Of a stretch of DNA of 64,000 bases, positions 1-64,000 are shown piece after piece. Source of the stretch: Kocuria subflava (GTDB lineage Bacteria > Actinomycetota > Actinomycetes > Actinomycetales > Micrococcaceae); NCBI RefSeq assembly GCF_012163155.1, contig NZ_JAAVUN010000005.1, positions 1 through 64,000 on the forward strand, read 5' to 3'. A program made the position numbers and the translations under genes. The notes beneath the pieces are model-generated. The model was not told the origin of the DNA and ran no database searches. It saw only the letters and a program-made list of their open reading frames with translations. Position 1 is the stretch's first letter. The number at the start of each line of letters is the position of its first letter.

Positions 1-70
1 GGGAGATCAGCTGTCCGCCCACGGGGAGATCACCTGACCGCCCACAGGGAAGTCGGGCTGACCGTTGACA
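1..70. mobile_element. Possible insertion-sequence end with 23-bp tandem repeats
   Basis: Three degenerate 23-bp units sit head to tail at 1-23, 24-46 and 47-69. Each starts GGGA and carries a CTGWCCG core; units 1 and 2 differ at only three positions and unit 3 is more diverged. Read on the minus strand the array begins TGTCAACGG at position 70. Several short repeats ending in a TG/CA dinucleotide are typical of the ends of IS21-like elements, so this may be the edge of an element whose transposase lies left of the window. No transposase is visible here. The tRNA next door would be a common insertion neighbourhood. Positions 71-227 hold nothing I recognise. Confidence 0.35.
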
Positions 71-227
71 GGCACGGCGCCACACCGACGCCACCAAATT
101 ACGCATGGCGGTTGCCTGGACCGTTGGCTCCAGCCGTGTGGCCTACCGGTTGGGGCGGCGACTGCCGGAGCCGCAAGTTGGACTGGGCCTGATCGACTGA
201 GACGCCGCACATGGCACCTCATAGAAA

Positions 228-290
228 CGCCGAGTGGGCTGTTTGATCGCCCCTGGAATACTCGGCAACGATCAAACAGCCCACTCGGCG
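228..290 (-). terminator. 22-bp perfect stem-loop downstream of tRNA-Val
   Basis: Arms 228-249 and 269-290 are perfectly complementary over 22 bp, with a 19-nt loop. On the minus strand the hairpin starts 13 nt after the tRNA 3' end and is followed by TTTCT, so it most likely terminates the tRNA transcript. The stem is much longer than an ordinary terminator and could also act on transcription coming from the left. Confidence 0.7.
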
Positions 291-303
291 GTGTGGAGAA
301 CGG

Positions 304-379
304 TGGTGGGCCCTACCGGGATCGAACCGATGACACCTGCGGTGTAAACGCAGTGCTCTACCAGCTGAGCTAAAGGCCC
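304..379 (-). tRNA. tRNA-Val (anticodon TAC)
   Basis: A complete 76-nt cloverleaf reads on the minus strand. The acceptor arm GGGCCTT pairs with AGGGCCC (one T-G pair), followed by discriminator A and an encoded CCA. The D arm is GCTCAGCTGGTAGAGC. The anticodon stem CTGCG/CGCAG encloses loop TTTACAC, giving anticodon TAC, which reads GUA and other valine codons. The T loop TTCGATC is standard. It stands alone and is followed by the long hairpin at 228-290. Confidence 0.97.
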
Positions 380-581
380 TGGGTGCAGAAAGTTGAGTGC
401 ACCGGGTGGACGACTTCTACAGACGCCAGCACCCAGTGCTGACGCATACAGTACCTCTCAGACCCGTACCAAAGTTGCCCTCGAGTGTGGGGAATGTGTC
501 GATATGTGTATGAGATTCATCACACGGCTGAAAGGTGCATGTCACCCGCTGTTCATCTGCACTGCAATTGGGCACAGCAGG

Positions 582-1493
582 TCAATCCGAACCCCACAAC
601 TGCTGCGCAGCGTTCAGGAACTCAGCCACGGGCGCATCAATCTTCACCGTGGCGTCCTGGTCCGAGCGTGTCTTGCCGTGGTTCACGATCACCACCGGCT
701 TGCCGGCCCGTACCGCCCGGCGCACAAATCGGCGTCCCGAGTGCACGGTCAGAGAAGATCCCAGCACCAACACGGCCTGAGCCGAGTCCACGATCGCTGC
801 CGCATGGGCGACGTCGTGGGTGGCCGCGGATTCACCGAAGAACACCACATTCGGCTTGACCACACCGCCACACACAGGGCAGTCGGGCACGCTGTAGCGA
901 CCGTCGTAGACAATCTCGGCATCGGCGTCCGGGGCGAATTCGATGTCCTTCGGATCCCGGGAGTGCTGCGCGAACTCCGGGTTGGCAGCCTCCAGCATCT
1001 GCCCCCACCGGGCGCGCTGCAGCACGGTTCGGCACTCCACGCACAAGACTTGGTCATAGCGCCCGTGCAGATCGACGACGCCGAAGGCCCCCGCACGTTG
1101 ATGCAGTCGATCAATGTTCTGCGTGATGATCCCGCGAATCCGGCCGACAGCCTCCAACTGGGCCAGGACACGGTGCGACGCATTGGGCTCAGCCAGCGCC
1201 AGGTGATGCCAGCCAACCTGGTTGCGCGCCCAGTACCGGGATCTGTTGGCCGCCTGGGCCATGAACTCCTGATAGGTCATGGGAGCGCGCGGGGCCGAGT
1301 CAGGGCCACGGTAGTCAGGGATCCCCGAGTCGGTGGAAATGCCTGCGCCGGTCACCACCGCCACGGGCCCACGGCGCAGCAGTTCAACTGAAGCAGAAAG
1401 TCCTGCCTCAAGCGTCAACGCATGCGGGTCAGGGAAGACGTCCTCCTGCCCGCGGGGCCCGTAGCCGGCGCCCAGAACACGTATGGGAGTCAT
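582..1493 (-). CDS. Sir2-family NAD-dependent protein deacetylase (sirtuin)
   Basis: Predicted 303-aa sirtuin, which removes acyl groups from protein lysines using NAD. The NAD-binding GAGIS (about residues 49-53), TQNIDRLH (about 124-131), catalytic His in LHGRYD (143) and NVVFFGE are all visible. Two CxxC pairs (151/154 and 205/208) would bind the structural zinc. The frame stays open to 1598, but the upstream part overlaps the peroxiredoxin gene and does not resemble a sirtuin N-terminus, so I start at the ATG at 1493. No strong Shine-Dalgarno is seen there. The peroxiredoxin gene lies 70 bp upstream on the same strand and may be co-transcribed. Substrate cannot be read from sequence. Confidence 0.9.
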   Translation of the reverse strand: MTPIRVLGAGYGPRGQEDVFPDPHALTLEAGLSASVELLRRGPVAVVTGAGISTDSGIPDYRGPDSAPRAPMTYQEFMAQAANRSRYWARNQVGWHHLALAEPNASHRVLAQLEAVGRIRGIITQNIDRLHQRAGAFGVVDLHGRYDQVLCVECRTVLQRARWGQMLEAANPEFAQHSRDPKDIEFAPDADAEIVYDGRYSVPDCPVCGGVVKPNVVFFGESAATHDVAHAAAIVDSAQAVLVLGSSLTVHSGRRFVRRAVRAGKPVVIVNHGKTRSDQDATVKIDAPVAEFLNAAQQLWGSD

Positions 1494-1563
1494 GGAGACA
1501 CCCGGCTGGAGACGGTGTGAACCGTGGCGGTCAACGCTTCGGCTCCGATTCCAGCAATGACTC

Positions 1564-2034
1564 TCAAGCCGGCTGGTCAGCCAGTTTCGCCAGGGCAAGT
1601 CGGTAGGACTCCGTCACGCGCGGAGTGCCCAACTCGGCAGAGGTGAAGCGGTCCAGGATCAGTCCGTCGGCATCGATCAGGAAGGTGGTACGGCTGGGCA
1701 CACCCTTCTCCGGGTCGAGCACCCCGTAGCTGTCTGCCACCTGGCCGTGGGGCCAGAAATCGGAGAGGAGGTCGAACTCCAAAGATTCTTGGTCGGCAAA
1801 GGCCTTGAGCACGTGGATGGTGTCCGTGGAGATCGCCAGCAACAAGGCATCAACCTCCTGAACTTCCTCCAGCATGTCCTGCAACTGGCACATCTCGCCC
1901 GTGCACACGGAGGAGAAGGCAAAGGGGTAGAAGACCAGGACCACGGGGCGTCCGCGGTGTTCAGAGAGCTGGACTTCCTCCCCGTACTGGTTGAGCAAAG
2001 TGAAATCGGGGGCGAACTGGCCGATGTCAAGCAT
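1564..2034 (-). CDS. Peroxiredoxin (AhpE / BCP-like)
   Basis: A 156-aa thioredoxin-fold peroxidase that reduces hydroperoxides. The N-terminus APDFTLLNQYG and LLSDFWPHG resemble mycobacterial AhpE. The peroxidatic cysteine is C44 in FAFSSVCTG. A second cysteine five residues later (C49) gives the CxxxxC spacing of atypical two-Cys BCP/PrxQ enzymes, which AhpE lacks, so an intramolecular disulfide is possible. The reductant is unknown. It lies upstream of the sirtuin on the same strand, with DUF3052 further upstream. The family is secure; the subclass is less so. Confidence 0.9.
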   Translation of the reverse strand: MLDIGQFAPDFTLLNQYGEEVQLSEHRGRPVVLVFYPFAFSSVCTGEMCQLQDMLEEVQEVDALLLAISTDTIHVLKAFADQESLEFDLLSDFWPHGQVADSYGVLDPEKGVPSRTTFLIDADGLILDRFTSAELGTPRVTESYRLALAKLADQPA

Positions 2035-2127
2035 TGTGTGTCCTCACATCCGTTGGGTGAAGCGCTGGTCAGCGCCTGCCGGGACCGCCGTCACGGCGTG
2101 ATCCGCAGATGCGCCACAGGCGACCGA

Positions 2128-2544
2128 TCAAGAGTTTCGTTTGGGGGCCAGGCGCACGGCCGACCAGTCCTCGCTGACACCGGCGGTGGTGGTTCGGTGC
2201 AGACCTGCCGTGGAGGCAGCAGCCTCGACCTCGCCAGGATTGACGTAGCTGTCCCTGCCGGACTTGGGGGTCAGCAACCAGACCACACCGCCGTCATCGA
2301 GCTGGGACTGGGTGTCCACCAGGGCGTCCACCAGGTCGCCGTCGCCGTCACGCCACCACAGCAGCACGGCATCCACCACCTCTTGGTCGTCCTCGTCCAG
2401 GATTTCTTCCCCGGTGAGGTCCTCGATTCGTTCCCGCAGGGCGAAGTCGACGTCGTCGTCGTAGCCGAATTCCTGGACGATCGAATCCTCCGTGAGCCCG
2501 AGCTCGCTGAATGATCCGTCAGCGGTGGCCTTGGCCTCGCTCAC
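2128..2544 (-). CDS. DUF3052 family protein
   Basis: A 138-aa acidic protein matching the actinobacterial DUF3052 family by its order of features: GLTEDSIVQEFGYDDDVD, an acidic DEDDQEVVDAVLLWWRDGDGD stretch in the middle, and WLLTPKSGRD. Biochemical function is unknown. I chose the GTG at 2544, preceded by TTAGGAGTA; a longer in-frame reading has no family-like sequence. It is divergent from aceE, a neighbour it keeps in many actinobacteria, which suggests but does not show a link to central metabolism. Confidence 0.8.
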   Translation of the reverse strand: MSEAKATADGSFSELGLTEDSIVQEFGYDDDVDFALRERIEDLTGEEILDEDDQEVVDAVLLWWRDGDGDLVDALVDTQSQLDDGGVVWLLTPKSGRDSYVNPGEVEAAASTAGLHRTTTAGVSEDWSAVRLAPKRNS

Positions 2545-2953
2545 TTCAGTACTCCTAACCGTGGGGCCTACGCCCCGTCCTGTGTCTGTGGTGGCATCTG
2601 CGCAACTCAACCGGCAGTTTCCGCACCGGTGCGGTTGCCCATGATCGACGGCGCCTGCGGCATCGCCGCCACCTGGGAGGTGTGCTGCGAACTTCCGTTC
2701 GCATGCCGCCTGGTGACCAGACAACACCGGATCGCAGCCAGGTGCAACCGGCCTGCAAGCAATCCGGCAACCCCGCGCAGCAGTCTGGACAAGAGTCTGG
2801 AGAAAATCCAGCACCAGCAGTGACCGGGTTCATATGGTGAAAACCTCGTTACACAGTGTGCGTGTGCCTGCCCGGATGTTGGATGATGGGTGCCAGTGTT
2901 TACCAACGCTTCAACGCGCAACTGCCGCGGAACTCGACGAAGAGAGGTTGAAC
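2545..2953. other. 409-bp divergent intergenic region DUF3052 / aceE
   Basis: No convincing gene lies here; short open frames on both strands have no recognisable content. The right half must carry the aceE promoter and 5' leader, and the left half the DUF3052 promoter. Just before aceE is the ribosome-binding sequence AGAGAGG. I see no clear -35/-10 pair, no palindrome of operator quality and no riboswitch fold. Confidence 0.5.
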
Positions 2954-5689
<2,736 letters not shown>

Positions 5690-5747
5690 TTCTCCCGGCA
5701 CCCCGGACGACGTCCCTGCCCTGACGGGCAGCACGTGAGTTCTGGCC

Positions 5748-5790
5748 ATACGGCACCGCAGTGGTTCATCCGCTGCGGTGCCGTATTGTT
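5748..5790 (+). terminator. Intrinsic terminator of aceE
   Basis: A perfect 14-bp stem (5748-5761 with 5773-5786) has an 11-nt loop and is followed by TTGTTTT. The T-run overlaps the putative -10 element of the next gene. Confidence 0.9.
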
Positions 5791-5796
5791 TTGGCC

Positions 5797-7098
5797 ATGC
5801 CAAAGGAGACATCACCGGAGTCCGAGACCTTCGCCGCTGGGGGCAGGGAGCGCAGCGGATCGGGTCTCCTGGGAACGGGCTCACGGTGGATCTTGGGGGG
5901 TCGAACCGCGCGCACCGCGCCGCAACGCACAGCGCGCACAGGTGCTCCGCTGCCGTCCAAGAAGACGCTGGAGAACATCCGGGGCAATGTGGGCGCCATG
6001 TCCGGTGTCGCCGTTCAACGGTTGGAGTCCGAACTGGACTGGTTCCGGGACTTGCGTCCCAAGGACCGCTCGGAACTGGGGTTGGTGGCCCAGCGCGGCA
6101 TCGCAGCTTTCGTGACCTGGTATGAGCAACAGGACGACGACGGTTTGCTGCTGAACCGACTGTTCAGGGATGCCCCCACCGAACTGGCTCGCGCGATCTC
6201 CCTGCAACAGGCTCTGCAGGTCATGCGCGTGGTGGTTGAGGTGGTGGAGGACAAGGTCCCTGAACTGGCCACCAGCCACGACGAACCCGTCCTGCGGGAG
6301 GGTGTACTGCGCTACTCACGGGACATCGCTTTTGCCGCCGCTGACGTTTATGCTCGCGCCGCAGAGAACCGCGGCTCCTGGGATGCCAGGTTGGAAGCCT
6401 TGGTGGTGGACGGGGTACTGCGCGGGGAGCACACGGATTCGCTGCGTTCCCGTGTGGCAGCCCTGGGGTGGAAGAGCAGTGGCCCCGTGACCGTGATGGT
6501 GGGCCATGCGCCGGAGCAAACCAGCCCCGCAGGTGTGGCGCGGATCCGGCGGACTCTGGCGCGGCACACCACGGATGCACTGGTCTCCATCCAGGGCAAC
6601 CGGTTGGTACTGATCGTGGCGGGACTCTCCACTTTGGACCGTTCCCAAGACCGCATTGTGGGGCTCTTCGGCCCCGGACCCGTGGTGCACGGACCGGAGG
6701 CGGAGAATCTGTTTGCAGCAGCCGATTCGGCAGAACCCGCCCATGCGGCACTGACCGTGGCGGCAGCTTGGCCCGAGGCTCCACGCCCGGTGGACTCGGA
6801 GGAATTGTGGCCGGAGCGCCTGATGGCAGGCGATGCCACGGCCCGAAGCGCTCTGGTGGAGCAGATCTACCGAAAGTTGGAGGGCTCCTCCACCGGCCTG
6901 ACGGAAACCCTGTCAACCTACGTTTGCGTGGGCCACAGTCTGGAGGCCACGGCCCGCGAGCTCTACGTCCACGCCAACACCGTGCGTTACCGGTTGCGCA
7001 GGATCGCTGATCTCACGGGTTGGGACCCGCTGATCCCCCGTGACGCGTTTGTCCTGCACTGCGCCATCGTGGCAGGGCGCCTGGCTGATGCCGACTAG
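5797..7098 (+). CDS. fasR: FasR-like PucR-family transcriptional regulator of fatty acid synthesis
   Basis: A 433-aa regulator with a C-terminal PucR-type helix-turn-helix (SLEATARELYVHANTVRYRL). Segments such as WFRDLRPKDRSELGLVAQ, GIAAFVTWY and AENRGSWDARLEALVV match, from memory, the Streptomyces FasR protein, which sits directly upstream of fabD-fabH-acpP-fabF and activates it. Gene order here is identical. I start at the ATG at 5797; no Shine-Dalgarno is present, but TATTGT lies 7 nt upstream, so the mRNA may be leaderless. The N-terminal 60 residues are low complexity, and a later start such as the Met near residue 68 is possible. Confidence 0.85.
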   Translation: MPKETSPESETFAAGGRERSGSGLLGTGSRWILGGRTARTAPQRTARTGAPLPSKKTLENIRGNVGAMSGVAVQRLESELDWFRDLRPKDRSELGLVAQRGIAAFVTWYEQQDDDGLLLNRLFRDAPTELARAISLQQALQVMRVVVEVVEDKVPELATSHDEPVLREGVLRYSRDIAFAAADVYARAAENRGSWDARLEALVVDGVLRGEHTDSLRSRVAALGWKSSGPVTVMVGHAPEQTSPAGVARIRRTLARHTTDALVSIQGNRLVLIVAGLSTLDRSQDRIVGLFGPGPVVHGPEAENLFAAADSAEPAHAALTVAAAWPEAPRPVDSEELWPERLMAGDATARSALVEQIYRKLEGSSTGLTETLSTYVCVGHSLEATARELYVHANTVRYRLRRIADLTGWDPLIPRDAFVLHCAIVAGRLADAD

Positions 7099-7175
7099 GT
7101 CACGCGCTGCCGGTTGTGACACCCATCGCAACATGGTGTGACGTTCATTGCTGATTGCCTCCCGGTCCCGGCAAA

Positions 7176-7196
7176 GTTTGTAGGGACCCCACAAAC
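7176..7196. promoter_or_regulatory. 21-bp palindrome upstream of fabD, candidate FasR operator
   Basis: The 21 bp centred on 7186 form an inverted repeat with arms GTTTGTAGGG and CCCCACAAAC. Only one of the ten base pairs is mismatched. It lies in the gap between fasR and fabD, centred about 76 bp upstream of the fabD start. If fabD is leaderless, this is a typical activator position, upstream of a missing -35. Assignment to FasR is inferred from position. Confidence 0.5.
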
Positions 7197-7249
7197 CTGC
7201 CGCGCGGGCTTGGTCCGTCACCTTCCTGCCCCCAGGCCGCGTCAGTTGG

Positions 7250-7255
7250 TGCAAT
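7250..7255 (+). promoter_or_regulatory. Putative -10 element of fabD (leaderless)
   Basis: TGCAAT ends 6 nt before the GTG start of fabD and no Shine-Dalgarno is present. The same hexamer and spacing occur before ftsY. No acceptable -35 is seen, which would fit activator dependence. Confidence 0.35.
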
Positions 7256-7261
7256 AGTCGG

Positions 7262-8173
7262 GTGATTGCAATCGTTTGCCCCGGACAGGGTGCCCAGAAA
7301 CCCGGACTGCTCAACGACTGGCTCGCCCTGGACGGCGTCGCTGACCACTTGGCCGAACTCTCCGAGGCGGCGGGCCTGGACCTGGTCCACTACGGCACAG
7401 AGGCCGATGAGGAGACCATTCGGGACACTGCTGTGGCTCAGCCGTTGATCGTGGCCACCGGGCTGGTGGCCGGCAAGCTCCTGCGTGAGCAGCTCACCGG
7501 GCGTACCGACTTGGTGTTCGCCGGACACTCCGTGGGCGAGATCACCGCGGCGGCACTGTCTGGAGCCTTGAGTGAAGCCGATGCCATGACCTTTGTCCGG
7601 ACTCGAGCCACGGCCATGGCGGAGGCCGCAGCCACGGTCCCCACCGGCATGTCGGCCGTGCTCTCCCCCAAGGAGGATGAGGTGCGCGCCGCCATTGAGG
7701 CGGCAGGCTTGACCCCGGCCAACTCCAACGGTGGTGGCCAGATCGTGGCTGCCGGCACCTTGGAGCAGCTGGAGGCCTTCGCAGCAGAGCCACCGGCCCG
7801 GGCGCGCGTGATCCCTCTGAAGGTGGCAGGTGCCTTCCACACGGAGCACATGGCACCGGCCCTGGAACCCTTGCGCGAGCTGGTGGGCCAGTTGCATCCG
7901 AAGCAGCCCACGGCACCGCTGCTCTCCAATTACGACGGCGCCCCGGTGGCTGACGGTGAAGCCAACCTGAACTCCCTGGTGGAGCAGGTCTGCCGCCCGG
8001 TGCGCTGGGATCTGTGCATGGCGCAGCTGACGGAGATGGGAGTGCAGCAGATGATTGAAATGCCTCCGGCCGGGACTTTGGTGGGTCTGGCCAAGCGTGG
8101 CATGAAGGGTGTTCCTGCACTTGCCGTGAACTCGCCTTCAGACCTGGATGATGCCCGTAACATTCTCAACTGA
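7262..8173 (+). CDS. fabD: Malonyl-CoA:ACP malonyltransferase (ACP S-malonyltransferase)
   Basis: A 303-aa FabD. It moves malonyl from CoA to acyl carrier protein for chain elongation. The GQGAQ loop, nucleophile elbow GHSVGE with Ser90 and the His in AGAFHTEHM are present. The GTG at 7262 starts the protein directly with IAIVCPGQG, as in homologs. There is no ribosome-binding site, so a leaderless transcript is likely. fabH follows after 84 bp, then acpP and fabF on the same strand. Confidence 0.97.
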   Translation: MIAIVCPGQGAQKPGLLNDWLALDGVADHLAELSEAAGLDLVHYGTEADEETIRDTAVAQPLIVATGLVAGKLLREQLTGRTDLVFAGHSVGEITAAALSGALSEADAMTFVRTRATAMAEAAATVPTGMSAVLSPKEDEVRAAIEAAGLTPANSNGGGQIVAAGTLEQLEAFAAEPPARARVIPLKVAGAFHTEHMAPALEPLRELVGQLHPKQPTAPLLSNYDGAPVADGEANLNSLVEQVCRPVRWDLCMAQLTEMGVQQMIEMPPAGTLVGLAKRGMKGVPALAVNSPSDLDDARNILN

Positions 8174-8257
8174 GGCACGGGGGCCGGGGCCCGCTCCGGT
8201 CCAATACGTACACAAGGTCTTGTCGCACGTCCCTTCGCACTAAGGAGCACTCACCAC

Positions 8258-9325
8258 GTGGTGACTCTCAAGCAGTACACACCGAATACCCACTCGCGCA
8301 TCTTGGGGATGGGCGCCTACCGCCCTGACACGATCGTGACCAATGACGACGTCTGCCAGTGGATCGATTCCTCCGACGAGTGGATCCGCCAGCGCACCGG
8401 GATCGTGACCCGACACCGTGCGGATGAGAACACCTCTGCGCTGGACATGGCCGTGGGCGCCGCCCAGGAAGCCATTGAGGCTGCCGGGATAAAGCCGGAT
8501 GAACTGGACACCGTTCTGGTTTCCACCATCTCCTACCCGTATCTGACCCCGTCCATGGCCGCAGTCCTGGCCGACAAGCTCGGGGCCTCCCCCGCAGCTG
8601 CCTACGACATCTCCGCAGCATGTGCCGGTTACTGCTACGGCATCGGTCAGGCTGACGCCCTGGTGCGTTCCGGGATGAGCAAGTACGTCTTGGTGGTCGG
8701 TGTGGAGAAGCTCTCGGACGTCATCAACAACGGGGAGCGCTCCATCAGCTTCCTCCTGGGAGACGGTGCCGGCGCCGCCGTCGTCGGCCCTTCCGAGACC
8801 CCGGGAATCGGCCCCACCGTGTGGGGTTCGGATGGTTCCAAGCACGATGCCATCCGCATGACCCACCCGCTCACGGACATTCGCGACGCCGAAGCCGGTG
8901 AAAAGCGCCCCTTCCGCAAGGACCTGGCGGACCCGAAAACCGGTGAGATGCCGGAGGACGCGCCGTTGTGGCCCACGCTTCGCCAGGATGGTCAGACCGT
9001 GTTCCGCTGGGCCTCCTTCGAGGCTGCCAAGAAGGTCACCGAGGCCTTGGAAGCAGCAGGGCTCAAGCCGGAGGACCTGGGCGCCTTCATCCCTCACCAG
9101 GCCAACATGCGCATCATCGATCAGATGGCCAAGGTGCTCAAGCTGCCCGAGTCCGTGGTGATCGCCCGTGACATCGCAGATGCCGGGAACACCTCAGCGG
9201 CTTCCGTCCCGTTGGCTGCCCACCGGTTGCTGAAAGAGCACCCCGAGCTCTCCGGCATGCCTGCCCTGCAGATCGGATTCGGCGCGGGCCTGGTGTTTGC
9301 CGCGCAGGTTGTGATCCTGCCCTGA
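8258..9325 (+). CDS. fabH: Beta-ketoacyl-ACP synthase III
   Basis: A 355-aa KAS III that condenses a primer acyl-CoA with malonyl-ACP to begin fatty acid synthesis. The catalytic Cys is C122 in SAACAG. The His of IPHQANMRI and the Asn of GNTSAASVPLA complete the triad. Two consecutive GTG codons open the frame at 8258; AAGGAG at 8242 suits either. The insertion around residues 205-245 (EKRPFRKDLADPKTGEMP) is normal for actinobacterial FabH. Actinobacterial enzymes often take branched primers, but specificity is not readable here. Confidence 0.97.
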   Translation: MVTLKQYTPNTHSRILGMGAYRPDTIVTNDDVCQWIDSSDEWIRQRTGIVTRHRADENTSALDMAVGAAQEAIEAAGIKPDELDTVLVSTISYPYLTPSMAAVLADKLGASPAAAYDISAACAGYCYGIGQADALVRSGMSKYVLVVGVEKLSDVINNGERSISFLLGDGAGAAVVGPSETPGIGPTVWGSDGSKHDAIRMTHPLTDIRDAEAGEKRPFRKDLADPKTGEMPEDAPLWPTLRQDGQTVFRWASFEAAKKVTEALEAAGLKPEDLGAFIPHQANMRIIDQMAKVLKLPESVVIARDIADAGNTSAASVPLAAHRLLKEHPELSGMPALQIGFGAGLVFAAQVVILP

Positions 9326-9663
9326 GATTTGGTGGTGGGAACCTGCACTGCGTGGGTTCCCACCGCTGCACGACGACGGTCCTGCGGCCGAGGCGTTCGT
9401 GGCGGATGACTGCTGAACCTGCTGCGCGCGAGTACGGACAAGGTTCACGGGACGTCAAGTACCGGTAGCAACAAATCCGACGCACCCGCCCGGGGACCGG
9501 TCACGCACGCCAGGCACCACGTGCCCGTCGTAAAGTGGCACCGCACTGCACTCCGGTTGAACCGGGTCGGGCTGGTCCCGATCCAACAAACCACAGGTCG
9601 TCACCCGTCGACCGAAACCACAGCAGGCCCGTGACCACGGGCCGCGAGGAAAGGAATGCCGAG
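9326..9663. other. 338-bp fabH-acpP intergenic region with a 10-bp hairpin
   Basis: No gene is supported. Arms 9334-9343 and 9355-9364 make a perfect 10-bp stem with an 11-nt loop, 9 nt after the fabH stop. There is no T-run, so it may be a weak terminator, processing site or 3'-end stabiliser that lets acpP be expressed at a different level. The rest probably carries an acpP promoter, but I cannot place it. AGGAAAGGA before acpP is the ribosome-binding site. Confidence 0.5.
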
Positions 9664-9909
9664 ATGGCGAGCAAGGAAGAAATTCTGGCCGGCCTGGCCG
9701 AAATCGTGAACGAAGAGACCGGCCTGGAGACCGAGGCCGTTCAGCTCGACAAGAACTTCACCGAGGACCTGGACATCGACTCCATCTCCATGATGACCAT
9801 CGTGGTCAACTGCGAGGAGAAGTTCGAGGTCACCATCCCGGACGAAGAGGTCAAGAACCTCAAGACCGTTCAGGACGCCGTCGACTTCATCGACAACGCC
9901 CAGGGCTGA
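9664..9909 (+). CDS. acpP: Acyl carrier protein
   Basis: An 81-aa acidic four-helix carrier. The motif DLDIDSIS has Ser40 for the 4'-phosphopantetheine arm, which carries growing acyl chains between FabD, FabH and FabF. The start ATG follows AGGAAAGGA. Most bacteria have DSLD at this site; the DSIS variant is common in actinobacterial AcpP. It lies between fabH and fabF, separated from them by 338 and 151 bp. Confidence 0.96.
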   Translation: MASKEEILAGLAEIVNEETGLETEAVQLDKNFTEDLDIDSISMMTIVVNCEEKFEVTIPDEEVKNLKTVQDAVDFIDNAQG

Positions 9910-10060
9910 TTCCCTGTCAACCCGCCGCCGTGCGGTGCGTGCACACTCACCCGAGTACATGACCGGCCAGGCCGCTTCCAGCGGCGCCGCGGTCCATGGC
10001 ACGCACCGCACAGCGCGCGAGGCGTAAGCCCCTCCCCGGACACCAGGAAGTAGTGCATAC

Positions 10061-11320
10061 ATGCCCCGCAAAGTAGTCGTCACCGGTTTGGGCGCAACCA
10101 CCCCCATTGGTGGCAACGTCCCCGAACTCTGGAAGAATGCCCTGGAAGGCGTCTCCGGTGTTTCCAAGCTCGAGGAGGACTGGGTTGAGACGTACGACCT
10201 TGCCGTGCGCATCGCCGCCTCCGTCTCCACCCCGGCCTCCGAGGTGCTCAGCCGTGTGGAGGCCAAGCGCCTGGACCCCTCCGGCCAGCTCTCACTGATC
10301 GCGGCCCGTGAAGCCTGGGCCGACGCCGGCTTCTCCGCTCCCAACGCGGATGACGCCGAAGAAGTCGACCCCACGCGGGTTGCGACCGTGTTCGGCACGG
10401 GTATCGGTGGTGCCTGGACGCTGCTCAGCGGCTGGGACACGTTGCGTGAGAAGGGTCCGCGCCGCGTCATGCCCCTGACCGTTCCCATGCTCATGCCCAA
10501 CGGCAACGCAGCCACGGTCAGCATGGAACTCAAGGCCCGCCGCGCTGCCATCACGGCCGTGTCCGCCTGCGCTTCAGGCACGGAGTCGTTCTACCAGGGA
10601 CTCGACCTCATCCGCCTCGGCAAGGCCGACGTCGTGATTGCAGGTGGCGCTGAGTCCGCCAACCACCCCATCAACTTTGCGGCCTTTGGTGCCATGCAGG
10701 CCCTGTCCCGCCGCAATGACGAGCCCGAGCGGGCCTCCCGCCCCTACGACATCGACCGTGACGGTTTTGTCATGGCCGAAGGTGCAGGTGCCGTGATCCT
10801 CGAGTCCGAGGAACACGCCAGGGCGCGCGGTGCCCGGATCTACTGCGAGCTGGCCGGTGCCGGTCTCTCCGCAGATGCCTTCCACATCACCGCCCCCGAC
10901 GACGCCGGAACCGGTGCGACTCGCGCGATCGCGGAAGCCATGGAATCCGGTGAGTTCGTGGCGGAGGACGTCATCCACGTCAACGCCCACGCCACCTCCA
11001 CACCCAAGGGTGACATTCCGGAAGCCGGTGCCGTGCGCAACGCGTTTGGTTCCGCCACGGACAACATTCCGGTCTCCGCCACCAAGTCCATGACCGGCCA
11101 CATGCTGGGCGGCTCCGGAGCGGTGGAAGCCATCCTGGCCATCAAGGCGCTGACCGAGCGCACCGCGCCGTGCACCATCAACTTGGAGAACAAGGACCCC
11201 CAGATCGACCTGGACGTGGTCACCACACCGCGTGAGCTGCGCAAGGACGGCGGCGTGGTGGTCTCCAACTCCTTCGGCTTTGGTGGACACAACGCGGTGG
11301 TGGCATTCCGCGACTACTGA
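10061..11320 (+). CDS. fabF: Beta-ketoacyl-ACP synthase II
   Basis: A 419-aa elongating ketosynthase. C170 in AVSACASGTE is the nucleophile. The two histidines lie in NAHATSTPKGD (about 310) and SATKSMTGHMLGGSG (about 345), giving the C-H-H triad of KAS I/II, in contrast to C-H-N in FabH. AGGAAG precedes the ATG. It ends the fasR-fabD-fabH-acpP-fabF block and is followed by a strong bidirectional hairpin. Confidence 0.97.
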   Translation: MPRKVVVTGLGATTPIGGNVPELWKNALEGVSGVSKLEEDWVETYDLAVRIAASVSTPASEVLSRVEAKRLDPSGQLSLIAAREAWADAGFSAPNADDAEEVDPTRVATVFGTGIGGAWTLLSGWDTLREKGPRRVMPLTVPMLMPNGNAATVSMELKARRAAITAVSACASGTESFYQGLDLIRLGKADVVIAGGAESANHPINFAAFGAMQALSRRNDEPERASRPYDIDRDGFVMAEGAGAVILESEEHARARGARIYCELAGAGLSADAFHITAPDDAGTGATRAIAEAMESGEFVAEDVIHVNAHATSTPKGDIPEAGAVRNAFGSATDNIPVSATKSMTGHMLGGSGAVEAILAIKALTERTAPCTINLENKDPQIDLDVVTTPRELRKDGGVVVSNSFGFGGHNAVVAFRDY

Positions 11321-11338
11321 CGGGTGCCCGGGACTCGC

Positions 11339-11402
11339 CCGCCGCGTACGGGAAAGCGCCCCTGGAGAATGCTTCCAGGGGCGCTTTTGGCGTACGCGGC
11401 GG
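11339..11402. terminator. Bidirectional two-stage terminator between fabF and DUF3145
   Basis: The inner stem pairs 11353-11366 with 11374-11387 (14 bp, 7-nt loop) and ends in TTTT on the plus strand and AAA/TTT on the minus strand. A second, outer perfect stem of 12 bp pairs 11339-11350 with 11391-11402. It serves the convergent fabF and DUF3145 transcripts. Confidence 0.9.
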
Positions 11403-11444
11403 AGGAACTGAGCGTTTTGGTGGGTTCAGGGCTTGTTGGTGGGC

Positions 11445-11948
11445 TCAGGAGACGCGATGCAGCCAGCGCACCGGCACACCTTCTGCGGCCAGACGGAACG
11501 GCTCAAGTTCTTCGTCCCAGGCCTCGCCCAGGGCCAGTGACAGTTCATTGACCACCAGCGCGGGATCGCCCTTGGAGTTCACGTAGGCGTGGCGGATACG
11601 GTCCTCAGAGACGACGACGTTGCCGGCTGCGTCCGTGGTGGCGTGGAAAACTCCAAGATCAGGCGTGAAAGACCACCGGGAACCGTCGGTGCCGGGGGAC
11701 GGTTCCTCCGTGATCTCAAAGCGGATCTTGCCCAGGGTTCGAAGGGCTGAAGCCATGAGGGCACCGGTACCCACGGGACCGGCCCATTCGAGCTCAGCAC
11801 GAAGCGCCCCGGGTGCGGCCTCCTGGGGAACCCAGTGGAGTCCGCTGCGCCCGCGGGAAAGCGACTCCAGTGCCCACTGAACATGAGGGCACAGAGCCTG
11901 CGGCGCGGAGTGAATTTGCAACACTCCGCGCGTGATGGATGACGACAT
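11445..11948 (-). CDS. DUF3145 family protein
   Basis: A 167-aa protein of the actinobacterial DUF3145 family, recognised by GVLQIHSAPQALCPHVQWALE near the N-terminus and ELEPFRLAAEGVPVRWLHRVS at the C-terminus. No catalytic motif is visible and the function is unknown. The ATG at 11948 is preceded by GGAGGAA; a frame opening further upstream lacks a ribosome-binding site. It is convergent with fabF, a conserved neighbourhood. Confidence 0.85.
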   Translation of the reverse strand: MSSSITRGVLQIHSAPQALCPHVQWALESLSRGRSGLHWVPQEAAPGALRAELEWAGPVGTGALMASALRTLGKIRFEITEEPSPGTDGSRWSFTPDLGVFHATTDAAGNVVVSEDRIRHAYVNSKGDPALVVNELSLALGEAWDEELEPFRLAAEGVPVRWLHRVS

Positions 11949-12196
11949 GACCTGTTCCTCCGGCGTGTAGGTGCGTCTTCCCCAACGACCTGCCACGTCA
12001 AATCTTCCGAAGGAACCGATCCGTGGAGACGGATCAGCCCGGTGTCACAGTGATGATCGGAGGGGATTCGAGGCCCGCCGTCACATCAGATGATCATTCA
12101 ATTGTTGAGTCCAAACATACGTGCAGATTCGAGGCTGCAGATACGGGACATGGCAATTTTCATGATCTGCGCGGGAATAGTCAACCCGGTCGGCTT

Positions 12197-13177
12197 TCAG
12201 GCACGCGGGTGCGCCTGTTGGAAAGCGGCCCCCAGGCGATCCACGGAGACGTGGGTGTAGATCTGAGTGGTGGCCACGGATTCGTGGCCCAAAAGCTCCT
12301 GGACGCTACGGAGGTCCGCACCGCCGTCCAACAAATGGGTGGCTGCCGAGTGCCGGAGCGCGTGGGGACCCCGGGCAACCACGTCATCCTGCTGTGCCAG
12401 TTCCCGGTTGACCACCTCACGGATCTGGCGCACACCCATGCGGGCCCCTCGCAGTCCCAGCAGCAAGGCATCCTGAGCCTGGCTCCCCGACAGTTCTGGC
12501 CGACGTTGCAACCACAGCTCCAGAGCTGTCTGCGCCGGGGTGCCGTAGGGCACCGTTCGTTGTTTGTTGCCTTTGCCCGTGACCACAGCCGTACGTCTGC
12601 CGCGGTCAAGGTCAGCGACGTTCAAACTGGAGAACTCCGAAACTCGGATGCCCGTGGCCCACAGGAACTCGATGATGAACCGGTCCCGTGCGGCCACGGC
12701 CTGCTCACGGGGGCTCAGATCTGGTGATTCGGCCGCCTGCGCCAGGCGCTGCGCCATGGAACCCAGGTCTGCAGCCGAGACCACAGAGGGCAGATGCGAG
12801 CCTGATTTCGGGGAGGACAACCGCACAGTGGGATCTGTGGGGAGCCGGCCCGTGGTCACACACCAGCCAAAAAACGTGCGCACGGCAGAGGCCCTGCGGG
12901 CAGCACTGGCAGTACGTGCAGTTCTGCCAGAACCGGCTGCGCTGCCCGCGCTCACCGCCTTGCCGGGACCAGCCAGGCGCTCGGCCATCCAGGCACGGAT
13001 CACGTCAAGATCGATCAGGTCAAGCTCCAGGTCTTGGGCTGATGCGTAGGCAAGCAGCGAGCCCACATCCCCCGTGTAGGCACGCACCGTGGCTTGGCTG
13101 CGGGATCGTTCAAGACCCAGGTGATCCGCAAAGGCCTCCAGATGACCCTGCAGATCGGCTCTCAGCTCCGGCTCCAT
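12197..13177 (-). CDS. xerC: Tyrosine recombinase XerC
   Basis: A 326-aa phage-integrase family recombinase that acts with XerD at the dif site to resolve chromosome dimers. It has an N-terminal SAM-like core-binding domain (about 1-125) and a catalytic domain containing Arg in [27 protein letters not shown] and Tyr in IYTHVS. It lies directly downstream of dprA, the usual place for xerC. A linker of about 25 residues rich in Ala, Ser and Gly (about 70-95) is longer than usual. The dif site is not in this window. Confidence 0.9.
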
Positions 13178-13192
13178 CTGTGTGCTCTCCGT

Positions 13193-14440
13193 TCATGTCC
13201 TGCGTGGACGTACCCACAAACCGCCGCGATCCACGGCCAGCCCCGCGCGCTCCAAACGGCGCAATCCGCCCAGGACAGCCCGTACGGGCAATCCGGCAAC
13301 GCGTGCCAGCGAATCCACCGTAGCGCCCTGAGTGACAGGAAGCGCATCGGCAACGTGACGGTCGGATTCGCTGAGGCCGTCGAACATGGCGGTTTGGCCG
13401 GTCTTCGAGTCTGCACCGTGTGGAGATTCGCCATGGGCCTCCAGCGGGGCCACCAATCCCAGGACGTCGTCAACATCGGTGACCAGAACGGCTGAGCCTT
13501 CCCGGATCAACCGGTGACATCCGGCTGAGGTGGCGGACTGGACGCTGCCCGGAACAGCCCCCACCGGACGGGACAACTCAGCGGCATGGTGAGCTGTGCT
13601 CTGCGCTCCGGAACGCCACCGGGACTCCGTGACCACGGTTGCTCGGCCCACCGCTGCGATCAGGCGGTTGCGGTCCAGGAACCTGAAACGTGCCGGCATG
13701 GTTCCCGGTGCAGCTTCCGAGATCACCAGGCCTTCCTGCACCACCTGCTCCAACAAGGCCTGATTGCCCACTGGATACAGGCGATCCACTCCCCCGGCCA
13801 TGACCGCCACGGTGGGCACAGGCCCGACACCGGTTGCCAGGGCTGCACGGTGCGCGGCCTCGTCCACCCCGTAAGCGCCCCCGGACAGGACGGTCCATCC
13901 CCGAGCGGCCACACCGCCGGCCACGTCAAAGGTCACTGATCGACCGTAAGTGCTGCAATCGCGGGATCCAACCACCGCGATGCTGCGATCTGAGAGATCC
14001 CGCAGACGGGTCCGGTCACCACGTCCCCACAGACAGACAGGCTCGGCTTGCTGCAAGTCGCGCAAGGCGGCGGGCCAGTCGGGGTCCTCCGGCATGCACA
14101 TCCACAACCCTTGCTGCATCGCGCGGGACCAGTCCCGTGCGGGATCACAGTCTTGGGCACGTGCCGACCACCGCTGGGTCATGGTGGCAGCGTTGAGACC
14201 GCCCCCGCCAGGCAGGGGTTTTCCGTAGGCTCGGATGGTGGCTTCCAGTGCCCCGTGTTCAGTGCCGGTCACGCCACGCAGCCCGGAAATGACCTCCCAG
14301 GCAGCCACCGGACCCAACGCTTGCAGGATCAGATGGCCCGTGACGTCCCGGGGTTCCAGCACACGGGACAGTCCTACGCGAGCCAACCGAACGGCGTCGT
14401 GATGGCGGTCTGAGGTCATGTTCACATCCGGGCGGTTCAT
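13193..14440 (-). CDS. dprA: DNA-processing protein DprA
   Basis: A 415-aa DprA/Smf that loads RecA onto incoming single-stranded DNA. The Rossmann-like domain is marked by SIAVVGSRDCSTYG, SGGAYGVDEAAH and PARFRFLDRNRLIAA. A C-terminal winged-helix segment covers about 350-410 (VDSLARVAGLPVRAVLGGLRRL). The start overlaps the yifB stop by 4 bp, giving translational coupling. Natural competence is not proven by this gene alone, although yifB (comM-like) sits beside it. Confidence 0.95.
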   Translation of the reverse strand: MNRPDVNMTSDRHHDAVRLARVGLSRVLEPRDVTGHLILQALGPVAAWEVISGLRGVTGTEHGALEATIRAYGKPLPGGGGLNAATMTQRWSARAQDCDPARDWSRAMQQGLWMCMPEDPDWPAALRDLQQAEPVCLWGRGDRTRLRDLSDRSIAVVGSRDCSTYGRSVTFDVAGGVAARGWTVLSGGAYGVDEAAHRAALATGVGPVPTVAVMAGGVDRLYPVGNQALLEQVVQEGLVISEAAPGTMPARFRFLDRNRLIAAVGRATVVTESRWRSGAQSTAHHAAELSRPVGAVPGSVQSATSAGCHRLIREGSAVLVTDVDDVLGLVAPLEAHGESPHGADSKTGQTAMFDGLSESDRHVADALPVTQGATVDSLARVAGLPVRAVLGGLRRLERAGLAVDRGGLWVRPRRT

Positions 14441-15990
14441 GCCAGCTCCATGGATCGGAAGTACAGGGCTGTGTCGATGTCGTCTGCATCGGGGGCGCTA
14501 CGGCCGTCCAGGTCCGCCACGGTCCATGCCACCCGGATCACCCGTTGCATGCCGCGTGCGGTCAAGGCACCACGCTCCATGTCCCGTTCCAGAGCTGCCG
14601 TGACCCGAGGTGGTTGGCGTAGTTCACCGGTCAGCAGGGACGCACCCACTTCCGCATTGCAGCGCAGTCCGTATGGCGCCAACCGTTCCCGTTGCACAGC
14701 ACGCGCCTGAGCCACCCGGGCTGCAACGGTGGCGGTGTCCTCTCCCGTGGACGCGGAGGTCAATTCGGCGTAACTGACGGCAGGCACCGTGATCCGAAGA
14801 TCCACGCGATCCAGCAACGGGCCTGAGAGCTTTCCGAAATAGGACCGGCGTTCACGTGGCGTGCATCGGCAATCCTGGGCCTTGCCGGAGGCTCGACCGC
14901 ACGGACACGGGTTGGCAGCCATGACCAGCTGGAAGCGGGCGGGATACTGCGCGGAAGCAGCAGCCCGATCAATGCGCACGGTTCCCGTTTCCAACGGCTG
15001 GCGCAGTGCATCCAGGACTCCGCGATCGAACTCTGGGGCCTCGTCCAGGAACAACACTCCATGATGGGCACGGGACACGGCCCCTGGGCGCGGAATACCG
15101 CTGCCGCCGCCCAGCAGTGCTGCCGCGGAGGCCGAATGGTGAGGGCTTTCAAAGGGCGGTCTGCGAATCAGCTCACGACGTTGACTCACCCGCGTGTCCA
15201 GCGAATGAACGGCCGTCACTTCTGTGGCTGCGCCGTCGTCCAGTGGAGGCAACAAGCCCGGCAGCCGTTCTGCCAGGAGGGTTTTGCCGGCCCCCGGCGG
15301 TCCGCACAACAACAGATGGTGCCCGCCGGCAGCAGCCAGTTCCAATGCCGCGCGGCCGTCGTACTGGCCTGCCACGTCCGCAAGATCAGGTGCGGCCGGC
15401 TGCTCCCCACCACCGGTTGCGGACTCGAACACGGCTGAGGCGCTGGTGGTCGAGGGCCGCAGGAGATCGGTCGGGTCTGCTCCGGCCGCTTCCAGAACGT
15501 CCGCCAGGCAATCGAACCCCCGAACCACCGCTCCAGGGACCAGGGCTGCTTCCGCAGCGTTGGCCTGTGCCACCACCACCGCCGGATGACCAGCGGTGAC
15601 CGCAGCCAGCACGGCCGGAAGAATTCCCCGCACGGGGCGCAGTGCACCATCCAGGGCAAGTTCTGCCAGATAGACCGTCTCCGGTGAGCCTGGCATGACA
15701 CCATCGGCCTGCAGAACAGATGCTGCGATGGCCAGGTCGAAGTGGGATCCCTTTTTGGGCAGAGTTGCCGGAGTGAGATTCACCGTGATCTGCCGTGGAC
15801 TCAGCGGCGTCCCGGAGTTTCGGGCGGCTGAACGCACCCGGTCCTTGGCTTCCTTCACGGACAGATCCGGCAGGCCCAGTACGTTGAAACTGGGCAGTTG
15901 GGACCCGATGTCCGTTTCCACCTCAACCACTGTGCCTTGCAACCCGATCAACGCCACGGACAATGCTCTGGCAAAACGTTGCCCTGCCAT
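14437..15990 (-). CDS. yifB: YifB/ComM-family magnesium-chelatase-like AAA+ ATPase
   Basis: A 517-aa AAA+ ATPase. The N-terminal Lon-protease-like domain covers about 1-165. Walker A is GPPGAGKT (about 230-237) and Walker B is LFLDEAPEF. The cysteine-rich NPCPCGRASGKAQDCRC follows, and the C-terminal Mg-chelatase domain ends the protein. The homolog ComM is a hexameric branch-migration helicase in natural transformation. GAGGCAGG precedes the ATG. It is co-oriented with yraN upstream and overlaps dprA. Confidence 0.95.
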   Translation of the reverse strand: MAGQRFARALSVALIGLQGTVVEVETDIGSQLPSFNVLGLPDLSVKEAKDRVRSAARNSGTPLSPRQITVNLTPATLPKKGSHFDLAIAASVLQADGVMPGSPETVYLAELALDGALRPVRGILPAVLAAVTAGHPAVVVAQANAAEAALVPGAVVRGFDCLADVLEAAGADPTDLLRPSTTSASAVFESATGGGEQPAAPDLADVAGQYDGRAALELAAAGGHHLLLCGPPGAGKTLLAERLPGLLPPLDDGAATEVTAVHSLDTRVSQRRELIRRPPFESPHHSASAAALLGGGSGIPRPGAVSRAHHGVLFLDEAPEFDRGVLDALRQPLETGTVRIDRAAASAQYPARFQLVMAANPCPCGRASGKAQDCRCTPRERRSYFGKLSGPLLDRVDLRITVPAVSYAELTSASTGEDTATVAARVAQARAVQRERLAPYGLRCNAEVGASLLTGELRQPPRVTAALERDMERGALTARGMQRVIRVAWTVADLDGRSAPDADDIDTALYFRSMELA

Positions 15991-16166
15991 TGCGCACCTG
16001 CCTCATCTGCTCTCTCACGGACTTCCATCCGGTGCTCTCCAGGTGAGTGCACTGAGATCAGAATGGGTACATCCCTGCACCTGCGGTGGGCCTGGATGCC
16101 ATAGGTGGACAGCGACCCCAGAGCAACCGAGCAGAACCTTCACCTGTGGAGTCGCGAGCACTGGGC

Positions 16167-16565
16167 TCAGGTCAATCCCGGCCGGTGTTCCACACTGACA
16201 GCTGTGGGGCGCCCGGGACGCCTGCGGATCATCACGGCCACGGCATCAATCCTCCGGGGCCTTGCATGGTGACCGTTCTCCGATGTCCACGCAGCCAACA
16301 ACAAGTGCAGGCGGCGCAGCTTGACGGGCGTGATGGACTCCAGCGGGTGGCCGTAGCCAACCCCTGAGCGGGTTTTGACCTCCACGCCCACCACCACGGG
16401 GCCCAGGCGCAAGACCACGTCCAGTTCCCCGGTCACACCGTGGTGGGATTTCTGGGCACGCCAGTTACGGGCCAGGATTTCAGCACCGCGTGCTTGTAAA
16501 TACTCAACGGCAATCTCTTCCCCCACACGCCCCAGGGACTGCCTGGCATTCAGATTGGTCTCCAC
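16167..16565 (-). CDS. yraN: YraN family (UPF0102) endonuclease-like protein
   Basis: A 132-aa UPF0102 protein with a predicted Holliday-junction-resolvase-like nuclease fold. GRVGEEIAVEYLQARGAEIL is the family N-terminus. The catalytic-type residues are E and D in TGELDVV and E and K in VVGVEVKTRSG. The GTG at 16565 follows GGGAGC. An in-frame extension up to 16958 runs antiparallel-free into rnhB on the same strand and has no family sequence, so it is left out. It sits between rnhB and yifB, as in many bacteria. Confidence 0.88.
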   Translation of the reverse strand: METNLNARQSLGRVGEEIAVEYLQARGAEILARNWRAQKSHHGVTGELDVVLRLGPVVVGVEVKTRSGVGYGHPLESITPVKLRRLHLLLAAWTSENGHHARPRRIDAVAVMIRRRPGRPTAVSVEHRPGLT

Positions 16566-16765
16566 GGGGTGCTCCCACGCAATTCCGCGGAAGTTTCGGC
16601 AGCACCCCGCAATGACTGACCCTGAGCTCACCAAGGCTCCTGGTGTTGTCAGAGTGCAGCGTGACCGCAGCTGGCCACCACCCGTACACCTGATCTGTGG
16701 ATTCAGCCCCGATGGTTGCAGAAGATTCATATCAGCCGGGCGCAAAGGATCCAGCCCAGGCCGGC

Positions 16766-17464
16766 TCAGACCCCCAGTTTCCAGGACCGGCGGTGGTGGA
16801 CTGTGACACCGTGGTCCATCAGGGCAGCACGGTGGGCCGCGGCTCCATAGCCTTTGTTGCCCAGCCAACCGTAGGCAGGGAACTGTTGATGGAGGTCCTC
16901 CATCACCCGGTCTCGGTGCACTTTGGCCACCACGGAGGCAGCCGCAATGCTGGCGCACCGCATGTCACCTTTGACCACCGTGCGCACCGGGGAAGTCCAG
17001 ATGGGTGCGGCATCAACCGGTGAGAGTGGGGCAAACAGATCTGCATCCGGTTCCGTGAGCCAGTCATGCACACCATCCAGCAGAATCAGGTCCGGAAGGT
17101 GCGCAGGCTCCAGGGCGGCCACTGCGCGGCGCCCGGCCAGCCGAAGAGCTCCCACGATCCCCAGGGCGTCAATTTCCTCCGGGGTGGAGGATCCGGTCCG
17201 TGCCTCCACAACCCATGCCTCGATCTCAGGCACCAGCGCGTCCCGCACCGCCGGTCTGAGCAATTTGGAGTCCCTCAATCGGCCCGGCACAGGCCCTGTG
17301 GAGGCATCCACCACGGCCACTCCCACCGTCGCGGGACCGGCCAGGGCACCGCGCCCCACCTCATCCATGCCGCCTATCAGCACTGGCCGGGCTCCTTGGC
17401 CTGCCCGGCCCGCCACCATCAGCTCATGCTCCAGATCGAGCGTGGGTGCTGGAGTCACTGCCAC
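16766..17464 (-). CDS. rnhB: Ribonuclease HII
   Basis: A 232-aa RNase HII, which nicks RNA in RNA-DNA hybrids and removes misincorporated ribonucleotides. The active-site acids are in GGMDEVGRG (D and E) and LLDGVHD; VVKGDMRCASIAAASVVAK and GYGAAAHRAAL complete the family pattern. The start overlaps the end of the upstream signal peptidase gene by 10 bp. About 200 bp without a gene separate it from yraN. Confidence 0.95.
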   Translation of the reverse strand: MAVTPAPTLDLEHELMVAGRAGQGARPVLIGGMDEVGRGALAGPATVGVAVVDASTGPVPGRLRDSKLLRPAVRDALVPEIEAWVVEARTGSSTPEEIDALGIVGALRLAGRRAVAALEPAHLPDLILLDGVHDWLTEPDADLFAPLSPVDAAPIWTSPVRTVVKGDMRCASIAAASVVAKVHRDRVMEDLHQQFPAYGWLGNKGYGAAAHRAALMDHGVTVHHRRSWKLGV

Positions 17465-18354
17465 CGGTTCATCCTGTGGGAAGCCGACGGGTCCGGGACA
17501 CGGTCAAAAACCTCACTCCAGTCCGTCATCGCACCGGTGCGGCCCAGCGGCCAGGTGACCACGAACGCAGTGCCGACGACGTCGTTCTGGCTGACGAATG
17601 CACGGTTCTCCGGCAGGTAGAAGCGTGAGTCCTCTGAGGCGGTGCGGCGGTCGCCCAGTACAAAGTAGTGGTTGTCCGGAACAATCACGTCAAACGGTGT
17701 GTCCGAGGCCACGTCACCGGCGGGCAGGTAGGCGTCCGTTTCATCCACCGGAACGTCGTTGATCACCAGGCGCCCTTGGGAGTCGCAGCACCGCACGCGG
17801 TCACCACCCACGCCGATCACGCGTTTGACCACGTGGTTGTCCGAGTCGTCCACGGTCACGCCAAGAAACGCCATGCCGTCGCGGATCCAGTCGAACACGG
17901 TCTCCGGTTCATCGGCCGGCGGCAACCACCCCTGGGTGTCCTTGAACACGATCACGTCCCCGCGCTCCGCAGGGCGCAACGTGGTGTCCAAGACGTTGAC
18001 GAACACCCGGTCCCCGGACACCAACGTGGGTGCCATGGCATCGGAAGGAATCAGGAATCCCCGGACCAGAACGTGTTTGGCCACGAAAGCGATCAGCAAC
18101 GCCCAGACCACCACCACGGCCAGTTCACGCAGGACGGTGACCACGCGACCCCGTGGCCGGGTGGGCGGATTGGCATCCCGGGCCCGCCGCCCGGAACGAC
18201 GACGGTACATGGGGACGCCGTCCTCGCGGGTGGCAGGAGCTTCTCCCAGGTCCTCCCACCGCTCGGCAACCCAGGTCTCAGAGGTCGAGGACCCGGTGCC
18301 CTGTGATTCGCCAGAGCCTGCTGCGGTCCGCGAATCAGTGTTCCACGGTGTCAT
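17455..18354 (-). CDS. lepB: Signal peptidase I (third of three tandem copies)
   Basis: A 299-aa membrane serine protease that removes signal peptides from exported proteins. A charged cytoplasmic region of about 70 residues precedes one membrane segment (LRELAVVVVWALLIAFVAKHV). The catalytic Ser lies in FLIPSDAMAPTL and the general-base Lys in HVVKRVIGVGGD. PSDAM replaces the usual PSxSM, so the residue after Ser is unusual. GDRRTASEDSR is box E. It overlaps the previous lepB by 4 bp and rnhB by 10 bp. Confidence 0.93.
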   Translation of the reverse strand: MTPWNTDSRTAAGSGESQGTGSSTSETWVAERWEDLGEAPATREDGVPMYRRRSGRRARDANPPTRPRGRVVTVLRELAVVVVWALLIAFVAKHVLVRGFLIPSDAMAPTLVSGDRVFVNVLDTTLRPAERGDVIVFKDTQGWLPPADEPETVFDWIRDGMAFLGVTVDDSDNHVVKRVIGVGGDRVRCCDSQGRLVINDVPVDETDAYLPAGDVASDTPFDVIVPDNHYFVLGDRRTASEDSRFYLPENRAFVSQNDVVGTAFVVTWPLGRTGAMTDWSEVFDRVPDPSASHRMNRWQ

Positions 18355-19124
18355 TGCCCGTCCCCGGTGTCCTCACCGGAGCCGTCATTCACGCGGGAGA
18401 AGGTGTCTTCCTGGCTGGAGATGCCCTGCCAACGGTCGATAGGCCACATGATGCCCGTGGCCTTGCCCACAATGTCCTCTTCACTGACAAAGGCGGTGCC
18501 CTGCTCAATGTGATAGCGGGAATCGCCGGAGGCTGAACGGTGGTCCCCCAGCATGAAGTAGCTGCCCTCCGGCACCGTGACCTCAAAGGGAATGGTTGAC
18601 GGGTCATCTCCCTCAAAGAGGTAGGGCTCATCCAGTGCCACGCCGTTGACGGTGACCTTGCCATCAGCATCACAGCAGGTCACGGTGTCCCCACCCACAC
18701 CGATCACACGCTTGATCAAGTAGTTGGTGCTGCGATCCGGTGCCAGTCCCACGAACTCCATGGCCTGACGCACGGGGTTGCTGGTCGAGTTGGCAGGCCC
18801 CATCCACCCTTGGGTGTCTTCAAACACCGCCACGTCCCCACGTTCCAGTTCCCCGTACCAGGAATGGGCCACGTTCACCCCGATCTTGTCATCCAACTGC
18901 AGGGTGTTCTCCATGGAGCCGGACGGGATGAAGAAGATCCGGAACAGAAAGGTCTTGACCAGGAAGGAAATGAGCAGGACCACCAGCACGGTGATCAGGA
19001 TTTCCTTGAGCAGCCCGCCGGAGGAGTCCTTCTTGGCCTTTGAGCCCTTGGCATTGCCCGCGGTGTCAGCCTCGGCAGCAGCGCGCGAGTTGGGTCCCGG
19101 CTCGGGGGTGGTGCTCTGGCTCAT
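18351..19124 (-). CDS. lepB: Signal peptidase I (second of three tandem copies)
   Basis: A 257-aa signal peptidase I with one membrane segment (LLKEILITVLVVLLISFLV). The catalytic Ser is in FIPSGSMENTL, the Lys in NYLIKRVIGVGGD, and box E is GDHRSASGDSR. This copy keeps the canonical PSGSM motif. The ATG at 19124 follows AAGGAAA. Its stop overlaps the next lepB start, so the two are translationally coupled. Confidence 0.95.
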   Translation of the reverse strand: MSQSTTPEPGPNSRAAAEADTAGNAKGSKAKKDSSGGLLKEILITVLVVLLISFLVKTFLFRIFFIPSGSMENTLQLDDKIGVNVAHSWYGELERGDVAVFEDTQGWMGPANSTSNPVRQAMEFVGLAPDRSTNYLIKRVIGVGGDTVTCCDADGKVTVNGVALDEPYLFEGDDPSTIPFEVTVPEGSYFMLGDHRSASGDSRYHIEQGTAFVSEEDIVGKATGIMWPIDRWQGISSQEDTFSRVNDGSGEDTGDGQ

Positions 19125-19226
19125 GGATTTCCTTCCGGAGGGCAAAGGCAGCCGCGGCGGCTGTGCGGTGACGGGGAGAATCGCGTGGCATCAGGGCCGG
19201 ACACGACTGCATCACTGTCGAAGAAT

Positions 19227-19994
19227 TTACTCCAGGTCCGCCCGGCCCGTGGGCCACACAACGGTCACGGGTTCGCCGATCACTCTATCGGCCCTGACCA
19301 GCCCGCCACCGGGGGCACCCAGCAGGGAACGGGAATCCACAGAAACGGAACGGTGATCTCCCAGCAACCAGAGTCGACCGGCCGGAACCATCACCTCGAA
19401 CTCGGTGTCACTGGGGGCGTCTCCGGCAAAGAGGTACGGCTCATCCAGGGGCTGGCCGTTGACCTTCAGGCGGCCGTCGTCGTCGCAGCAGGCCACGGTG
19501 TCCCCGGGGACGCCGATCACCCGTTTGACAAAGGTGTCCTGGTTGGGGCGGACGCCCAGCCACGCACCGAGTTGCTGTAGTGCCTGCACCGCTGGGGGGT
19601 CGTCGTCAAGGGGTGCAAAGGAGCCACGGCCATCAAAAACCACCAGCTGGCCGCGTTCCAGCTGGTCCGTGTCCACCCATTTGGTCACCAGCACACGATC
19701 CCCGGGCACCACTGTGGGTTCCATGGAACTGGAACCCACGTAGTACACGTCCACCACCCAGGCGCGGATCACCAGGACCACCACCATGGCCAGCGCCACG
19801 GCCACGGCTATCAGTCGCCACCCGTAGGTCCATCGGCGCCACCCGGTCTCAGGGAGGTCCTCAGATCCAGTGCCTTGATTGCCCTCGGACTCCCGGGCCT
19901 TTCCTGTGGCTTGCCGGGACTGGCTGGCAGAGGACAAGAACCCGGTGGCAGAGGAATCTGCCACCGGGTTCTTGTTGCTCATGTGCTCAGGCAC
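19227..19994 (-). CDS. lepB: Signal peptidase I (first of three tandem copies)
   Basis: A signal peptidase I of up to 255 aa. It has one membrane segment (about 59-82), the catalytic Ser in YYVGSSSMEPTV, the Lys in TFVKRVIGVPGD, and GDHRSVSVDSR. Two ATG codons lie at 19994 and 19982; neither has a good Shine-Dalgarno. Codons from the second ATG onward lie inside an 18-bp perfect hairpin (19935-19974), which may be the rplS terminator or a translational brake. No better start is seen downstream before the membrane segment. Confidence 0.88.
   Translation of the reverse strand: MPEHMSNKNPVADSSATGFLSSASQSRQATGKARESEGNQGTGSEDLPETGWRRWTYGWRLIAVAVALAMVVVLVIRAWVVDVYYVGSSSMEPTVVPGDRVLVTKWVDTDQLERGQLVVFDGRGSFAPLDDDPPAVQALQQLGAWLGVRPNQDTFVKRVIGVPGDTVACCDDDGRLKVNGQPLDEPYLFAGDAPSDTEFEVMVPAGRLWLLGDHRSVSVDSRSLLGAPGGGLVRADRVIGEPVTVVWPTGRADLE
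19935..19974 (-). terminator. 18-bp perfect hairpin overlapping the 5' end of lepB
   Basis: Arms 19935-19952 and 19957-19974 are perfectly complementary with a 4-nt loop. On the minus strand the hairpin begins 64 nt after the rplS stop and is followed by TCCTCT, so it could end the rplS transcript. It also encodes residues of the first LepB. Both roles are inferred. Confidence 0.5.
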
Positions 19995-20038
19995 AGCTGG
20001 GGTGATCCGGGGTCACATGGTGTGTGGGCCCCAGTGGA

Positions 20039-20398
20039 TCACTTGCCCTCGTTACCGCGCTTCTCGCGGATACGAGCAGCCTTGCCGTGACGATCGCGCA
20101 TGTAGTACAGCTTGGCGCGGCGGACGTCACCGCGGGTGAGCACCTCGATCTTGTCGATCACCGGGGAGTGCACCGGGAAGGTACGCTCCACGCCCACGCC
20201 GAAGGAAACCTTGCGAACGGTGAAGGTCTCACGGACGCCGTCACCCTGGCGGCCCAGGACAAAGCCCTTGAAGACCTGCACACGGGAGCGGTTGCCTTCA
20301 ACAATGTTCACGTGAACGTTGAGGGTGTCGCCGGGGCGGAAGTCGGGGACATCGGTGCGCAGCGACTTGGCGTCGAGCTGGTCAATGATGTTGGTCAT
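20039..20398 (-). CDS. rplS: 50S ribosomal protein L19
   Basis: A 119-aa L19. It has the family sequence [28 protein letters not shown] and ends [15 protein letters not shown]19 sits at the 30S-50S interface. The ATG at 20398 follows CAGGAGAAA. It is separated from trmD upstream by 226 bp that contain a probable promoter of its own. Confidence 0.97.
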
Positions 20399-20604
20399 CA
20401 CAGTTTCTCCTGGTGAACGCCGCAGGCCGTTCACGTGGGTCATACGGCACCCCAAACGACTGCCACCGTGAACCGGCGCGTTGTGGTTGGTGTGCCGCAA
20501 AAGTCAGTCACCCGCGAAATTCAGGGGAATCCTCACGGGGTGTGTGCTGTGTGGTCGCTCTTCCCCCTGCGGCGAGGGCGTGCCCAGCACACACGCAACG
20601 CACC

Positions 20605-20610
20605 ATTATG
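20605..20610 (-). promoter_or_regulatory. Putative -10 element of rplS
   Basis: CATAAT lies within TGGCATAATGG on the minus strand, about 207 bp upstream of the rplS start. An almost identical TGGCACAATGG occurs upstream of rpsP. No clear -35 is visible. Confidence 0.4.
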
Positions 20611-20624
20611 CCACAGTCAGTCCT

Positions 20625-21458
20625 TCACGACGACGACGCCGGGGTGGCGTCCCACACCAAACGGTCTCCCTCAACAGTCCACCCGAGCTCAGCCAAGGTG
20701 GTCAGGTCCTTTTTGTCCAAGGCACCGGAATGCAGTTGCTCAAGGAGGTCCGGACGCCTGGCTGAGGTGCGGCGCAGTTGTTGGTCCCGCCGCCAGCGCG
20801 CGATCTGACCATGGTGTCCGGAGAGCAGGACGTCAGGGATGCCCTGCTCCCGCCAGGTCGCCGGTTTGGTGTAGACGGGGTATTCCAGCAGCCCATCCGA
20901 GTGGGACTCCTCCACCAGGGACTCCGGGTTGCCGATCACCCCGGGCACCAAACGGCCGATGGCCTCCACCATGGCCAGAACGGCCACCTCTCCCCCGTTG
21001 AGCACGTAATCACCCAGGGACATCGGGCGGACCTCAAAGGACTTTTGGGCCCACTCGATCACCCGCTCGTCAATGCCCTCGTAACGTCCGCAGGCAAAGA
21101 CCAGGTGGTCGCGTTCGGAGAGCTCCTGAGCCACCGCTTGGGTGAAGACCTGCCCGGCGGGGGAAGGCACCACCAGAACGGGCCGCCGGGCACCGATGGC
21201 CGGATCACCGTCCGAATCACCAGCTGAAGCCTGGCTCATCACGTCTTCCAGTGCCAATGCCCACGGTTCCGGCTTCATGACCATGCCGGCACCCCCACCG
21301 TAGGGGGTGTCATCCACCGTCCGGTGGCGGTCGGCGGTGTAGTCCCGCAGATCCCCCACGTTGACCTGCAACAGACCGTCACGGCGTGCTTTGCCGATCA
21401 GGGAAAGATCCAGCGCAGCCAGGTACTCCGGAAAGATGCTCAGAACGTCAATACGCAT
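20625..21458 (-). CDS. trmD: tRNA (guanine-37-N1)-methyltransferase
   Basis: A 277-aa SPOUT-fold enzyme that methylates G37 of tRNAs reading CNN codons and so prevents +1 frameshifts. [11 protein letters not shown], the [15 protein letters not shown] loop and the knot region [13 protein letters not shown] with [12 protein letters not shown] are diagnostic. Its ATG shares one base with the rimM stop (TGATG), so it is coupled to rimM. Confidence 0.97.
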
Positions 21459-22048
21459 CAGCGGGTGTCCTCTGGGGCATCTGCCGCCTCGCCCGTGGGG
21501 TCCTCGGCGCCCAGTTCCAACAACCCTGGTGGTGGGGTCAGCACAACGGTGTTGGTCTCTTCATCAATCTCCGCCACGATCTCCTGGACAAATGGAACGT
21601 CGATTTCGCGGTCATCGGCATCCAGTGTGACCTGCAGAAGGTCTTGATGCGGCAGAGTGCGCAGACCCGTCACCGTGCCGATACGGCGTCGCTGTGGGTC
21701 ATCCACCACAACGTCCATCTCCAGAAGTTCGTGTTCGTACCAGGCGTCATCGGCGTCGTCGTCGTTGGAATCTCCGTCCACGAACAACTCGCTGCCGCGC
21801 AAGGCCTCAGCGGCATTGCGGTCGGTGACCTGCACAAAGCCCACCACCAGAATGTTCTTGTTCCAGCGGGACTTGCTGACCTCCAATTCACCGCCGCGCA
21901 CGATCGCGGCTGCCGCATCGGTGGAAGGCTCCACGGACAGGCGAGCACCTGGGGCAAAACGCACGTCCGGCTCGTCTGTGAACAACTGGACCGTGACCTC
22001 CCCGCGGATACCGTGGGGTTTGCCAATCCGCGCAACTTTGACCTTCAT
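21458..22048 (-). CDS. rimM: 16S rRNA processing protein RimM
   Basis: A 196-aa RimM that binds ribosomal protein S19 and helps 30S maturation. [21 protein letters not shown] opens the RimM domain; [10 protein letters not shown] and [13 protein letters not shown] belong to the PRC-barrel. The ATG at 22048 is the family start. An acidic loop [11 protein letters not shown] lies near residue 100. The gene lies between khpA and trmD; a hairpin precedes it. Confidence 0.95.
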
Positions 22049-22084
22049 GGGCGCTTCCGAACTCCTTGATGGATGGATCCGATG

Positions 22085-22123
22085 ACCGTGGCCCCGCACC
22101 CTGGGCGGGTACGGGGCCACGGT
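22085..22123 (-). promoter_or_regulatory. 12-bp hairpin between khpA and rimM
   Basis: Arms 22085-22096 and 22112-22123 pair perfectly over 12 bp with a 15-nt loop. There is no T-run. It is inside an operon whose members are otherwise tightly packed, so attenuation or RNA processing is more likely than full termination. Confidence 0.55.
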
Positions 22124-22152
22124 TCATGTGAGATGAGTTTAGGTGACTCGCG

Positions 22153-22395
22153 TCAGCGTCGGCGGTCGGTGTCGATGACATCCACGCGCACGGAGTCGTT
22201 CTCCGCCAGAGCGGTCACAACGGTGCGCAAGGACTTGGCGGTGCGCCCCTGGCGTCCGATCACTCGGCCCAGGTCATCGGGGTGGACACGAACTTCCAGG
22301 GTTTCACCCCGGCGGCCGTTCTTGGCCCGCACGTCAACGTCGTCAGGATTGTCAACGATGCCGCGGACCAGGTGCTCCAACGCCTCAGCGAGCAT
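22153..22395 (-). CDS. khpA: KH-domain RNA-binding protein KhpA
   Basis: An 80-aa protein made of one type-II KH domain. EALEHLVRGIVDNPDDV leads into the RNA-binding loop VIGRQGRTAKSLR, with the GxxG signature GRQG. KhpA-type proteins bind RNA in the cell-division/translation network of Gram-positives. It could start at ATG 22395 or at GTG 22401, which overlaps the rpsP stop as GTGA; GGAGAAGG upstream gives better spacing for the ATG. Confidence 0.92.
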   Translation of the reverse strand: MLAEALEHLVRGIVDNPDDVDVRAKNGRRGETLEVRVHPDDLGRVIGRQGRTAKSLRTVVTALAENDSVRVDVIDTDRRR

Positions 22396-22397
22396 GA

Positions 22398-22856
22398 TCA
22401 CTCAGCCTTCTCCGCCTCAGCCGACTCTTCAGCTGCAGCCTCGGTGGCCTCGGCGTCAGCCTCAACGGCGTCCTCCGTGGGCTCCGCGGCTTCATCGGCC
22501 TTGGGGGTGATGGCCTCGGGAATGATGACCGAGCCCTTGTCCGGTGCCACGAAGTCAGCCTTGGCATCCGGGGACTTCAGCGTGCCCTCGGCACCTGCTT
22601 CACCCTTGAACTTCTGCCAGTCACCGGTGATCTTCAGGATGGCGGCAACAGCCTCAGAAGGCTGCGCACCCACACCGAGCCAGTACTGCACGCGGTCAGA
22701 AACCACGCTGATGTAGGACGGGTTCTCGGTGGGCTGGTAAACACCAACTTCCTCGATCACACGGCCGTCACGCTTCTTGCGGGAATCGACGACGACGACG
22801 CGGTAACGGGGATCGCGCATCTTGCCCATGCGCTTCAAACGAATCTTGACTGCCAC
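22398..22856 (-). CDS. rpsP: 30S ribosomal protein S16
   Basis: A 152-aa S16. The family core covers about residues 1-85 ([24 protein letters not shown] and [13 protein letters not shown]). A long Ala/Glu-rich C-terminal tail follows, as in other high-GC actinobacteria. The start is the GTG at 22856 after AGGAGAGA. It heads the rpsP-khpA-rimM-trmD operon. Confidence 0.96.
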
Positions 22857-22992
22857 TGGTGCAATCTCTCCTGGTTCTTGGAATGTGTCGGGTTCACTGG
22901 TCTCGCTCCCGTGGGGCGGGCCGATTGTCAGTGGTCCCTGTGGACACGAAATTCGCGCGGAGAGAGGGTCCGCGCGCATCGAGTACCCGGCC

Positions 22993-22998
22993 ATTGTG
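22993..22998 (-). promoter_or_regulatory. Putative -10 element of rpsP
   Basis: CACAAT within TGGCACAATGG lies about 140 bp upstream of the rpsP start. It shares an 11-base context with the rplS promoter candidate (TGGCAYAATGG). The -35 is not obvious. Confidence 0.35.
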
Positions 22999-23047
22999 CC
23001 AGAGATGTCCATCTCATGCAGGGACCGGGTAGCCGATGTCGGTGAGA

Positions 23048-24247
23048 TCACTGCTCGATCTTCAGCGCCTCACGCCACTTCAGGGAGCGGCCGCCTTGGA
23101 ACACGGCCCGCTGGTAGACCTTCTCCCCCAGCCGGAGCATGAACCATCCGAAGGCCAGGCACAGTGCCAGGGCCACAAACGGTTCCCACACCTGAGCCTG
23201 TCCCTCCAGCAGCCTGACCGGCATGGCGATGGAGGAAATGATGGGGACGTAGGAGGCCACGGCCAGCCACGGACCCTGTGCCATGATTCCGGCGAACATG
23301 CCCGCCACCAGCACCATGCTGATGACCGTGGTGTTGGACTGCAGGTCCTCGGTCCGTGAGGCCAGCGACCCCAGGACGGCCCAAATGGTGGCTTGGGCGG
23401 CAAAGCCGAAGACGAAGAACACGATGAACCAACCAGCTGCCTCAAAGGCCCAACCGAGGTCGGCAGCGACTCCGGTGACGTTGGCAGCGGCCAGTCCAAC
23501 CCCTGCGTACAGGCCGATCTGGGCAAAGACCAGGACACAGTTGCCCAGGACCTTGCCGTAGAGCAGTTCTCTGATGGGAATGGCCGTGGCCAGGATCTCC
23601 ACCACCCGGTTCTGCTTTTCCTCCAACACCGAATTGGCAATGGCCAGACCGAAGACCAGTGCGGACATGTAGAACAACATGGCAAAGACGAGCCGGAGAA
23701 TGTAGGTGGTCAAGCCGCGGTCTTCCCCACCGGTGAGGTATTCCACCCGGTGTTCGGACCCGGCGCGCAGTTCTTCCATGCCCACACCGGCCCGCTCGGC
23801 GTTGGTGGCCATGCTGAACTCGGCGATGGCGGAACTCAACGTGCTGTTGAGGGTTCCGCCGAGTTCCGTGTCAACCAGAATCACCCACTGGCCGTCCTCC
23901 TGGTAGACGGCCGCATCCGCATCACCGTCGGCAACAAGGTCACGGGCCTGATCTCGGGAGAGTTGCTCGGCCGTCATGGAATCGCCGTCGGAGAGCATGG
24001 AATCAGCAATCTGGACCACCTGGCCACCGGCCTGGCTGTCCGTGGCCACGGTGTAGTCCGAGGACCGGTCCCACAGGAAGGCACTGAAGCCCATCAGGCC
24101 CACGATCAACACCAAGGTGGTGATGGTGGAGAAGATGAACGCCTTGTCCCGCACCTTGACCGTGATCTCGCGCAGCATCACGATCAGCCAGGGACGGCTC
24201 ACTGATGTCTGGCTGTCCTGGTGCTGTTGGTCGATGGAGGAAGTCAT
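23048..24247 (-). CDS. ABC transporter permease (NatB-like, ABC-2 type)
   Basis: A 399-aa membrane protein with one N-terminal membrane segment ([21 protein letters not shown]), a large external domain (about 55-180) and a cluster of about five more segments. It contains the NatB/YhaP-like sequence [20 protein letters not shown]. It pairs with the ATPase encoded just upstream, overlapping by 4 bp. The partners form an exporter; NatAB-type pumps export sodium or other cytotoxic ions, but the substrate here is not shown. Confidence 0.9.
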
Positions 24248-25194
24248 CGGGTCACCTCACGGTAGATTTCGGACAGGGTCGGTTTCAGATCGGTGAATTC
24301 GCGCAGGCCGCTGTCCAATGCCCTCTGCAGAAGCGCATGGCGGGCGTCGTCATCGGCCAGGGCCACGGTGGCTTGGCATCCGTCAACGTCTTCGACCGTG
24401 ACCCCGGGCATCCCCCTGACCCAGCCAACGTCCTGGGCACACCGGAGTCGATGGCGTAGGGGCCGGGAATCCCGCAGCTCATCGGCTGTCCCAGAGGCCA
24501 GGACCTTGCCGCCGTCCAGGATGACCATGGAATCGCACAGTCGATCCACCAGGTCCAGTTGGTGGGAGGAGAACAAGACGGGGACACCGCGGGCCATGTG
24601 TTCCTCCAAGAGCTCCACCATGGAGTCCACGGCTGTGGGATCCAGCCCGGAGAATGGCTCGTCCAGGACCAGTGCCGAGGGTTGGTGAAGGAGAGCCGCA
24701 GCCACTTGAACACGCTGTTGATTGCCCAGGGACAGCGTTTCCAGCTTGTCCTTCTTCCGGTCCCCCAAACTGAAGCGTTCCAGCAGACGCTGTGCTTCAG
24801 CCAACGCCTCCGCACGGGTCAGCCCGCGTAGCTGCCCCAGGTAACCGAGCTGGTCCAGGATGCTCTGTTTGGGGTAGAGCCCCCGCTCCTCCGGCATGTA
24901 GCCACAGGCGGCTCGGTCTGTTCTGGTGATCGGCCGACCGTTCCACAGCACCTCACCGGAGGTCACCTTCAGCACGCCCATCATCATGCGCATGGTGGTG
25001 GTCTTTCCGGCCCCGTTGGCTCCGATGAAACCGGTCATCTGCCCCGGCTCGACCGAGAACGAGATGTTGTCCACCACCGTTGTGTCACCAAAGGTTCGTG
25101 TCAGTCCTCGAACCTCCAGTTGTGTGCCCTGCGCACTGGGCGCATACGTCACCGATCCACGACGACGAATCCCGTCTGGTCTGGGTTCTTCCAC
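24244..25194 (-). CDS. ABC transporter ATP-binding protein (NatA-like)
   Basis: A 316-aa ATPase with Walker A GANGAGKTT, signature LSLGNQQR (in place of LSGGQ), Walker B ALVLDEPFSGLD and switch His in FSSHQLD. A C-terminal regulatory segment of about 80 residues follows. GYMPEERGLYPKQ is typical of NatA-type exporters. The first 15 residues are charged and a GTG near residue 15 is an alternative start. It overlaps the permease; the two-component system upstream may control the pair. Confidence 0.92.
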   Translation of the reverse strand: MEEPRPDGIRRRGSVTYAPSAQGTQLEVRGLTRTFGDTTVVDNISFSVEPGQMTGFIGANGAGKTTTMRMMMGVLKVTSGEVLWNGRPITRTDRAACGYMPEERGLYPKQSILDQLGYLGQLRGLTRAEALAEAQRLLERFSLGDRKKDKLETLSLGNQQRVQVAAALLHQPSALVLDEPFSGLDPTAVDSMVELLEEHMARGVPVLFSSHQLDLVDRLCDSMVILDGGKVLASGTADELRDSRPLRHRLRCAQDVGWVRGMPGVTVEDVDGCQATVALADDDARHALLQRALDSGLREFTDLKPTLSEIYREVTR

Positions 25195-25332
25195 CGAATC
25201 CTCCTGTTGTTGGCTGCTTCCAGCCTATGGATCTCCAGGTTGGAGAGGATCGGCCGACAGGGGGAAATACTGTCAGTCAGAAGCTTTGAACCACTGGCTT
25301 TCTCCCCCGCGAGGTGGAGTTCTCCCCCGGAC

Positions 25333-26076
25333 TCAGGTCAGGTGGAGCCCCGTTCGGTACGCGAAGACCACCGCTTGGACGCGGTCGCGGCTTCCGGTCT
25401 TGGCCAAGATGTTGGACACGTGGGTCTTGATCGTGGCCGCGCCCAGGTACAGGTCTTGAGCGATCTCTGCATTGGACATGCCTTGGGCCATCAACTGCAG
25501 GACCTGGTGTTCTCGCTGGGTCAAGGAAGCCAGCGCGCTGTCATCGGGGATGGTACTCGGCACACCCCCTTGAGCCTGCACCGCGTGCTGCGACGCAGAA
25601 CGTGAACCAGCCGCCGGTTGATCCGTGGCTGCTCCCTGATCCTCACCACGGAGGTCTGCCGTCCCGTTGAGGTGGCGGATGACTGCCAGCGTGACCTCCG
25701 GTGCCAAGAGCGCGTGCCCACCAGCAACGGCGCGCACAGCGTCAATGAGGTCATCAGGGTCCGCATTCTTGAGGAGAAACCCGCTGGCACCGGCACCCAA
25801 GGCCGCAAACAGGTAGTCCTCACGGTCAAAGGTGGTCAGGATGATCACCTTTGACCCACCGGCCGCAACAATGTTGCGGGTGGCCTCGATGCCGTCCATC
25901 ACGGGCATCTGAACATCCATCAACACCACGTCCGCATGGTGTTCTGCCATCCAGTCAACAGCCTGCCGGCCATTGGCCGCTTCACCGGCCACGCGGATGT
26001 CCGGGGCCGATGACAACACCATGGAGAACCCCGAGCGGATCAGGGCGTGGTCATCCACCAGCAGCACGGAGATCAC
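25333..26076 (-). CDS. NarL/LuxR-family response regulator
   Basis: A 247-aa regulator. The receiver domain (about 1-125) has the acidic pair VDDH, the phosphoacceptor Asp54 in LMDVQMP and Lys in FLLKNAD. A 55-residue Ala/Gln-rich linker leads to a C-terminal LuxR HTH (LTQREHQVLQLMAQGMSNAEI...ATIKTHVSNILAKTG). It lies 3 nt downstream of the sensor kinase. ABC exporter genes follow after 138 bp and are plausible targets. Confidence 0.94.
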   Translation of the reverse strand: MISVLLVDDHALIRSGFSMVLSSAPDIRVAGEAANGRQAVDWMAEHHADVVLMDVQMPVMDGIEATRNIVAAGGSKVIILTTFDREDYLFAALGAGASGFLLKNADPDDLIDAVRAVAGGHALLAPEVTLAVIRHLNGTADLRGEDQGAATDQPAAGSRSASQHAVQAQGGVPSTIPDDSALASLTQREHQVLQLMAQGMSNAEIAQDLYLGAATIKTHVSNILAKTGSRDRVQAVVFAYRTGLHLT

Positions 26077-26079
26077 CGG

Positions 26080-27504
26080 TCACAAGCCTTTCATTGGAAC
26101 GGTCGAACCTGCTCCGAATGGCCTCGGAGATTCATCAGGGCCTGCTTGGGCCGAGACGGGGAATGTGAATCGTACTCGCCATCCAGGGCCCGGGGTCCGC
26201 GGACCGGATTCACAGCTGCCACCGTGCAATTGGGCCCGTTCGCGCAGACCAACCAGACCATAGCCACTTCCGCTGCCGCTGGGTCGGGGCCGGCCTGCGT
26301 CCAGGACCTCGATTTCCAGTGCCTGCGAGTGTTGCTCACCAAGGGATCGCAGGGTGACGGAAACCCGGCGTGCGGTCGAATGACGCAGGACGTTGGACAG
26401 GGATTCTTGGACGCATCGGTACATGGACGCTCCAAGCGCCGGTGGGAGACGGTCCAGATCGACGTCGTCGGCCACCGCGGTGGAAAGTGTCACGGCCAGG
26501 CCGAGGTGGGCGTGTTCACGCACGAGTTCCTCGAGGTCGTTGATTCCGCGCCCCAGGAACTCGGTGGCCCCGCTGTGGTCGTCTCGCAGCACCCCCAGCA
26601 ATTGACGAGTCTCGGCCACGGCCTGGCGGCTGGATCCTTCCACGGTTTTCAGCGCAGTCTGGGCCGCTTGAGGGTCGGTGTCCAACACCATGCGAGCGGC
26701 ACCGGCTTGAATGCCGATGGCAGAGACGTGGTGGGCGATGACGTCGTGAAGTTCACGTGCGATCCGCAGGCGTTCATCCACCACCGCCCGGCGGGCAAGT
26801 TCTTGGGCCTGGCGCTCGATGGTTCGTGCCTGTTCCTGATTGCGGTGCCTGCGCAGCGCCGCCCGCCAGGAGGCACGGCCTGCATAGACTGCTCCGCCGA
26901 AGAATGCGACGTTGACCAGGATGTAATACAGCGTGAACCCGGTCAGCGGATCGAACGGTCCGTCAGCGCTGCCAAGTTCTGCCACCAGATCCCGGTAGCT
27001 GGAGGAGATGGTCAAGTCGATCAGCAGCCACACGCCGATCACGATCCCCAGCATCACGACGGCGACCGCCACCACCTGCCGCGACTTGCCCCACGCCACG
27101 GCGGCGTACACGTAGGTGAAGAACGCCACCAAGGTGGTTTGCAGAGCCGCGACCTGGCCGTTGGCGTAGGCCCCCGCGATGTAGGCCACGGTGCCCACGG
27201 ACAGGGCAGCGATGGGATGGCTCCGCCTCCAGATCAAGGGCAGGGTGATGACTGCAATGGCGGCGTATCCCCACCACCGAGGCCGATCCTCCAGCACCCC
27301 CGCGTAGCTCTCTGTCAGAGCCAGCCCCACGAAGCCAACCAGGGTCAGGGCCAGGGCACCGATCAGATCCCGACGGAAACCCGTTCTGCCCGGTGAGGCT
27401 CTCTCCCAGTCCGGAGCCGTGGGATCTCCCAGGACGGCCACCAGCCCGCCCTGGGTGGTGAAGCGTTGGAGAAAGGTCTGGGGCTCTGCTGCAGTTGGGG
27501 ACAT
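26080..27504 (-). CDS. Sensor histidine kinase, HisKA_3 (DesK/NarX-like)
   Basis: A 474-aa membrane kinase. About six hydrophobic segments lie between residues 45 and 235. The dimerisation motif RIARELHDVIAHHVSAI carries the phosphorylated His. A HATPase domain follows, with N-box ESLSNVLRHS and G-box GYGLVGLRERA. It has no recognisable extracytoplasmic sensor domain, so membrane or intramembrane sensing is likely. I start at the ATG at 27504; the ribosome-binding site is weak. It forms an operon with the response regulator. Confidence 0.92.
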   Translation of the reverse strand: MSPTAAEPQTFLQRFTTQGGLVAVLGDPTAPDWERASPGRTGFRRDLIGALALTLVGFVGLALTESYAGVLEDRPRWWGYAAIAVITLPLIWRRSHPIAALSVGTVAYIAGAYANGQVAALQTTLVAFFTYVYAAVAWGKSRQVVAVAVVMLGIVIGVWLLIDLTISSSYRDLVAELGSADGPFDPLTGFTLYYILVNVAFFGGAVYAGRASWRAALRRHRNQEQARTIERQAQELARRAVVDERLRIARELHDVIAHHVSAIGIQAGAARMVLDTDPQAAQTALKTVEGSSRQAVAETRQLLGVLRDDHSGATEFLGRGINDLEELVREHAHLGLAVTLSTAVADDVDLDRLPPALGASMYRCVQESLSNVLRHSTARRVSVTLRSLGEQHSQALEIEVLDAGRPRPSGSGSGYGLVGLRERAQLHGGSCESGPRTPGPGWRVRFTFPVSAQAGPDESPRPFGAGSTVPMKGL

Positions 27505-27529
27505 GGCAGGTGGTTGGTGGCCCACTTCC

Positions 27530-28744
27530 TCAGACCGCGTCCGGCTTCTGGGATTTGCGCTTGCGAGCCACCGAGTACAGCGCAGTGGTGCCGGCAGCAT
27601 CGGCAAAGGCCAAAGCGGACAGTGCGCCCAGGGCAGGAGCCGCTTGTCCCGCCCGGCGAGCCAGAGCAGCCAGCCCGGTACCAGCCGCCACCTGCATTCC
27701 CGCCACCGCCAACAACAGTTCTGGACGGCGCAGCACGGTGCGGTGCACCGAAGCTCCCAGGCCGTGCGCGGTGGGCTCCTGCGTCAGGGACTGGATCCAG
27801 GCCTCCGGCAGGGACGACGGCTCATACCTGGCAGCATCGTCGAGTTCCTCCAAGGATTTGGCGCCCTCCACCACCTTGGCGGCGATCACGGGCAACTCCA
27901 GCAACTGCAGCACGGATTCCAGGACCAGCGGGCTGGAGGCCCCGTGGACGTAGTTGGCCAGGCGTTTGGTGTCCGTTGGATCCAGATCAAAAACCGAGGC
28001 CACGGATTCGATCTGGACCTGGCTGGTGCGTGAGGCGCAGATTCCCACCACTTCCCGGGTCAGTTCAGCCGCAGCGCTGGAATCCTCCGCAACGGAGACT
28101 GCCGTCCATTGGGGACCCCAGGACAGACCGCACACGGCATCTGCCTGGTCCTTGTCCGTGTACCCGGCAGGGTCCTGGTCCCCCAGCAGCACTTCCAGGG
28201 ACCTGGCAGCACCGTCCGAGGACAACGCGATGGCGGGCTCGGCCAGTCCGGTGCGCAGCGCCCACCAGCCGGATTCGTCATCAGTGACCACCACGGACCA
28301 TCCATCCCGAGAGATCGCCGAGAACGTCACCGAAGAGGCTGCAGCCAGTACCGGCAGGTCCGGGGCGTCCAGATGAACCACCAGGGCGCGGCGCAGATGT
28401 GGGTGCAGTGGCTCCAGGCTCTGCCCGGTCATGCGGTGAACCGTGGCCGCCAACTCCTCCACGGCATCCCCTGCCACAACAGAACCGTCCTGGCCCACGG
28501 AGGCGGTCCGACCGTCGTCGTCCACCAGTACCGCAACCTGCAGGTAGGACGGGCCTTCAGCGCAGGCGGCCACGGCGCGGTGGTGGTCCAGGACGCTGCG
28601 AATCCCGCGCGCGGTGGGCACCAACTCGGCGGGCTTGTCCGTGACTGCGGGCAGATCGCCTGGCAGTGAGTACGGCTGGACACCGTCAATGCGGACGGCC
28701 AACGGCAGAATGTTCCATCCGGCAAGGTGGGAGGGCGTGGTCAT
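27530..28744 (-). CDS. Hypothetical protein, actinobacterial
   Basis: A 404-aa protein I do not recognise. It is rich in Ala, Val and Asp, with no signal peptide. A hydrophobic stretch near residues 350-390 (LLLAVAGMQVAAG, ALGALSALAFADAAG) could be one or two membrane-associated segments near a basic C-terminus. No catalytic motif is visible. Two ATGs lie at 28753 and 28744. TACCAT ends 7 nt before the second one, so I take 28744 as a leaderless start. It stands between the kinase and the Nudix gene on the same strand. Confidence 0.7.
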   Translation of the reverse strand: MTTPSHLAGWNILPLAVRIDGVQPYSLPGDLPAVTDKPAELVPTARGIRSVLDHHRAVAACAEGPSYLQVAVLVDDDGRTASVGQDGSVVAGDAVEELAATVHRMTGQSLEPLHPHLRRALVVHLDAPDLPVLAAASSVTFSAISRDGWSVVVTDDESGWWALRTGLAEPAIALSSDGAARSLEVLLGDQDPAGYTDKDQADAVCGLSWGPQWTAVSVAEDSSAAAELTREVVGICASRTSQVQIESVASVFDLDPTDTKRLANYVHGASSPLVLESVLQLLELPVIAAKVVEGAKSLEELDDAARYEPSSLPEAWIQSLTQEPTAHGLGASVHRTVLRRPELLLAVAGMQVAAGTGLAALARRAGQAAPALGALSALAFADAAGTTALYSVARKRKSQKPDAV

Positions 28745-28751
28745 GCCGGTC

Positions 28752-28757
28752 ATGGTA
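28752..28757 (-). promoter_or_regulatory. Putative -10 of the leaderless gene at 27530-28744
   Basis: TACCAT on the minus strand lies 7 nt before the ATG at 28744 and overlaps the alternative ATG at 28753, which argues against the latter as the start. Confidence 0.3.
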
Positions 28758-28779
28758 CTCGGGGGCTCTGGGTGTCAGC

Positions 28780-29262
28780 TCAGTGCAGGGATCCGACTTC
28801 CACCGTGGTGCCATCGGCGATGCAGTTGATGGCTGAACGGACGCGGTCCGCCACGCGCGGTGAGAGGTAGCCGTCCAGATCCTGGGGATCCACCCAGGCA
28901 TGACCCAGCAGTTCCTCCTCCTGGACCGTGATGGTGGTGTTGGACGGGATCTGACCGCCGTCGTACAAGAAGGAGACCGAGTCTCCCCAGATGCCTTGAT
29001 TGATCCCGTGCGCCACCAGCAGCAGGCGGCCTTCCGGAAGCTGCAGCCCCACTTCCTCGAGCACTTCACGGAAACAGCCGGTCCGGGGGTCCTCCCCGGC
29101 CTCGGTGGTGCCGCCGGGCAGAGTCCACCCGTCCCTGTAATTGGGTTCAACCAGCAGAACTCGCCCGGCCTCATCCCGGATCACTGCGGCCGAAGCCAAA
29201 CGGCGAGTTGGCAAGGAATCGATGAATGTCTTCAGCTCGTCCTCAGGCAGATGGGAACTCAT
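28780..29262 (-). CDS. Nudix hydrolase
   Basis: A 160-aa pyrophosphohydrolase. The Nudix box spans about residues 50-73, from GGTTEAGEDPRTGCF to REVLEEVGL, and matches Gx5Ex7REUxEExGU exactly. These enzymes cleave nucleoside diphosphates linked to another moiety; the substrate here is unknown. AAGG lies upstream of the ATG. ffh is 25 bp upstream on the same strand. Confidence 0.93.
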   Translation of the reverse strand: MSSHLPEDELKTFIDSLPTRRLASAAVIRDEAGRVLLVEPNYRDGWTLPGGTTEAGEDPRTGCFREVLEEVGLQLPEGRLLLVAHGINQGIWGDSVSFLYDGGQIPSNTTITVQEEELLGHAWVDPQDLDGYLSPRVADRVRSAINCIADGTTVEVGSLH

Positions 29263-29287
29263 GGCGCGGCGCTGACCTTCCGTGTTG

Positions 29288-30913
29288 TCACTTCAGGAAC
29301 TTCTCAAAACCCTTGGGCAGATCCTTCAGATCCGGTTCCTGCTGGGCGGGTGCGCCGAAGGCCGAACCGGCCACCGACTGCTTGGTGGTGGCGGCTGCAT
29401 TCTCCTGCGCACGCTTGGCCGGGTTGCCGGAACGGGAACCCTTCTTCTTGCCCTTGGCGTTCTTGACCTTGCCCTTGCCACCTGCACCCATTCCGGGCAT
29501 GGGCGGCATGCCCCCCATTCCCGGCATGGCCGCACCACCACCGGCGCCTGCGCCCATTCCGGGCATACCGCCGGGCATTCCCGGAATCCCCTTGCCCTGG
29601 GCCATCTTCTTCATCATCTTCTGGGCCTGCATGAACCGCTCCATGAGCTGGTTGACCTCAGAGACCGTGGCACCGGAACCCTTGGCAATACGCGCGCGGC
29701 GGGAGCCGTTGAGGATCTTGGGAGCGGCACGTTCGTGCGGGGTCATGGAGCGGATGATGGCCTCGATGCGGCCGATCGAGGACTCGTCGAAAGCCTCGAT
29801 CTGTTCACGCATGCCGGCCATGCCGGGCATCATGCCCAGCAGCTTCTTCATGGAGCCCATCTTCTTGAGCTGCTGCATCTGAACCAGGAAGTCGTCAAAG
29901 GTGAAGTCCTCCTGATCGGCGAACTTTTGGGCCATCTTCTGGGCCTCGGCCCGGTCCCAGTTCTGTTCGGCCTGCTCAATCAGGGTCAGAACATCGCCCA
30001 TGTCCAGGATGCGGCTGGCCATGCGGTCCGGGTGGAACTGCTCAAAGTCCTTCACACCCTCGCCGGTGGAGGCGAACATGATGGGCTTGCCCGTCACGGA
30101 GGCGACTGACAGGGCGGCACCACCGCGGGCGTCGCCGTCGAGCTTGGAGAGCACCACGCCCGTGAAGTCCACGCCCTCGTTGAAGGCCTGGGCGGTCTGC
30201 ACGGCGTCCTGACCGATCATGGCGTCGATCACGAACAGGACTTCCTGCGGATCCACGGCGTCACGGATGTCACGGGCCTGCGCCATCAGCGCCTGGTCCA
30301 CGCCCAGACGACCGGCGGTGTCCACGATCACCACGTCAAAGAGCTTGGCACGCGCATGGGCCACACCGTCGCGGGCCACTTGCACGGGATCGCCCGTGGG
30401 GTCATCGAACTCGGAGGTGGTGCCGGGGTGCGGTGCCCACACCGGAACACCTGCACGGTCACCCACCACCTGCAACTGGGTCACGGCGTTGGGCCGCTGG
30501 AGGTCAGAAGCCACCAACAGGGGGCGGTGGCCCTGGGACTTCAGCCAGTTGCCGAGCTTGCCGGCCAGCGTGGTCTTACCAGCACCTTGCAGACCGGCCA
30601 ACATGATCACCGTGGGCCCGGACTTTGCCATCCGGATCCTGCGGGTCTCCCCACCCAGGATCTCCTGGAGCTGGGTGTTGACGATCTTGACGATCAGTTG
30701 GGCAGGGTTCAGGGCCTCATTGACCTCAGCCCCCAAGGCACGTTCCTTGACGGCTGCTGTGAACTCACGGACCACGGGCACGGCGACGTCGGCGTCCAAC
30801 AACGCGCGGCGGATCTCCCGCACGGTGGCATCAACATCAGCCTCAGTGAGTTTGCCTTTGCCCCGCAGGTTCTTGAACGTGGCTGTCAGGCGATCGGAGA
30901 GGGAGTTGAACAC
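29288..30913 (-). CDS. ffh: Signal recognition particle protein Ffh (SRP54)
   Basis: A 541-aa SRP GTPase. The order is N domain, then G domain (GLQGAGKTTLAGKL near 107-120, DTAGRLGVD, TKLDGDARGG-type motif as SKLDGDARGG), then a Met-rich M domain that binds signal peptides and 4.5S RNA. The C-terminus holds a Gly/Met-rich stretch (GIPGMPGGMPGMGAG) and a basic Lys tail, longer than in E. coli but normal for actinobacteria. The partner receptor ftsY is in the same window. Confidence 0.97.
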   Translation of the reverse strand: MFNSLSDRLTATFKNLRGKGKLTEADVDATVREIRRALLDADVAVPVVREFTAAVKERALGAEVNEALNPAQLIVKIVNTQLQEILGGETRRIRMAKSGPTVIMLAGLQGAGKTTLAGKLGNWLKSQGHRPLLVASDLQRPNAVTQLQVVGDRAGVPVWAPHPGTTSEFDDPTGDPVQVARDGVAHARAKLFDVVIVDTAGRLGVDQALMAQARDIRDAVDPQEVLFVIDAMIGQDAVQTAQAFNEGVDFTGVVLSKLDGDARGGAALSVASVTGKPIMFASTGEGVKDFEQFHPDRMASRILDMGDVLTLIEQAEQNWDRAEAQKMAQKFADQEDFTFDDFLVQMQQLKKMGSMKKLLGMMPGMAGMREQIEAFDESSIGRIEAIIRSMTPHERAAPKILNGSRRARIAKGSGATVSEVNQLMERFMQAQKMMKKMAQGKGIPGMPGGMPGMGAGAGGGAAMPGMGGMPPMPGMGAGGKGKVKNAKGKKKGSRSGNPAKRAQENAAATTKQSVAGSAFGAPAQQEPDLKDLPKGFEKFLK

Positions 30914-31044
30914 GGATTCCTCGCTGTGCGGTACGGGTCAGGGGTGCCACACCACCACCGGGCCGACATGTGGTCGGGCCCCAGTGCCTTGGTGGGCAAC
31001 AATGCACCAGGTTAACAACCTTCACAGGTCCTGGCGGATTCGAG

Positions 31045-31683
31045 TCAGGCAGAGATGCGCTGGGCGTCTTCAGATTCTGTGGCGGACACCGCTGCTGCAG
31101 CCGGTGCGGTGGCACGGGCCTTCTGGATGCGGATCTCCGCAGTGTTCAACGGAGTCACTGTGGCCACGTAACGCTGACGGCCTTGTTCATCCATCCCGGC
31201 CGGTTCTGCCACAACCACCTTGCGCACCTTGGGGAAGACGAACTTGTCCATGGCCCACCACCGGAAAATCATGGCGATGGCCGTGCCCAGGATGGGACCG
31301 GCAATGAAGTCAGCGGTCTCCTGTACCAGCAGGCTGTAGGCCGGGGTTTCCAGACCGATCACGTAGCGGGAGATGTAGACCGGGGCGCTGTTGAGCAGGA
31401 TCCCCACTCCACACACGACCGCGAACAGGAACATCTCCAGCCCCGAGTTGTGGCTGCCCTGTTCGGAGAACGTCCACTTCTTGTTCAGGTGGTAGCTCAC
31501 GATGCTGGCCACGGTGGTGGCGATGATCATGGAGGTGGTGGGGTTGCTGCTGAGCACCGTCCACTTGAGGGCAAAGTTCAGCACCACGGTCAACACAAAA
31601 CACGTGCCACCCACGGCCAGGAAACGCATCTGGCGGCTGTACTTCTCACGCAGCGCCGTTGCGTTCTGCTTCCATCCAGTCAC
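31045..31683 (-). CDS. GtrA-like membrane protein
   Basis: A 212-aa protein with four predicted membrane segments in the GtrA fold (about 20-150), marked by RFLAVGGTCFVLTVVLNFAL and the conserved NKKWTF. GtrA-like proteins are linked to export of sugars or polyprenyl-sugars for cell-surface polysaccharides. A cytoplasmic Ala/Thr-rich tail of about 45 residues ends the protein. The start is a GTG. It is flanked by gaps of 131 and 180 bp, so it is probably its own transcription unit. Confidence 0.85.
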   Translation of the reverse strand: MTGWKQNATALREKYSRQMRFLAVGGTCFVLTVVLNFALKWTVLSSNPTTSMIIATTVASIVSYHLNKKWTFSEQGSHNSGLEMFLFAVVCGVGILLNSAPVYISRYVIGLETPAYSLLVQETADFIAGPILGTAIAMIFRWWAMDKFVFPKVRKVVVAEPAGMDEQGRQRYVATVTPLNTAEIRIQKARATAPAAAAVSATESEDAQRISA

Positions 31684-31796
31684 GATCCGGATTCACCTTT
31701 CACCCGCGCCTGGTGCCTCCACGCGCAATCTGTCACTGCCCGAAAAGTCTAGGGAAGAACAAGCTTGCTGACGGAAAGAAGCATGTGATGTTGACG

Positions 31797-31836
31797 ACGG
31801 CGATGGGCCCGGAGGTTCACCCGGGCCCACCGCCGT
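31797..31836 (-). terminator. GC-rich terminator of amt-glnK
   Basis: Arms 31797-31812 and 31821-31836 pair over 16 bp with one A/C mismatch and an 8-nt loop. It starts 28 nt after the glnK stop. There is no T-run, as often in high-GC actinobacteria. Confidence 0.7.
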
Positions 31837-31863
31837 GGTGGTCATGACCGCCAAAACAGCCTG

Positions 31864-32202
31864 TCAGATGGCACTTTCCCCGCGTTCTCCGGTCCGGACG
31901 CGAACTACCTGGGAAACGTCTGTGACCCAAACCTTTCCGTCGCCGGCGCGGCCGGTGTTGGTGGCAACCATCAACACGCCCACCACGTCCTGCTCCTGGG
32001 AGTCCTCCACCAGGATCTCGATTCGGGTCTTTTCCAGGAGGTCAACGGTGTATTCGGCACCGCGGTAGACCTCCGTGTGGCCACGTTGTTGACCGTATCC
32101 GTGGACGTTTTGGACAGTCATGCCTTGGATGCCGTAGTCCTCCAGAGCCGTTTTGATGTTCAAGAACTTCTCCGGGCGGACAATTGCTGTGACAAGTTTC
32201 AT
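31864..32202 (-). CDS. glnK: Nitrogen regulatory protein PII (GlnK)
   Basis: A 112-aa PII trimer protein. The T-loop GYGQQRGHTEVYRGAEY holds Tyr51, the site modified by adenylylation or uridylylation. GDGKVWVTDV is the B-loop. It binds ATP, ADP and 2-oxoglutarate and gates the ammonium channel. It lies 51 bp downstream of amt on the same strand with a good ribosome-binding site (TAGGAA). glnD, often third in this operon, is not here; a terminator follows. Confidence 0.96.
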   Translation of the reverse strand: MKLVTAIVRPEKFLNIKTALEDYGIQGMTVQNVHGYGQQRGHTEVYRGAEYTVDLLEKTRIEILVEDSQEQDVVGVLMVATNTGRAGDGKVWVTDVSQVVRVRTGERGESAI

Positions 32203-32253
32203 TGGGTTCCTATCTCAGTTGGTGCATCAGGTGATTCGGCAGGTCACGGCGCG

Positions 32254-33567
32254 TCAGTGCGCAGACCCGGCACCTGTTTCACTGGGGCGGATCGAGGCAC
32301 CTGTGGTGGTGCGGGGCAGGAAGGAACCGGCGGCATCGCCTGCCAAGTTGTATCCGGACTCGGCGTGGGTGGTGACATCGATCCCCTGGATCTCTTCCTC
32401 CTGGGTGATGCGGAAGCCCATGGTCTTGTCGATCACCAGGGCGATCACGGTGGTCATCACAGCGCAGTAGAGCACGGAGATCACCACCGCCAGGATCTGG
32501 GTGCCCAGCAGGCCGAAGCCACCGCCGTAGAACAATCCGGCCGTACCCTCAGAGGGCAGGGCCACGAATCCCAGGGCGATGGTGCCCACCAGGCCGGAGA
32601 CCAGGTGAACGCCGATCACGTCCAAGGAGTCATCCACCTTGAGGCGGTATTTGAAGCCCACAGCAATGGCGGAGCAGATGCCGGACACGAATCCCAGCAC
32701 CATGGCCCACACGGGGGAAACGTTGGCGCAGGCGGGGGTGATGGCAACCAGGCCTGCCACCACGCCGGAGGCACCGCCCAGGGAAGTGGCGTGACCGTCA
32801 CGGATGCGTTCGGTCAACAACCAGCCCAGCATGGCCGCGGACGGAGCCGCCATGGTGTTGACCAGGATCAGGCCGGCCTGTTCCGGGGAACTGGCCGCAC
32901 CCACGTTGAACCCGAACCATCCGAACCACAGGATGGCAGCACCCAGCATGACCAGCGGGAGGTTGTGCGGGCGCTGGTTCGGGTCCTTGCCAAAGCCCTG
33001 GCGTGCTCCCACAACCAGGATGAGGATGACGGCGGCCACACCGGCGTTGATGTGCACCACCAGACCACCGGCAAAGTCGATGGCTTCACCAAAGCGTGAG
33101 CCGATCGCACCGTCCTCGGTCAGCAGGCCCCCGCCCCAGACCATGAAGGCCAGTGGGGCGTAGACCAGGGTGGCCCAGATGGGGACGAACACGGCCCAGG
33201 CACCGAACTTGGCGCGGTCGGCAATGGCACCGGAAATCAGGGCCACGGTGATGATGGCAAAGGTTGCTCCAAAAGCAGCCCCCAGCAGGTCACTGGTGCC
33301 GATCAGGTTGGTCAAGCCGAAGGCAGAGGTGGGATCGGCCACCAGGCCGCCCAGGATGGAATCCCCGCCGGACATCGAGTAACCCCACAACACCCACACC
33401 ACGGTGACCATCCCGATGGAGATGAAGCTCATCAGCATCATGTTCAACACGGCTTTGGCGCGCGTCATGCCGCCGTAGAACAACGCCAGGCCAGGCGTCA
33501 TGAACAAGACCAGGGCCGAAGCCACCACGGTCCACACATCTGCAGCTGTCAGCGTGATCTGATCCAC
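32254..33567 (-). CDS. amt: Ammonium transporter
   Basis: A 437-aa Amt/MEP/Rh channel with eleven hydrophobic segments. Family signatures include FYGGMTRAKAVLNMMLMSF, the AFGATFAI helix, DFAGGLVVHINAGVAA (pore His) and VGFKYRLKVDDSLDVIGVHLVSG (second pore His). I choose the GTG at 33567, 4 nt after AAGGGAGG; an upstream ATG at 33582 would swallow this site. It forms an operon with glnK. Confidence 0.95.
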   Translation of the reverse strand: MDQITLTAADVWTVVASALVLFMTPGLALFYGGMTRAKAVLNMMLMSFISIGMVTVVWVLWGYSMSGGDSILGGLVADPTSAFGLTNLIGTSDLLGAAFGATFAIITVALISGAIADRAKFGAWAVFVPIWATLVYAPLAFMVWGGGLLTEDGAIGSRFGEAIDFAGGLVVHINAGVAAVILILVVGARQGFGKDPNQRPHNLPLVMLGAAILWFGWFGFNVGAASSPEQAGLILVNTMAAPSAAMLGWLLTERIRDGHATSLGGASGVVAGLVAITPACANVSPVWAMVLGFVSGICSAIAVGFKYRLKVDDSLDVIGVHLVSGLVGTIALGFVALPSEGTAGLFYGGGFGLLGTQILAVVISVLYCAVMTTVIALVIDKTMGFRITQEEEIQGIDVTTHAESGYNLAGDAAGSFLPRTTTGASIRPSETGAGSAH

Positions 33568-33728
33568 GCTGCCTCCCTTCATGCCGGTCCGAGTGAGCTC
33601 TTGGACCGCGGTGATTGATTCACCAGCATTCAAGGGTGGGGATGTTTCCTGTCCCGGAATTCAGTGTTGCGGTGGTGTTTCCACAGTTGTGATTGTGTGA
33701 CGGGCGTGTGTCGCCACTGGTGGGGACT

Positions 33729-34883
33729 TCAGTCCAGCAGAGCGTCCACGAACTGTTCGGGGTCAAAAGGTGCCAGGTCATCCGGGCCCTCCCCCAAGCC
33801 GATCAGCTTGACCGGTACACCCAGTGCACGCTGGATGGCCACCACAATGCCGCCCTTGGCCGTGCCGTCCAGTTTGGTGAGCACAATGCCGGTGACATCC
33901 ACGGCCTGGGAGAAGACCTTGGCCTGAACCATGCCGTTCTGCCCGGTGGTGGCATCGATCACCAGCAGGACCTCGTCAACTTCTGCCGCCTTGGAGACCA
34001 CGCGCTTGATCTTGCCCAGCTGATCCATCAACCCGGCCTTGTTCTGCAATCGGCCTGCGGTGTCCAGCAGCACGACGTCGGACTCCGCCTCAATGCCCAC
34101 CTTCACCGCGTCAAAAGCCACCGACGCCGGATCCGCGCCTTCCGTCTCCGAACGCACCGTGACAACACCCACTCGGTTGCCCCAGGTCTGGAGCTGGTCG
34201 GCCGCCGCCGCACGGAAGGTGTCCGCTGCACCCAGTACGACGTCCTTGTCCTCTGCCACCAGCACACGGGCCAGCTTGCCCACAGTGGTGGTCTTGCCCA
34301 CTCCGTTGACACCAACCACCAGTATCACGGCCGGAGCAAGGTCCTTGCGCTCAATGGCCAGGGAGCGGTCCATGGTGGGATCCACCACCGTGAGCAGTTC
34401 CTCCCGCAACATGGCTTTGACACGGACGGGATCCTGGGTGCCTTCAACCTTGACCCGCTTCTGCAGCGCCTCCACCAGGTCCATGGAAGCCTCAGAACCC
34501 AGGTCGGCCAACAACAGGGTTTCTTCGATCTCGTCCCAGACGTCCTGATCGATCCGGTCCCGGGACAGCAGCGCCAGCAGGCCACGGCCGAACAAGTTGT
34601 TGGACTTGGACAACCGGCCGCGCAGACGCGCCATACGGGAGGAGACGGATTCCGGGCGGTCCACCTTGCGTTTGGTGGTGGTCGCAGCCGGCACATCTTC
34701 CGTGGAGGTGGGCGCGACGTCGTCGTTGGAATCCCCACTGCCACCGGGGGCGGGATCATCGGCGTCACGGGTGGACTCGTAGCCACCCGGAGGTGCCTTG
34801 GGGCCGCGCAGCAGCACGAATCCCAGGATCGCCAGGATGACAACGGCAACAATCACGTACACAAACATGGGTATCTGGTCCAC
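33729..34883 (-). CDS. ftsY: Signal recognition particle receptor FtsY
   Basis: A 384-aa SRP receptor GTPase. It begins with a membrane anchor (MFVYVIVAVVILAILGFVLL), then an acidic linker, the N domain, and the G domain with GVNGVGKTTTVGKLA, DTAGRLQNK and TKLDGTAKGG. An N-terminal membrane segment is usual in actinobacterial FtsY. The start is a GTG with TGCAAT 6 nt upstream and no ribosome-binding site, so the mRNA is probably leaderless. It is divergent from the MFS gene. Confidence 0.96.
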   Translation of the reverse strand: MDQIPMFVYVIVAVVILAILGFVLLRGPKAPPGGYESTRDADDPAPGGSGDSNDDVAPTSTEDVPAATTTKRKVDRPESVSSRMARLRGRLSKSNNLFGRGLLALLSRDRIDQDVWDEIEETLLLADLGSEASMDLVEALQKRVKVEGTQDPVRVKAMLREELLTVVDPTMDRSLAIERKDLAPAVILVVGVNGVGKTTTVGKLARVLVAEDKDVVLGAADTFRAAAADQLQTWGNRVGVVTVRSETEGADPASVAFDAVKVGIEAESDVVLLDTAGRLQNKAGLMDQLGKIKRVVSKAAEVDEVLLVIDATTGQNGMVQAKVFSQAVDVTGIVLTKLDGTAKGGIVVAIQRALGVPVKLIGLGEGPDDLAPFDPEQFVDALLD

Positions 34884-34889
34884 ATGGCT

Positions 34890-34895
34890 ATTGCA
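34890..34895 (-). promoter_or_regulatory. Putative -10 of ftsY (leaderless)
   Basis: TGCAAT on the minus strand is followed by 6 nt and the GTG start. The same arrangement occurs at fabD. Confidence 0.35.
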
Positions 34896-34900
34896 TCACG

Positions 34901-34938
34901 GCCGGAGGCCACGGCGCACGTGGCGATCGGCCTCCGGC
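34901..34938. promoter_or_regulatory. 10-bp inverted repeat in the ftsY / MFS divergent promoter
   Basis: Arms 34901-34910 (GCCGGAGGCC) and 34929-34938 (GGCCTCCGGC) are perfect complements 18 bp apart. They lie between the two predicted -10 boxes. It could be an operator for one of the divergent genes; no regulator gene is adjacent. Confidence 0.35.
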
Positions 34939-34969
34939 GAACGCGAGAGGCCCGGGAGGATCCCCCTCC

Positions 34970-34975
34970 TAGACT
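34970..34975 (+). promoter_or_regulatory. Putative -10 of the MFS gene (leaderless)
   Basis: TAGACT is followed by 6 nt and the GTG start at 34982. No ribosome-binding site is present. The -35 is poor. Confidence 0.4.
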
Positions 34976-34981
34976 GCTCGC

Positions 34982-36286
34982 GTGCCCCTCACCAGACGCT
35001 CCACCAAACCGCGTACGCCCAAGGAACCGATTCCGCAGGAAGTCAAGGTTCTGATTGCAGCGGCCTTTGCCATCGCCATCGGCTTCGGCATCGTGGTTCC
35101 CGTGCTGCCCCAGTACGCGTCCAGCTTCAACGTCGGCGTGGCTGCGGCCTCCGCGGTGATCTCAGCCTTCGCCTTCTGCCGCTTGATCTTTGCACCGGCC
35201 GGCGGACGGATTCTGGACAAGATCGGTGAGCGTCGGACCTACCTGACCGGTTTGGTGATTGTGGCGCTGTCCTCCTTTGCCACGGCGTTCGCTGCGAACT
35301 ACTGGCAGTTGTTGCTCTTCCGCGGTCTGGGCGGCATTGGGTCCACCATGTTCACTGTCTCTGCCATGGGTTTGATCGTGCGGCTCTCCCCCGTCAGCGA
35401 GCGCGGCCGAATCTCCGGTCTGTACGGTTCCACGTTTCTGATCGGCGGCATTCTGGGTCCGGTGATCGGTGGTTTGTTGGCCGGGATCGGATTGCGGGCA
35501 CCGTTCATCATTTACGGTGTGGCCATTCTGATTGCCGCCGCCGTGGTCTTCCGTCGCATTGCCCCGGAGGCCCTGGGAGACAGGGCGTCCCGGGCCGCGC
35601 AGCCGCGTATGGAGTTCCGGGAGGCGTGGCAGTTCGGTCCGTACCGGGCAGCACTGGTCTCTGGATTCGCCAACGGTTGGACCTCCTACGGCATCCGCGT
35701 GGCGTTGGTGCCACTGTTGGTGGCTGCTGCCTTTGGTGCCGGTCCAGTGCTTTCCGGTATCGCCTTGACCATCTACGCTGCAGGCTCCGCGGTGGCACTG
35801 ACCTTCACGGGGAGGCTGGCTGATCAGCTGGGCCGTAAGCCGCTGGTCATCACGGGTCTGGTGGTGGCCGGCGCCATGACCATCGTGGTGGGTGTCACGG
35901 AGAACGTGTACCTGTTCGCCGTGGCATCGTTCCTGGCCGGCGTGGGTTCCGGGACCCTGAACCCGGGACAGCAGGCCGCCGTGGCGGACGTGGTGGGGCC
36001 GCACCGCTCAGGTGGTCAGGTCCTGGCACGGTTCCAGATGTCCATGGACGCCGGGCAGATCGTGGGCCCCGTTGCCGCCGGTGCCATCGTGGACGCCACG
36101 GGCTTCGGCTGGGCGTTCGGCCTGTCCGGACTCATGTTGATCCTGGCCGCTCTGGCCTGGATTCCGGTCACGGACACCACCAAACGCAAGGACGTCGACG
36201 CCGTGCCCACCGGCTCCATCCCGCAAGTTCCCGTACGGGACGGCACCGAGGACGACGACGCCCCGGCTCCGGGCCCAAAGTCATAA
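34982..36286 (+). CDS. MFS transporter
   Basis: A 434-aa major-facilitator permease with twelve predicted membrane segments. The motif-A-like loop between segments 2 and 3 reads GGRILDKIGERRTY and its second-half counterpart is GRLADQLGRKPL. It resembles drug-efflux members of the family, but the substrate is unknown. The basic N-terminus (PLTRRSTKPRTPKEP) is cytoplasmic. Its last two codons overlap the first AAAGTCATAA half-site of the fic operator array, so transcription of this gene reads through that array. Confidence 0.9.
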   Translation: MPLTRRSTKPRTPKEPIPQEVKVLIAAAFAIAIGFGIVVPVLPQYASSFNVGVAAASAVISAFAFCRLIFAPAGGRILDKIGERRTYLTGLVIVALSSFATAFAANYWQLLLFRGLGGIGSTMFTVSAMGLIVRLSPVSERGRISGLYGSTFLIGGILGPVIGGLLAGIGLRAPFIIYGVAILIAAAVVFRRIAPEALGDRASRAAQPRMEFREAWQFGPYRAALVSGFANGWTSYGIRVALVPLLVAAAFGAGPVLSGIALTIYAAGSAVALTFTGRLADQLGRKPLVITGLVVAGAMTIVVGVTENVYLFAVASFLAGVGSGTLNPGQQAAVADVVGPHRSGGQVLARFQMSMDAGQIVGPVAAGAIVDATGFGWAFGLSGLMLILAALAWIPVTDTTKRKDVDAVPTGSIPQVPVRDGTEDDDAPAPGPKS

Positions 36287-36351
36287 TCAACGAACAGTTT
36301 TTTATGACTTTCGCCGAAAGTCATAAAGTTGCCCTGTGCGGATTATGACTT
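36277..36351. promoter_or_regulatory. Operator-like array upstream of the Fic gene (four TTATGACTTT half-sites)
   Basis: The decamer TTATGACTTT or its complement occurs at 36277-36286, 36302-36311, 36317-36326 and, with 9 of 10 matches, 36343-36351. The middle two form a perfect 27-bp palindrome (36301-36327). Orientation alternates and neighbouring units of the same face are 25-26 bp apart. The AT-rich sequence stands out from the GC-rich surroundings. It ends 33 bp before the Fic start, and the encoded protein has a C-terminal winged helix, so autoregulation is a reasonable inference. Confidence 0.6.
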
Positions 36352-36384
36352 GATCCGCTGCACCGCAACCGTGAGGGGAAACCG

Positions 36385-37569
36385 TTGGCTGCTTCATGGC
36401 CCGCACTGCAGTACGAGGAACTCACCTGGCACCCCGCTGCCTCGGTCTTCCCCAGGGCCGGCGCGGCCACGCATCCCTTCACCTATCGTGCCGCCGTCCC
36501 GCCGCACATCGGTGCTCTCCAGCCCAACCTGGACTCCCGCACCACCCAGTTGGCGCTCGAGGCGGAGAAGGAGCTGGCCCGTTTTGACGCTGCTCAGGGC
36601 GGCAGCATCGCATCATCGGCCCCCGTCCTGCTGCGCTCGGAAGCATCATCGTCATCACAGATCGAAAACCTCAACGCAAGCGCTCGATTCATCCTCAGCG
36701 CCGAGCTCGGCGCCAAGCGCAGCCGCAACGCGGAGCTGATCGCCGGTAACACCAGGGCACTCCAAGCCGCCCTTGAACTTGCCGGTGACTTCTCGTCCAC
36801 TTCAATACTGCAGATGCACGCCACCCTGCTGGCCTCTCAACCACGCCACGCTCCCGGGCAATGGCGGCAGGAGGCGGTCTGGATCGGGACCCATTCCGAC
36901 TCACCGGCCGGAGCCGACTACGTGGCCCCCGGTCACGAGCGGGTTCCCGAACTGATCGAGGACCTGGTCAGGTTCGGGCTCCGCACGGACATACCTGCTC
37001 TGGTCTCCGTGGCGATCACGCACGCACAGTTCGAGACCATCCATCCCTTCACGGACGGCAACGGAAGAACCGGGCGGGCCATCGCCCAATCGATGTTGCG
37101 TCGCCACGGCGTGACACGCAACGTTGCCGTTCCCGTGTCCGCGGGCCTTCTGGCTGACGTCCGCGGTTACCACGCGGCGCTGACGGCCTACCGCAACGGC
37201 GAGATCGCTCCCATGATCGACGCCTTCGCCCACGCCTCCCTGCGCGCGGTGGCGAATGCTTCCCGACTGGTTGCCGAGATCCAAGCGATCCGGAAGAGCT
37301 GGGATGATCGTTTGACCGCGCGGAAGAACAGCAATGCCTGGAAGTTGTTGGACGTCATCGCCCAACGCCCCGTGCTCAACTCGGCAGCTGCAGCTCGAGC
37401 CCTGGGTGTGCAACAACCCAACGTTTATCCGCCGTTGAACGCATTGGTCGAGGCCGGAATCCTCAAGAACAAGACCGAGCACCAGCTCGGACCGTTCTGG
37501 CGCAATGACGAGGTCCTGCAGGCCATCGATGCCTTCGCTGCCCGGGCCGGCCGCAGGGACCGCACCTGA
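36385..37569 (+). CDS. Fic-family AMP-transferase with N-terminal inhibitory helix and C-terminal winged helix
   Basis: A 394-aa protein with an N-terminal Fic_N domain, a Fic core and a winged-helix C-terminus (about 310-370, LDVIAQRPVLNSAAAARALG). The core motif HPFTDGNGRTGR spans residues 220-231 and is intact, so it should transfer AMP or a similar group to target hydroxyls. An inhibitory motif SxxxEN (Ser90-Asn95) lies N-terminal, placing it in class II. The TTG at 36385 is preceded by GAGGGGAA at good spacing. Target unknown. The winged helix suggests self-regulation through the upstream palindromes. Confidence 0.9.
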   Translation: MAASWPALQYEELTWHPAASVFPRAGAATHPFTYRAAVPPHIGALQPNLDSRTTQLALEAEKELARFDAAQGGSIASSAPVLLRSEASSSSQIENLNASARFILSAELGAKRSRNAELIAGNTRALQAALELAGDFSSTSILQMHATLLASQPRHAPGQWRQEAVWIGTHSDSPAGADYVAPGHERVPELIEDLVRFGLRTDIPALVSVAITHAQFETIHPFTDGNGRTGRAIAQSMLRRHGVTRNVAVPVSAGLLADVRGYHAALTAYRNGEIAPMIDAFAHASLRAVANASRLVAEIQAIRKSWDDRLTARKNSNAWKLLDVIAQRPVLNSAAAARALGVQQPNVYPPLNALVEAGILKNKTEHQLGPFWRNDEVLQAIDAFAARAGRRDRT

Positions 37570-37599
37570 CGGCTCCTTGTGGGTGGCCCGTCGAGCACG

Positions 37600-40500
37600 T
37601 CACCGCAGTTCTTTGAGTCTCTGTCCCAGCACGGTGGTCACGCCGTCGCGCATGGTGACCCCGTAGACGGCGTCGGCGATTTCCATGGTGCGCTTCTGGT
37701 GGGTGATCACAATCAACTGTGAGGATTCCTGCAGCTGCCGGATGATGGTCAACAATCGCCCCAGGTTGCGGTCATCAAGGGCTGCCTCCACCTCGTCCAG
37801 GACGTAGAACGGTGAGGGCCGGGCCTTGAAGATGGCCACCAGCATGGCAATGGCCGTCAGGGAGCGCTCACCGCCGGAGAGCAGGGAAAGCCGTTTGATC
37901 TTCTTGCCGGCGGGACGGGCCTCCACCTCAATGCCCGTGGTCAGGTAGTCGGACGGATCGGTCAGTCGTAGGCGCCCTTCACCACCGGGGAACAGCGTGG
38001 CGAACACACCGGTGAATTCACGTTCGACGTCATGCCAGGCCTCGGCAAAGACCTTCTCCACGTGCTCGTCCACGTCCTTGATGATCTGGCGCAGATCCGC
38101 ACGCGACTTCTTGACGTCTTCCAGCTGCTCGGAGAGGAACGAATGGCGTTCTTCCAGGGCGGCGAATTCCTCCAGGGCCAGCGGGTTGACCCGCCCCAGT
38201 TTGGTCAGGTCCTTCTCTGCTGCGGCCAGCCGCCTTTCCTGCTCGGCACGGACGTAGGGCCTGCCCATGAGGTCCTCGGGCGGGGCGTGGTGGCCGTCGT
38301 CGCTGTCCGGTGATTGCCTGTCACGGTCTTCCGGTTCCTGTGGGGCAGGTTCCGGCTCGGCCGGGTCGATCCCGTCCCGTTCGGCTTCCAGCTCACGCCG
38401 GGCCGCGGCCGCGGCCGCCCGCTCATCCCGGGACTGAGCCGCCTCCAGCACGGCATCGGCATCCGGAATCAGCAGATGCGGCCCGTAGTTCTCCACCAGG
38501 GCATCCGGGGTCAGGCCCAGGTCCTCCAGGGACTTGGCCTCCAAGGCTTCGATCCGTGCACGCTGTTGCGCCCGCGCCAGTTCGTCCCGGTGAACGCTGT
38601 CCGTGAGTTCATGGACCTTGGTGGCCAGGGAGTCATTGGCCGTGCGCACGGACTGCAGTTCGGCATCAATCTGCGCGCGCAGGTGCTCTGCGCGCGCCCG
38701 CTCGGACTCCGCAAGGTCCACGGAGTCATCGATCCGCACCAGAATCTGGCCCACCGCCGCCACAACGGCTTCGGCATTGCGCGCCTGCAGACGCCGCCGT
38801 TCTGCCCGCCGGGCGGCTTCCTCCCGGGCCCGCCGTTCCGCCGCAGCCGCCCGCTCCTGGGAATGTGCACGGTTGCCCAGAGCACGAGCCTGTTCTTCCA
38901 GCGAGCGCAGTGCCAACCTGGCCTCGGTCTCGGCAGCGCGAGCCTTGGATGCCGCGTCATGGGCGGCATCCCGGGTGGCCACGGCCTGCAGATGCCGCTG
39001 TTCATCAGCCTCTGCATCCGTGGTGTCCTGCGCGGCCTCCAGCCGGTTCACGGCCTCCGTCAGGGCGCGTTGATGGGCAGCAACCTGGTCCTGAGCCTGG
39101 CTGACCTGCCGGTCGAATCGCTCAGATTCGGCTTGGGCTGAGGTGAGCACGGCCTCCGTGCGGGACAACGCAGCCTGTGCCTGCTGGTGCTCGCGTTCTG
39201 CCGCCTGGAACGCGTTGCGGGCAACCTCTGCCTGGGGGCGCAGCTGATCGCGTTCGCCGTGGGCGGCCTGGGCCACCGTGGTGGCTTCCTGCAAGGTGGC
39301 GGCCAGTTCCGCCAACAGGGTTTCCGCTTCTTCGGCACGGGCCAGGGTCTCCACAGAACCGGCGGCCTCCGTGGCCCCACCCCACGCGCTGTGGGGGGCA
39401 AACACATCGCCGTGGCGGGTCACGGCACGCACCTGGGGGTGTTCGGTGATCAGACGCAACCCCGTTGCGGCGTCGTTGACCAGGACCGTTCGGGCAAGTT
39501 CCGCGCGCACCTGTTGCGCCACCGCCTCAGCGGCCTCCGATTCCGCGCCGGTGGTGGCGTGCACGGCGTCGACGGCGGGCACAGTTCCGGCCAGTCGACG
39601 GATCTCCGGTGGCAGAGCATCCGACACTTCACCTGACCCGGTGCCTGCCACCAGGACATGGACACGGCCGGACCCGGACTCCCGCAGTGCCTGAAAAGCG
39701 GTGGCTGCCGCCGTGTGAGACCGCACTGCCAGTGCCTCGGCCAGTGGTCCCAGGGCCGCAGTGACGGCCTTCTCCCAGCCCGGTTCCACCGCCAGCAGTT
39801 CAGCCACAGCGCCCACCACGGATTCCGGAGCCCGGCTGCGCACCACATCAGATCCATCCGGCTGGCGTACCGAGGCCCGCAAGGTCTCCGCGCGGGCTGC
39901 TTGGGTGTCATGGGCCCGCAGCGCCTCCGTTCTGGCGGTGTCTGCAAGCCGCGCGGCATCACGGGCGGATTCAAAGGCCTCGACGGCCTGCTCCCGTGAG
40001 TCGCGGGCACGTTCCAGTGCCTGCGCCGTGTCATCGGCGGCAACCCGCAAGGCATCCACTTCACCGGAAGCCTTCTGCCTGCGCAACGCGGCCTGCCCCA
40101 CGGTCTCCCGCAGGCGCTGCAGTTCGTTTTCGGCTGCCTCAACCCGCGAGCGCGCCGATCCCACGCCACCGGAGAGTTTGGCCATGCCCTCGCGGCGATC
40201 TGCCGCGGCACGCAGGATGGCACTCACGGCAGCCTCGGCCTGTTTGGCCTCGGCTTCGCTGTCCTCCCGGTCCTGGATGGCCACAGCCAAGGTGTCCACG
40301 GCCTGCTCCACCCGAGCCAGCATCTGCTGTTCTTCCTCGCGGGTGCGGCGTGCCTGATCGGCCAGTCGCTCGGGATCACGTTCGGTGGAGGGGGTCTGCT
40401 CGGCGGTGCCCAGCAGTCGTCGTCGTTCGGAGGCCACCTGCTGCAAGGACCGATGGCGTTCGCGCACCGCGGTGAGCTCGTACCAGGTCTCCCGGGCTGC

Positions 40501-41352
40501 GGTCACCGCCGGTGTGGCCTGTGCGGCGCGTGTCTCCAACTCCTCCTGACGCGTGCGGCCGGTGGCCAGGTCGCGCTCTGCGGCCTCCTTTTCTTCCTTG
40601 AGCCGCCGCTCGGTGTCCACGTCCACGGCCAGCGCCGACTGCGCCTGCACCAGGTCATCGGCCAGCAGACGCGCACGGGCGTCCCGGACGTCGTACTGGA
40701 TGCGCTGGGCGCGCCTGGCCACCTTGGCCTGGCGTCCCAGCGGGGTGAGCTGCCTGCGGATCTCAGCCAGCAGGTCCTCCAGGCGATCCAGGTTGACCTG
40801 CATGCCCTCCAGCTTGCGCACCGTGCGTTCCTTACGACGCCGGTGCTTGAGAATCCCCGCAGCCTCCTCAATGAAACCGCGGCGTTCCTCCGGGGTGGCG
40901 TGCAGAATGCGATCCAACTGGCCTTGCCCCACCACCACGTGCATCTCCCGGCCGAGCCCGGAATCGGAGAGCAGCTCCTGGATGTCCAGCAGTCGGCAGG
41001 ATTGGCCGTTGATGGCGTATTCGGAACCACCGGTGCGGAACAGGGTCCGGGCAATGGTGACTTCCGTGTACTCGATCGGCAGAGCGCCGTCGGTGTTGTC
41101 AATGGTCAGCGAAACATGCGCCCGCCCCAACGCCTGGCGCCCGGAGGTCCCCGCAAAGATGACGTCTTCCATCTTGCCGCCGCGCAGGGTCTTGGCACCC
41201 TGCTCCCCCATGACCCAGGACAGGGCGTCCACCACGTTGGACTTGCCGGACCCGTTGGGACCCACCACACAGGTCACCCCTGGTTCGAACTCAAAGGTGG
41301 TGGCGGAGGCGAAGGACTTGAAGCCACGCACGGTGAGGGTCTTCAAGTGCAC
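37600..41352 (-). CDS. smc: Chromosome segregation protein SMC
   Basis: A 1250-aa condensin ATPase. The N-terminal Walker A is GPNGSGKSN (about 32-40). Long Ala/Glu/Arg-rich coiled coils flank a hinge near 500-680. The C-terminal half-ATPase holds signature LSLLSGGERSLTAIAM and Walker B FYVLDEVEAALDD. With ScpAB (not in this window) it compacts and segregates the chromosome. The GTG start follows CTAGGAGAAG. In many actinobacteria smc lies between mutM/rnc and ftsY; here insertions separate them on both sides. Confidence 0.97.
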   Translation of the reverse strand: MHLKTLTVRGFKSFASATTFEFEPGVTCVVGPNGSGKSNVVDALSWVMGEQGAKTLRGGKMEDVIFAGTSGRQALGRAHVSLTIDNTDGALPIEYTEVTIARTLFRTGGSEYAINGQSCRLLDIQELLSDSGLGREMHVVVGQGQLDRILHATPEERRGFIEEAAGILKHRRRKERTVRKLEGMQVNLDRLEDLLAEIRRQLTPLGRQAKVARRAQRIQYDVRDARARLLADDLVQAQSALAVDVDTERRLKEEKEAAERDLATGRTRQEELETRAAQATPAVTAARETWYELTAVRERHRSLQQVASERRRLLGTAEQTPSTERDPERLADQARRTREEEQQMLARVEQAVDTLAVAIQDREDSEAEAKQAEAAVSAILRAAADRREGMAKLSGGVGSARSRVEAAENELQRLRETVGQAALRRQKASGEVDALRVAADDTAQALERARDSREQAVEAFESARDAARLADTARTEALRAHDTQAARAETLRASVRQPDGSDVVRSRAPESVVGAVAELLAVEPGWEKAVTAALGPLAEALAVRSHTAAATAFQALRESGSGRVHVLVAGTGSGEVSDALPPEIRRLAGTVPAVDAVHATTGAESEAAEAVAQQVRAELARTVLVNDAATGLRLITEHPQVRAVTRHGDVFAPHSAWGGATEAAGSVETLARAEEAETLLAELAATLQEATTVAQAAHGERDQLRPQAEVARNAFQAAEREHQQAQAALSRTEAVLTSAQAESERFDRQVSQAQDQVAAHQRALTEAVNRLEAAQDTTDAEADEQRHLQAVATRDAAHDAASKARAAETEARLALRSLEEQARALGNRAHSQERAAAAERRAREEAARRAERRRLQARNAEAVVAAVGQILVRIDDSVDLAESERARAEHLRAQIDAELQSVRTANDSLATKVHELTDSVHRDELARAQQRARIEALEAKSLEDLGLTPDALVENYGPHLLIPDADAVLEAAQSRDERAAAAAARRELEAERDGIDPAEPEPAPQEPEDRDRQSPDSDDGHHAPPEDLMGRPYVRAEQERRLAAAEKDLTKLGRVNPLALEEFAALEERHSFLSEQLEDVKKSRADLRQIIKDVDEHVEKVFAEAWHDVEREFTGVFATLFPGGEGRLRLTDPSDYLTTGIEVEARPAGKKIKRLSLLSGGERSLTAIAMLVAIFKARPSPFYVLDEVEAALDDRNLGRLLTIIRQLQESSQLIVITHQKRTMEIADAVYGVTMRDGVTTVLGQRLKELR

Positions 41353-41462
41353 GGGGGTCTTCTCCTAGTCAGGGGGTCGGCAGCATCCTAACGCCCGGGT
41401 GGCACCGCCTCCGCCACGGGAGAACACAGGCACCGATGCGCAGGGGGCTTCCCACCGATCGT

Positions 41463-41468
41463 TAGACT
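41463..41468 (+). promoter_or_regulatory. Putative -10 of the ole operon
   Basis: TAGACT lies 42 bp before the oleA start in the divergent smc-oleA gap. The same hexamer is used before two other genes here. No good -35 is seen. Confidence 0.3.
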
Positions 41469-41510
41469 GGCCCAAGCTGTCCCCAGTCCGTTCGAAGAAA
41501 GCGCCGTGCT

Positions 41511-42539
41511 TTGCCAGGAAACTCGATCATCCGCCACCAGAACGCCTCCCTCTTGTCCATCAAGAAGGTAGAGGCGGATGTGGTCGTCAAGTCGGAGACT
41601 GCCGATGAGAAGCTCGCTGAGACGTTCGAACGTCTCAAGCTGCCCACCGGGTTGCTCGAGCGTCTGGCCGGTGTCAAGGAACACCGCGAGTGGTCCCCGG
41701 GCCGCCACTACACCGACGGCGCCGTGGAAGCCGCCCAGGCCGCCATGGACGAGGCCGGTGTCACCCCGGATCAGGTGGGTTTGCTGGTCAACTGTTCGGT
41801 GACCCGCGACGGCTACGAGCCCGCACTGTCCGTTTTTGAGCACGCCCGACTGGGAATGCCGTCCTCAACCCTGAACTTTGACATCACCAACGCATGCCTG
41901 GGCTTTGTCAACGGCTTGACCGTGGCATCCACCATGGTGGATGCCGGTGCCGTGGACTACGCGGTGGTTGTGGCCGGTGAGGATCCCACCCGCTGGCACC
42001 GGGAGGCCTTTGAACGCCTCAAGCAGCCGAGTGTGACGCGCGCGGATGTGATTCGCGAATTCGCCACCCTGACCCTGGGCTGCGGCGCAGCGGCTGCAGT
42101 GGTGGGCAAGGCTGATGCCCACCCTGATGGTCACCGCATCCGCACCTCCGTGACCCGCTCGGCCACCGAACACCACGAACTGTGCATCGGCGGGTTCGAC
42201 GGCATGTTCACAGACGCCTCCGGCCTGCTCAAGCACGGTGTGGGCCTGCTGACCGCCACCTGGGAAGAAGCCCGCACGCAGGGTTTCGAGTGGGATGACT
42301 TCGACTGGGTGATCGCCCACCAGGTCTCCACCTCTCACACGGACAAGACCGAAAACGACATCGGCATCCCGTCGCACAAGCTGCCGCGCACTTTCCCCTT
42401 CTGGGGCAACGTGGCTGCAGCAGCACTGCCCATGACCTTGGCCCAGCAGGCCGAGGGTGCCTTCCAACCCGGGCAACGGGTTCTGGCCATGGGTGTGGGA
42501 TCCGGACTGAACGCGACCTTCATGGAGATCGACTGGTGA
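41511..42539 (+). CDS. oleA: OleA: acyl-CoA condensing thiolase-superfamily enzyme for long-chain olefins
   Basis: A 342-aa enzyme that joins two fatty acyl-CoAs head to head into a 2-alkyl-3-ketoacid. It resembles FabH, but the N-terminus (GNSIIRHQNASLLS) and NFDITNACLGFVNG, with nucleophile Cys129, are OleA-like. The His is in AHQVSTSHTD and the Asn in GNVAAAALP. The start is a TTG at 41511 about 10 nt after GAAGAAAG; no ATG or GTG lies nearby in frame, so translation may be limited. The stop overlaps the oleBC GTG as GTGA. Confidence 0.92.
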   Translation: MPGNSIIRHQNASLLSIKKVEADVVVKSETADEKLAETFERLKLPTGLLERLAGVKEHREWSPGRHYTDGAVEAAQAAMDEAGVTPDQVGLLVNCSVTRDGYEPALSVFEHARLGMPSSTLNFDITNACLGFVNGLTVASTMVDAGAVDYAVVVAGEDPTRWHREAFERLKQPSVTRADVIREFATLTLGCGAAAAVVGKADAHPDGHRIRTSVTRSATEHHELCIGGFDGMFTDASGLLKHGVGLLTATWEEARTQGFEWDDFDWVIAHQVSTSHTDKTENDIGIPSHKLPRTFPFWGNVAAAALPMTLAQQAEGAFQPGQRVLAMGVGSGLNATFMEIDW

Positions 42540-45310
42540 GTCACTCGGGCAACACATCCGCAACTGCAACCCCCCACCTGCCCTTCACGGACACTGGGCT
42601 TCTGGGTCTTGATCCCCGGTGGTCCACCACGGTTGAGGTGGCATCCAACGCGGCATGTGAGCCCGTTCGTGGCCGCCTGCGGCGCTGGCATGTACTGGAC
42701 AACATCTCCGTGCTGGAGGCAGAAGGCAAACAGCCGGTGGGCACCATTCTGGCCGTCCACGGCAACCCCACCTGGTCCTACCTCTGGCGCGATGTGATCA
42801 CGGCGGCCACGGAAGCCGAACACCCGTGGCGCGTGGTGGCCGTGGATCACCTGGACATGGGCTTCTCCGAGCGCACCGGGCTGAACCGGCGCTACGAGGA
42901 CCGCATCCAGGACCTCAGTGATCTCACCGCCGCCCTGGGGCTCGACGACGAAGACCGCGTGGTCACCCTTGCCCATGACTGGGGTGGATTGATCTCCATG
43001 GGGTGGGCGGAGCTGCATCCCCGCGCCCATGCCGGGATCATCATGACCAACACGGCCGTTCACCACGATCCTGCAACGGGGCCCATCCCCGCGCCGCTGC
43101 GCCTGGCCCTGGCCCCAGCTGTTCACGGTTCCCTGACCTCCAAGTCCAAGGCGTTCTTGAACGTTTCCGTGACGCTGGTGGATTCAGGCATTCCGGAGGA
43201 GATCCAGGACGCGTTCGAGGCCCCCTACGCCACTGCCGAACGCCGTCAGGGCATTCGGAACTTTGTGGCGGACATTCCCGCGTTCGAGGGCCACCCGTCC
43301 AACTCCCGCTATGAGCGCACCGCTGCCTGGGTGGCCACTGCCACCGTGCCGGCTCTGTTGCTGTGGGGCACCAAGGACCCGGTGTTCAAGGAGCAGTATC
43401 TGCAGGACCTGATGCAGCGCCTCCCCCAGGCCACCGTGCACCGCTATGAGGGTGCCAACCATCTGTTGCCCCAGGACCGTTCGGTCCAGGAGCCGATCAT
43501 GCGGTGGCTCACGGAGACGTTCGTGGATGACACCACGCACCGCCAGCAGCACCAGGCAGCACGTCCCGGCGGGACCTCCGATCCCCTGCCCGCTGATTTC
43601 AAACCCTTCCACACGGGCCTCAGCGAGCGTGCCGCACAGCAGGCTCACGCCTGGGAGGTGGCCACCGCTGACATGGGCCCGGCCACCAACAACAACGAAC
43701 CTGCCGTGAAGAAGCGGCTGTCCTGGACCGAGTTGGATCAGCGCGTCAACAGCATTGCTTCCGGGCTGCTGAACGTGGGCGTTCGACCCGGGGACCGGAT
43801 CAACCTGATGGTTCCCCCGGGCACCGATCTGACCACCATGATCTACGCCTGCTTCCGCATCGGTGCTGTGATTGTGGTGGCAGACACAGGTCTGGGGGCC
43901 AAGGGACTGTCCCGGGCCTTGAAGGGCGCCTCCCCCAAGTGGTTGGTGGGCATCCCGCGGGCGCTGGCTGCTGCCAAGGCCTTCGGCTGGCCGGGAACCC
44001 GGATCAGCGTGACCGGCATGGATCCTGTGCGCGCCAAGGCTCTGGGTGTTGAGCACACGGTGCCGGAGCTGGCCAAGTCCCAGCCCATTCCGTTCCCGGA
44101 GCTGGACCCGGAAGCTGATGCCGCCGTGCTGTTCACCTCCGGATCCACGGGCCCCGCCAAGGGAGTGGTCTACACCCAACGTCAGATGGCTGCCATGCGC
44201 GATGCAGTGGCTGCCGTGTGCGGTTTGCGTCCCGGGACCGGCCTGGTGGCCGCCTTTGCACCGTTCGCCCTGTTGGCTCCGGCCATGGGTGCGGCTTCCG
44301 TGACCCCTGACATGGATGTCACCAAGCCCCGGACCCTCACGGCTCGAGCCCTGGCAGATGCCGCCGGCGCCATTGAGGCCACCTCCGTGTTCGCCTCCCC
44401 CGCGGCAATCGTCAACATCCTGGCCACTCAGGGTGAACTCTCCGAGCACCAGCGCCAAGCACTGGGCAACGTCAAGCTCATGCTCTCAGCAGGTGCTCCG
44501 CTGCCGCCCACCCTGCTGGAGGATCTGCAGGACCTGTTGCCCAACGCGGTGCTGCACACGCCCTACGGCATGACCGAGTGCCTGCCGCTGACGGACGTGG
44601 ATCTGCCCACCATCCGTGAGGCCGCCGTGGACGCACAGCCGCAGGACACCGAGTCCGGTCTGCACGGCAGCCCTCGTGTTGAAGGTGCCGGCAGCGGCGT
44701 CTGCGTGGGGACCCCCGTTCCCGGCGCCACCATCCGCATCCGGCCGCTGGATCACGACGGCGTCCCTGCAGGTGATCTCACGGAAGAACCCGGTGTGCTG
44801 GGAGAAATCGTGGCGCAGGCTCCTCACATGAAGGACCGCTACGACAACCTGTGGATCACGGAGAACGAATCCACGCGGGTGGCTGGGTGGCACTCCACCA
44901 GCGACGTCGGGCACTTTGATGCCAAGGGTCGCCTGTGGGTGGAAGGCCGCTTGAGCCACGTGCTGCACACCGCCGCCGGTGTGGTGGCCCCCGTTGCAGC
45001 CGAACACGCGGCCGGCGACGTTCCCGGAATCGGGCGCACCGCCATCGTGGGTGTGGGGCGCAAGGGCGCTCAGGTCCCGGTGGCCGTGTGCGAAACCCAA
45101 CCTGCGTCACGTTCCGTGGGTCTGGCCCGGCCGGCGTTGGCCGCCAAGGTGCGCGCCGCCGTCGTTGAAGCCACCGGACTGGATCTGGCTGCCGTACTGG
45201 TGCTCAGGGCCCACCCCACGGATGTGCGCCACAACTCCAAGATTGACCGAACCCTGCTCGCCGAATGGGCCGAAAGTGCCCTTGGCGGGGGAAAGATCAA
45301 GAACCCATGA
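42536..45310 (+). CDS. oleBC: OleBC fusion: beta-lactone decarboxylase plus beta-lactone synthetase
   Basis: A 924-aa two-domain protein. Residues about 1-335 form OleB, an alpha/beta hydrolase like haloalkane dehalogenases, with HGNPTWSYLWR, nucleophile Asp148 in AHDWGG and the His of GANHLLPQD; it turns a beta-lactone into an alkene and CO2. Residues about 365-924 form OleC, an AMP-ligase-fold beta-lactone synthetase, with FTSGSTGPAKGVVY (about 530) and TPYGMTE. The fused form is known from Micrococcus; many other bacteria have separate genes. It overlaps both neighbours by 4 bp. Confidence 0.93.
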   Translation: MSHSGNTSATATPHLPFTDTGLLGLDPRWSTTVEVASNAACEPVRGRLRRWHVLDNISVLEAEGKQPVGTILAVHGNPTWSYLWRDVITAATEAEHPWRVVAVDHLDMGFSERTGLNRRYEDRIQDLSDLTAALGLDDEDRVVTLAHDWGGLISMGWAELHPRAHAGIIMTNTAVHHDPATGPIPAPLRLALAPAVHGSLTSKSKAFLNVSVTLVDSGIPEEIQDAFEAPYATAERRQGIRNFVADIPAFEGHPSNSRYERTAAWVATATVPALLLWGTKDPVFKEQYLQDLMQRLPQATVHRYEGANHLLPQDRSVQEPIMRWLTETFVDDTTHRQQHQAARPGGTSDPLPADFKPFHTGLSERAAQQAHAWEVATADMGPATNNNEPAVKKRLSWTELDQRVNSIASGLLNVGVRPGDRINLMVPPGTDLTTMIYACFRIGAVIVVADTGLGAKGLSRALKGASPKWLVGIPRALAAAKAFGWPGTRISVTGMDPVRAKALGVEHTVPELAKSQPIPFPELDPEADAAVLFTSGSTGPAKGVVYTQRQMAAMRDAVAAVCGLRPGTGLVAAFAPFALLAPAMGAASVTPDMDVTKPRTLTARALADAAGAIEATSVFASPAAIVNILATQGELSEHQRQALGNVKLMLSAGAPLPPTLLEDLQDLLPNAVLHTPYGMTECLPLTDVDLPTIREAAVDAQPQDTESGLHGSPRVEGAGSGVCVGTPVPGATIRIRPLDHDGVPAGDLTEEPGVLGEIVAQAPHMKDRYDNLWITENESTRVAGWHSTSDVGHFDAKGRLWVEGRLSHVLHTAAGVVAPVAAEHAAGDVPGIGRTAIVGVGRKGAQVPVAVCETQPASRSVGLARPALAAKVRAAVVEATGLDLAAVLVLRAHPTDVRHNSKIDRTLLAEWAESALGGGKIKNP

Positions 45311-46455
45311 GCCACACCCCCACCACTCCCGCCAAAGCCCATGCCCCGCGCCGCGCCCACCGCGCCACGCCCGCTGACCTGGAGAACGTTTCCGAGTTGA
45401 GTGGCCAGGGCCGCCGCGTCCTGGTGACCGGTGCCTCCGGAATGCTCGGTGCCGCGGTGGCCCGCCTGCTGCGTGACCGTGGCTGGCAGGTGCGCATCAT
45501 GCAGCGCAGCCCAGCGCCGTTGGCCCAGGAGGACGGGATAGAGCAGGTCCTGGGCTCCATCACGGATCCGGATGCCGTGGAAGCGGCACTGGAGCGGGTG
45601 GATGACGTCGTCCATTTGGCCGCCAAGGTCTCCTTTGCCGGGGACTGGGACGAGTTCGTGCACACCAATGTGACCGGAACCCGTGTGGTTTTAGAATCAG
45701 CACGGCTGGCCGGTGCCCACAACGTGGTGTTCGTGTCCTCACCCTCCGTGGCCCATACGGGCGAGTCCATCCAGGGTGATGGCGCTGAACCTGCCGACCC
45801 CCGCCACGCCCGCGGCAACTACGCCAGGTCCAAGGCCGCCGCTGAGCTGTTGGCCTTGGAAGCCGATTCCCCCAAGTTCCGGGTGGCTGCCATCCGTCCG
45901 CACATTGTGTGGGGACCCGGTGACACCCAGTTGGTGGAGCGGATCGTGGACCGTGCCGCACGGGGTCGACTGCCGCTGCTGGACGACGGCGCTGCGCTGA
46001 TCGACACCACCTACATCGACAACGCCGCGGAGGCAATTGTCCGGGCCTTGGAGCGGATCGAGGTCAGCCACGGTGAAGCATTCGTGGTCACCAACGGGCA
46101 ACCGCGCCCGGTGGGCGAGATCATTGCGCTCATGTGCAAGGCCGGGTCCGTGGCACCTCCCACCCGGAAGGTGCCGGCAGGGATCGTGAAGTTCGCGGGC
46201 AAGGTCATTGAGAAGGTTTGGGCAGTGAAGCCTGGCAAGGATGAACCCCCCATGACCGAGTTCCTGGCTGAACAGCTCTCCACGGCCCACTGGTTCGATC
46301 AGAAACGCACGCATGACGTGCTGGGGTGGAAGCCTTCCGTGAGCATTGAGGAAGGCATGTCCCGGATGAAGGCCTACTACACGCAGAACCCCATGCCCGT
46401 TGTGCAGGAAATGCAGGACGAGCGCATGGAGAAGATCCGCCGCAAGAGCAACTGA
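45307..46455 (+). CDS. oleD: OleD: 2-alkyl-3-ketoacid reductase (extended SDR)
   Basis: A 382-aa NAD(P)H-dependent reductase that makes the 2-alkyl-3-hydroxyacid, the step between OleA and OleC. The Rossmann motif is VTGASGMLG. The catalytic Tyr and Lys are in YARSK and the Ser in FVSSPS. The ATG at 45307 overlaps the oleBC stop as ATGA with GGGGGAAAG upstream. About 30 residues precede the Rossmann fold. A long hairpin follows, so the operon is oleA-oleBC-oleD. Confidence 0.93.
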   Translation: MSHTPTTPAKAHAPRRAHRATPADLENVSELSGQGRRVLVTGASGMLGAAVARLLRDRGWQVRIMQRSPAPLAQEDGIEQVLGSITDPDAVEAALERVDDVVHLAAKVSFAGDWDEFVHTNVTGTRVVLESARLAGAHNVVFVSSPSVAHTGESIQGDGAEPADPRHARGNYARSKAAAELLALEADSPKFRVAAIRPHIVWGPGDTQLVERIVDRAARGRLPLLDDGAALIDTTYIDNAAEAIVRALERIEVSHGEAFVVTNGQPRPVGEIIALMCKAGSVAPPTRKVPAGIVKFAGKVIEKVWAVKPGKDEPPMTEFLAEQLSTAHWFDQKRTHDVLGWKPSVSIEEGMSRMKAYYTQNPMPVVQEMQDERMEKIRRKSN

Positions 46456-46468
46456 GTCTCTGTTCCGC

Positions 46469-46528
46469 AACTTCCGCATGGAGAAGTGCAATCCCACATC
46501 AGGATTTGTCCTTTTCCATGCGGAAGTT
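46469..46528 (+). terminator. Terminator of the ole operon
   Basis: Arms 46469-46482 and 46515-46528 pair perfectly over 14 bp. The 32-nt loop pairs partly with itself, and TTT follows. The outline AACTT..GCATGGA...TCC.TGC..AAGTT resembles the two elements at 47600 and 48515. Confidence 0.75.
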
Positions 46529-46555
46529 TTTGTTCTGAGCAACCCTTGAAGTGAC

Positions 46556-47557
46556 ATGAAGTCAACAGCCATCAGGCGTCTGCGGGTCCGTGAGATCCAC
46601 CCTGATCCGCACGATGCACGTGCGGAGTCTCTGCGCAGGCACGGGCTGCCGTTGGTGGTGCGCCCACGGCACCGCTTGCGGACACTGGTGCCCTACACCG
46701 GCCCCGTGCTGGTGGTGCTGGGAGTGCTGCTGATGGTCCAGGCCGTCACCGCCGTGGCAACTCGCGGCGGCAGTACTCGTCAGCTGCTGATCAGCGCACT
46801 CGGGCTGGTGCTGATTCTGGCCGCGGCCCTGACCAGTTCCTGGCAGTCAGGAGTTCTACTCAACTTGATCAGTTCAGCGGTCACCGTGGCGATTGTGCTG
46901 GCCGGCGCTTATCTGGGACTGGGCGTGATCACACTGTGGGTCATGCAACGGATCCTGCAGGAGCTCACCAGCATCGGCGCCATGATCATCCGGGTGCTGC
47001 CGCTGCTCATGTTGGTCCTGCTCTTCCTGTTCTACAACTCCAACATCTGGCAGATCGCAGTCGGGATTTCCTGGCTCAATGTGGCCCTCACCGCAGCAGT
47101 CCTGGTGATCCTGGCCAACGTGCTCAACGTGGTGGTGACCGCAGACATTGTGGGCGACTCACACCTGCGCGATCATCTGCGGGATTCCACCACCCGCACC
47201 CGCTGCAGCGAACGAGCCAACATCCTTGCCGTGCCGTCCTTGGTGGTGACCATCCAGGCGGGGATCTTCAGCGTTCTGGTGTTCATCTTCCTGGTGGGCT
47301 TTGGAATGCTGTCCATTCCCGTGGCCACCATCAAACAGTGGATCTCCCAGGACCCCAACATTGTGTTCCCATGGCTGATGCCCGGCCTGCCGCTGACCCA
47401 GGAGTTGCTGAAAGTCTGTCTGGTCCTGGCTGCCTTTGCGGGCCTGAACTTTGTGGCGTCCATGGCAACAGATCAACGGCACCGCACTCTGTTCATGGAC
47501 GGCGTGCTCAATGACCTGGACCAGGGCCTGAAGGTCCGGGAGCAATACCTGCGCTGA
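46556..47557 (+). CDS. Multi-pass membrane protein of unknown function
   Basis: A 333-aa protein I do not recognise. After a basic 45-residue N-terminus come seven or eight hydrophobic segments, among them VVLGVLLMVQAVTAVA, LISALGLVLILAAALTS, IRVLPLLMLVLLFLFYN, VALTAAVLVILANVLNVVV and VLVFIFLVGFGMLSI. A polar cytoplasmic loop rich in Asp, His and Arg lies near 215-235. No transporter signature is visible. No clear ribosome-binding site precedes the ATG. It is convergent with the HARE-HTH/GIY-YIG gene; transfer or membrane-stress roles cannot be told apart. Confidence 0.7.
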   Translation: MKSTAIRRLRVREIHPDPHDARAESLRRHGLPLVVRPRHRLRTLVPYTGPVLVVLGVLLMVQAVTAVATRGGSTRQLLISALGLVLILAAALTSSWQSGVLLNLISSAVTVAIVLAGAYLGLGVITLWVMQRILQELTSIGAMIIRVLPLLMLVLLFLFYNSNIWQIAVGISWLNVALTAAVLVILANVLNVVVTADIVGDSHLRDHLRDSTTRTRCSERANILAVPSLVVTIQAGIFSVLVFIFLVGFGMLSIPVATIKQWISQDPNIVFPWLMPGLPLTQELLKVCLVLAAFAGLNFVASMATDQRHRTLFMDGVLNDLDQGLKVREQYLR

Positions 47558-47599
47558 GCACGGCAAGCGGTGGGTGTGACCGTCACCGCGCCCCACCCT

Positions 47600-47665
47600 G
47601 CAACTTGGGCATGGAAAAATACTCGCCGCATCAGTCTCAGCGCATTTTTCCGTGCCCAAGTTGGT
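47600..47665. repeat. 66-bp palindromic element, copy 1
   Basis: This element matches the one at 48515-48580 at 64 of 66 positions, in the same orientation and including the loop. Its 20-bp arms (47601-47620 and 47644-47663) have one mismatch and enclose a 23-nt loop. It begins 12 nt past the stop of the minus-strand gene at 47678, so it can act as its terminator and as one for the convergent membrane protein gene. Confidence 0.85.
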
Positions 47666-47677
47666 ATCAGAAGCCCA

Positions 47678-48478
47678 TCAGTCGTCTTTTAGCAGTCTCT
47701 GGAGCATGGCCCGTCGTCGCTTGCGTTCGATCTCCGGATCCGTTTGCTGGATGAACTCTGTGGCATTGAACCCGTCGCCACGCCGCCTGTTCTGCGGCGG
47801 TTCAAGGCCTTCGATCAGGAGTGCCTCCATGGTCACAACCAACATGGACACCCCGAACTGTGCACTGCTCGGGATGGCCCCTAGCCGGCCGTCCGGCCTC
47901 ACGGCTCGGACGCCGAACCAGGAAAACCGGTCCCACCGTCCGCTGAGCCGATCACGCGTGTGTTCCCACAGTCTGGGCCCCAAACGAGCCTCGGTGATCC
48001 TACCCACGTAAATGACCCGCTCTCCGGAGTAGAGAATATAGACGCCCACCTGTTCGGCAAAGTTGATGGAGTCGGATGCTTTGAGCTGGGCACCCCATAG
48101 GCTCGATCCGCGCTGTTCCCAGTCCACTTCGTCACGCCGCCAGAACATGCCAAAAGCGTTGAGAAATCCTGTCTCTGGATCAGAAGAATCCTCGGAATCC
48201 GTGGTCTCACTCTGCTGCGTTGGCGGAACCGTTGAGGCGTCTGTCGCGGCCAACTCCGATGTGCGAGATGCCAACGTGTAGACACCCCGGTCAACTCGAA
48301 CCACCTCTTCCACCAGTTGCTGGGACAGAACTGCGGCAACAGTGGCTGCGGGGGTGGCACCGGTGCTGCGTCGGTAATCGTTGTCAATGATGTGTTGGGC
48401 AATCTCGGCGTAGTGAAGCGGTCCTTCGGACTCGCTCAGAACTCTCCGGACGGCTGCTCGCCACGTCATCTCAGTCAT
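47678..48478 (-). CDS. HARE-HTH plus GIY-YIG nuclease-like protein
   Basis: A 266-aa protein. Residues about 4-72 resemble the HARE-HTH domain (TWRAAVRRVLSESEGPLHYAE to RVDRGVYTLAS). An acidic Ser/Thr linker follows. Residues about 143-232 have the GIY-YIG nuclease pattern: GVY (145-147), YVG (157-159), Arg165, His173, Glu218 and Asn230. The catalytic set appears complete. HARE-HTH domains are often joined to restriction-type nucleases, so DNA cleavage in defence or mobility is plausible but unproven. No methyltransferase is adjacent. 66-bp palindromic elements lie on both sides. Confidence 0.75.
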   Translation of the reverse strand: MTEMTWRAAVRRVLSESEGPLHYAEIAQHIIDNDYRRSTGATPAATVAAVLSQQLVEEVVRVDRGVYTLASRTSELAATDASTVPPTQQSETTDSEDSSDPETGFLNAFGMFWRRDEVDWEQRGSSLWGAQLKASDSINFAEQVGVYILYSGERVIYVGRITEARLGPRLWEHTRDRLSGRWDRFSWFGVRAVRPDGRLGAIPSSAQFGVSMLVVTMEALLIEGLEPPQNRRRGDGFNATEFIQQTDPEIERKRRRAMLQRLLKDD

Positions 48479-48514
48479 GATCTGAGCCTAACGAAACTCC
48501 TGAGGCCGCCCCCG

Positions 48515-48580
48515 GCAACTTGGGCACGGAAAAATACTCGCCGCGTCAGTCTCAGCGCATTTTTCCGTGCCCAAGTTGGT
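48515..48580. repeat. 66-bp palindromic element, copy 2
   Basis: Arms 48516-48535 and 48559-48578 are perfect over 20 bp with a 23-nt loop. The element is a direct copy of that at 47600-47665, with two substitutions. It lies just downstream of the broken LysR gene and 36 bp upstream of the HARE-HTH/GIY-YIG start. Confidence 0.85.
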
Positions 48581-48612
48581 GACTGGGTTGGCGCCCGCCG
48601 TGGGCGGTGGGT

Positions 48613-49523
48613 TCAGTCCACAAGTTCCTGCCGGTAGCGCAGCATGGCCTCCACAAAGGATGACTGGATGGGAGACCCCTTGTGGTCGGCCCGAGTCAGC
48701 AGCAGGGCCTGGCGTTGCGCCCACGGCTGCGCGATCGGGTGCACCAGCTTGTCGGGTGCACCCAGGCGGCGGGCTGTGCCCTGCGGCAAGATGGCGGCAC
48801 CGGCACCCGTGCTGGCCACCGCATACACGGCACCCAGCGTGGGCAGGCGTACCCGATAGTCGGGCGTGACGCCCCGTTGGCTCAGATGCTCATCGATGTA
48901 ACTCTGCAGTGGAACACCCTCGGTCAGACCGATCATGGGGCCCCGGATGGCTGACTCAAACGGAGCTCCTGCGGCGTCGTCGTCGGAAACGGCACCACCG
49001 AGCAACTGGGGTGCGCACACAACGACGAGCGGGTCCGACGACAGCTGTTAGACGGACAGCCCCGGGTCCCGGGGCGGTACGGACACGACGCCCAGATCGG
49101 CGCCGCCGTCACGGACTCGCCGAGCCACCTCGGTGCTGGTGGTCTCCTCCAACGCAACGTGCAGGTCCGGGAACCGGGACATCGTGGAGGCCAGGAACTC
49201 GGTGAGGGCATCCATGGCGGAGGTGTTGCTGGCCAATCGAATGCGCCTGGACTCACCGTCCCTTTGGTGGCGCAGCTCCTGGAGAAGGTCATCTGCCTGA
49301 GCCATCATCAACCGGCCACGCTGCACGAACGCCTCCCCCGCAGGCGTGGGGGCCACACCGCCATGACCTCGTACCAGCAGCGTTACGCGAACCCCTTCTC
49401 CAGGGCAGTGATCCGGGAACTTGCTGCGGAGAGCGAGAGTCCTACGGCCTGGGCGCCGTCCGTGATGGAGCCCCGGTCCACGACGGCGACCAACAACTCC
49501 ACGTCTCGTGTCTCGATTCGCAT
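48613..49523 (-). pseudogene. Broken LysR-family regulator
   Basis: The pieces of one LysR regulator are all present but not in one frame. The HTH part (MRIETRDVELLVAVVDRGS to SRITALEKGF) ends at a stop at 49383. A one-base shift around 49385-49395 restores VTLLVRGHGGVAPTPAGEAF. An in-frame TAA at 49048-49050, in place of a sense codon, cuts the effector domain between GLSV and QLSSDPLVV. The remainder continues to 48613. The start has a good AAGGA site. It is divergent from the TSUP exporter gene and would have been its likely regulator. Two lesions make a sequencing error less likely. Confidence 0.85.
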
Positions 49524-49672
49524 GGGTGATCCTTCCGTCATCCCGAAGACCCCTTCGGATCCTAGCAAGCCAGATTCAGGCTCCACCTGCAGGGCTGAAA
49601 GGACGATACGGACGGCGCGGTGTCCTCAGACTGGCGCCCCAACGCACACATCAATGCGGAAGGAACCCGGGG

Positions 49673-50509
49673 ATGTCGATCGACTGGTTACAGGTCCTGG
49701 AATGGGCCGCGATTCTGGGTGCCTGTTTTCTGGCGGGCGGGATCAACGTGATTGTGGGCGCAGGAACCCTGGTGTCCTTCCCCATCCTGGTGTTCCTGGG
49801 CTTCCCACCATTGACCGCAACCATTGCCAACACGATCGGCATTGTCCCGGGCAGCCTGTCCGGAGTGGCGGTCTACCGGAGGGAACTGCGCACCCACATC
49901 AAGACAGTACGGATGCTGTTGCCGGCCTCCGCCATCGGAGGTGTCGCGGGAGCCACCCTGCTGCTGCACTTCTCCGCCGAAGTGTTCGCAACGGTCATCC
50001 CCTGGCTCATCGTCATCGGCACCATCCTGGTGATGGCGGGACCTGCCATCAAACGCCGCATCAGTACAGCGGGGCGGGACTCATCAGCAGGCATGGTCTC
50101 GTCAGCCGATCCGTCCATCCGCGGTGAGCCCCGGCCATTCGCCACGCGGACAGCCTTGGTTGCCTCCGTGACCGGCGCGTTCTTCCTGGGTGTTTACGGC
50201 GGCTATTTCAGCGCCGCCCAGGGCATCCTGCTCATTGCCCTGCTGGGGATCACATCGAGCCTGAGCATGCAGGAACTCAACGCGATCAAGAACCTGACCG
50301 TGGCGGCCGTCAACGTGATTGCCGCGAGTGTGTTCATCATCGTTTCCCCGGAGCTGATCTCCTGGCCCACGGTCGGCCTGATCGCCGTCGGCGCGACGTT
50401 GGGTGGCTTGGTGGGCGGCCGCTTTGCCCGCCGGCTTCCGGCGGGGTTGTTCAGGGTGTTCGTCGTGGTCATCGGTGTGGCCACCGTGGTGGTCATGACT
50501 GTCAGATGA
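49673..50509 (+). CDS. TauE/SafE-family (TSUP) sulfite/sulfonate exporter-like permease
   Basis: A 278-aa membrane protein of the TSUP family with eight predicted segments in two halves. Each half carries the family Gly-rich motif: GGINVIVGAGTLVSFPIL at the start and GVYGGYFSAAQGILLIALL in the second half. Members export sulfite, sulfoacetate or other anions; the substrate is unknown here. The ATG at 49673 follows AAGGAA. The divergent LysR gene is broken, so control may be lost. Confidence 0.88.
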   Translation: MSIDWLQVLEWAAILGACFLAGGINVIVGAGTLVSFPILVFLGFPPLTATIANTIGIVPGSLSGVAVYRRELRTHIKTVRMLLPASAIGGVAGATLLLHFSAEVFATVIPWLIVIGTILVMAGPAIKRRISTAGRDSSAGMVSSADPSIRGEPRPFATRTALVASVTGAFFLGVYGGYFSAAQGILLIALLGITSSLSMQELNAIKNLTVAAVNVIAASVFIIVSPELISWPTVGLIAVGATLGGLVGGRFARRLPAGLFRVFVVVIGVATVVVMTVR

Positions 50510-50669
50510 CGCCGGTTGGTGTATGTGACCAGCTATTTGGGCTCAACGGAGAGCGGCACGCAATGGCCGTGACCGGTGTGGATCTGGACCCTGTGCTCGT
50601 TGCAGCAGGTGGGTCGGCTCTGGACAATGATGCTTGGTGTTCGTACTCCTTACCTGTCACCATGTGGCC

Positions 50670-50876
50670 ATGGCAGTCAGGGAACGTGTTCGAGAGGACC
50701 GTCACCGGATGCATGCACGCGGTTACCACCCGGTGCAGATCTGGGTGCCCGATGTACGCAGCGAACAGTTCGCTCACGAGGCGGACCTTCAAGCAGCGGC
50801 GGTTGCGGACGCCAACCAGCGCAACGGACACCAGAATTTCATCGAAGCTGTCTCGGTCGAGCAGGACCGGGAGTGA
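50670..50876 (+). CDS. Orphan MazE-like antitoxin (DUF3018 type)
   Basis: A 68-aa protein. RHRMHARGYHPVQIWVPDVRS and the Ala-rich helix AHEADLQAAAVADAN match the DUF3018/MazE-like antitoxin group. The ATG at 50670 has no strong ribosome-binding site; a TTG at 50634 is in frame. A toxin gene should overlap its stop. A GTG does overlap it (GTGA), but that frame stops after ten codons at 50905. No MazF sequence is found in the 62 bp before mutM ends, so the toxin appears lost. Confidence 0.7.
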   Translation: MAVRERVREDRHRMHARGYHPVQIWVPDVRSEQFAHEADLQAAAVADANQRNGHQNFIEAVSVEQDRE

Positions 50877-50938
50877 AACTCGGCGTGGTCAGGCCATCGG
50901 GCTGAAGCCGCCGAACGTGGTCCTACGCACCGCACAAC

Positions 50939-51919
50939 TCAGAACCGTGCGTTGCGCGGCTTCCGCTGGCAGCAGTTGCAGCGGAAGGACGAGCGGTTCA
51001 TGAACTGCTCCCGCACAATCAACCCGTCCCGGCCGGCGGCAGCACACCGCGGGCATGGATTGCCCGTCTGCCCGTAGGCGTTCAGGGACAGCGCAAAGTA
51101 CCCGGACTCACCGTTCACGTTGACGTACAGGGAGTCAAAGCTGGTGCCGCCCGCCTCCAACGCCCGGGTCATCACGTTTTGCACGGCCTCCAGCACCCGT
51201 CGGGTCTCGGTCCGGGTCAGGGTTTCCGTGGGCCGGGCGTAGTGCAGCCGCGCCTCCCACAGGGCCTCGTCCACGTAGATGTTGCCGATCCCGGACACCA
51301 ATCCCTGGTCCAGCAGCGCCCGTTTGATACCGGTTCTACGACGACGCAGGCGATCGTGCACGGCGTCGATGTCAAAGGCCGGATCCAACGGATCGCGGGC
51401 AATATGAGCGGCGTGCTGCGGGATCAAGGCGTCCCCACGCAGCCCGCGGCCCGCTGCAGCCCCATCCGCGGTGGGAACCAGGTCGTCGATGAACAACCCA
51501 CCAAAAATCCGCTGGTCCACAAACCGCAGTTCGGTCGGCAACTGATCGCCAGGATTCTCGGGGTCCGAGGCTTCGGACAGGGTCAGGCGGATGCGCAGGT
51601 GCCGGTCATCCGGCAATCCCGCGTCCTTGATGAGCATCTGCCCTGACATCCCCAGATGGGCCATGAGCGCCAGAGTGGGAGAATCGCCGGACCCCATAGA
51701 GTCAGTCTCCGGTGCACCCAACGGCATCCACAGAAACTTTCCGCGCCGCACCACGTCCAACACGCGGCACCCGGCCAGATCCTGGACAAAAGCCTCAGGG
51801 CCGTCCGTGTGGCGGCGTACCGAGCGAGCTTCCAACACCTGGACATCCTCAATCACCCGGCCGGCAACCCATTGGGCCAGGCCTCTGCGGACCACTTCCG
51901 CTTCAGGCAGTTCCGGCAC
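50939..51919 (-). CDS. mutM: Formamidopyrimidine-DNA glycosylase (Fpg/MutM)
   Basis: A 326-aa base-excision repair enzyme for 8-oxoguanine. The mature N-terminus [12 protein letters not shown] provides catalytic Pro and Glu. [18 protein letters not shown] is the helix-two-turn-helix. The C-terminal zinc finger uses CPRC and CNCC. The stretch [13 protein letters not shown] and other inserts make it longer than the usual 270-290 aa. The GTG start is 3 nt after the rnc stop, so the two are coupled. Confidence 0.95.
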
Positions 51920-51922
51920 GGG

Positions 51923-52759
51923 TCACCCTTGAGAGTCTCCGGTGGAGGGCGCGCCGGTTCCGCGTCGGGCTCGCCGGGAGGTCTTACGCGCAGAAGGAGC
52001 CGCGGTTTCAGATGCCTGCTCGGACCGAACCGGCGCGGATTCAGTGTCCGGGATGGGACACCCGTGGCCATCCGTCAACGTGGTACCCGTCAGATTGAGG
52101 TAGGCGGCAGCAGCAGCTCTCCGCTCAGCTTCTTTCTTGGACGTGCCCTCGCCGGTTCCGGCGTCGTCGTCGCCGATCACGCACGTGGCCACAAAGGCGC
52201 GGTTGTGATCAGGACCGGTGCCCACCACGGCATAGTGGACCAAACCCAGCTGCCGCATGGCCGCCAGCTCCTGGATCTCGGTCTTCCAGTCCCGGCCTTC
52301 GTGGATCACAAAGTCGTCTTCCAGCAGCGGCACGATCATCCCCAGCACAAAACGGCGGGCCCGCTCGATCCCGTGGGTCAGGTAGACGGCACCGATGATC
52401 GATTCCATGGTGTCGGCAAGGATGGAGGCTTTGTCGTGCCCGTCCGTGCGAACCTCACCCTTGCCCAGACGGATGAAGGACCCCAGCTCCAGGCCTCGCG
52501 CCAACTGCGCCAGGGTGCGGGTGGAGACCACGGAAGCCCGGATCTTGGCCAGCTCTCCTTCGGTGCGCTCCGGGTACCGCCGGTAGATCTCATCCGTCAC
52601 GGACAAACCGAGCACGGAATCCCCCAGGAACTCCAGGCGTTCGTTGTGCACCGTCCCCGGATGCTCGTAGGCGTAGGAACGGTGTGTCAGGGCAATGAGA
52701 AGCGTCTCGGCATCGATGTCGACGCCGAGACGCTTCTCAAGATCCTGAAATTCGTTCAC
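51923..52759 (-). CDS. rnc: Ribonuclease III
   Basis: A 278-aa double-strand-specific RNase for rRNA processing. The signature is RLEFLGDSVLGL, with the second acidic cluster in ILADTMESIIGAVYL. A dsRNA-binding domain (DWKTEIQELAAMRQLG to KKEAERRAAAAAYL) follows. A Ser/Thr/Arg-rich tail of about 55 residues is extra. It starts with GTG. It is in the rpmF-rnc-mutM order common in actinobacteria. Confidence 0.96.
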   Translation of the reverse strand: MNEFQDLEKRLGVDIDAETLLIALTHRSYAYEHPGTVHNERLEFLGDSVLGLSVTDEIYRRYPERTEGELAKIRASVVSTRTLAQLARGLELGSFIRLGKGEVRTDGHDKASILADTMESIIGAVYLTHGIERARRFVLGMIVPLLEDDFVIHEGRDWKTEIQELAAMRQLGLVHYAVVGTGPDHNRAFVATCVIGDDDAGTGEGTSKKEAERRAAAAAYLNLTGTTLTDGHGCPIPDTESAPVRSEQASETAAPSARKTSRRARRGTGAPSTGDSQG

Positions 52760-52764
52760 CGTTT

Positions 52765-52968
52765 TCAGGCGTCAGCTACCTTGCGGCCCTTGTACTCGTA
52801 GTACAGGGCGGTGCCGGCGGAATCGGTGACCAGCTTGGCCTGGTGCGGCAGGCTGTAAACGGTCTTGCCGTTTTCAACCGAACGGACCAGCTTGGGAGCC
52901 TTTGCCTTCCACTGTGAACGGCGCATGCGAGTGTTTGCACGCGAGAGCTTCCTCTTGGGAACAGCCAC
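52765..52968 (-). CDS. rpmF: 50S ribosomal protein L32, cysteine-free form
   Basis: A 67-aa L32 with the family N-terminus [21 protein letters not shown]. The second half ([18 protein letters not shown]) lacks the four zinc-binding cysteines found in zinc-ribbon L32, so it is a C-minus, zinc-independent form. It lies between DUF177 and rnc with 2- and 5-bp gaps. No second L32 is seen in the window. Confidence 0.95.
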
Positions 52969-52970
52969 TG

Positions 52971-53561
52971 CTATCTCTCTTCTCTCGTGGTGTCGTGATC
53001 CTCACCGAACAGCCCCTCCAGGGCGCTCCAGCGCGGATCGAGCACTTCGTGTTGATGACCCGGGTTCTCATCCAGCCGCACACCGCATTGGGCGCACAAA
53101 CCTTCACAGCTGACCCGGCACACCGGTTGGAACTGCAGCTTGGTGATCGCTGCGTCCCGAAGCATGGGTTCCAGGTCGATGGACTCGTCCTGGACTTCGT
53201 ACATGTCGTCGGCCTCGTCGTCGTCCTCCGAAACTTCGGAAGGGGCGTCGAACAGGAAGAGTTCCTGCACTTCAACCACCAAGTGATCGGTGATCGGGTC
53301 AAGGCATCGACTGCACTGGCCTTCAAGGCTAATGGTCACGTCCCCGGAAACCAGGATTCCGTCATGGACGGATTCGAGTCTCAGATCGCAAACCATGTCG
53401 GAGCCTTCGGGGGCCCCGATCAGTGCGTTGCCGAAATCGCTCGGCGCGGGCACTGTCTCCTGCCAGGTGCGCATGGTTCCCGGACGGTGTTCCAAATCCC
53501 TGACGTTGATGGTCAAGGGTGTTGGGGTCGCGCGTACGATGATGAGCTCCTGTAGGTCCAA
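52971..53561 (-). CDS. YceD/DUF177 family protein
   Basis: A 196-aa protein of the DUF177 family, whose members affect 23S rRNA accumulation and are encoded beside rpm[11 protein letters not shown] and [18 protein letters not shown] hold paired cysteines that may bind zinc. An acidic stretch SEDDDEADD lies between them. The start is uncertain. A TTG at 53561 opens the frame, but the best ribosome-binding site (CAGGAG) lies inside it, at about codon 4, and points to codons that are not usual starts. Confidence 0.88.
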
Positions 53562-53657
53562 TACCAGCCGCCCATCTTACTCGGTTGTCCTCTCATGGCT
53601 CAACCGTCAGCGTGCGGCGTGGCGAATCTCTCCTCCGGCAGGTGGCCAGCCCTGCCC

Positions 53658-54143
53658 TCACCGCGCTTTCAAGGCCGCCAGAACCGGTGCGGGCACAAAT
53701 GCCTCCACGTCCCCACCCAGAGCGTGAACCTCTTTGACCAAGCTGGAGGAGATGTGCAGCAACTCCGGATTGGCGGGCAGGAACACGGTTTCCACCTGCG
53801 TCAGCGCACGGTTCATGGCCGCCATGGGCAGTTCGTAGTCGTAATCCTGCCCGGAGCGGAGGCCCTTGACCAACGCCACAGCACCCCGGTCCGCCGCATA
53901 CCGTGCCAGAAGCCCCTGCTCCAGAGGTTCGACGACGACGCCGCTGATCCCCTCCAAGGACGCCTCCGCCAACTCGAGCCGCTGAGATCGGTCAAGAAAA
54001 TACGTCTTCTTGGGGTTGTCACTGACAGCCACCACAACTTCTTGGAACAGCATGGCCGCGCGGCGAATGATCTCCACGTGCCCACGATGGATGGGGTCGA
54101 AGGAGCCGGGGCAGATGGCGCGGCGGATGTGGTTCTGGGTCAT
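53658..54143 (-). CDS. coaD: Phosphopantetheine adenylyltransferase
   Basis: A 161-aa nucleotidyltransferase for the penultimate step of coenzyme A synthesis. The site CPGSFDPIHRGHVEII contains the HxGH motif as HRGH. ISSSLVKEV is the C-terminal ATP-binding segment. The ATG at 54143 gives a normal-length protein; a TTG at 54152 would add three residues. TAGCGT lies about 8 nt upstream of the ATG, so it may be leaderless. It is divergent from the aminotransferase gene. Confidence 0.95.
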   Translation of the reverse strand: MTQNHIRRAICPGSFDPIHRGHVEIIRRAAMLFQEVVVAVSDNPKKTYFLDRSQRLELAEASLEGISGVVVEPLEQGLLARYAADRGAVALVKGLRSGQDYDYELPMAAMNRALTQVETVFLPANPELLHISSSLVKEVHALGGDVEAFVPAPVLAALKAR

Positions 54144-54169
54144 GGTGCTCAACGCTAGCGTGCTGCAGC

Positions 54170-54197
54170 ATGACGTGGTGGGCAGAGTTCATAGACT
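54170..54197 (+). promoter_or_regulatory. Promoter of the aminotransferase gene
   Basis: ATGACG (54170-54175) and TAGACT (54192-54197) are separated by 16 bp and resemble -35 and -10 boxes. The ATG start lies 7 nt after the -10, so transcription probably begins at the start codon. Confidence 0.45.
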
Positions 54198-54204
54198 CGG
54201 GCAC

Positions 54205-55521
54205 ATGAACGCAGCCCACCAGAGCCCCGCCACCCTAATCGATACTCACCCTCCTGCCGAGCAGTCGGGACCTGCCGCACCGTGGAGGGCCATGGCAGCT
54301 GGTGGTGGCCTGTTGGATGCCTGCGGAGGATTCCGCTCCACCATTTTTGACGAAACTTCTGCGTTGGCTGCCCGCCATGAAGCCATCAACCTGGGGCAGG
54401 GATTCCCGGATCAGGACGGCCCCGCCCACATGGTGGCTGCTGCGCACCGCGCCCTTGATGCGGGCCTGAATCAGTACACGCCCGCTGTGGGATCCCCGCG
54501 CCTGCGCAAGGCCATTGCTGATCAGCAGGAACGAACCCAGGGACGCATTCTGGATCCCGAAACGCAGGTGCTGGTCACGGTGGGAGCCGCAGAAGGCCTC
54601 ACGGCCGCCCTGCTCTCCGTGGTGCGCGCCGGTGATGACGTGGTGGTGCTGGAGCCCTATTACGACCTCTATGCGGCCGTGGTCTCCTTCATCGGCGCCA
54701 CCCTGCGAACCATCCCCTTGCGCCCACCGCACTTCCGCCCGGAAGCCCAGGACATTCACAACGCCTTCAGTTCCCGCGCTACAGCGGTGTTGCTCAATGA
54801 CCCGCACAATCCCACCGGTACGGTCCTGGCCCCCGACGACGCCCGGTTGATCGCGCAGCTGGCCGTGGAACACGACGCCGTGATCATCACGGACGAGGTC
54901 TACGAACACCTGCGCTTTGTGGGCAACCACGTGTCAGTGGCGGCCACGAACAACCGTTCTCTCTTGGGCAGCGAACCCGCAGATCTGACGTTGGCCCACC
55001 AGGTTGCCGAACGAACGCTCGTGGTCTCATCGGCCTCCAAGACCCTGCGTGCCACGGGGTGGCGCATCGGTTGGGTGACCGGACCTGGGCACTTGATCAT
55101 CGGTGTGCGGGCGGTCAAGACCTATCTGACCCACTCCCCTGCAGCCCCGTTGCAGGACGCTGTGGCGGCCGGGCTGGAGGACAGCTGCCAATGGGTCCGT
55201 GATCTTGCCACCGAGCAGGGTGAACGCTCCCGGATGGTGGCTGAAACTCTGCATGAGCTGGGCCTGAGCGTGGCCGAACCATGCGGGTCCTACTACGTGG
55301 TGGCCGACTACTCCCCGCTGTACCAGCGCTGGGGTGTCTCAGACAGCACAGAACTCGCGGCGGCGTTGATCGAGAGGGCCGGTGTGGCTCTGTTGCCGAT
55401 CTCAGCTTTTGCCTCCCCGGTCAACGCCGGGCTCTACGACGGCTGGATGCGCGTTGCCGCCTGCAAGCAGACCGCCACCTTGGAGCAGGCCATGCAGCGA
55501 TTGCGCAAACACCTGCAGTGA
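54205..55521 (+). CDS. Pyridoxal-phosphate class I/II aminotransferase
   Basis: A 438-aa aminotransferase. INLGQGFPDQDGP, LNDPHNPTG, IITDEVYEHL and the Schiff-base Lys in VVSSASKTLRATGWRIGW are present. It resembles the KAT/YbdL/DapC-like group, which acts on methionine, kynurenine or succinyl-aminoketopimelate; the exact substrate is not decided. The ATG at 54205 has no ribosome-binding site but a promoter ending 7 nt upstream, so a leaderless mRNA is inferred. It lies between coaD and ugd and is alone on the plus strand. Confidence 0.88.
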   Translation: MNAAHQSPATLIDTHPPAEQSGPAAPWRAMAAGGGLLDACGGFRSTIFDETSALAARHEAINLGQGFPDQDGPAHMVAAAHRALDAGLNQYTPAVGSPRLRKAIADQQERTQGRILDPETQVLVTVGAAEGLTAALLSVVRAGDDVVVLEPYYDLYAAVVSFIGATLRTIPLRPPHFRPEAQDIHNAFSSRATAVLLNDPHNPTGTVLAPDDARLIAQLAVEHDAVIITDEVYEHLRFVGNHVSVAATNNRSLLGSEPADLTLAHQVAERTLVVSSASKTLRATGWRIGWVTGPGHLIIGVRAVKTYLTHSPAAPLQDAVAAGLEDSCQWVRDLATEQGERSRMVAETLHELGLSVAEPCGSYYVVADYSPLYQRWGVSDSTELAAALIERAGVALLPISAFASPVNAGLYDGWMRVAACKQTATLEQAMQRLRKHLQ

Positions 55522-55528
55522 GACACCC

Positions 55529-56890
55529 TCAGCCCTTGCGCCCCAACGCCCGATAGGTCCAGCCCTGCTCCTGCCATTGCTGCGGGTCCAGGACGTTGCG
55601 GCCATCCAGGATCTGGCGTGACTTCACCAGGGGCGCCAGCTGCTGCGGCGTCATGGAACGGAACTCCTCCCATTCGGTCAGCAGCACCACCACTTCCGCC
55701 CGGGCCACCGCCTGCGGCAAGGAATCCACGTAATCCACGCGCGGGTAGCGTTTGGCGGCATTCGCGTTGGCTTTGGGGTCATAGACGTGCACATCCGCGC
55801 CGATGGAATGCAGCCGGGCAGCGATGTCCAGGGCCGGTGAGTCCCGGACGTCGTCGGACTCGGGTTTGAAGGCCGCACCCAGCACCGCCACCTGTTTGCC
55901 CATCACCGAACCACCCAGCATGTCCGTGACCACCCCCACCGTGTGGTCGCGGCGGCGGATGTTGATGTCATCGATTTCCACCAGGAAGCGCACCGACTGG
56001 TCCAACCCCAGTTCAGAAGCCCGAGCGCGCAGGGCACGGATGTCCTTGGGCAGGCAGCCTCCACCAAAACCCACGCCGGCATTGAGAAACTTCCGGCCGA
56101 TGCGGTCATCCATCCCAATGGCATCGGCCAGCGTGCGGATGTCCCCACCCACCGCCTCTGTGAGCTCGGACAGGGAATTGATGAAGCTGATCTTGGTGGC
56201 CAGGAACGAGTTGGCGGCCACCTTGACCAGCTCAGCGGTCTCGTAATCGGTGATGATCAGCGGAATCTGAGCCTCAAGCTGCTGGGCGTAAACCTCACGC
56301 ATGACCGCCTCCAGCCGTTGATCGTCAGAGGGATCGGCAGCGGCGTCGTCGTGGTGTGCTCCGTGACCCGGCAGTCCAAGGACCATGCGGTCCGGGCGCA
56401 ACGTGTCCTCCACTCCGTGTCCCTCTCTGAGGAACTCCGGGTTCCAGACCAGGTCCACCTGAACCCCGGCCGGTGCGTTCTGGCGGGCCAGCTCACGGAG
56501 CCGACGAGCAGAGCCCACAGGAACGGTGGATTTGCCCACGATCACGGCATCGCGCTGGGCATGGCGCGCGATCGAGGCGACCGCCGAGTCCACGTAGCTC
56601 ATGTCAGCGGCATAGGAACCGGGGCGCTGTGGTGTTCCAACCCCCACAAAGTGGACGTCACCAAAGGCACCAGCCTCTGCATAATCACTGGTGAATCGCA
56701 GGCGCCCGGAATTCACGTGCTTCTTGAGCAGCTCCGCCAATCCGGGTTCGTGAAACGGCAGAACGCCCGCGGAAAGCGCCTCCACCTTGGAAGGATCCAC
56801 GTCCAGGCCCAGGACCTCAAAGCCCATCTCCGCCATGGAGGCAGCGTGGGTTGCGCCCAGGTAACCGGTGCCCAGAACCGTGATCTTCAT
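55529..56890 (-). CDS. ugd: UDP-glucose 6-dehydrogenase
   Basis: A 453-aa enzyme that oxidises UDP-glucose to UDP-glucuronate for surface polysaccharides. The N-terminal NAD fold is VLGTGYLGATHA. GKSTVPVGS, NPEFLREG, the catalytic Cys in GVGFGGGCLPKD and GAAFKPESDDVRDSPA complete the pattern. An insert with PGHGAHHDDAAADPSDD near residue 175 is variable. AGGAGG precedes the ATG. It lies between coaD and rsmD, a place usually without it, so it is probably a local insertion. Confidence 0.94.
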   Translation of the reverse strand: MKITVLGTGYLGATHAASMAEMGFEVLGLDVDPSKVEALSAGVLPFHEPGLAELLKKHVNSGRLRFTSDYAEAGAFGDVHFVGVGTPQRPGSYAADMSYVDSAVASIARHAQRDAVIVGKSTVPVGSARRLRELARQNAPAGVQVDLVWNPEFLREGHGVEDTLRPDRMVLGLPGHGAHHDDAAADPSDDQRLEAVMREVYAQQLEAQIPLIITDYETAELVKVAANSFLATKISFINSLSELTEAVGGDIRTLADAIGMDDRIGRKFLNAGVGFGGGCLPKDIRALRARASELGLDQSVRFLVEIDDINIRRRDHTVGVVTDMLGGSVMGKQVAVLGAAFKPESDDVRDSPALDIAARLHSIGADVHVYDPKANANAAKRYPRVDYVDSLPQAVARAEVVVLLTEWEEFRSMTPQQLAPLVKSRQILDGRNVLDPQQWQEQGWTYRALGRKG

Positions 56891-57084
56891 GCCGTGTTCC
56901 TCCTAGAACGCACGCAGCGTTGTGGGTGACACAACCGGGGTTCTCCGCGGTTGTTAGCTCGGTGACCACCTTGCACCGCGCACATGAACCGCGGATGAAA
57001 AGGCCACGACCTCAATACGCTCCCCCACTCCAGTTGTCTGTGCTCTGGCGCAGAGCATCCGGGGGTCATCCCGCCTGGCGATGA

Positions 57085-57666
57085 TCAGTCCGTCACAGAT
57101 TCCGCGTGCACTTCTTCTGCGAACCACAGAGTGGTTTCGCCGTGTTTGGAGGATTCCAGCAGGTGTAGTCCCTGCGGCCACGTGGGCTGCGGCGAGCGCG
57201 TGGAACGTTCCACCATGATCACTGCCCCTGGCCCCAGTCGCCCCACCAGGGGTTCCAGGAATGCTGTGACCTCATGCTCCGGGAGCGGGTACGGGGGGTC
57301 GGCCAGCACCAGGTCCCAGGGCCCATGATGGGCGCTCAGGTAGGTGGCCACGCTGCCGCGGTGTGCCACGACCTTCTCCGATCCCACCGCGGAGTTGAGC
57401 ATCCGAGCATTGGCCTGGGCCACCTTCAAGGCCTTGGAGTCACGCTCCACCAGATCCACATGCGCAGCCCCCCGGCTGGCTGCCTCACAGCCCAGCGCGC
57501 CGGATCCTGCAAAGAGGTCCAGAACACGGGCATCCGTCAGCATCCCCCAAGCCTCCAGCCGGGAGAACAGTGATTCCTTGACCCTGTCTGTGGTGGGCCT
57601 GGTGCCGGTTCCGGGTACGGAGGTCAACCGCAGGCCACCAGCTGCTCCTGCAATGATTCGGCTCAT
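57085..57666 (-). CDS. rsmD: 16S rRNA (guanine-966-N2)-methyltransferase RsmD
   Basis: A 193-aa SAM-dependent methyltransferase. RIIAGAAGGLRL and RPTTDRVKESLFSRLEA open the family. The SAM site is DLFAGSGALGCEAASRGA and the catalytic motif is DPPYP. It methylates G966 in the 30S decoding region. Its start overlaps the recG stop by one base, so the two are coupled. Confidence 0.95.
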   Translation of the reverse strand: MSRIIAGAAGGLRLTSVPGTGTRPTTDRVKESLFSRLEAWGMLTDARVLDLFAGSGALGCEAASRGAAHVDLVERDSKALKVAQANARMLNSAVGSEKVVAHRGSVATYLSAHHGPWDLVLADPPYPLPEHEVTAFLEPLVGRLGPGAVIMVERSTRSPQPTWPQGLHLLESSKHGETTLWFAEEVHAESVTD

Positions 57667-60017
57667 CAGCCACGCTCCAAGTACTTCTCCGTGTCCTCAT
57701 CCAGATACGCCTCGATGGCCAGGGCCAGTCCCCAGTGGCGCTCCAGGGTGGGGTCAACATCCAAAATCTCCATGGCCTCCTGCCGCGCCGATTCAATGAT
57801 CTTGACGTCGTCCAACGCCCGCAGCAACCGCAGAGTCGAGCGCCCACCGGACTGGGCATCCCCCAGGATGTCGCCCTCCCTGCGCAATGTGAGATCGGCC
57901 TGCGCCAGTTCGAATCCGTCCGTGGTGGCCGCCACGGCGTCAATGCGGTCACGGGAGGGATGGCCGGGTTCCCTGCGGGTGACCAACAAACAGGTGCTGG
58001 CATGTTCGCCACGGCCTATTCGTCCGCGCAGCTGATGCAGCTGGGAAATGCCGAACCGGTCTGCGTCAAAGACCACCATGAACGTGGCATTGGGGACGTC
58101 AACACCCACCTCCACCACCGTGGTGCACACCAACAACCCGATCTCACCGGCGGCAAAGCCCTCCATGGTGGCCGTTTTCTCCGGTGCCTCCAGGCGGCCG
58201 TGCAACGCCGCAGTACTCACTCCAGCCAAGGCCGGGGAGGCCTCCACCAGTTCCTCCAGCCAGCGGGTGGAAATCATGCCTTCACCGGGTTCCTGCGCTG
58301 CGGCTTCCGATCCAGCCCGCGATTTTGCGGTGCCTGCGGCACTGCGCTTGGCTGAATCCCTCCGGGCCCGCAGCTCGGGAGCTGCCGCCAAAACCTTGAC
58401 CGATTCGGCCAACGTCATCTGGGGCACGGCGTCGTCCTCGCCAATCTTGGGCGCCACAAAGTACACCTGGCGGCCGGCCTCAATCTCCTCCCGAGCACGC
58501 TGAAAGATCCGCGCCTCCCACCGCGGATGCTCGAACAGTCCCACAACGTGTGTGGTGATGGGCCGACGGCCACCCGGCAGCCCCTCCAGGACGGAGACGT
58601 CCAGATCCCCGAACACGGTCATGGCCACCGTCCGCGGGATGGGTGTTGCCGTCATGACCAGCAAATGAGGTGAGAGCTCCCCCGCATCCCGCAGGCGATC
58701 ACGTTGCTCCACACCGAACCGGTGCTGCTCGTCCACCACCACCAAGCCCAGCTCAAAAAACTGCACCGTTTCAGAGAGCAACGCGTGCGTGCCGACCACG
58801 ATCCCGGCCTGACCGGAGGCGATCTCCAGAAGCGCCCTCTTCCGCGCCGATTGGGGCATGGAGCCCGTCAAGAGCACCACGCGCGTGCCCTCCGGATCCC
58901 CTCCCAACGTCCCGGCCTGCGCCAAGGGGCCCAGTGCAGCCTGAATGGAGGCATGGTGCTGTGCCGCCAGAACCTCCGTGGGCGCCAGCAGGGCAGCCTG
59001 GGCACCGGCATCCACCGCCTGCAACATGGCCCGCAGCGCCACCACGGTCTTGCCGGCCCCCACGTCTCCTTGCAACAGCCGGTTCATGGGGTGTTCACGG
59101 GAGAGATCCTCCGTAAGCTGCTCCCCCACAGACCGCTGCGCGGGCGTCAGCTCAAACGGCAACTGCTGGTCGAACCGGTCCAGAATCCCCTGGGGCGTGG
59201 GAGGCAGCGGGCGGGCAGGGCGCAGGTTCACCGCACGACGACGCCGCACCAGTGCCGTTTGCAGCATCAAGGCCTCGGTGTGCCGGAACCGCGCTTTGGC
59301 CCGGTACCAGCTGCGCTCATCCGGGGGTCTGTGCAGGTGACGGTAAGCCGTGGGCAAGTCGGGGTAACCGTGGCGATCAGCCACCCCGGGCGGCAAGGGA
59401 TCGGGCACGGTGGACCAGGTGACCTCGGAGAACGCAGCCTTGACGGCGGCGGCAATGCGGTCGCTGGTAAGCTTAGCCGTGGCTGGATACACGGGAATGG
59501 GGCTGCTGGCATCAGCCATGACGTCCAGGGAACCGATGTCGTCCTCGGCATCCAACGGTGCGTAGTGCGGATTGGTCATGGTGCGCTTGCCTTTGTACAA
59601 GCTGACCTTTCCGCTGAACAGGGCGTGAACCCCGGAACTCAGTTCCCGGGCAGCGGTGTAGGCGTTGAAGAAGCTCAACGTCATCTGGTCATCACCGGTT
59701 CCGGAGATCACCTGGTGCTCACTGTGCTGGGAGCGATCCGTGATGACCACTTCCGTGATGGAGCCCTTGCGATTGCGCATCCGGCGGGTGGTCACGGAGA
59801 CCACCTCCGCCACCAGCGTGGCGTGGGCTTCCAGTTCAAGATCATCAAAAGAACTGAGCTCACCGCGTTTCACCAGACGCCTGGGCACGTGGTCCAGCAA
59901 ATCCCCCACGGTGTGCAGGTTCATGGAATCGGCCATGGTCTTGGCCTGGGTGGCACCCAGGATCTGAGTCAGGGGCCGGTCCAGGTCACCACGGTGCGGG
60001 TGTCCGGGTTCGCTCAC
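57666..60017 (-). CDS. recG: ATP-dependent DNA helicase RecG
   Basis: A 783-aa branch-migration helicase for stalled forks and Holliday junctions. An N-terminal wedge/OB domain is followed by Walker A GDVGAGKTVVALR, the box VVVDEQHRFGVEQR and motif VI region QLHQLRGRIGRG. I start at the GTG at 60017, 2 nt after the upstream stop; the reading frame is open further upstream but overlaps that gene. The insert near RAGSEAAAQEPGEG is not conserved. Confidence 0.95.
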   Translation of the reverse strand: MSEPGHPHRGDLDRPLTQILGATQAKTMADSMNLHTVGDLLDHVPRRLVKRGELSSFDDLELEAHATLVAEVVSVTTRRMRNRKGSITEVVITDRSQHSEHQVISGTGDDQMTLSFFNAYTAARELSSGVHALFSGKVSLYKGKRTMTNPHYAPLDAEDDIGSLDVMADASSPIPVYPATAKLTSDRIAAAVKAAFSEVTWSTVPDPLPPGVADRHGYPDLPTAYRHLHRPPDERSWYRAKARFRHTEALMLQTALVRRRRAVNLRPARPLPPTPQGILDRFDQQLPFELTPAQRSVGEQLTEDLSREHPMNRLLQGDVGAGKTVVALRAMLQAVDAGAQAALLAPTEVLAAQHHASIQAALGPLAQAGTLGGDPEGTRVVLLTGSMPQSARKRALLEIASGQAGIVVGTHALLSETVQFFELGLVVVDEQHRFGVEQRDRLRDAGELSPHLLVMTATPIPRTVAMTVFGDLDVSVLEGLPGGRRPITTHVVGLFEHPRWEARIFQRAREEIEAGRQVYFVAPKIGEDDAVPQMTLAESVKVLAAAPELRARRDSAKRSAAGTAKSRAGSEAAAQEPGEGMISTRWLEELVEASPALAGVSTAALHGRLEAPEKTATMEGFAAGEIGLLVCTTVVEVGVDVPNATFMVVFDADRFGISQLHQLRGRIGRGEHASTCLLVTRREPGHPSRDRIDAVAATTDGFELAQADLTLRREGDILGDAQSGGRSTLRLLRALDDVKIIESARQEAMEILDVDPTLERHWGLALAIEAYLDEDTEKYLERG

Positions 60018-60019
60018 AG

Positions 60020-61129
60020 TCAGTCCGTCACGTGTGGCTCGCCGGTGGGCTCCGCCGTGAGCCCTGTGACGGTGATGTTGCGGGGAGATCCGTGTCTGCG
60101 CAGGACGCTCAACGCCATCTGCTGTTCCGGGACGTGGACGTGGACACGCCACCGCCAGGTGTCCGGATCAATTTCAGACACGGCGGAGACAATCACGCTC
60201 TCCCCGGTTTCAGCCAGTTCGTGCCGAACAGTGGCTGCCACCAAGGCGGTCATGTCCATGGTGGCCATGACCTCCACCCCGGTGTTGGCATCCTTGAGGG
60301 CCTCAAACGCAGCGGCGTCGGCATCGTGCACCGGCGGGTAGAGGTCATAGCCAATGCTGGTCAGCACATCGTCCACCGGCGTGAACGGGCCCTGCTCATC
60401 CAGACCCTCACGATGACGGTCCTCACCGTGACGGTCCTGGGGTTGCCCGTCCGTGCCGCGGTGCTCAGGTGCTGGATCTGCACCACCCCACAAGTCGGGT
60501 CCCACGCCCTCCTGACCTGAGACGGCACGGCGCAGGGCGTCCAGAATGATCAACAGGCCCAGGGCTCCAGCGTCCACCTTGGAGGTTCCGCGCAGCACCT
60601 CCAGCTCCTGGCTGGAAGCCAGCACCGCCTGATGGGCGGCTTCCACCAGGTGACGCAGGTACAGAGACAGCTGGTGGTTGGAACCGGGTTCGCCCACGTC
60701 CGGCACGGGGACCTGGGCAGCGGCTGCCAGCACGGAGAGCATGGTGCCGGGAACGGGATCGGTCAACGCGGACCAGGCGCGCACCGAACCGGCGCTGACC
60801 CCGTTGGCCAAGGCCTCTGCGTGCAGCCGCTCGGCACCTTCCAGCCCGCCTCCCATGGCGGTCAGGAACACGGCGAACAAGGTCCCCGAGTTCCCTCGGG
60901 CCTCCTCCAGCGCGGCTTGTCCTGCCAACGTGACCAGCTCGCTGACGTCCGGAGTTTCCAGCACCTCCGTGGCCTGCTTGGCTGTCTCCACCGTCAGGGC
61001 CAAGTTGGTTCCGGTGTCCGCATCTGCCACGGGAAAAACGTTGAGATCGTTGAGGAGATCAGCATGGTCCCTGAGATCACGAGCCGCCGTCTCCAACCAT
61101 CGCCTGACGGCGGATGCGTTAGAAGCCAT
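60020..61129 (-). CDS. DAK2-domain protein (FakA-like)
   Basis: A 369-aa protein with a DAK2 kinase domain: LNDLNVFPVADADTGTN is the nucleotide/metal site, followed by EARGNSGTLFAVFLTAMGGG. FakA-type kinases phosphorylate fatty acids bound to FakB proteins; no fakB lies in this window. A His/Asp-rich insert (DRHGEDRHREGLDEQG) near 245 separates the two parts. The ATG at 61129 gives an 11-bp overlap with thiL; a TTG at 61141 is an alternative. It is placed between thiL and recG, a conserved order in actinobacteria. Confidence 0.87.
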   Translation of the reverse strand: MASNASAVRRWLETAARDLRDHADLLNDLNVFPVADADTGTNLALTVETAKQATEVLETPDVSELVTLAGQAALEEARGNSGTLFAVFLTAMGGGLEGAERLHAEALANGVSAGSVRAWSALTDPVPGTMLSVLAAAAQVPVPDVGEPGSNHQLSLYLRHLVEAAHQAVLASSQELEVLRGTSKVDAGALGLLIILDALRRAVSGQEGVGPDLWGGADPAPEHRGTDGQPQDRHGEDRHREGLDEQGPFTPVDDVLTSIGYDLYPPVHDADAAAFEALKDANTGVEVMATMDMTALVAATVRHELAETGESVIVSAVSEIDPDTWRWRVHVHVPEQQMALSVLRRHGSPRNITVTGLTAEPTGEPHVTD

Positions 61130-62204
61130 CCTCTGATTCAAAATGGTCCCATCCTCGTCCCCGAAGGCCCAGGGGAAGTTGACTGACTGGGGTCTGTTCC
61201 AGCCAGATGCGTTCTGTGTGTGTCACACCGGTGGCGGCTGTGCATTCAGCCCGCACCGAGCCTAGCCGAAGCACCCCGGCAGGTAGCTGACGATCGGCCG
61301 GGACTGTGGATAACAATCCGTGATCTTCTCCCCCGTTCAGGACCCAGTGAAGGGGATCCTGCCCCAGGATCTCCCCCGCCGGGCGCAATGGTTGGGCCAG
61401 CTCCTCCAGTGCTTCCCGGTTCAGCACGATCTCCACCCCGGAGGCTGTGGCAACACGAGTGAGGTCACGGACCAGACCGTCCGAGGCATCGATCATGCTG
61501 GTGGCTCCCGACTGCGCCAGTCTTGCGCCCCATGGGGTCGGTGAGACCGGGCGCAGCTGGCTGTTGACCAAGGCATCCAACTGCGGGTCCCGCCCCAGCT
61601 CGAGGGCAGGGTCCAGAAGAAGATCCAGACCCGCTGCCGCCCGCCCCACGGTGCCGGCCAACACCACCTGATCCCCCGGCCGCGCACCGTTGCGGCGTAC
61701 AGGGTCACGGCCCTGTAAATCCCCCGTGACGGTGGCCGTCACGGAAATCTCCCCACCGGCGCCCAGATCGCCTCCCACCACGTGGCACTGCGGTGCTTGG
61801 CATGCCAAGGTCCCGGCCCGAAGCCCGCGGGCCAGATCTTCCACCCATCGCACGGGGGTGTTCTTGGGCAGAGTCAGAGAGACCACCAACGACGACGGCA
61901 CTGCCCCCATGGCCGCTGCATCCGCCACGTTCTGGGTGGCACATTTGTGGCCGGTGTCAAAGCCGGAAGATCTCACACCACTGGGCCACACCAATGCGAA
62001 GTCCTGACCCTGGACCTGGGTGTCCGTGGAGATCACAAAGCGTCCGTCCGGGGCTGCCACCACTGCGCAGTCGTCTCCGGGCCCTAGGATCTGATAGCTC
62101 TCAGCGGACTCACCAGACGCTGCCGACTGCTCGGCCAACAACGGTGCAAACCGCGCTATGAGCTGACCTTCACTGAGCTGGCCCACCGTCAGTTCCTGAT
62201 TCAT
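61119..62204 (-). CDS. thiL: Thiamine-monophosphate kinase
   Basis: A 361-aa AIR-synthase-fold kinase that makes thiamine diphosphate, the cofactor of AceE. LGPGDDCAVVAAPDGRFVIS, HKCATQNVADAAAMGAVP and DASDGLVRDLTRVA are family motifs. TACGGT lies 6 nt upstream of the ATG, suggesting a leaderless mRNA. No TPP riboswitch is seen in the 106 bp upstream. The DAK2 gene overlaps its end. Confidence 0.94.
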   Translation of the reverse strand: MNQELTVGQLSEGQLIARFAPLLAEQSAASGESAESYQILGPGDDCAVVAAPDGRFVISTDTQVQGQDFALVWPSGVRSSGFDTGHKCATQNVADAAAMGAVPSSLVVSLTLPKNTPVRWVEDLARGLRAGTLACQAPQCHVVGGDLGAGGEISVTATVTGDLQGRDPVRRNGARPGDQVVLAGTVGRAAAGLDLLLDPALELGRDPQLDALVNSQLRPVSPTPWGARLAQSGATSMIDASDGLVRDLTRVATASGVEIVLNREALEELAQPLRPAGEILGQDPLHWVLNGGEDHGLLSTVPADRQLPAGVLRLGSVRAECTAATGVTHTERIWLEQTPVSQLPLGLRGRGWDHFESEDGF

Positions 62205-62210
62205 GACTCG

Positions 62211-62216
62211 ACCGTA
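62211..62216 (-). promoter_or_regulatory. Putative -10 of thiL (leaderless)
   Basis: TACGGT on the minus strand is followed by 6 nt and the ATG start. No ribosome-binding site is present. Confidence 0.3.
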
Positions 62217-62298
62217 GCCCAGGGCACAGACATCCCAAGGACCGGGCTCAGATGGTGTGCACTGGACACGACGCCGTACCGCATCCAGGCCGACGACC

Positions 62299-62304
62299 TA
62301 AACT
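62299..62304 (+). promoter_or_regulatory. Putative -10 of the DUF3515 lipoprotein gene (leaderless)
   Basis: TAAACT is followed by 6 nt and the ATG at 62311. This is the same arrangement as at other leaderless genes here. Confidence 0.4.
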
Positions 62305-62310
62305 GAGCGC

Positions 62311-62880
62311 ATGCCCGCACACACCTCCGGGGTTGATCACGCCCCCAGCCATCACCACCTCACGGCAACACAAGCCGACAAGGCACCGCGCCGCACCATG
62401 TCTCACCTGCGCGGATGGTCTGCAGGCGGCGTCGTCGTGATGGGGGTTGCACTCACGGGCTGTGGAGCAGGCACTGTCGCCGTGACAGCAGCGGAGGACG
62501 CTGCCAACCCTGATTGTGCCCCTGCCATGTTGGCCATGCCGGACGCCATCTCCGATCAGGATCAGCGCCAGACCACCAGTCAGGGGACCACGGCTTACGG
62601 TGATCCCGCTGCCATGGTGGTCCGCTGTGGCGTCACGCCACCTGCCCCCACCACGGACATGTGCAGCCGGGTCAACGGCGTGGACTGGATCATCCGGGAA
62701 ACGGATGACCCCAACCAGTGGCAGGCCACCACCTACGGCCGCAACCCGGCCTTTGAGGTCACCTTTGACACCACCGTCGTCCCATCCTCCACAGCGTTGA
62801 TCGACCTTGGGAGTGCTGTGACCACGGTGGATCAGGACCGCGAATGCCTGTCCGTGGACGAGGCCCTGGACGCATCCTGA
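62311..62880 (+). CDS. DUF3515 family lipoprotein
   Basis: A 189-aa predicted lipoprotein. A long polar N-terminus (about 35 residues) precedes a hydrophobic signal and lipobox (VVVMGVALTGC), with the lipidated Cys near residue 51. A later Met near residue 30 would give a more normal signal peptide. The mature part has CAPAMLAMPDAI and paired cysteines (VVRCGV, DMCSRV) that may form disulfides. DUF3515 proteins commonly lie between thiL and ddl, as here; the function is unknown. Confidence 0.82.
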   Translation: MPAHTSGVDHAPSHHHLTATQADKAPRRTMSHLRGWSAGGVVVMGVALTGCGAGTVAVTAAEDAANPDCAPAMLAMPDAISDQDQRQTTSQGTTAYGDPAAMVVRCGVTPPAPTTDMCSRVNGVDWIIRETDDPNQWQATTYGRNPAFEVTFDTTVVPSSTALIDLGSAVTTVDQDRECLSVDEALDAS

Positions 62881-62899
62881 ATCTTCTGTGCGGACCTCG

Positions 62900-62941
62900 A
62901 TCCTGTGTGCGGATCACGGGTCAGTGATCCGCACACAGGAT
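62900..62941. terminator. 18-bp perfect bidirectional hairpin between DUF3515 and ddl
   Basis: Arms 62900-62917 and 62924-62941 are fully complementary with a 6-nt loop. The right arm touches the ddl stop codon. There is no strong T-run on either side. A partial direct copy of the left arm (CTGTGCGGA) lies at 62886. Confidence 0.75.
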
Positions 62942-64000
62942 TCAGCGCAGGCCGATGGGCCGTTCCAGTGCCAGGGTGATCAGTTCATCGATCAGGCGGC
63001 TGTACTCCAGGCCGGACTCGGCCCACATGCGCGGGTACATGGAGATGGGTGTGAAGCCGGGCATGGTGTTGACCTCGTTGATCATCACCCGCTCATCAGG
63101 AGTCACAAAGAAGTCGGCGCGGCACAGACCCTCACCCTCAATGGCATCAAATGCCTGGGCGGCACGCTCGCGGATCTGAGCAATCACGTGCTCAGGGACA
63201 TCGGCCGGGCAGCTGAGCTGCGCCGAACCCTGGGAGACGTACTTGGCCTCGAAGTCGTAGAAATTGTTCTGGTCCACCACCTGGATTTCACCGGGCAATG
63301 AGGTTCTGGGCGCATCTGTGCCGCGTCCTTCCAGGACGGCGCACTCGATTTCACGGCCCACAATGCCGGCTTCCACCACAACCTTGAGGTCAAAGCGGCG
63401 TGCCTCCTCGATCGCAGCCCGCAGTGCTTCACGGTCCGTGGGGTCCTCCACTCGGGTGATGCCGAAGGAAGACCCTGCTCGGGCAGGTTTGACGAACACC
63501 GGACCACCCAGTGGCGCCACTGTGTCCATGGCACCTTCCGGATCGCTGCGCCACAGGCGGTCGCGCAGCACCACGTAGGGGCCAACCTCCAGGCCTGCCG
63601 ATTCAAAGGCCATCTTCATGAAGTGCTTGTCCATGCCCACGGCAGAGGCCGTGACGCCACATCCCACGTACGGCACGTGCGCCAGTTCCAAGAACCCCTG
63701 CAGGGTGCCGTCCTCCCCGTAGGGTCCGTGCAGCAGCGGCATGACCACGTCAACATGACGGAAGCGGGAAACCTCCGTGGTCTGGGCGGTGCCCTGGCGC
63801 ACCAACAACGCAGTTTCCTGCTGCCCAAGCGGCAGTGAAACCCGTTGATCCCCCACGGGCAGTTCCGTGATCTGGTTGGCCTCCAGCAGGGCCTCCAGTT
63901 CGTCCTGTGAGTACAGGAACCACTCACCGGTCCGGGCGATCCCCACGGTCACCACGTCCCACTTGGTGCGATCAATCGCGCGCAGCACCCCCCGGGCAGT
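62942..64000 (-). CDS. ddl: D-alanine--D-alanine ligase, 5' end outside window
   Basis: At least 352 residues of an ATP-grasp ligase that makes D-Ala-D-Ala for peptidoglycan. VMPLLHGPYGEDGTLQGFLEL, YVGCGVTASAVGMDKHFMK, FVKPARAGSSFGI and the C-terminal metal-binding MINEVNTMPGFTPISMYPRMW are present. The frame is open to the edge and the upstream residues (TARGVLRAIDR) match the usual Ddl N-terminal helix, so the true start lies beyond position 64000. It is convergent with the lipoprotein gene. Confidence 0.96.
   Translation of the reverse strand, partial: TARGVLRAIDRTKWDVVTVGIARTGEWFLYSQDELEALLEANQITELPVGDQRVSLPLGQQETALLVRQGTAQTTEVSRFRHVDVVMPLLHGPYGEDGTLQGFLELAHVPYVGCGVTASAVGMDKHFMKMAFESAGLEVGPYVVLRDRLWRSDPEGAMDTVAPLGGPVFVKPARAGSSFGITRVEDPTDREALRAAIEEARRFDLKVVVEAGIVGREIECAVLEGRGTDAPRTSLPGEIQVVDQNNFYDFEAKYVSQGSAQLSCPADVPEHVIAQIRERAAQAFDAIEGEGLCRADFFVTPDERVMINEVNTMPGFTPISMYPRMWAESGLEYSRLIDELITLALERPIGLR

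Follow-up and report, generated by a model that had tools for sequence, protein, structure and literature searches.

In the window, which is the whole 64,000-nucleotide stretch of Kocuria subflava DNA analysed here, a gene for a HARE-HTH/GIY-YIG protein stands between two nearly identical hairpins. We interpret this locus as a lone nuclease gene, its product predicted to depend on DNA modification, that was gained where a hairpin marks a gene end. We consider it likely that the hairpins are members of a small family of extragenic palindromes, restricted to this lineage, that lie mostly just 3' of genes and are likely terminator-like in both directions, and that the gene is an acquired, stand-alone endonuclease, most likely modification-sensing, inserted at a convergent gene end. 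On this account, the family hairpins would terminate transcription from both sides at gene ends, the nuclease gene would have arrived by horizontal transfer at a convergent gene end bearing a resident hairpin, this hairpin would have been duplicated by the gene's arrival or by later gene conversion, and the nuclease would restrict modified DNA. Our verdict is that the core of the locus is ordinary: extragenic palindromes of a terminator-like kind on either side of a lone nuclease gene that was probably acquired by horizontal transfer.

A dispersed family of gene-end hairpins

The two hairpins, e1 (47600-47665) and e2 (48515-48580), are 66 bp each, lie in the same orientation around one gene, and are identical at 64 of 66 positions including the loop; on this layout the preliminary description agrees with the sequence and with our repeat and ORF analysis. 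The stem of each is a 20-bp inverted repeat (complementary at 95% in one copy and 100% in the other) and the loop measures 23 nt; ungapped extension of the pair to 76 nt gives 93% identity. Hairpin e1 is located between the 3' ends of a convergent ORF (46556-47557) and of the nuclease gene, and e2 separates the start of the latter from the 3' end of a broken LysR gene. The hairpin pattern was matched twice in the window and in none of 100 shuffles, and the folding of e1 and e2 is far more stable than that of shuffled sequences (z -5.1 to -6.1). A third, diverged member of the same family is found in the window at the end of an upstream gene (46468-46531; 35.5 bits), and the corresponding junction of the congeneric genome G007, whose aligned blocks are about 68-88% identical to ours, also carries one (L103:8951-9014).

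Near-exact copies of e1/e2 occupy only two places in the organism's own 3.03-Mb assembly (BLAST of 76 bp, E<=0.001), and the element was unmatched by BLAST in 98 other related genomes and absent from viral contigs (pattern search), plasmids, and phages. The notion of a private e1/e2 element, which this near-exact result had given, was overturned by a relaxed pattern, which uncovered further copies in G007, and by a covariance model (R1) built from nine aligned copies, two from the own genome and seven from G007. In the stem of R1, 92.8% of the pair cells are standard, a value equalled in 0 of 500 shuffles, and 5 of 17 pairs are changed on both sides, as reached in 19 of 500 shuffles; the stem carries compensatory changes. 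At E<=1, R1 found 12 places in the own genome (weakest E 0.01) and 21 in G007 (weakest E 0.09), with the caveat that the model is only roughly calibrated and that some weaker members rest on E values of 0.01 to 0.09. With the same threshold, each of 15 further congeneric genomes gave one to three matches, of which many could be due to chance, and stricter filters at E<=0.001 left matches in 11 of 148 genomes (the own genome included), which belong to four genera. In two other genera (G102: L172-L176; G130 and G085: L177-L181), the matches inspected are long hairpins of similar shape with outer arms of their own, for example ACTTGGAGTGCGAAATGCGC and TTGTGGGCATGAAAAATGCG, which suggests that palindrome families are lineage-specific.

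An Rfam search was negative for the window locus; at 11 other loci its only matches fell short of the gathering score, and at six loci none reached that score. The attC site of an integron cassette was considered as well: attC core sites read RYYYAAC/GTTRRRY, and this candidate was rejected by reading the sequence of e2, which has CGGCAAC and GTTGGTG.

The placement of the family is biased toward gene ends, as a gene 3' end was located at most 120 bp away in 27 of the 32 hairpin places that were examined with a crude gene caller (these being all 12 of the own genome and 20 of the 21 in G007; a second reading of two G007 contexts left the total as it was). An exception to this rule is a hairpin at a divergent junction in both species (L152:1046-1110, L163:1047-1112), the flanking genes of which are by eye alanine-racemase-like and glycosyltransferase-like. 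Positions are also largely shared between the species: nine of the 11 hairpin junctions of the own genome carry a hairpin in G007 too, and the remaining two were unmatched among the 19 G007 loci compared.

These features resemble bidirectional intrinsic terminators in that the hairpins stand at gene ends, often convergent ones, and that several members have an A-tract, a GC stem, and a T-tract nested inside the long stem; unlike such terminators, they have the T-tract inside the stem, and their outer arms are conserved from one locus to the next. For e1 and e2 themselves, two features speak against termination, namely a T-run that is inside the long stem and not after it, and an inner stem that is weak relative to several other members; a simple terminator scan flagged neither hairpin. 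The identity of their loops is unexplained by termination itself.

As short, dispersed intergenic hairpins near gene ends, the family members are also like REP/BIME and other extragenic palindromes, and they could instead be a REP- or MITE-like transposable palindrome that has no role in termination. Copies have been gained or lost at collinear places (for example, G007 holds a near-identical pair, 92% identical and 3.8 kb apart, one member of which, at C13:113148, is faced in the own genome by a shorter gap with no hairpin detected by R1), and one junction is divergent, both as transposition would have it. However, the Y1_Tnp family of REP transposases was matched in neither of the two genomes, while five of 14 control genomes were positive, so that the pairing of a REP element with a RAYT is not seen here; no target-site duplication was seen by eye, and neither the gene-end bias nor the sharing of position at the nine junctions is in keeping with free transposition. 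The hairpins further differ from REP/BIME in being about 60-65 bp long with conserved outer arms. We therefore regard a transposable palindrome as unlikely and retain the terminator-like reading.

Hairpins are more alike within a species than between species, with a mean identity of 0.675 within versus 0.616 between, a level reached by 0 of 2000 label shuffles, whereas those that share a junction barely exceed random between-species pairs (0.642 versus 0.616; equalled in 351 of 5000 samples); this comparison covered 30 places, with e2 and one G007 near-duplicate excluded, and the derivation of R1 mainly from G007 copies is a possible source of bias in the figures. On these figures, copying or conversion among hairpins is probably ongoing in both species.

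The empty site and the homing alternative

In G007, the distance from the left-hand ORF to mutM is 138 bp, compared with 3.38 kb in the window, and this 138-bp gap holds one hairpin and no nuclease gene. The left border of the insertion is the ORF at 46556-47557 (+ strand; 333 aa), which has no Pfam family and is membrane-protein-like by eye, and its right border is a mutM-like formamidopyrimidine-DNA glycosylase gene (50939-51919, - strand). Between them, the extra DNA of the window comprises a hairpin, the nuclease gene (47678-48478, - strand), the second hairpin, a LysR gene interrupted by an in-frame stop, and a TauE-like gene. The LysR-type regulator (48613-49356, - strand) is split by the stop into pieces at 48613-49020 and 49048-49356, both of which match Pfam LysR_substrate, and is apparently decaying; the TauE/SafE family permease ORF (49508-50509, + strand; match over residues 70-330) lies inside the segment missing in G007.

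The dispersal of the family, its presence in G007 with no detected copy of the gene, and the single hairpin at the G007 junction are direct observations, and the last of these bears out the expectation, set down in the preliminary description, that a relative lacking the gene would have a single element at this place. The same description had allowed that the element might prove to be scattered with no link to the gene, which is what we found for the family but not for the near-exact pair. That pair still needs duplication or gene conversion, and its near-identity could stem either from recombination when the gene was inserted or from gene conversion afterwards. The right flank of e2 weakly resembles that of the G007 hairpin, which is suggestive only.

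A filled site with two hairpins and an empty site with one is also what would be seen if a homing-type nuclease had cut the empty hairpin and repair had duplicated the hairpin around the gene, and GIY-YIG domains do occur in homing enzymes. A homing element would be expected to interrupt its target and to do so recurrently around its relatives, yet none of 85 relatives of the gene is flanked by a hairpin on each side within 500 bp (some flanks being shorter), and seven have a hairpin on one side only under the same limits. When 400 bp on each side of the relatives were compared for flank repeats, only L018 (13-nt direct) and L011 (16-nt inverted) exceeded the threshold besides the window's own. 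Moreover, the hairpin family is larger in G007, and also homogenised there, where the gene is unmatched. The G007 family lacking the gene and the lack of two-sided hairpins among the relatives together argue against cut-site and homing readings, and we consider homing very improbable. The homing cassette proposed in the preliminary description thus finds no support, the hairpins occurring in G007, where the gene is unmatched; of the roles which that description offered for the palindromes, duplicated terminators fit, while recognition or cut sites of the nuclease do not, given the family's occurrence at unrelated gene ends and the absence of relatives flanked on both sides.

The horizontal acquisition of the gene is probable on other grounds. 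A single scan of genome contigs gave 387 candidate stretches from which 211 relatives were confirmed, and the best 80 of these 211, which come from many phyla, were retained. Among 98 related genomes, five had a match to the gene, which was full length in one and restricted to the C-terminal part in four. The gene's GC3 is 0.67, versus 0.80 and 0.79 in two neighbours, and in the gene neighbourhoods of its relatives no cluster was common to more than three loci. From the absence in G007, the patchy spread, the unshared neighbours, and the lower GC3, we infer that the gene was probably acquired horizontally, and in this respect the earlier proposal of a transferable gene holds.

A predicted modification-sensing nuclease

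The gene is intact and encodes a 266-aa protein, as the ORF list, Pfam, the alignment, and the structural models concur. Its N-terminal domain is a HARE-HTH winged helix (residues 4-71; 48266-48469, - strand), identified by Pfam PF05066 at 44 bits against a cut-off of 25.9 (E 3e-11) and by winged-helix fold matches over residues 1-78. The C-terminal domain (residues about 114-226; 47801-48139, - strand) was assigned to GIY-YIG by conserved residues (Y147, Y157, R169, H173, and E218, with N230 just beyond) and by fold, as Pfam reports no GIY-YIG for the window protein; scans of five relatives gave one sub-threshold GIY-YIG match (L030, E 0.054).

The hallmark of the GIY-YIG superfamily is the pair of GIY and YIG motifs together with catalytic Tyr, Arg, Glu, and Asn residues. 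The family of the window protein shows this hallmark in an alignment of 75 sequences (the window protein and 74 of 85 relatives, with 11 rows excluded, partial and broken ones among them), in which G145, Y157, G159, R169, H173, and E218 are invariant, Y147 and N230 are kept in 74, and an RWDRFSWFG stretch is strongly conserved.

A model of the full-length protein (mean pLDDT 85, pTM 0.58) gave fold matches mainly to winged helices but also to Eco29kI and UvrC, and because the winged-helix part dominated these first searches the C-terminal half was modelled separately (pLDDT 83.5, pTM 0.78). The separate model matched UvrC GIY-YIG domains, T4 EndoII, PD-T4-3, and Eco29kI. In Foldseek, UvrC GIY-YIG domains made up six of the seven top rows, but with a best E of only 0.15; VIA-align placed the model on UvrC with Z 5.5-6.1 and rmsd 2.4-2.9 (best-quoted Z 6.1, rmsd 2.5, 76 aligned), and its top row was a plant Grx domain with Z 7.1 but rmsd 9.4. 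Given the weak Foldseek E and the Grx row, the GIY-YIG case rests on the fold, the order, and the residues together, which support a predicted GIY-YIG fold. The description of the gene as a HARE-HTH/GIY-YIG nuclease, which had been put forward from the letters of the window together with a list of its ORFs, is thereby upheld by Pfam for the first domain and by the conserved residues and predicted fold for the second; the failure of structure prediction to support a GIY-YIG fold, which would have told against it, did not arise.

For the function of the protein we rely on analogy. In PMC11037411, two wH-GIY-YIG fusions are reported to cut Dam-methylated DNA, and HARE-HTH domains, which have been suggested to read adenine methylation, are held more likely to sense cytosine modification. 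From these findings a modification-dependent restriction role can be proposed for the window nuclease, which we predict to be a solitary, type IV-like restriction enzyme. As in the type IV enzymes Ahi29725I and Apa233I that are described there, an N-terminal winged-helix-type domain precedes a C-terminal GIY-YIG domain, and methyltransferases are rare as neighbours. A type II restriction-modification system would be expected to have its cognate methyltransferase next to the nuclease; none stood among the families listed for the neighbours of our relatives (25 of 105) or among the scanned neighbours in the window. The N-terminal domain of the window protein is, however, a HARE-HTH in place of the DpnI-type wH, so that modification sensing would follow by analogy only. 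The C-terminal model also aligns to PD-T4-3, a 5hmC-specific restriction enzyme (PDB 9u75; Z 4.2, rmsd 3.4, 76 aligned), with a modest Z; a PDB sequence search gave no match.

Among the neighbour ORFs of the relatives, 138 of 152 were scanned (the 14 excluded being 12 longer than 600 aa and two from L015), and the 25 of 105 families listed were mostly single housekeeping families with some one-member defence-candidate models; a PHROGs search returned no match. The window nuclease itself had no match in PADLOC or NCBIfam, and a restriction role is backed by no neighbour gene or defence-database match. As a member of a widespread family that lacks common neighbours, and with no match of its own in PADLOC or NCBIfam, the window nuclease is a good candidate for a modification-sensing restriction enzyme of an unassigned kind. 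Neither the exact HARE-HTH/GIY-YIG architecture nor these hairpins were described in the literature searched, which did not extend to Aravind and Iyer 2012 on HARE-HTH.

Islands at hairpin junctions

The window locus is not the only hairpin junction with an insertion. When 292 kb of own-genome sequence, in stretches picked because they hold hairpins, were compared with G007 using a crude gene caller, one of the two species had an insertion measuring at least 2 kb at four of nine shared hairpin junctions versus three of about 233 others (p 3e-5; 5e-4 without the window locus), and at three of five versus two of 38 when only convergent junctions were considered (p 0.0075; 0.039 without the window locus). 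This excess would be expected if the hairpins were recombination-active docking sites, where islands enter and leave by homologous recombination between hairpins and a copy is left at each end, with the nuclease gene as a passive passenger. One instance is an 8.4-kb G007 island that lies between two family hairpins, against a single hairpin at this place in the own genome; a direct repeat of 61 bp (53/61), covering half a hairpin and about 35 bp beyond, is present at its ends, and its right-hand hairpin looks chimaeric. Against docking, the numbers are small and the 2-kb threshold was set with the data already in view; a 1-kb threshold gives four of nine versus nine of 233 (p 6e-4; 0.005 without the window locus), and a cruder test of all nine hairpin junctions against convergent ones gives p 0.026 and 0.067. 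Two hairpins are present in only two of the four insertions, and the second hairpin of the window lies inside the 3.38-kb insertion and not at its right edge. We view docking as possible, if somewhat doubtful, and continue to prefer terminator-like palindromes beside an acquired nuclease.

A broader form of the idea, to which we assign a still lower probability, would have gene-end palindromes serve as recombination-active docking sites for small islands, phage-defence genes among them, that are gained and lost, while the palindromes evolve in concert, their positions being shared between species and their sequences homogenised within species. The four insertion-bearing junctions are the window locus, the 8.4-kb type ISP/AbiEii island, a 5.9-kb segment, and a 2.4-kb encapsulin/DyP peroxidase segment, and with a cargo so mixed 'defence docking' is offered only as a hypothesis. 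With this hairpin family it can be tested whether recurrent palindromes at gene ends direct the landing of islands, those with defence genes included.

The 8.4-kb island (L187:4680-13222; G007 C13:157679-166221) is of lower GC and encodes, along with AbiEii, a type ISP restriction-modification system that is divided between two ORFs. The 5.9-kb segment (L226:10128-15963; G007 C18:64128-69963), at 53% GC, lies beside a hairpin and is missing from the own junction; its ORFs have no significant Pfam families, and one has a weak LeoB-like PADLOC match. At L228:9810-11965 (G007 C12), genes for a DyP peroxidase and an encapsulin stand beside a hairpin, and the 2.4-kb segment is missing from the corresponding junction of the own genome.
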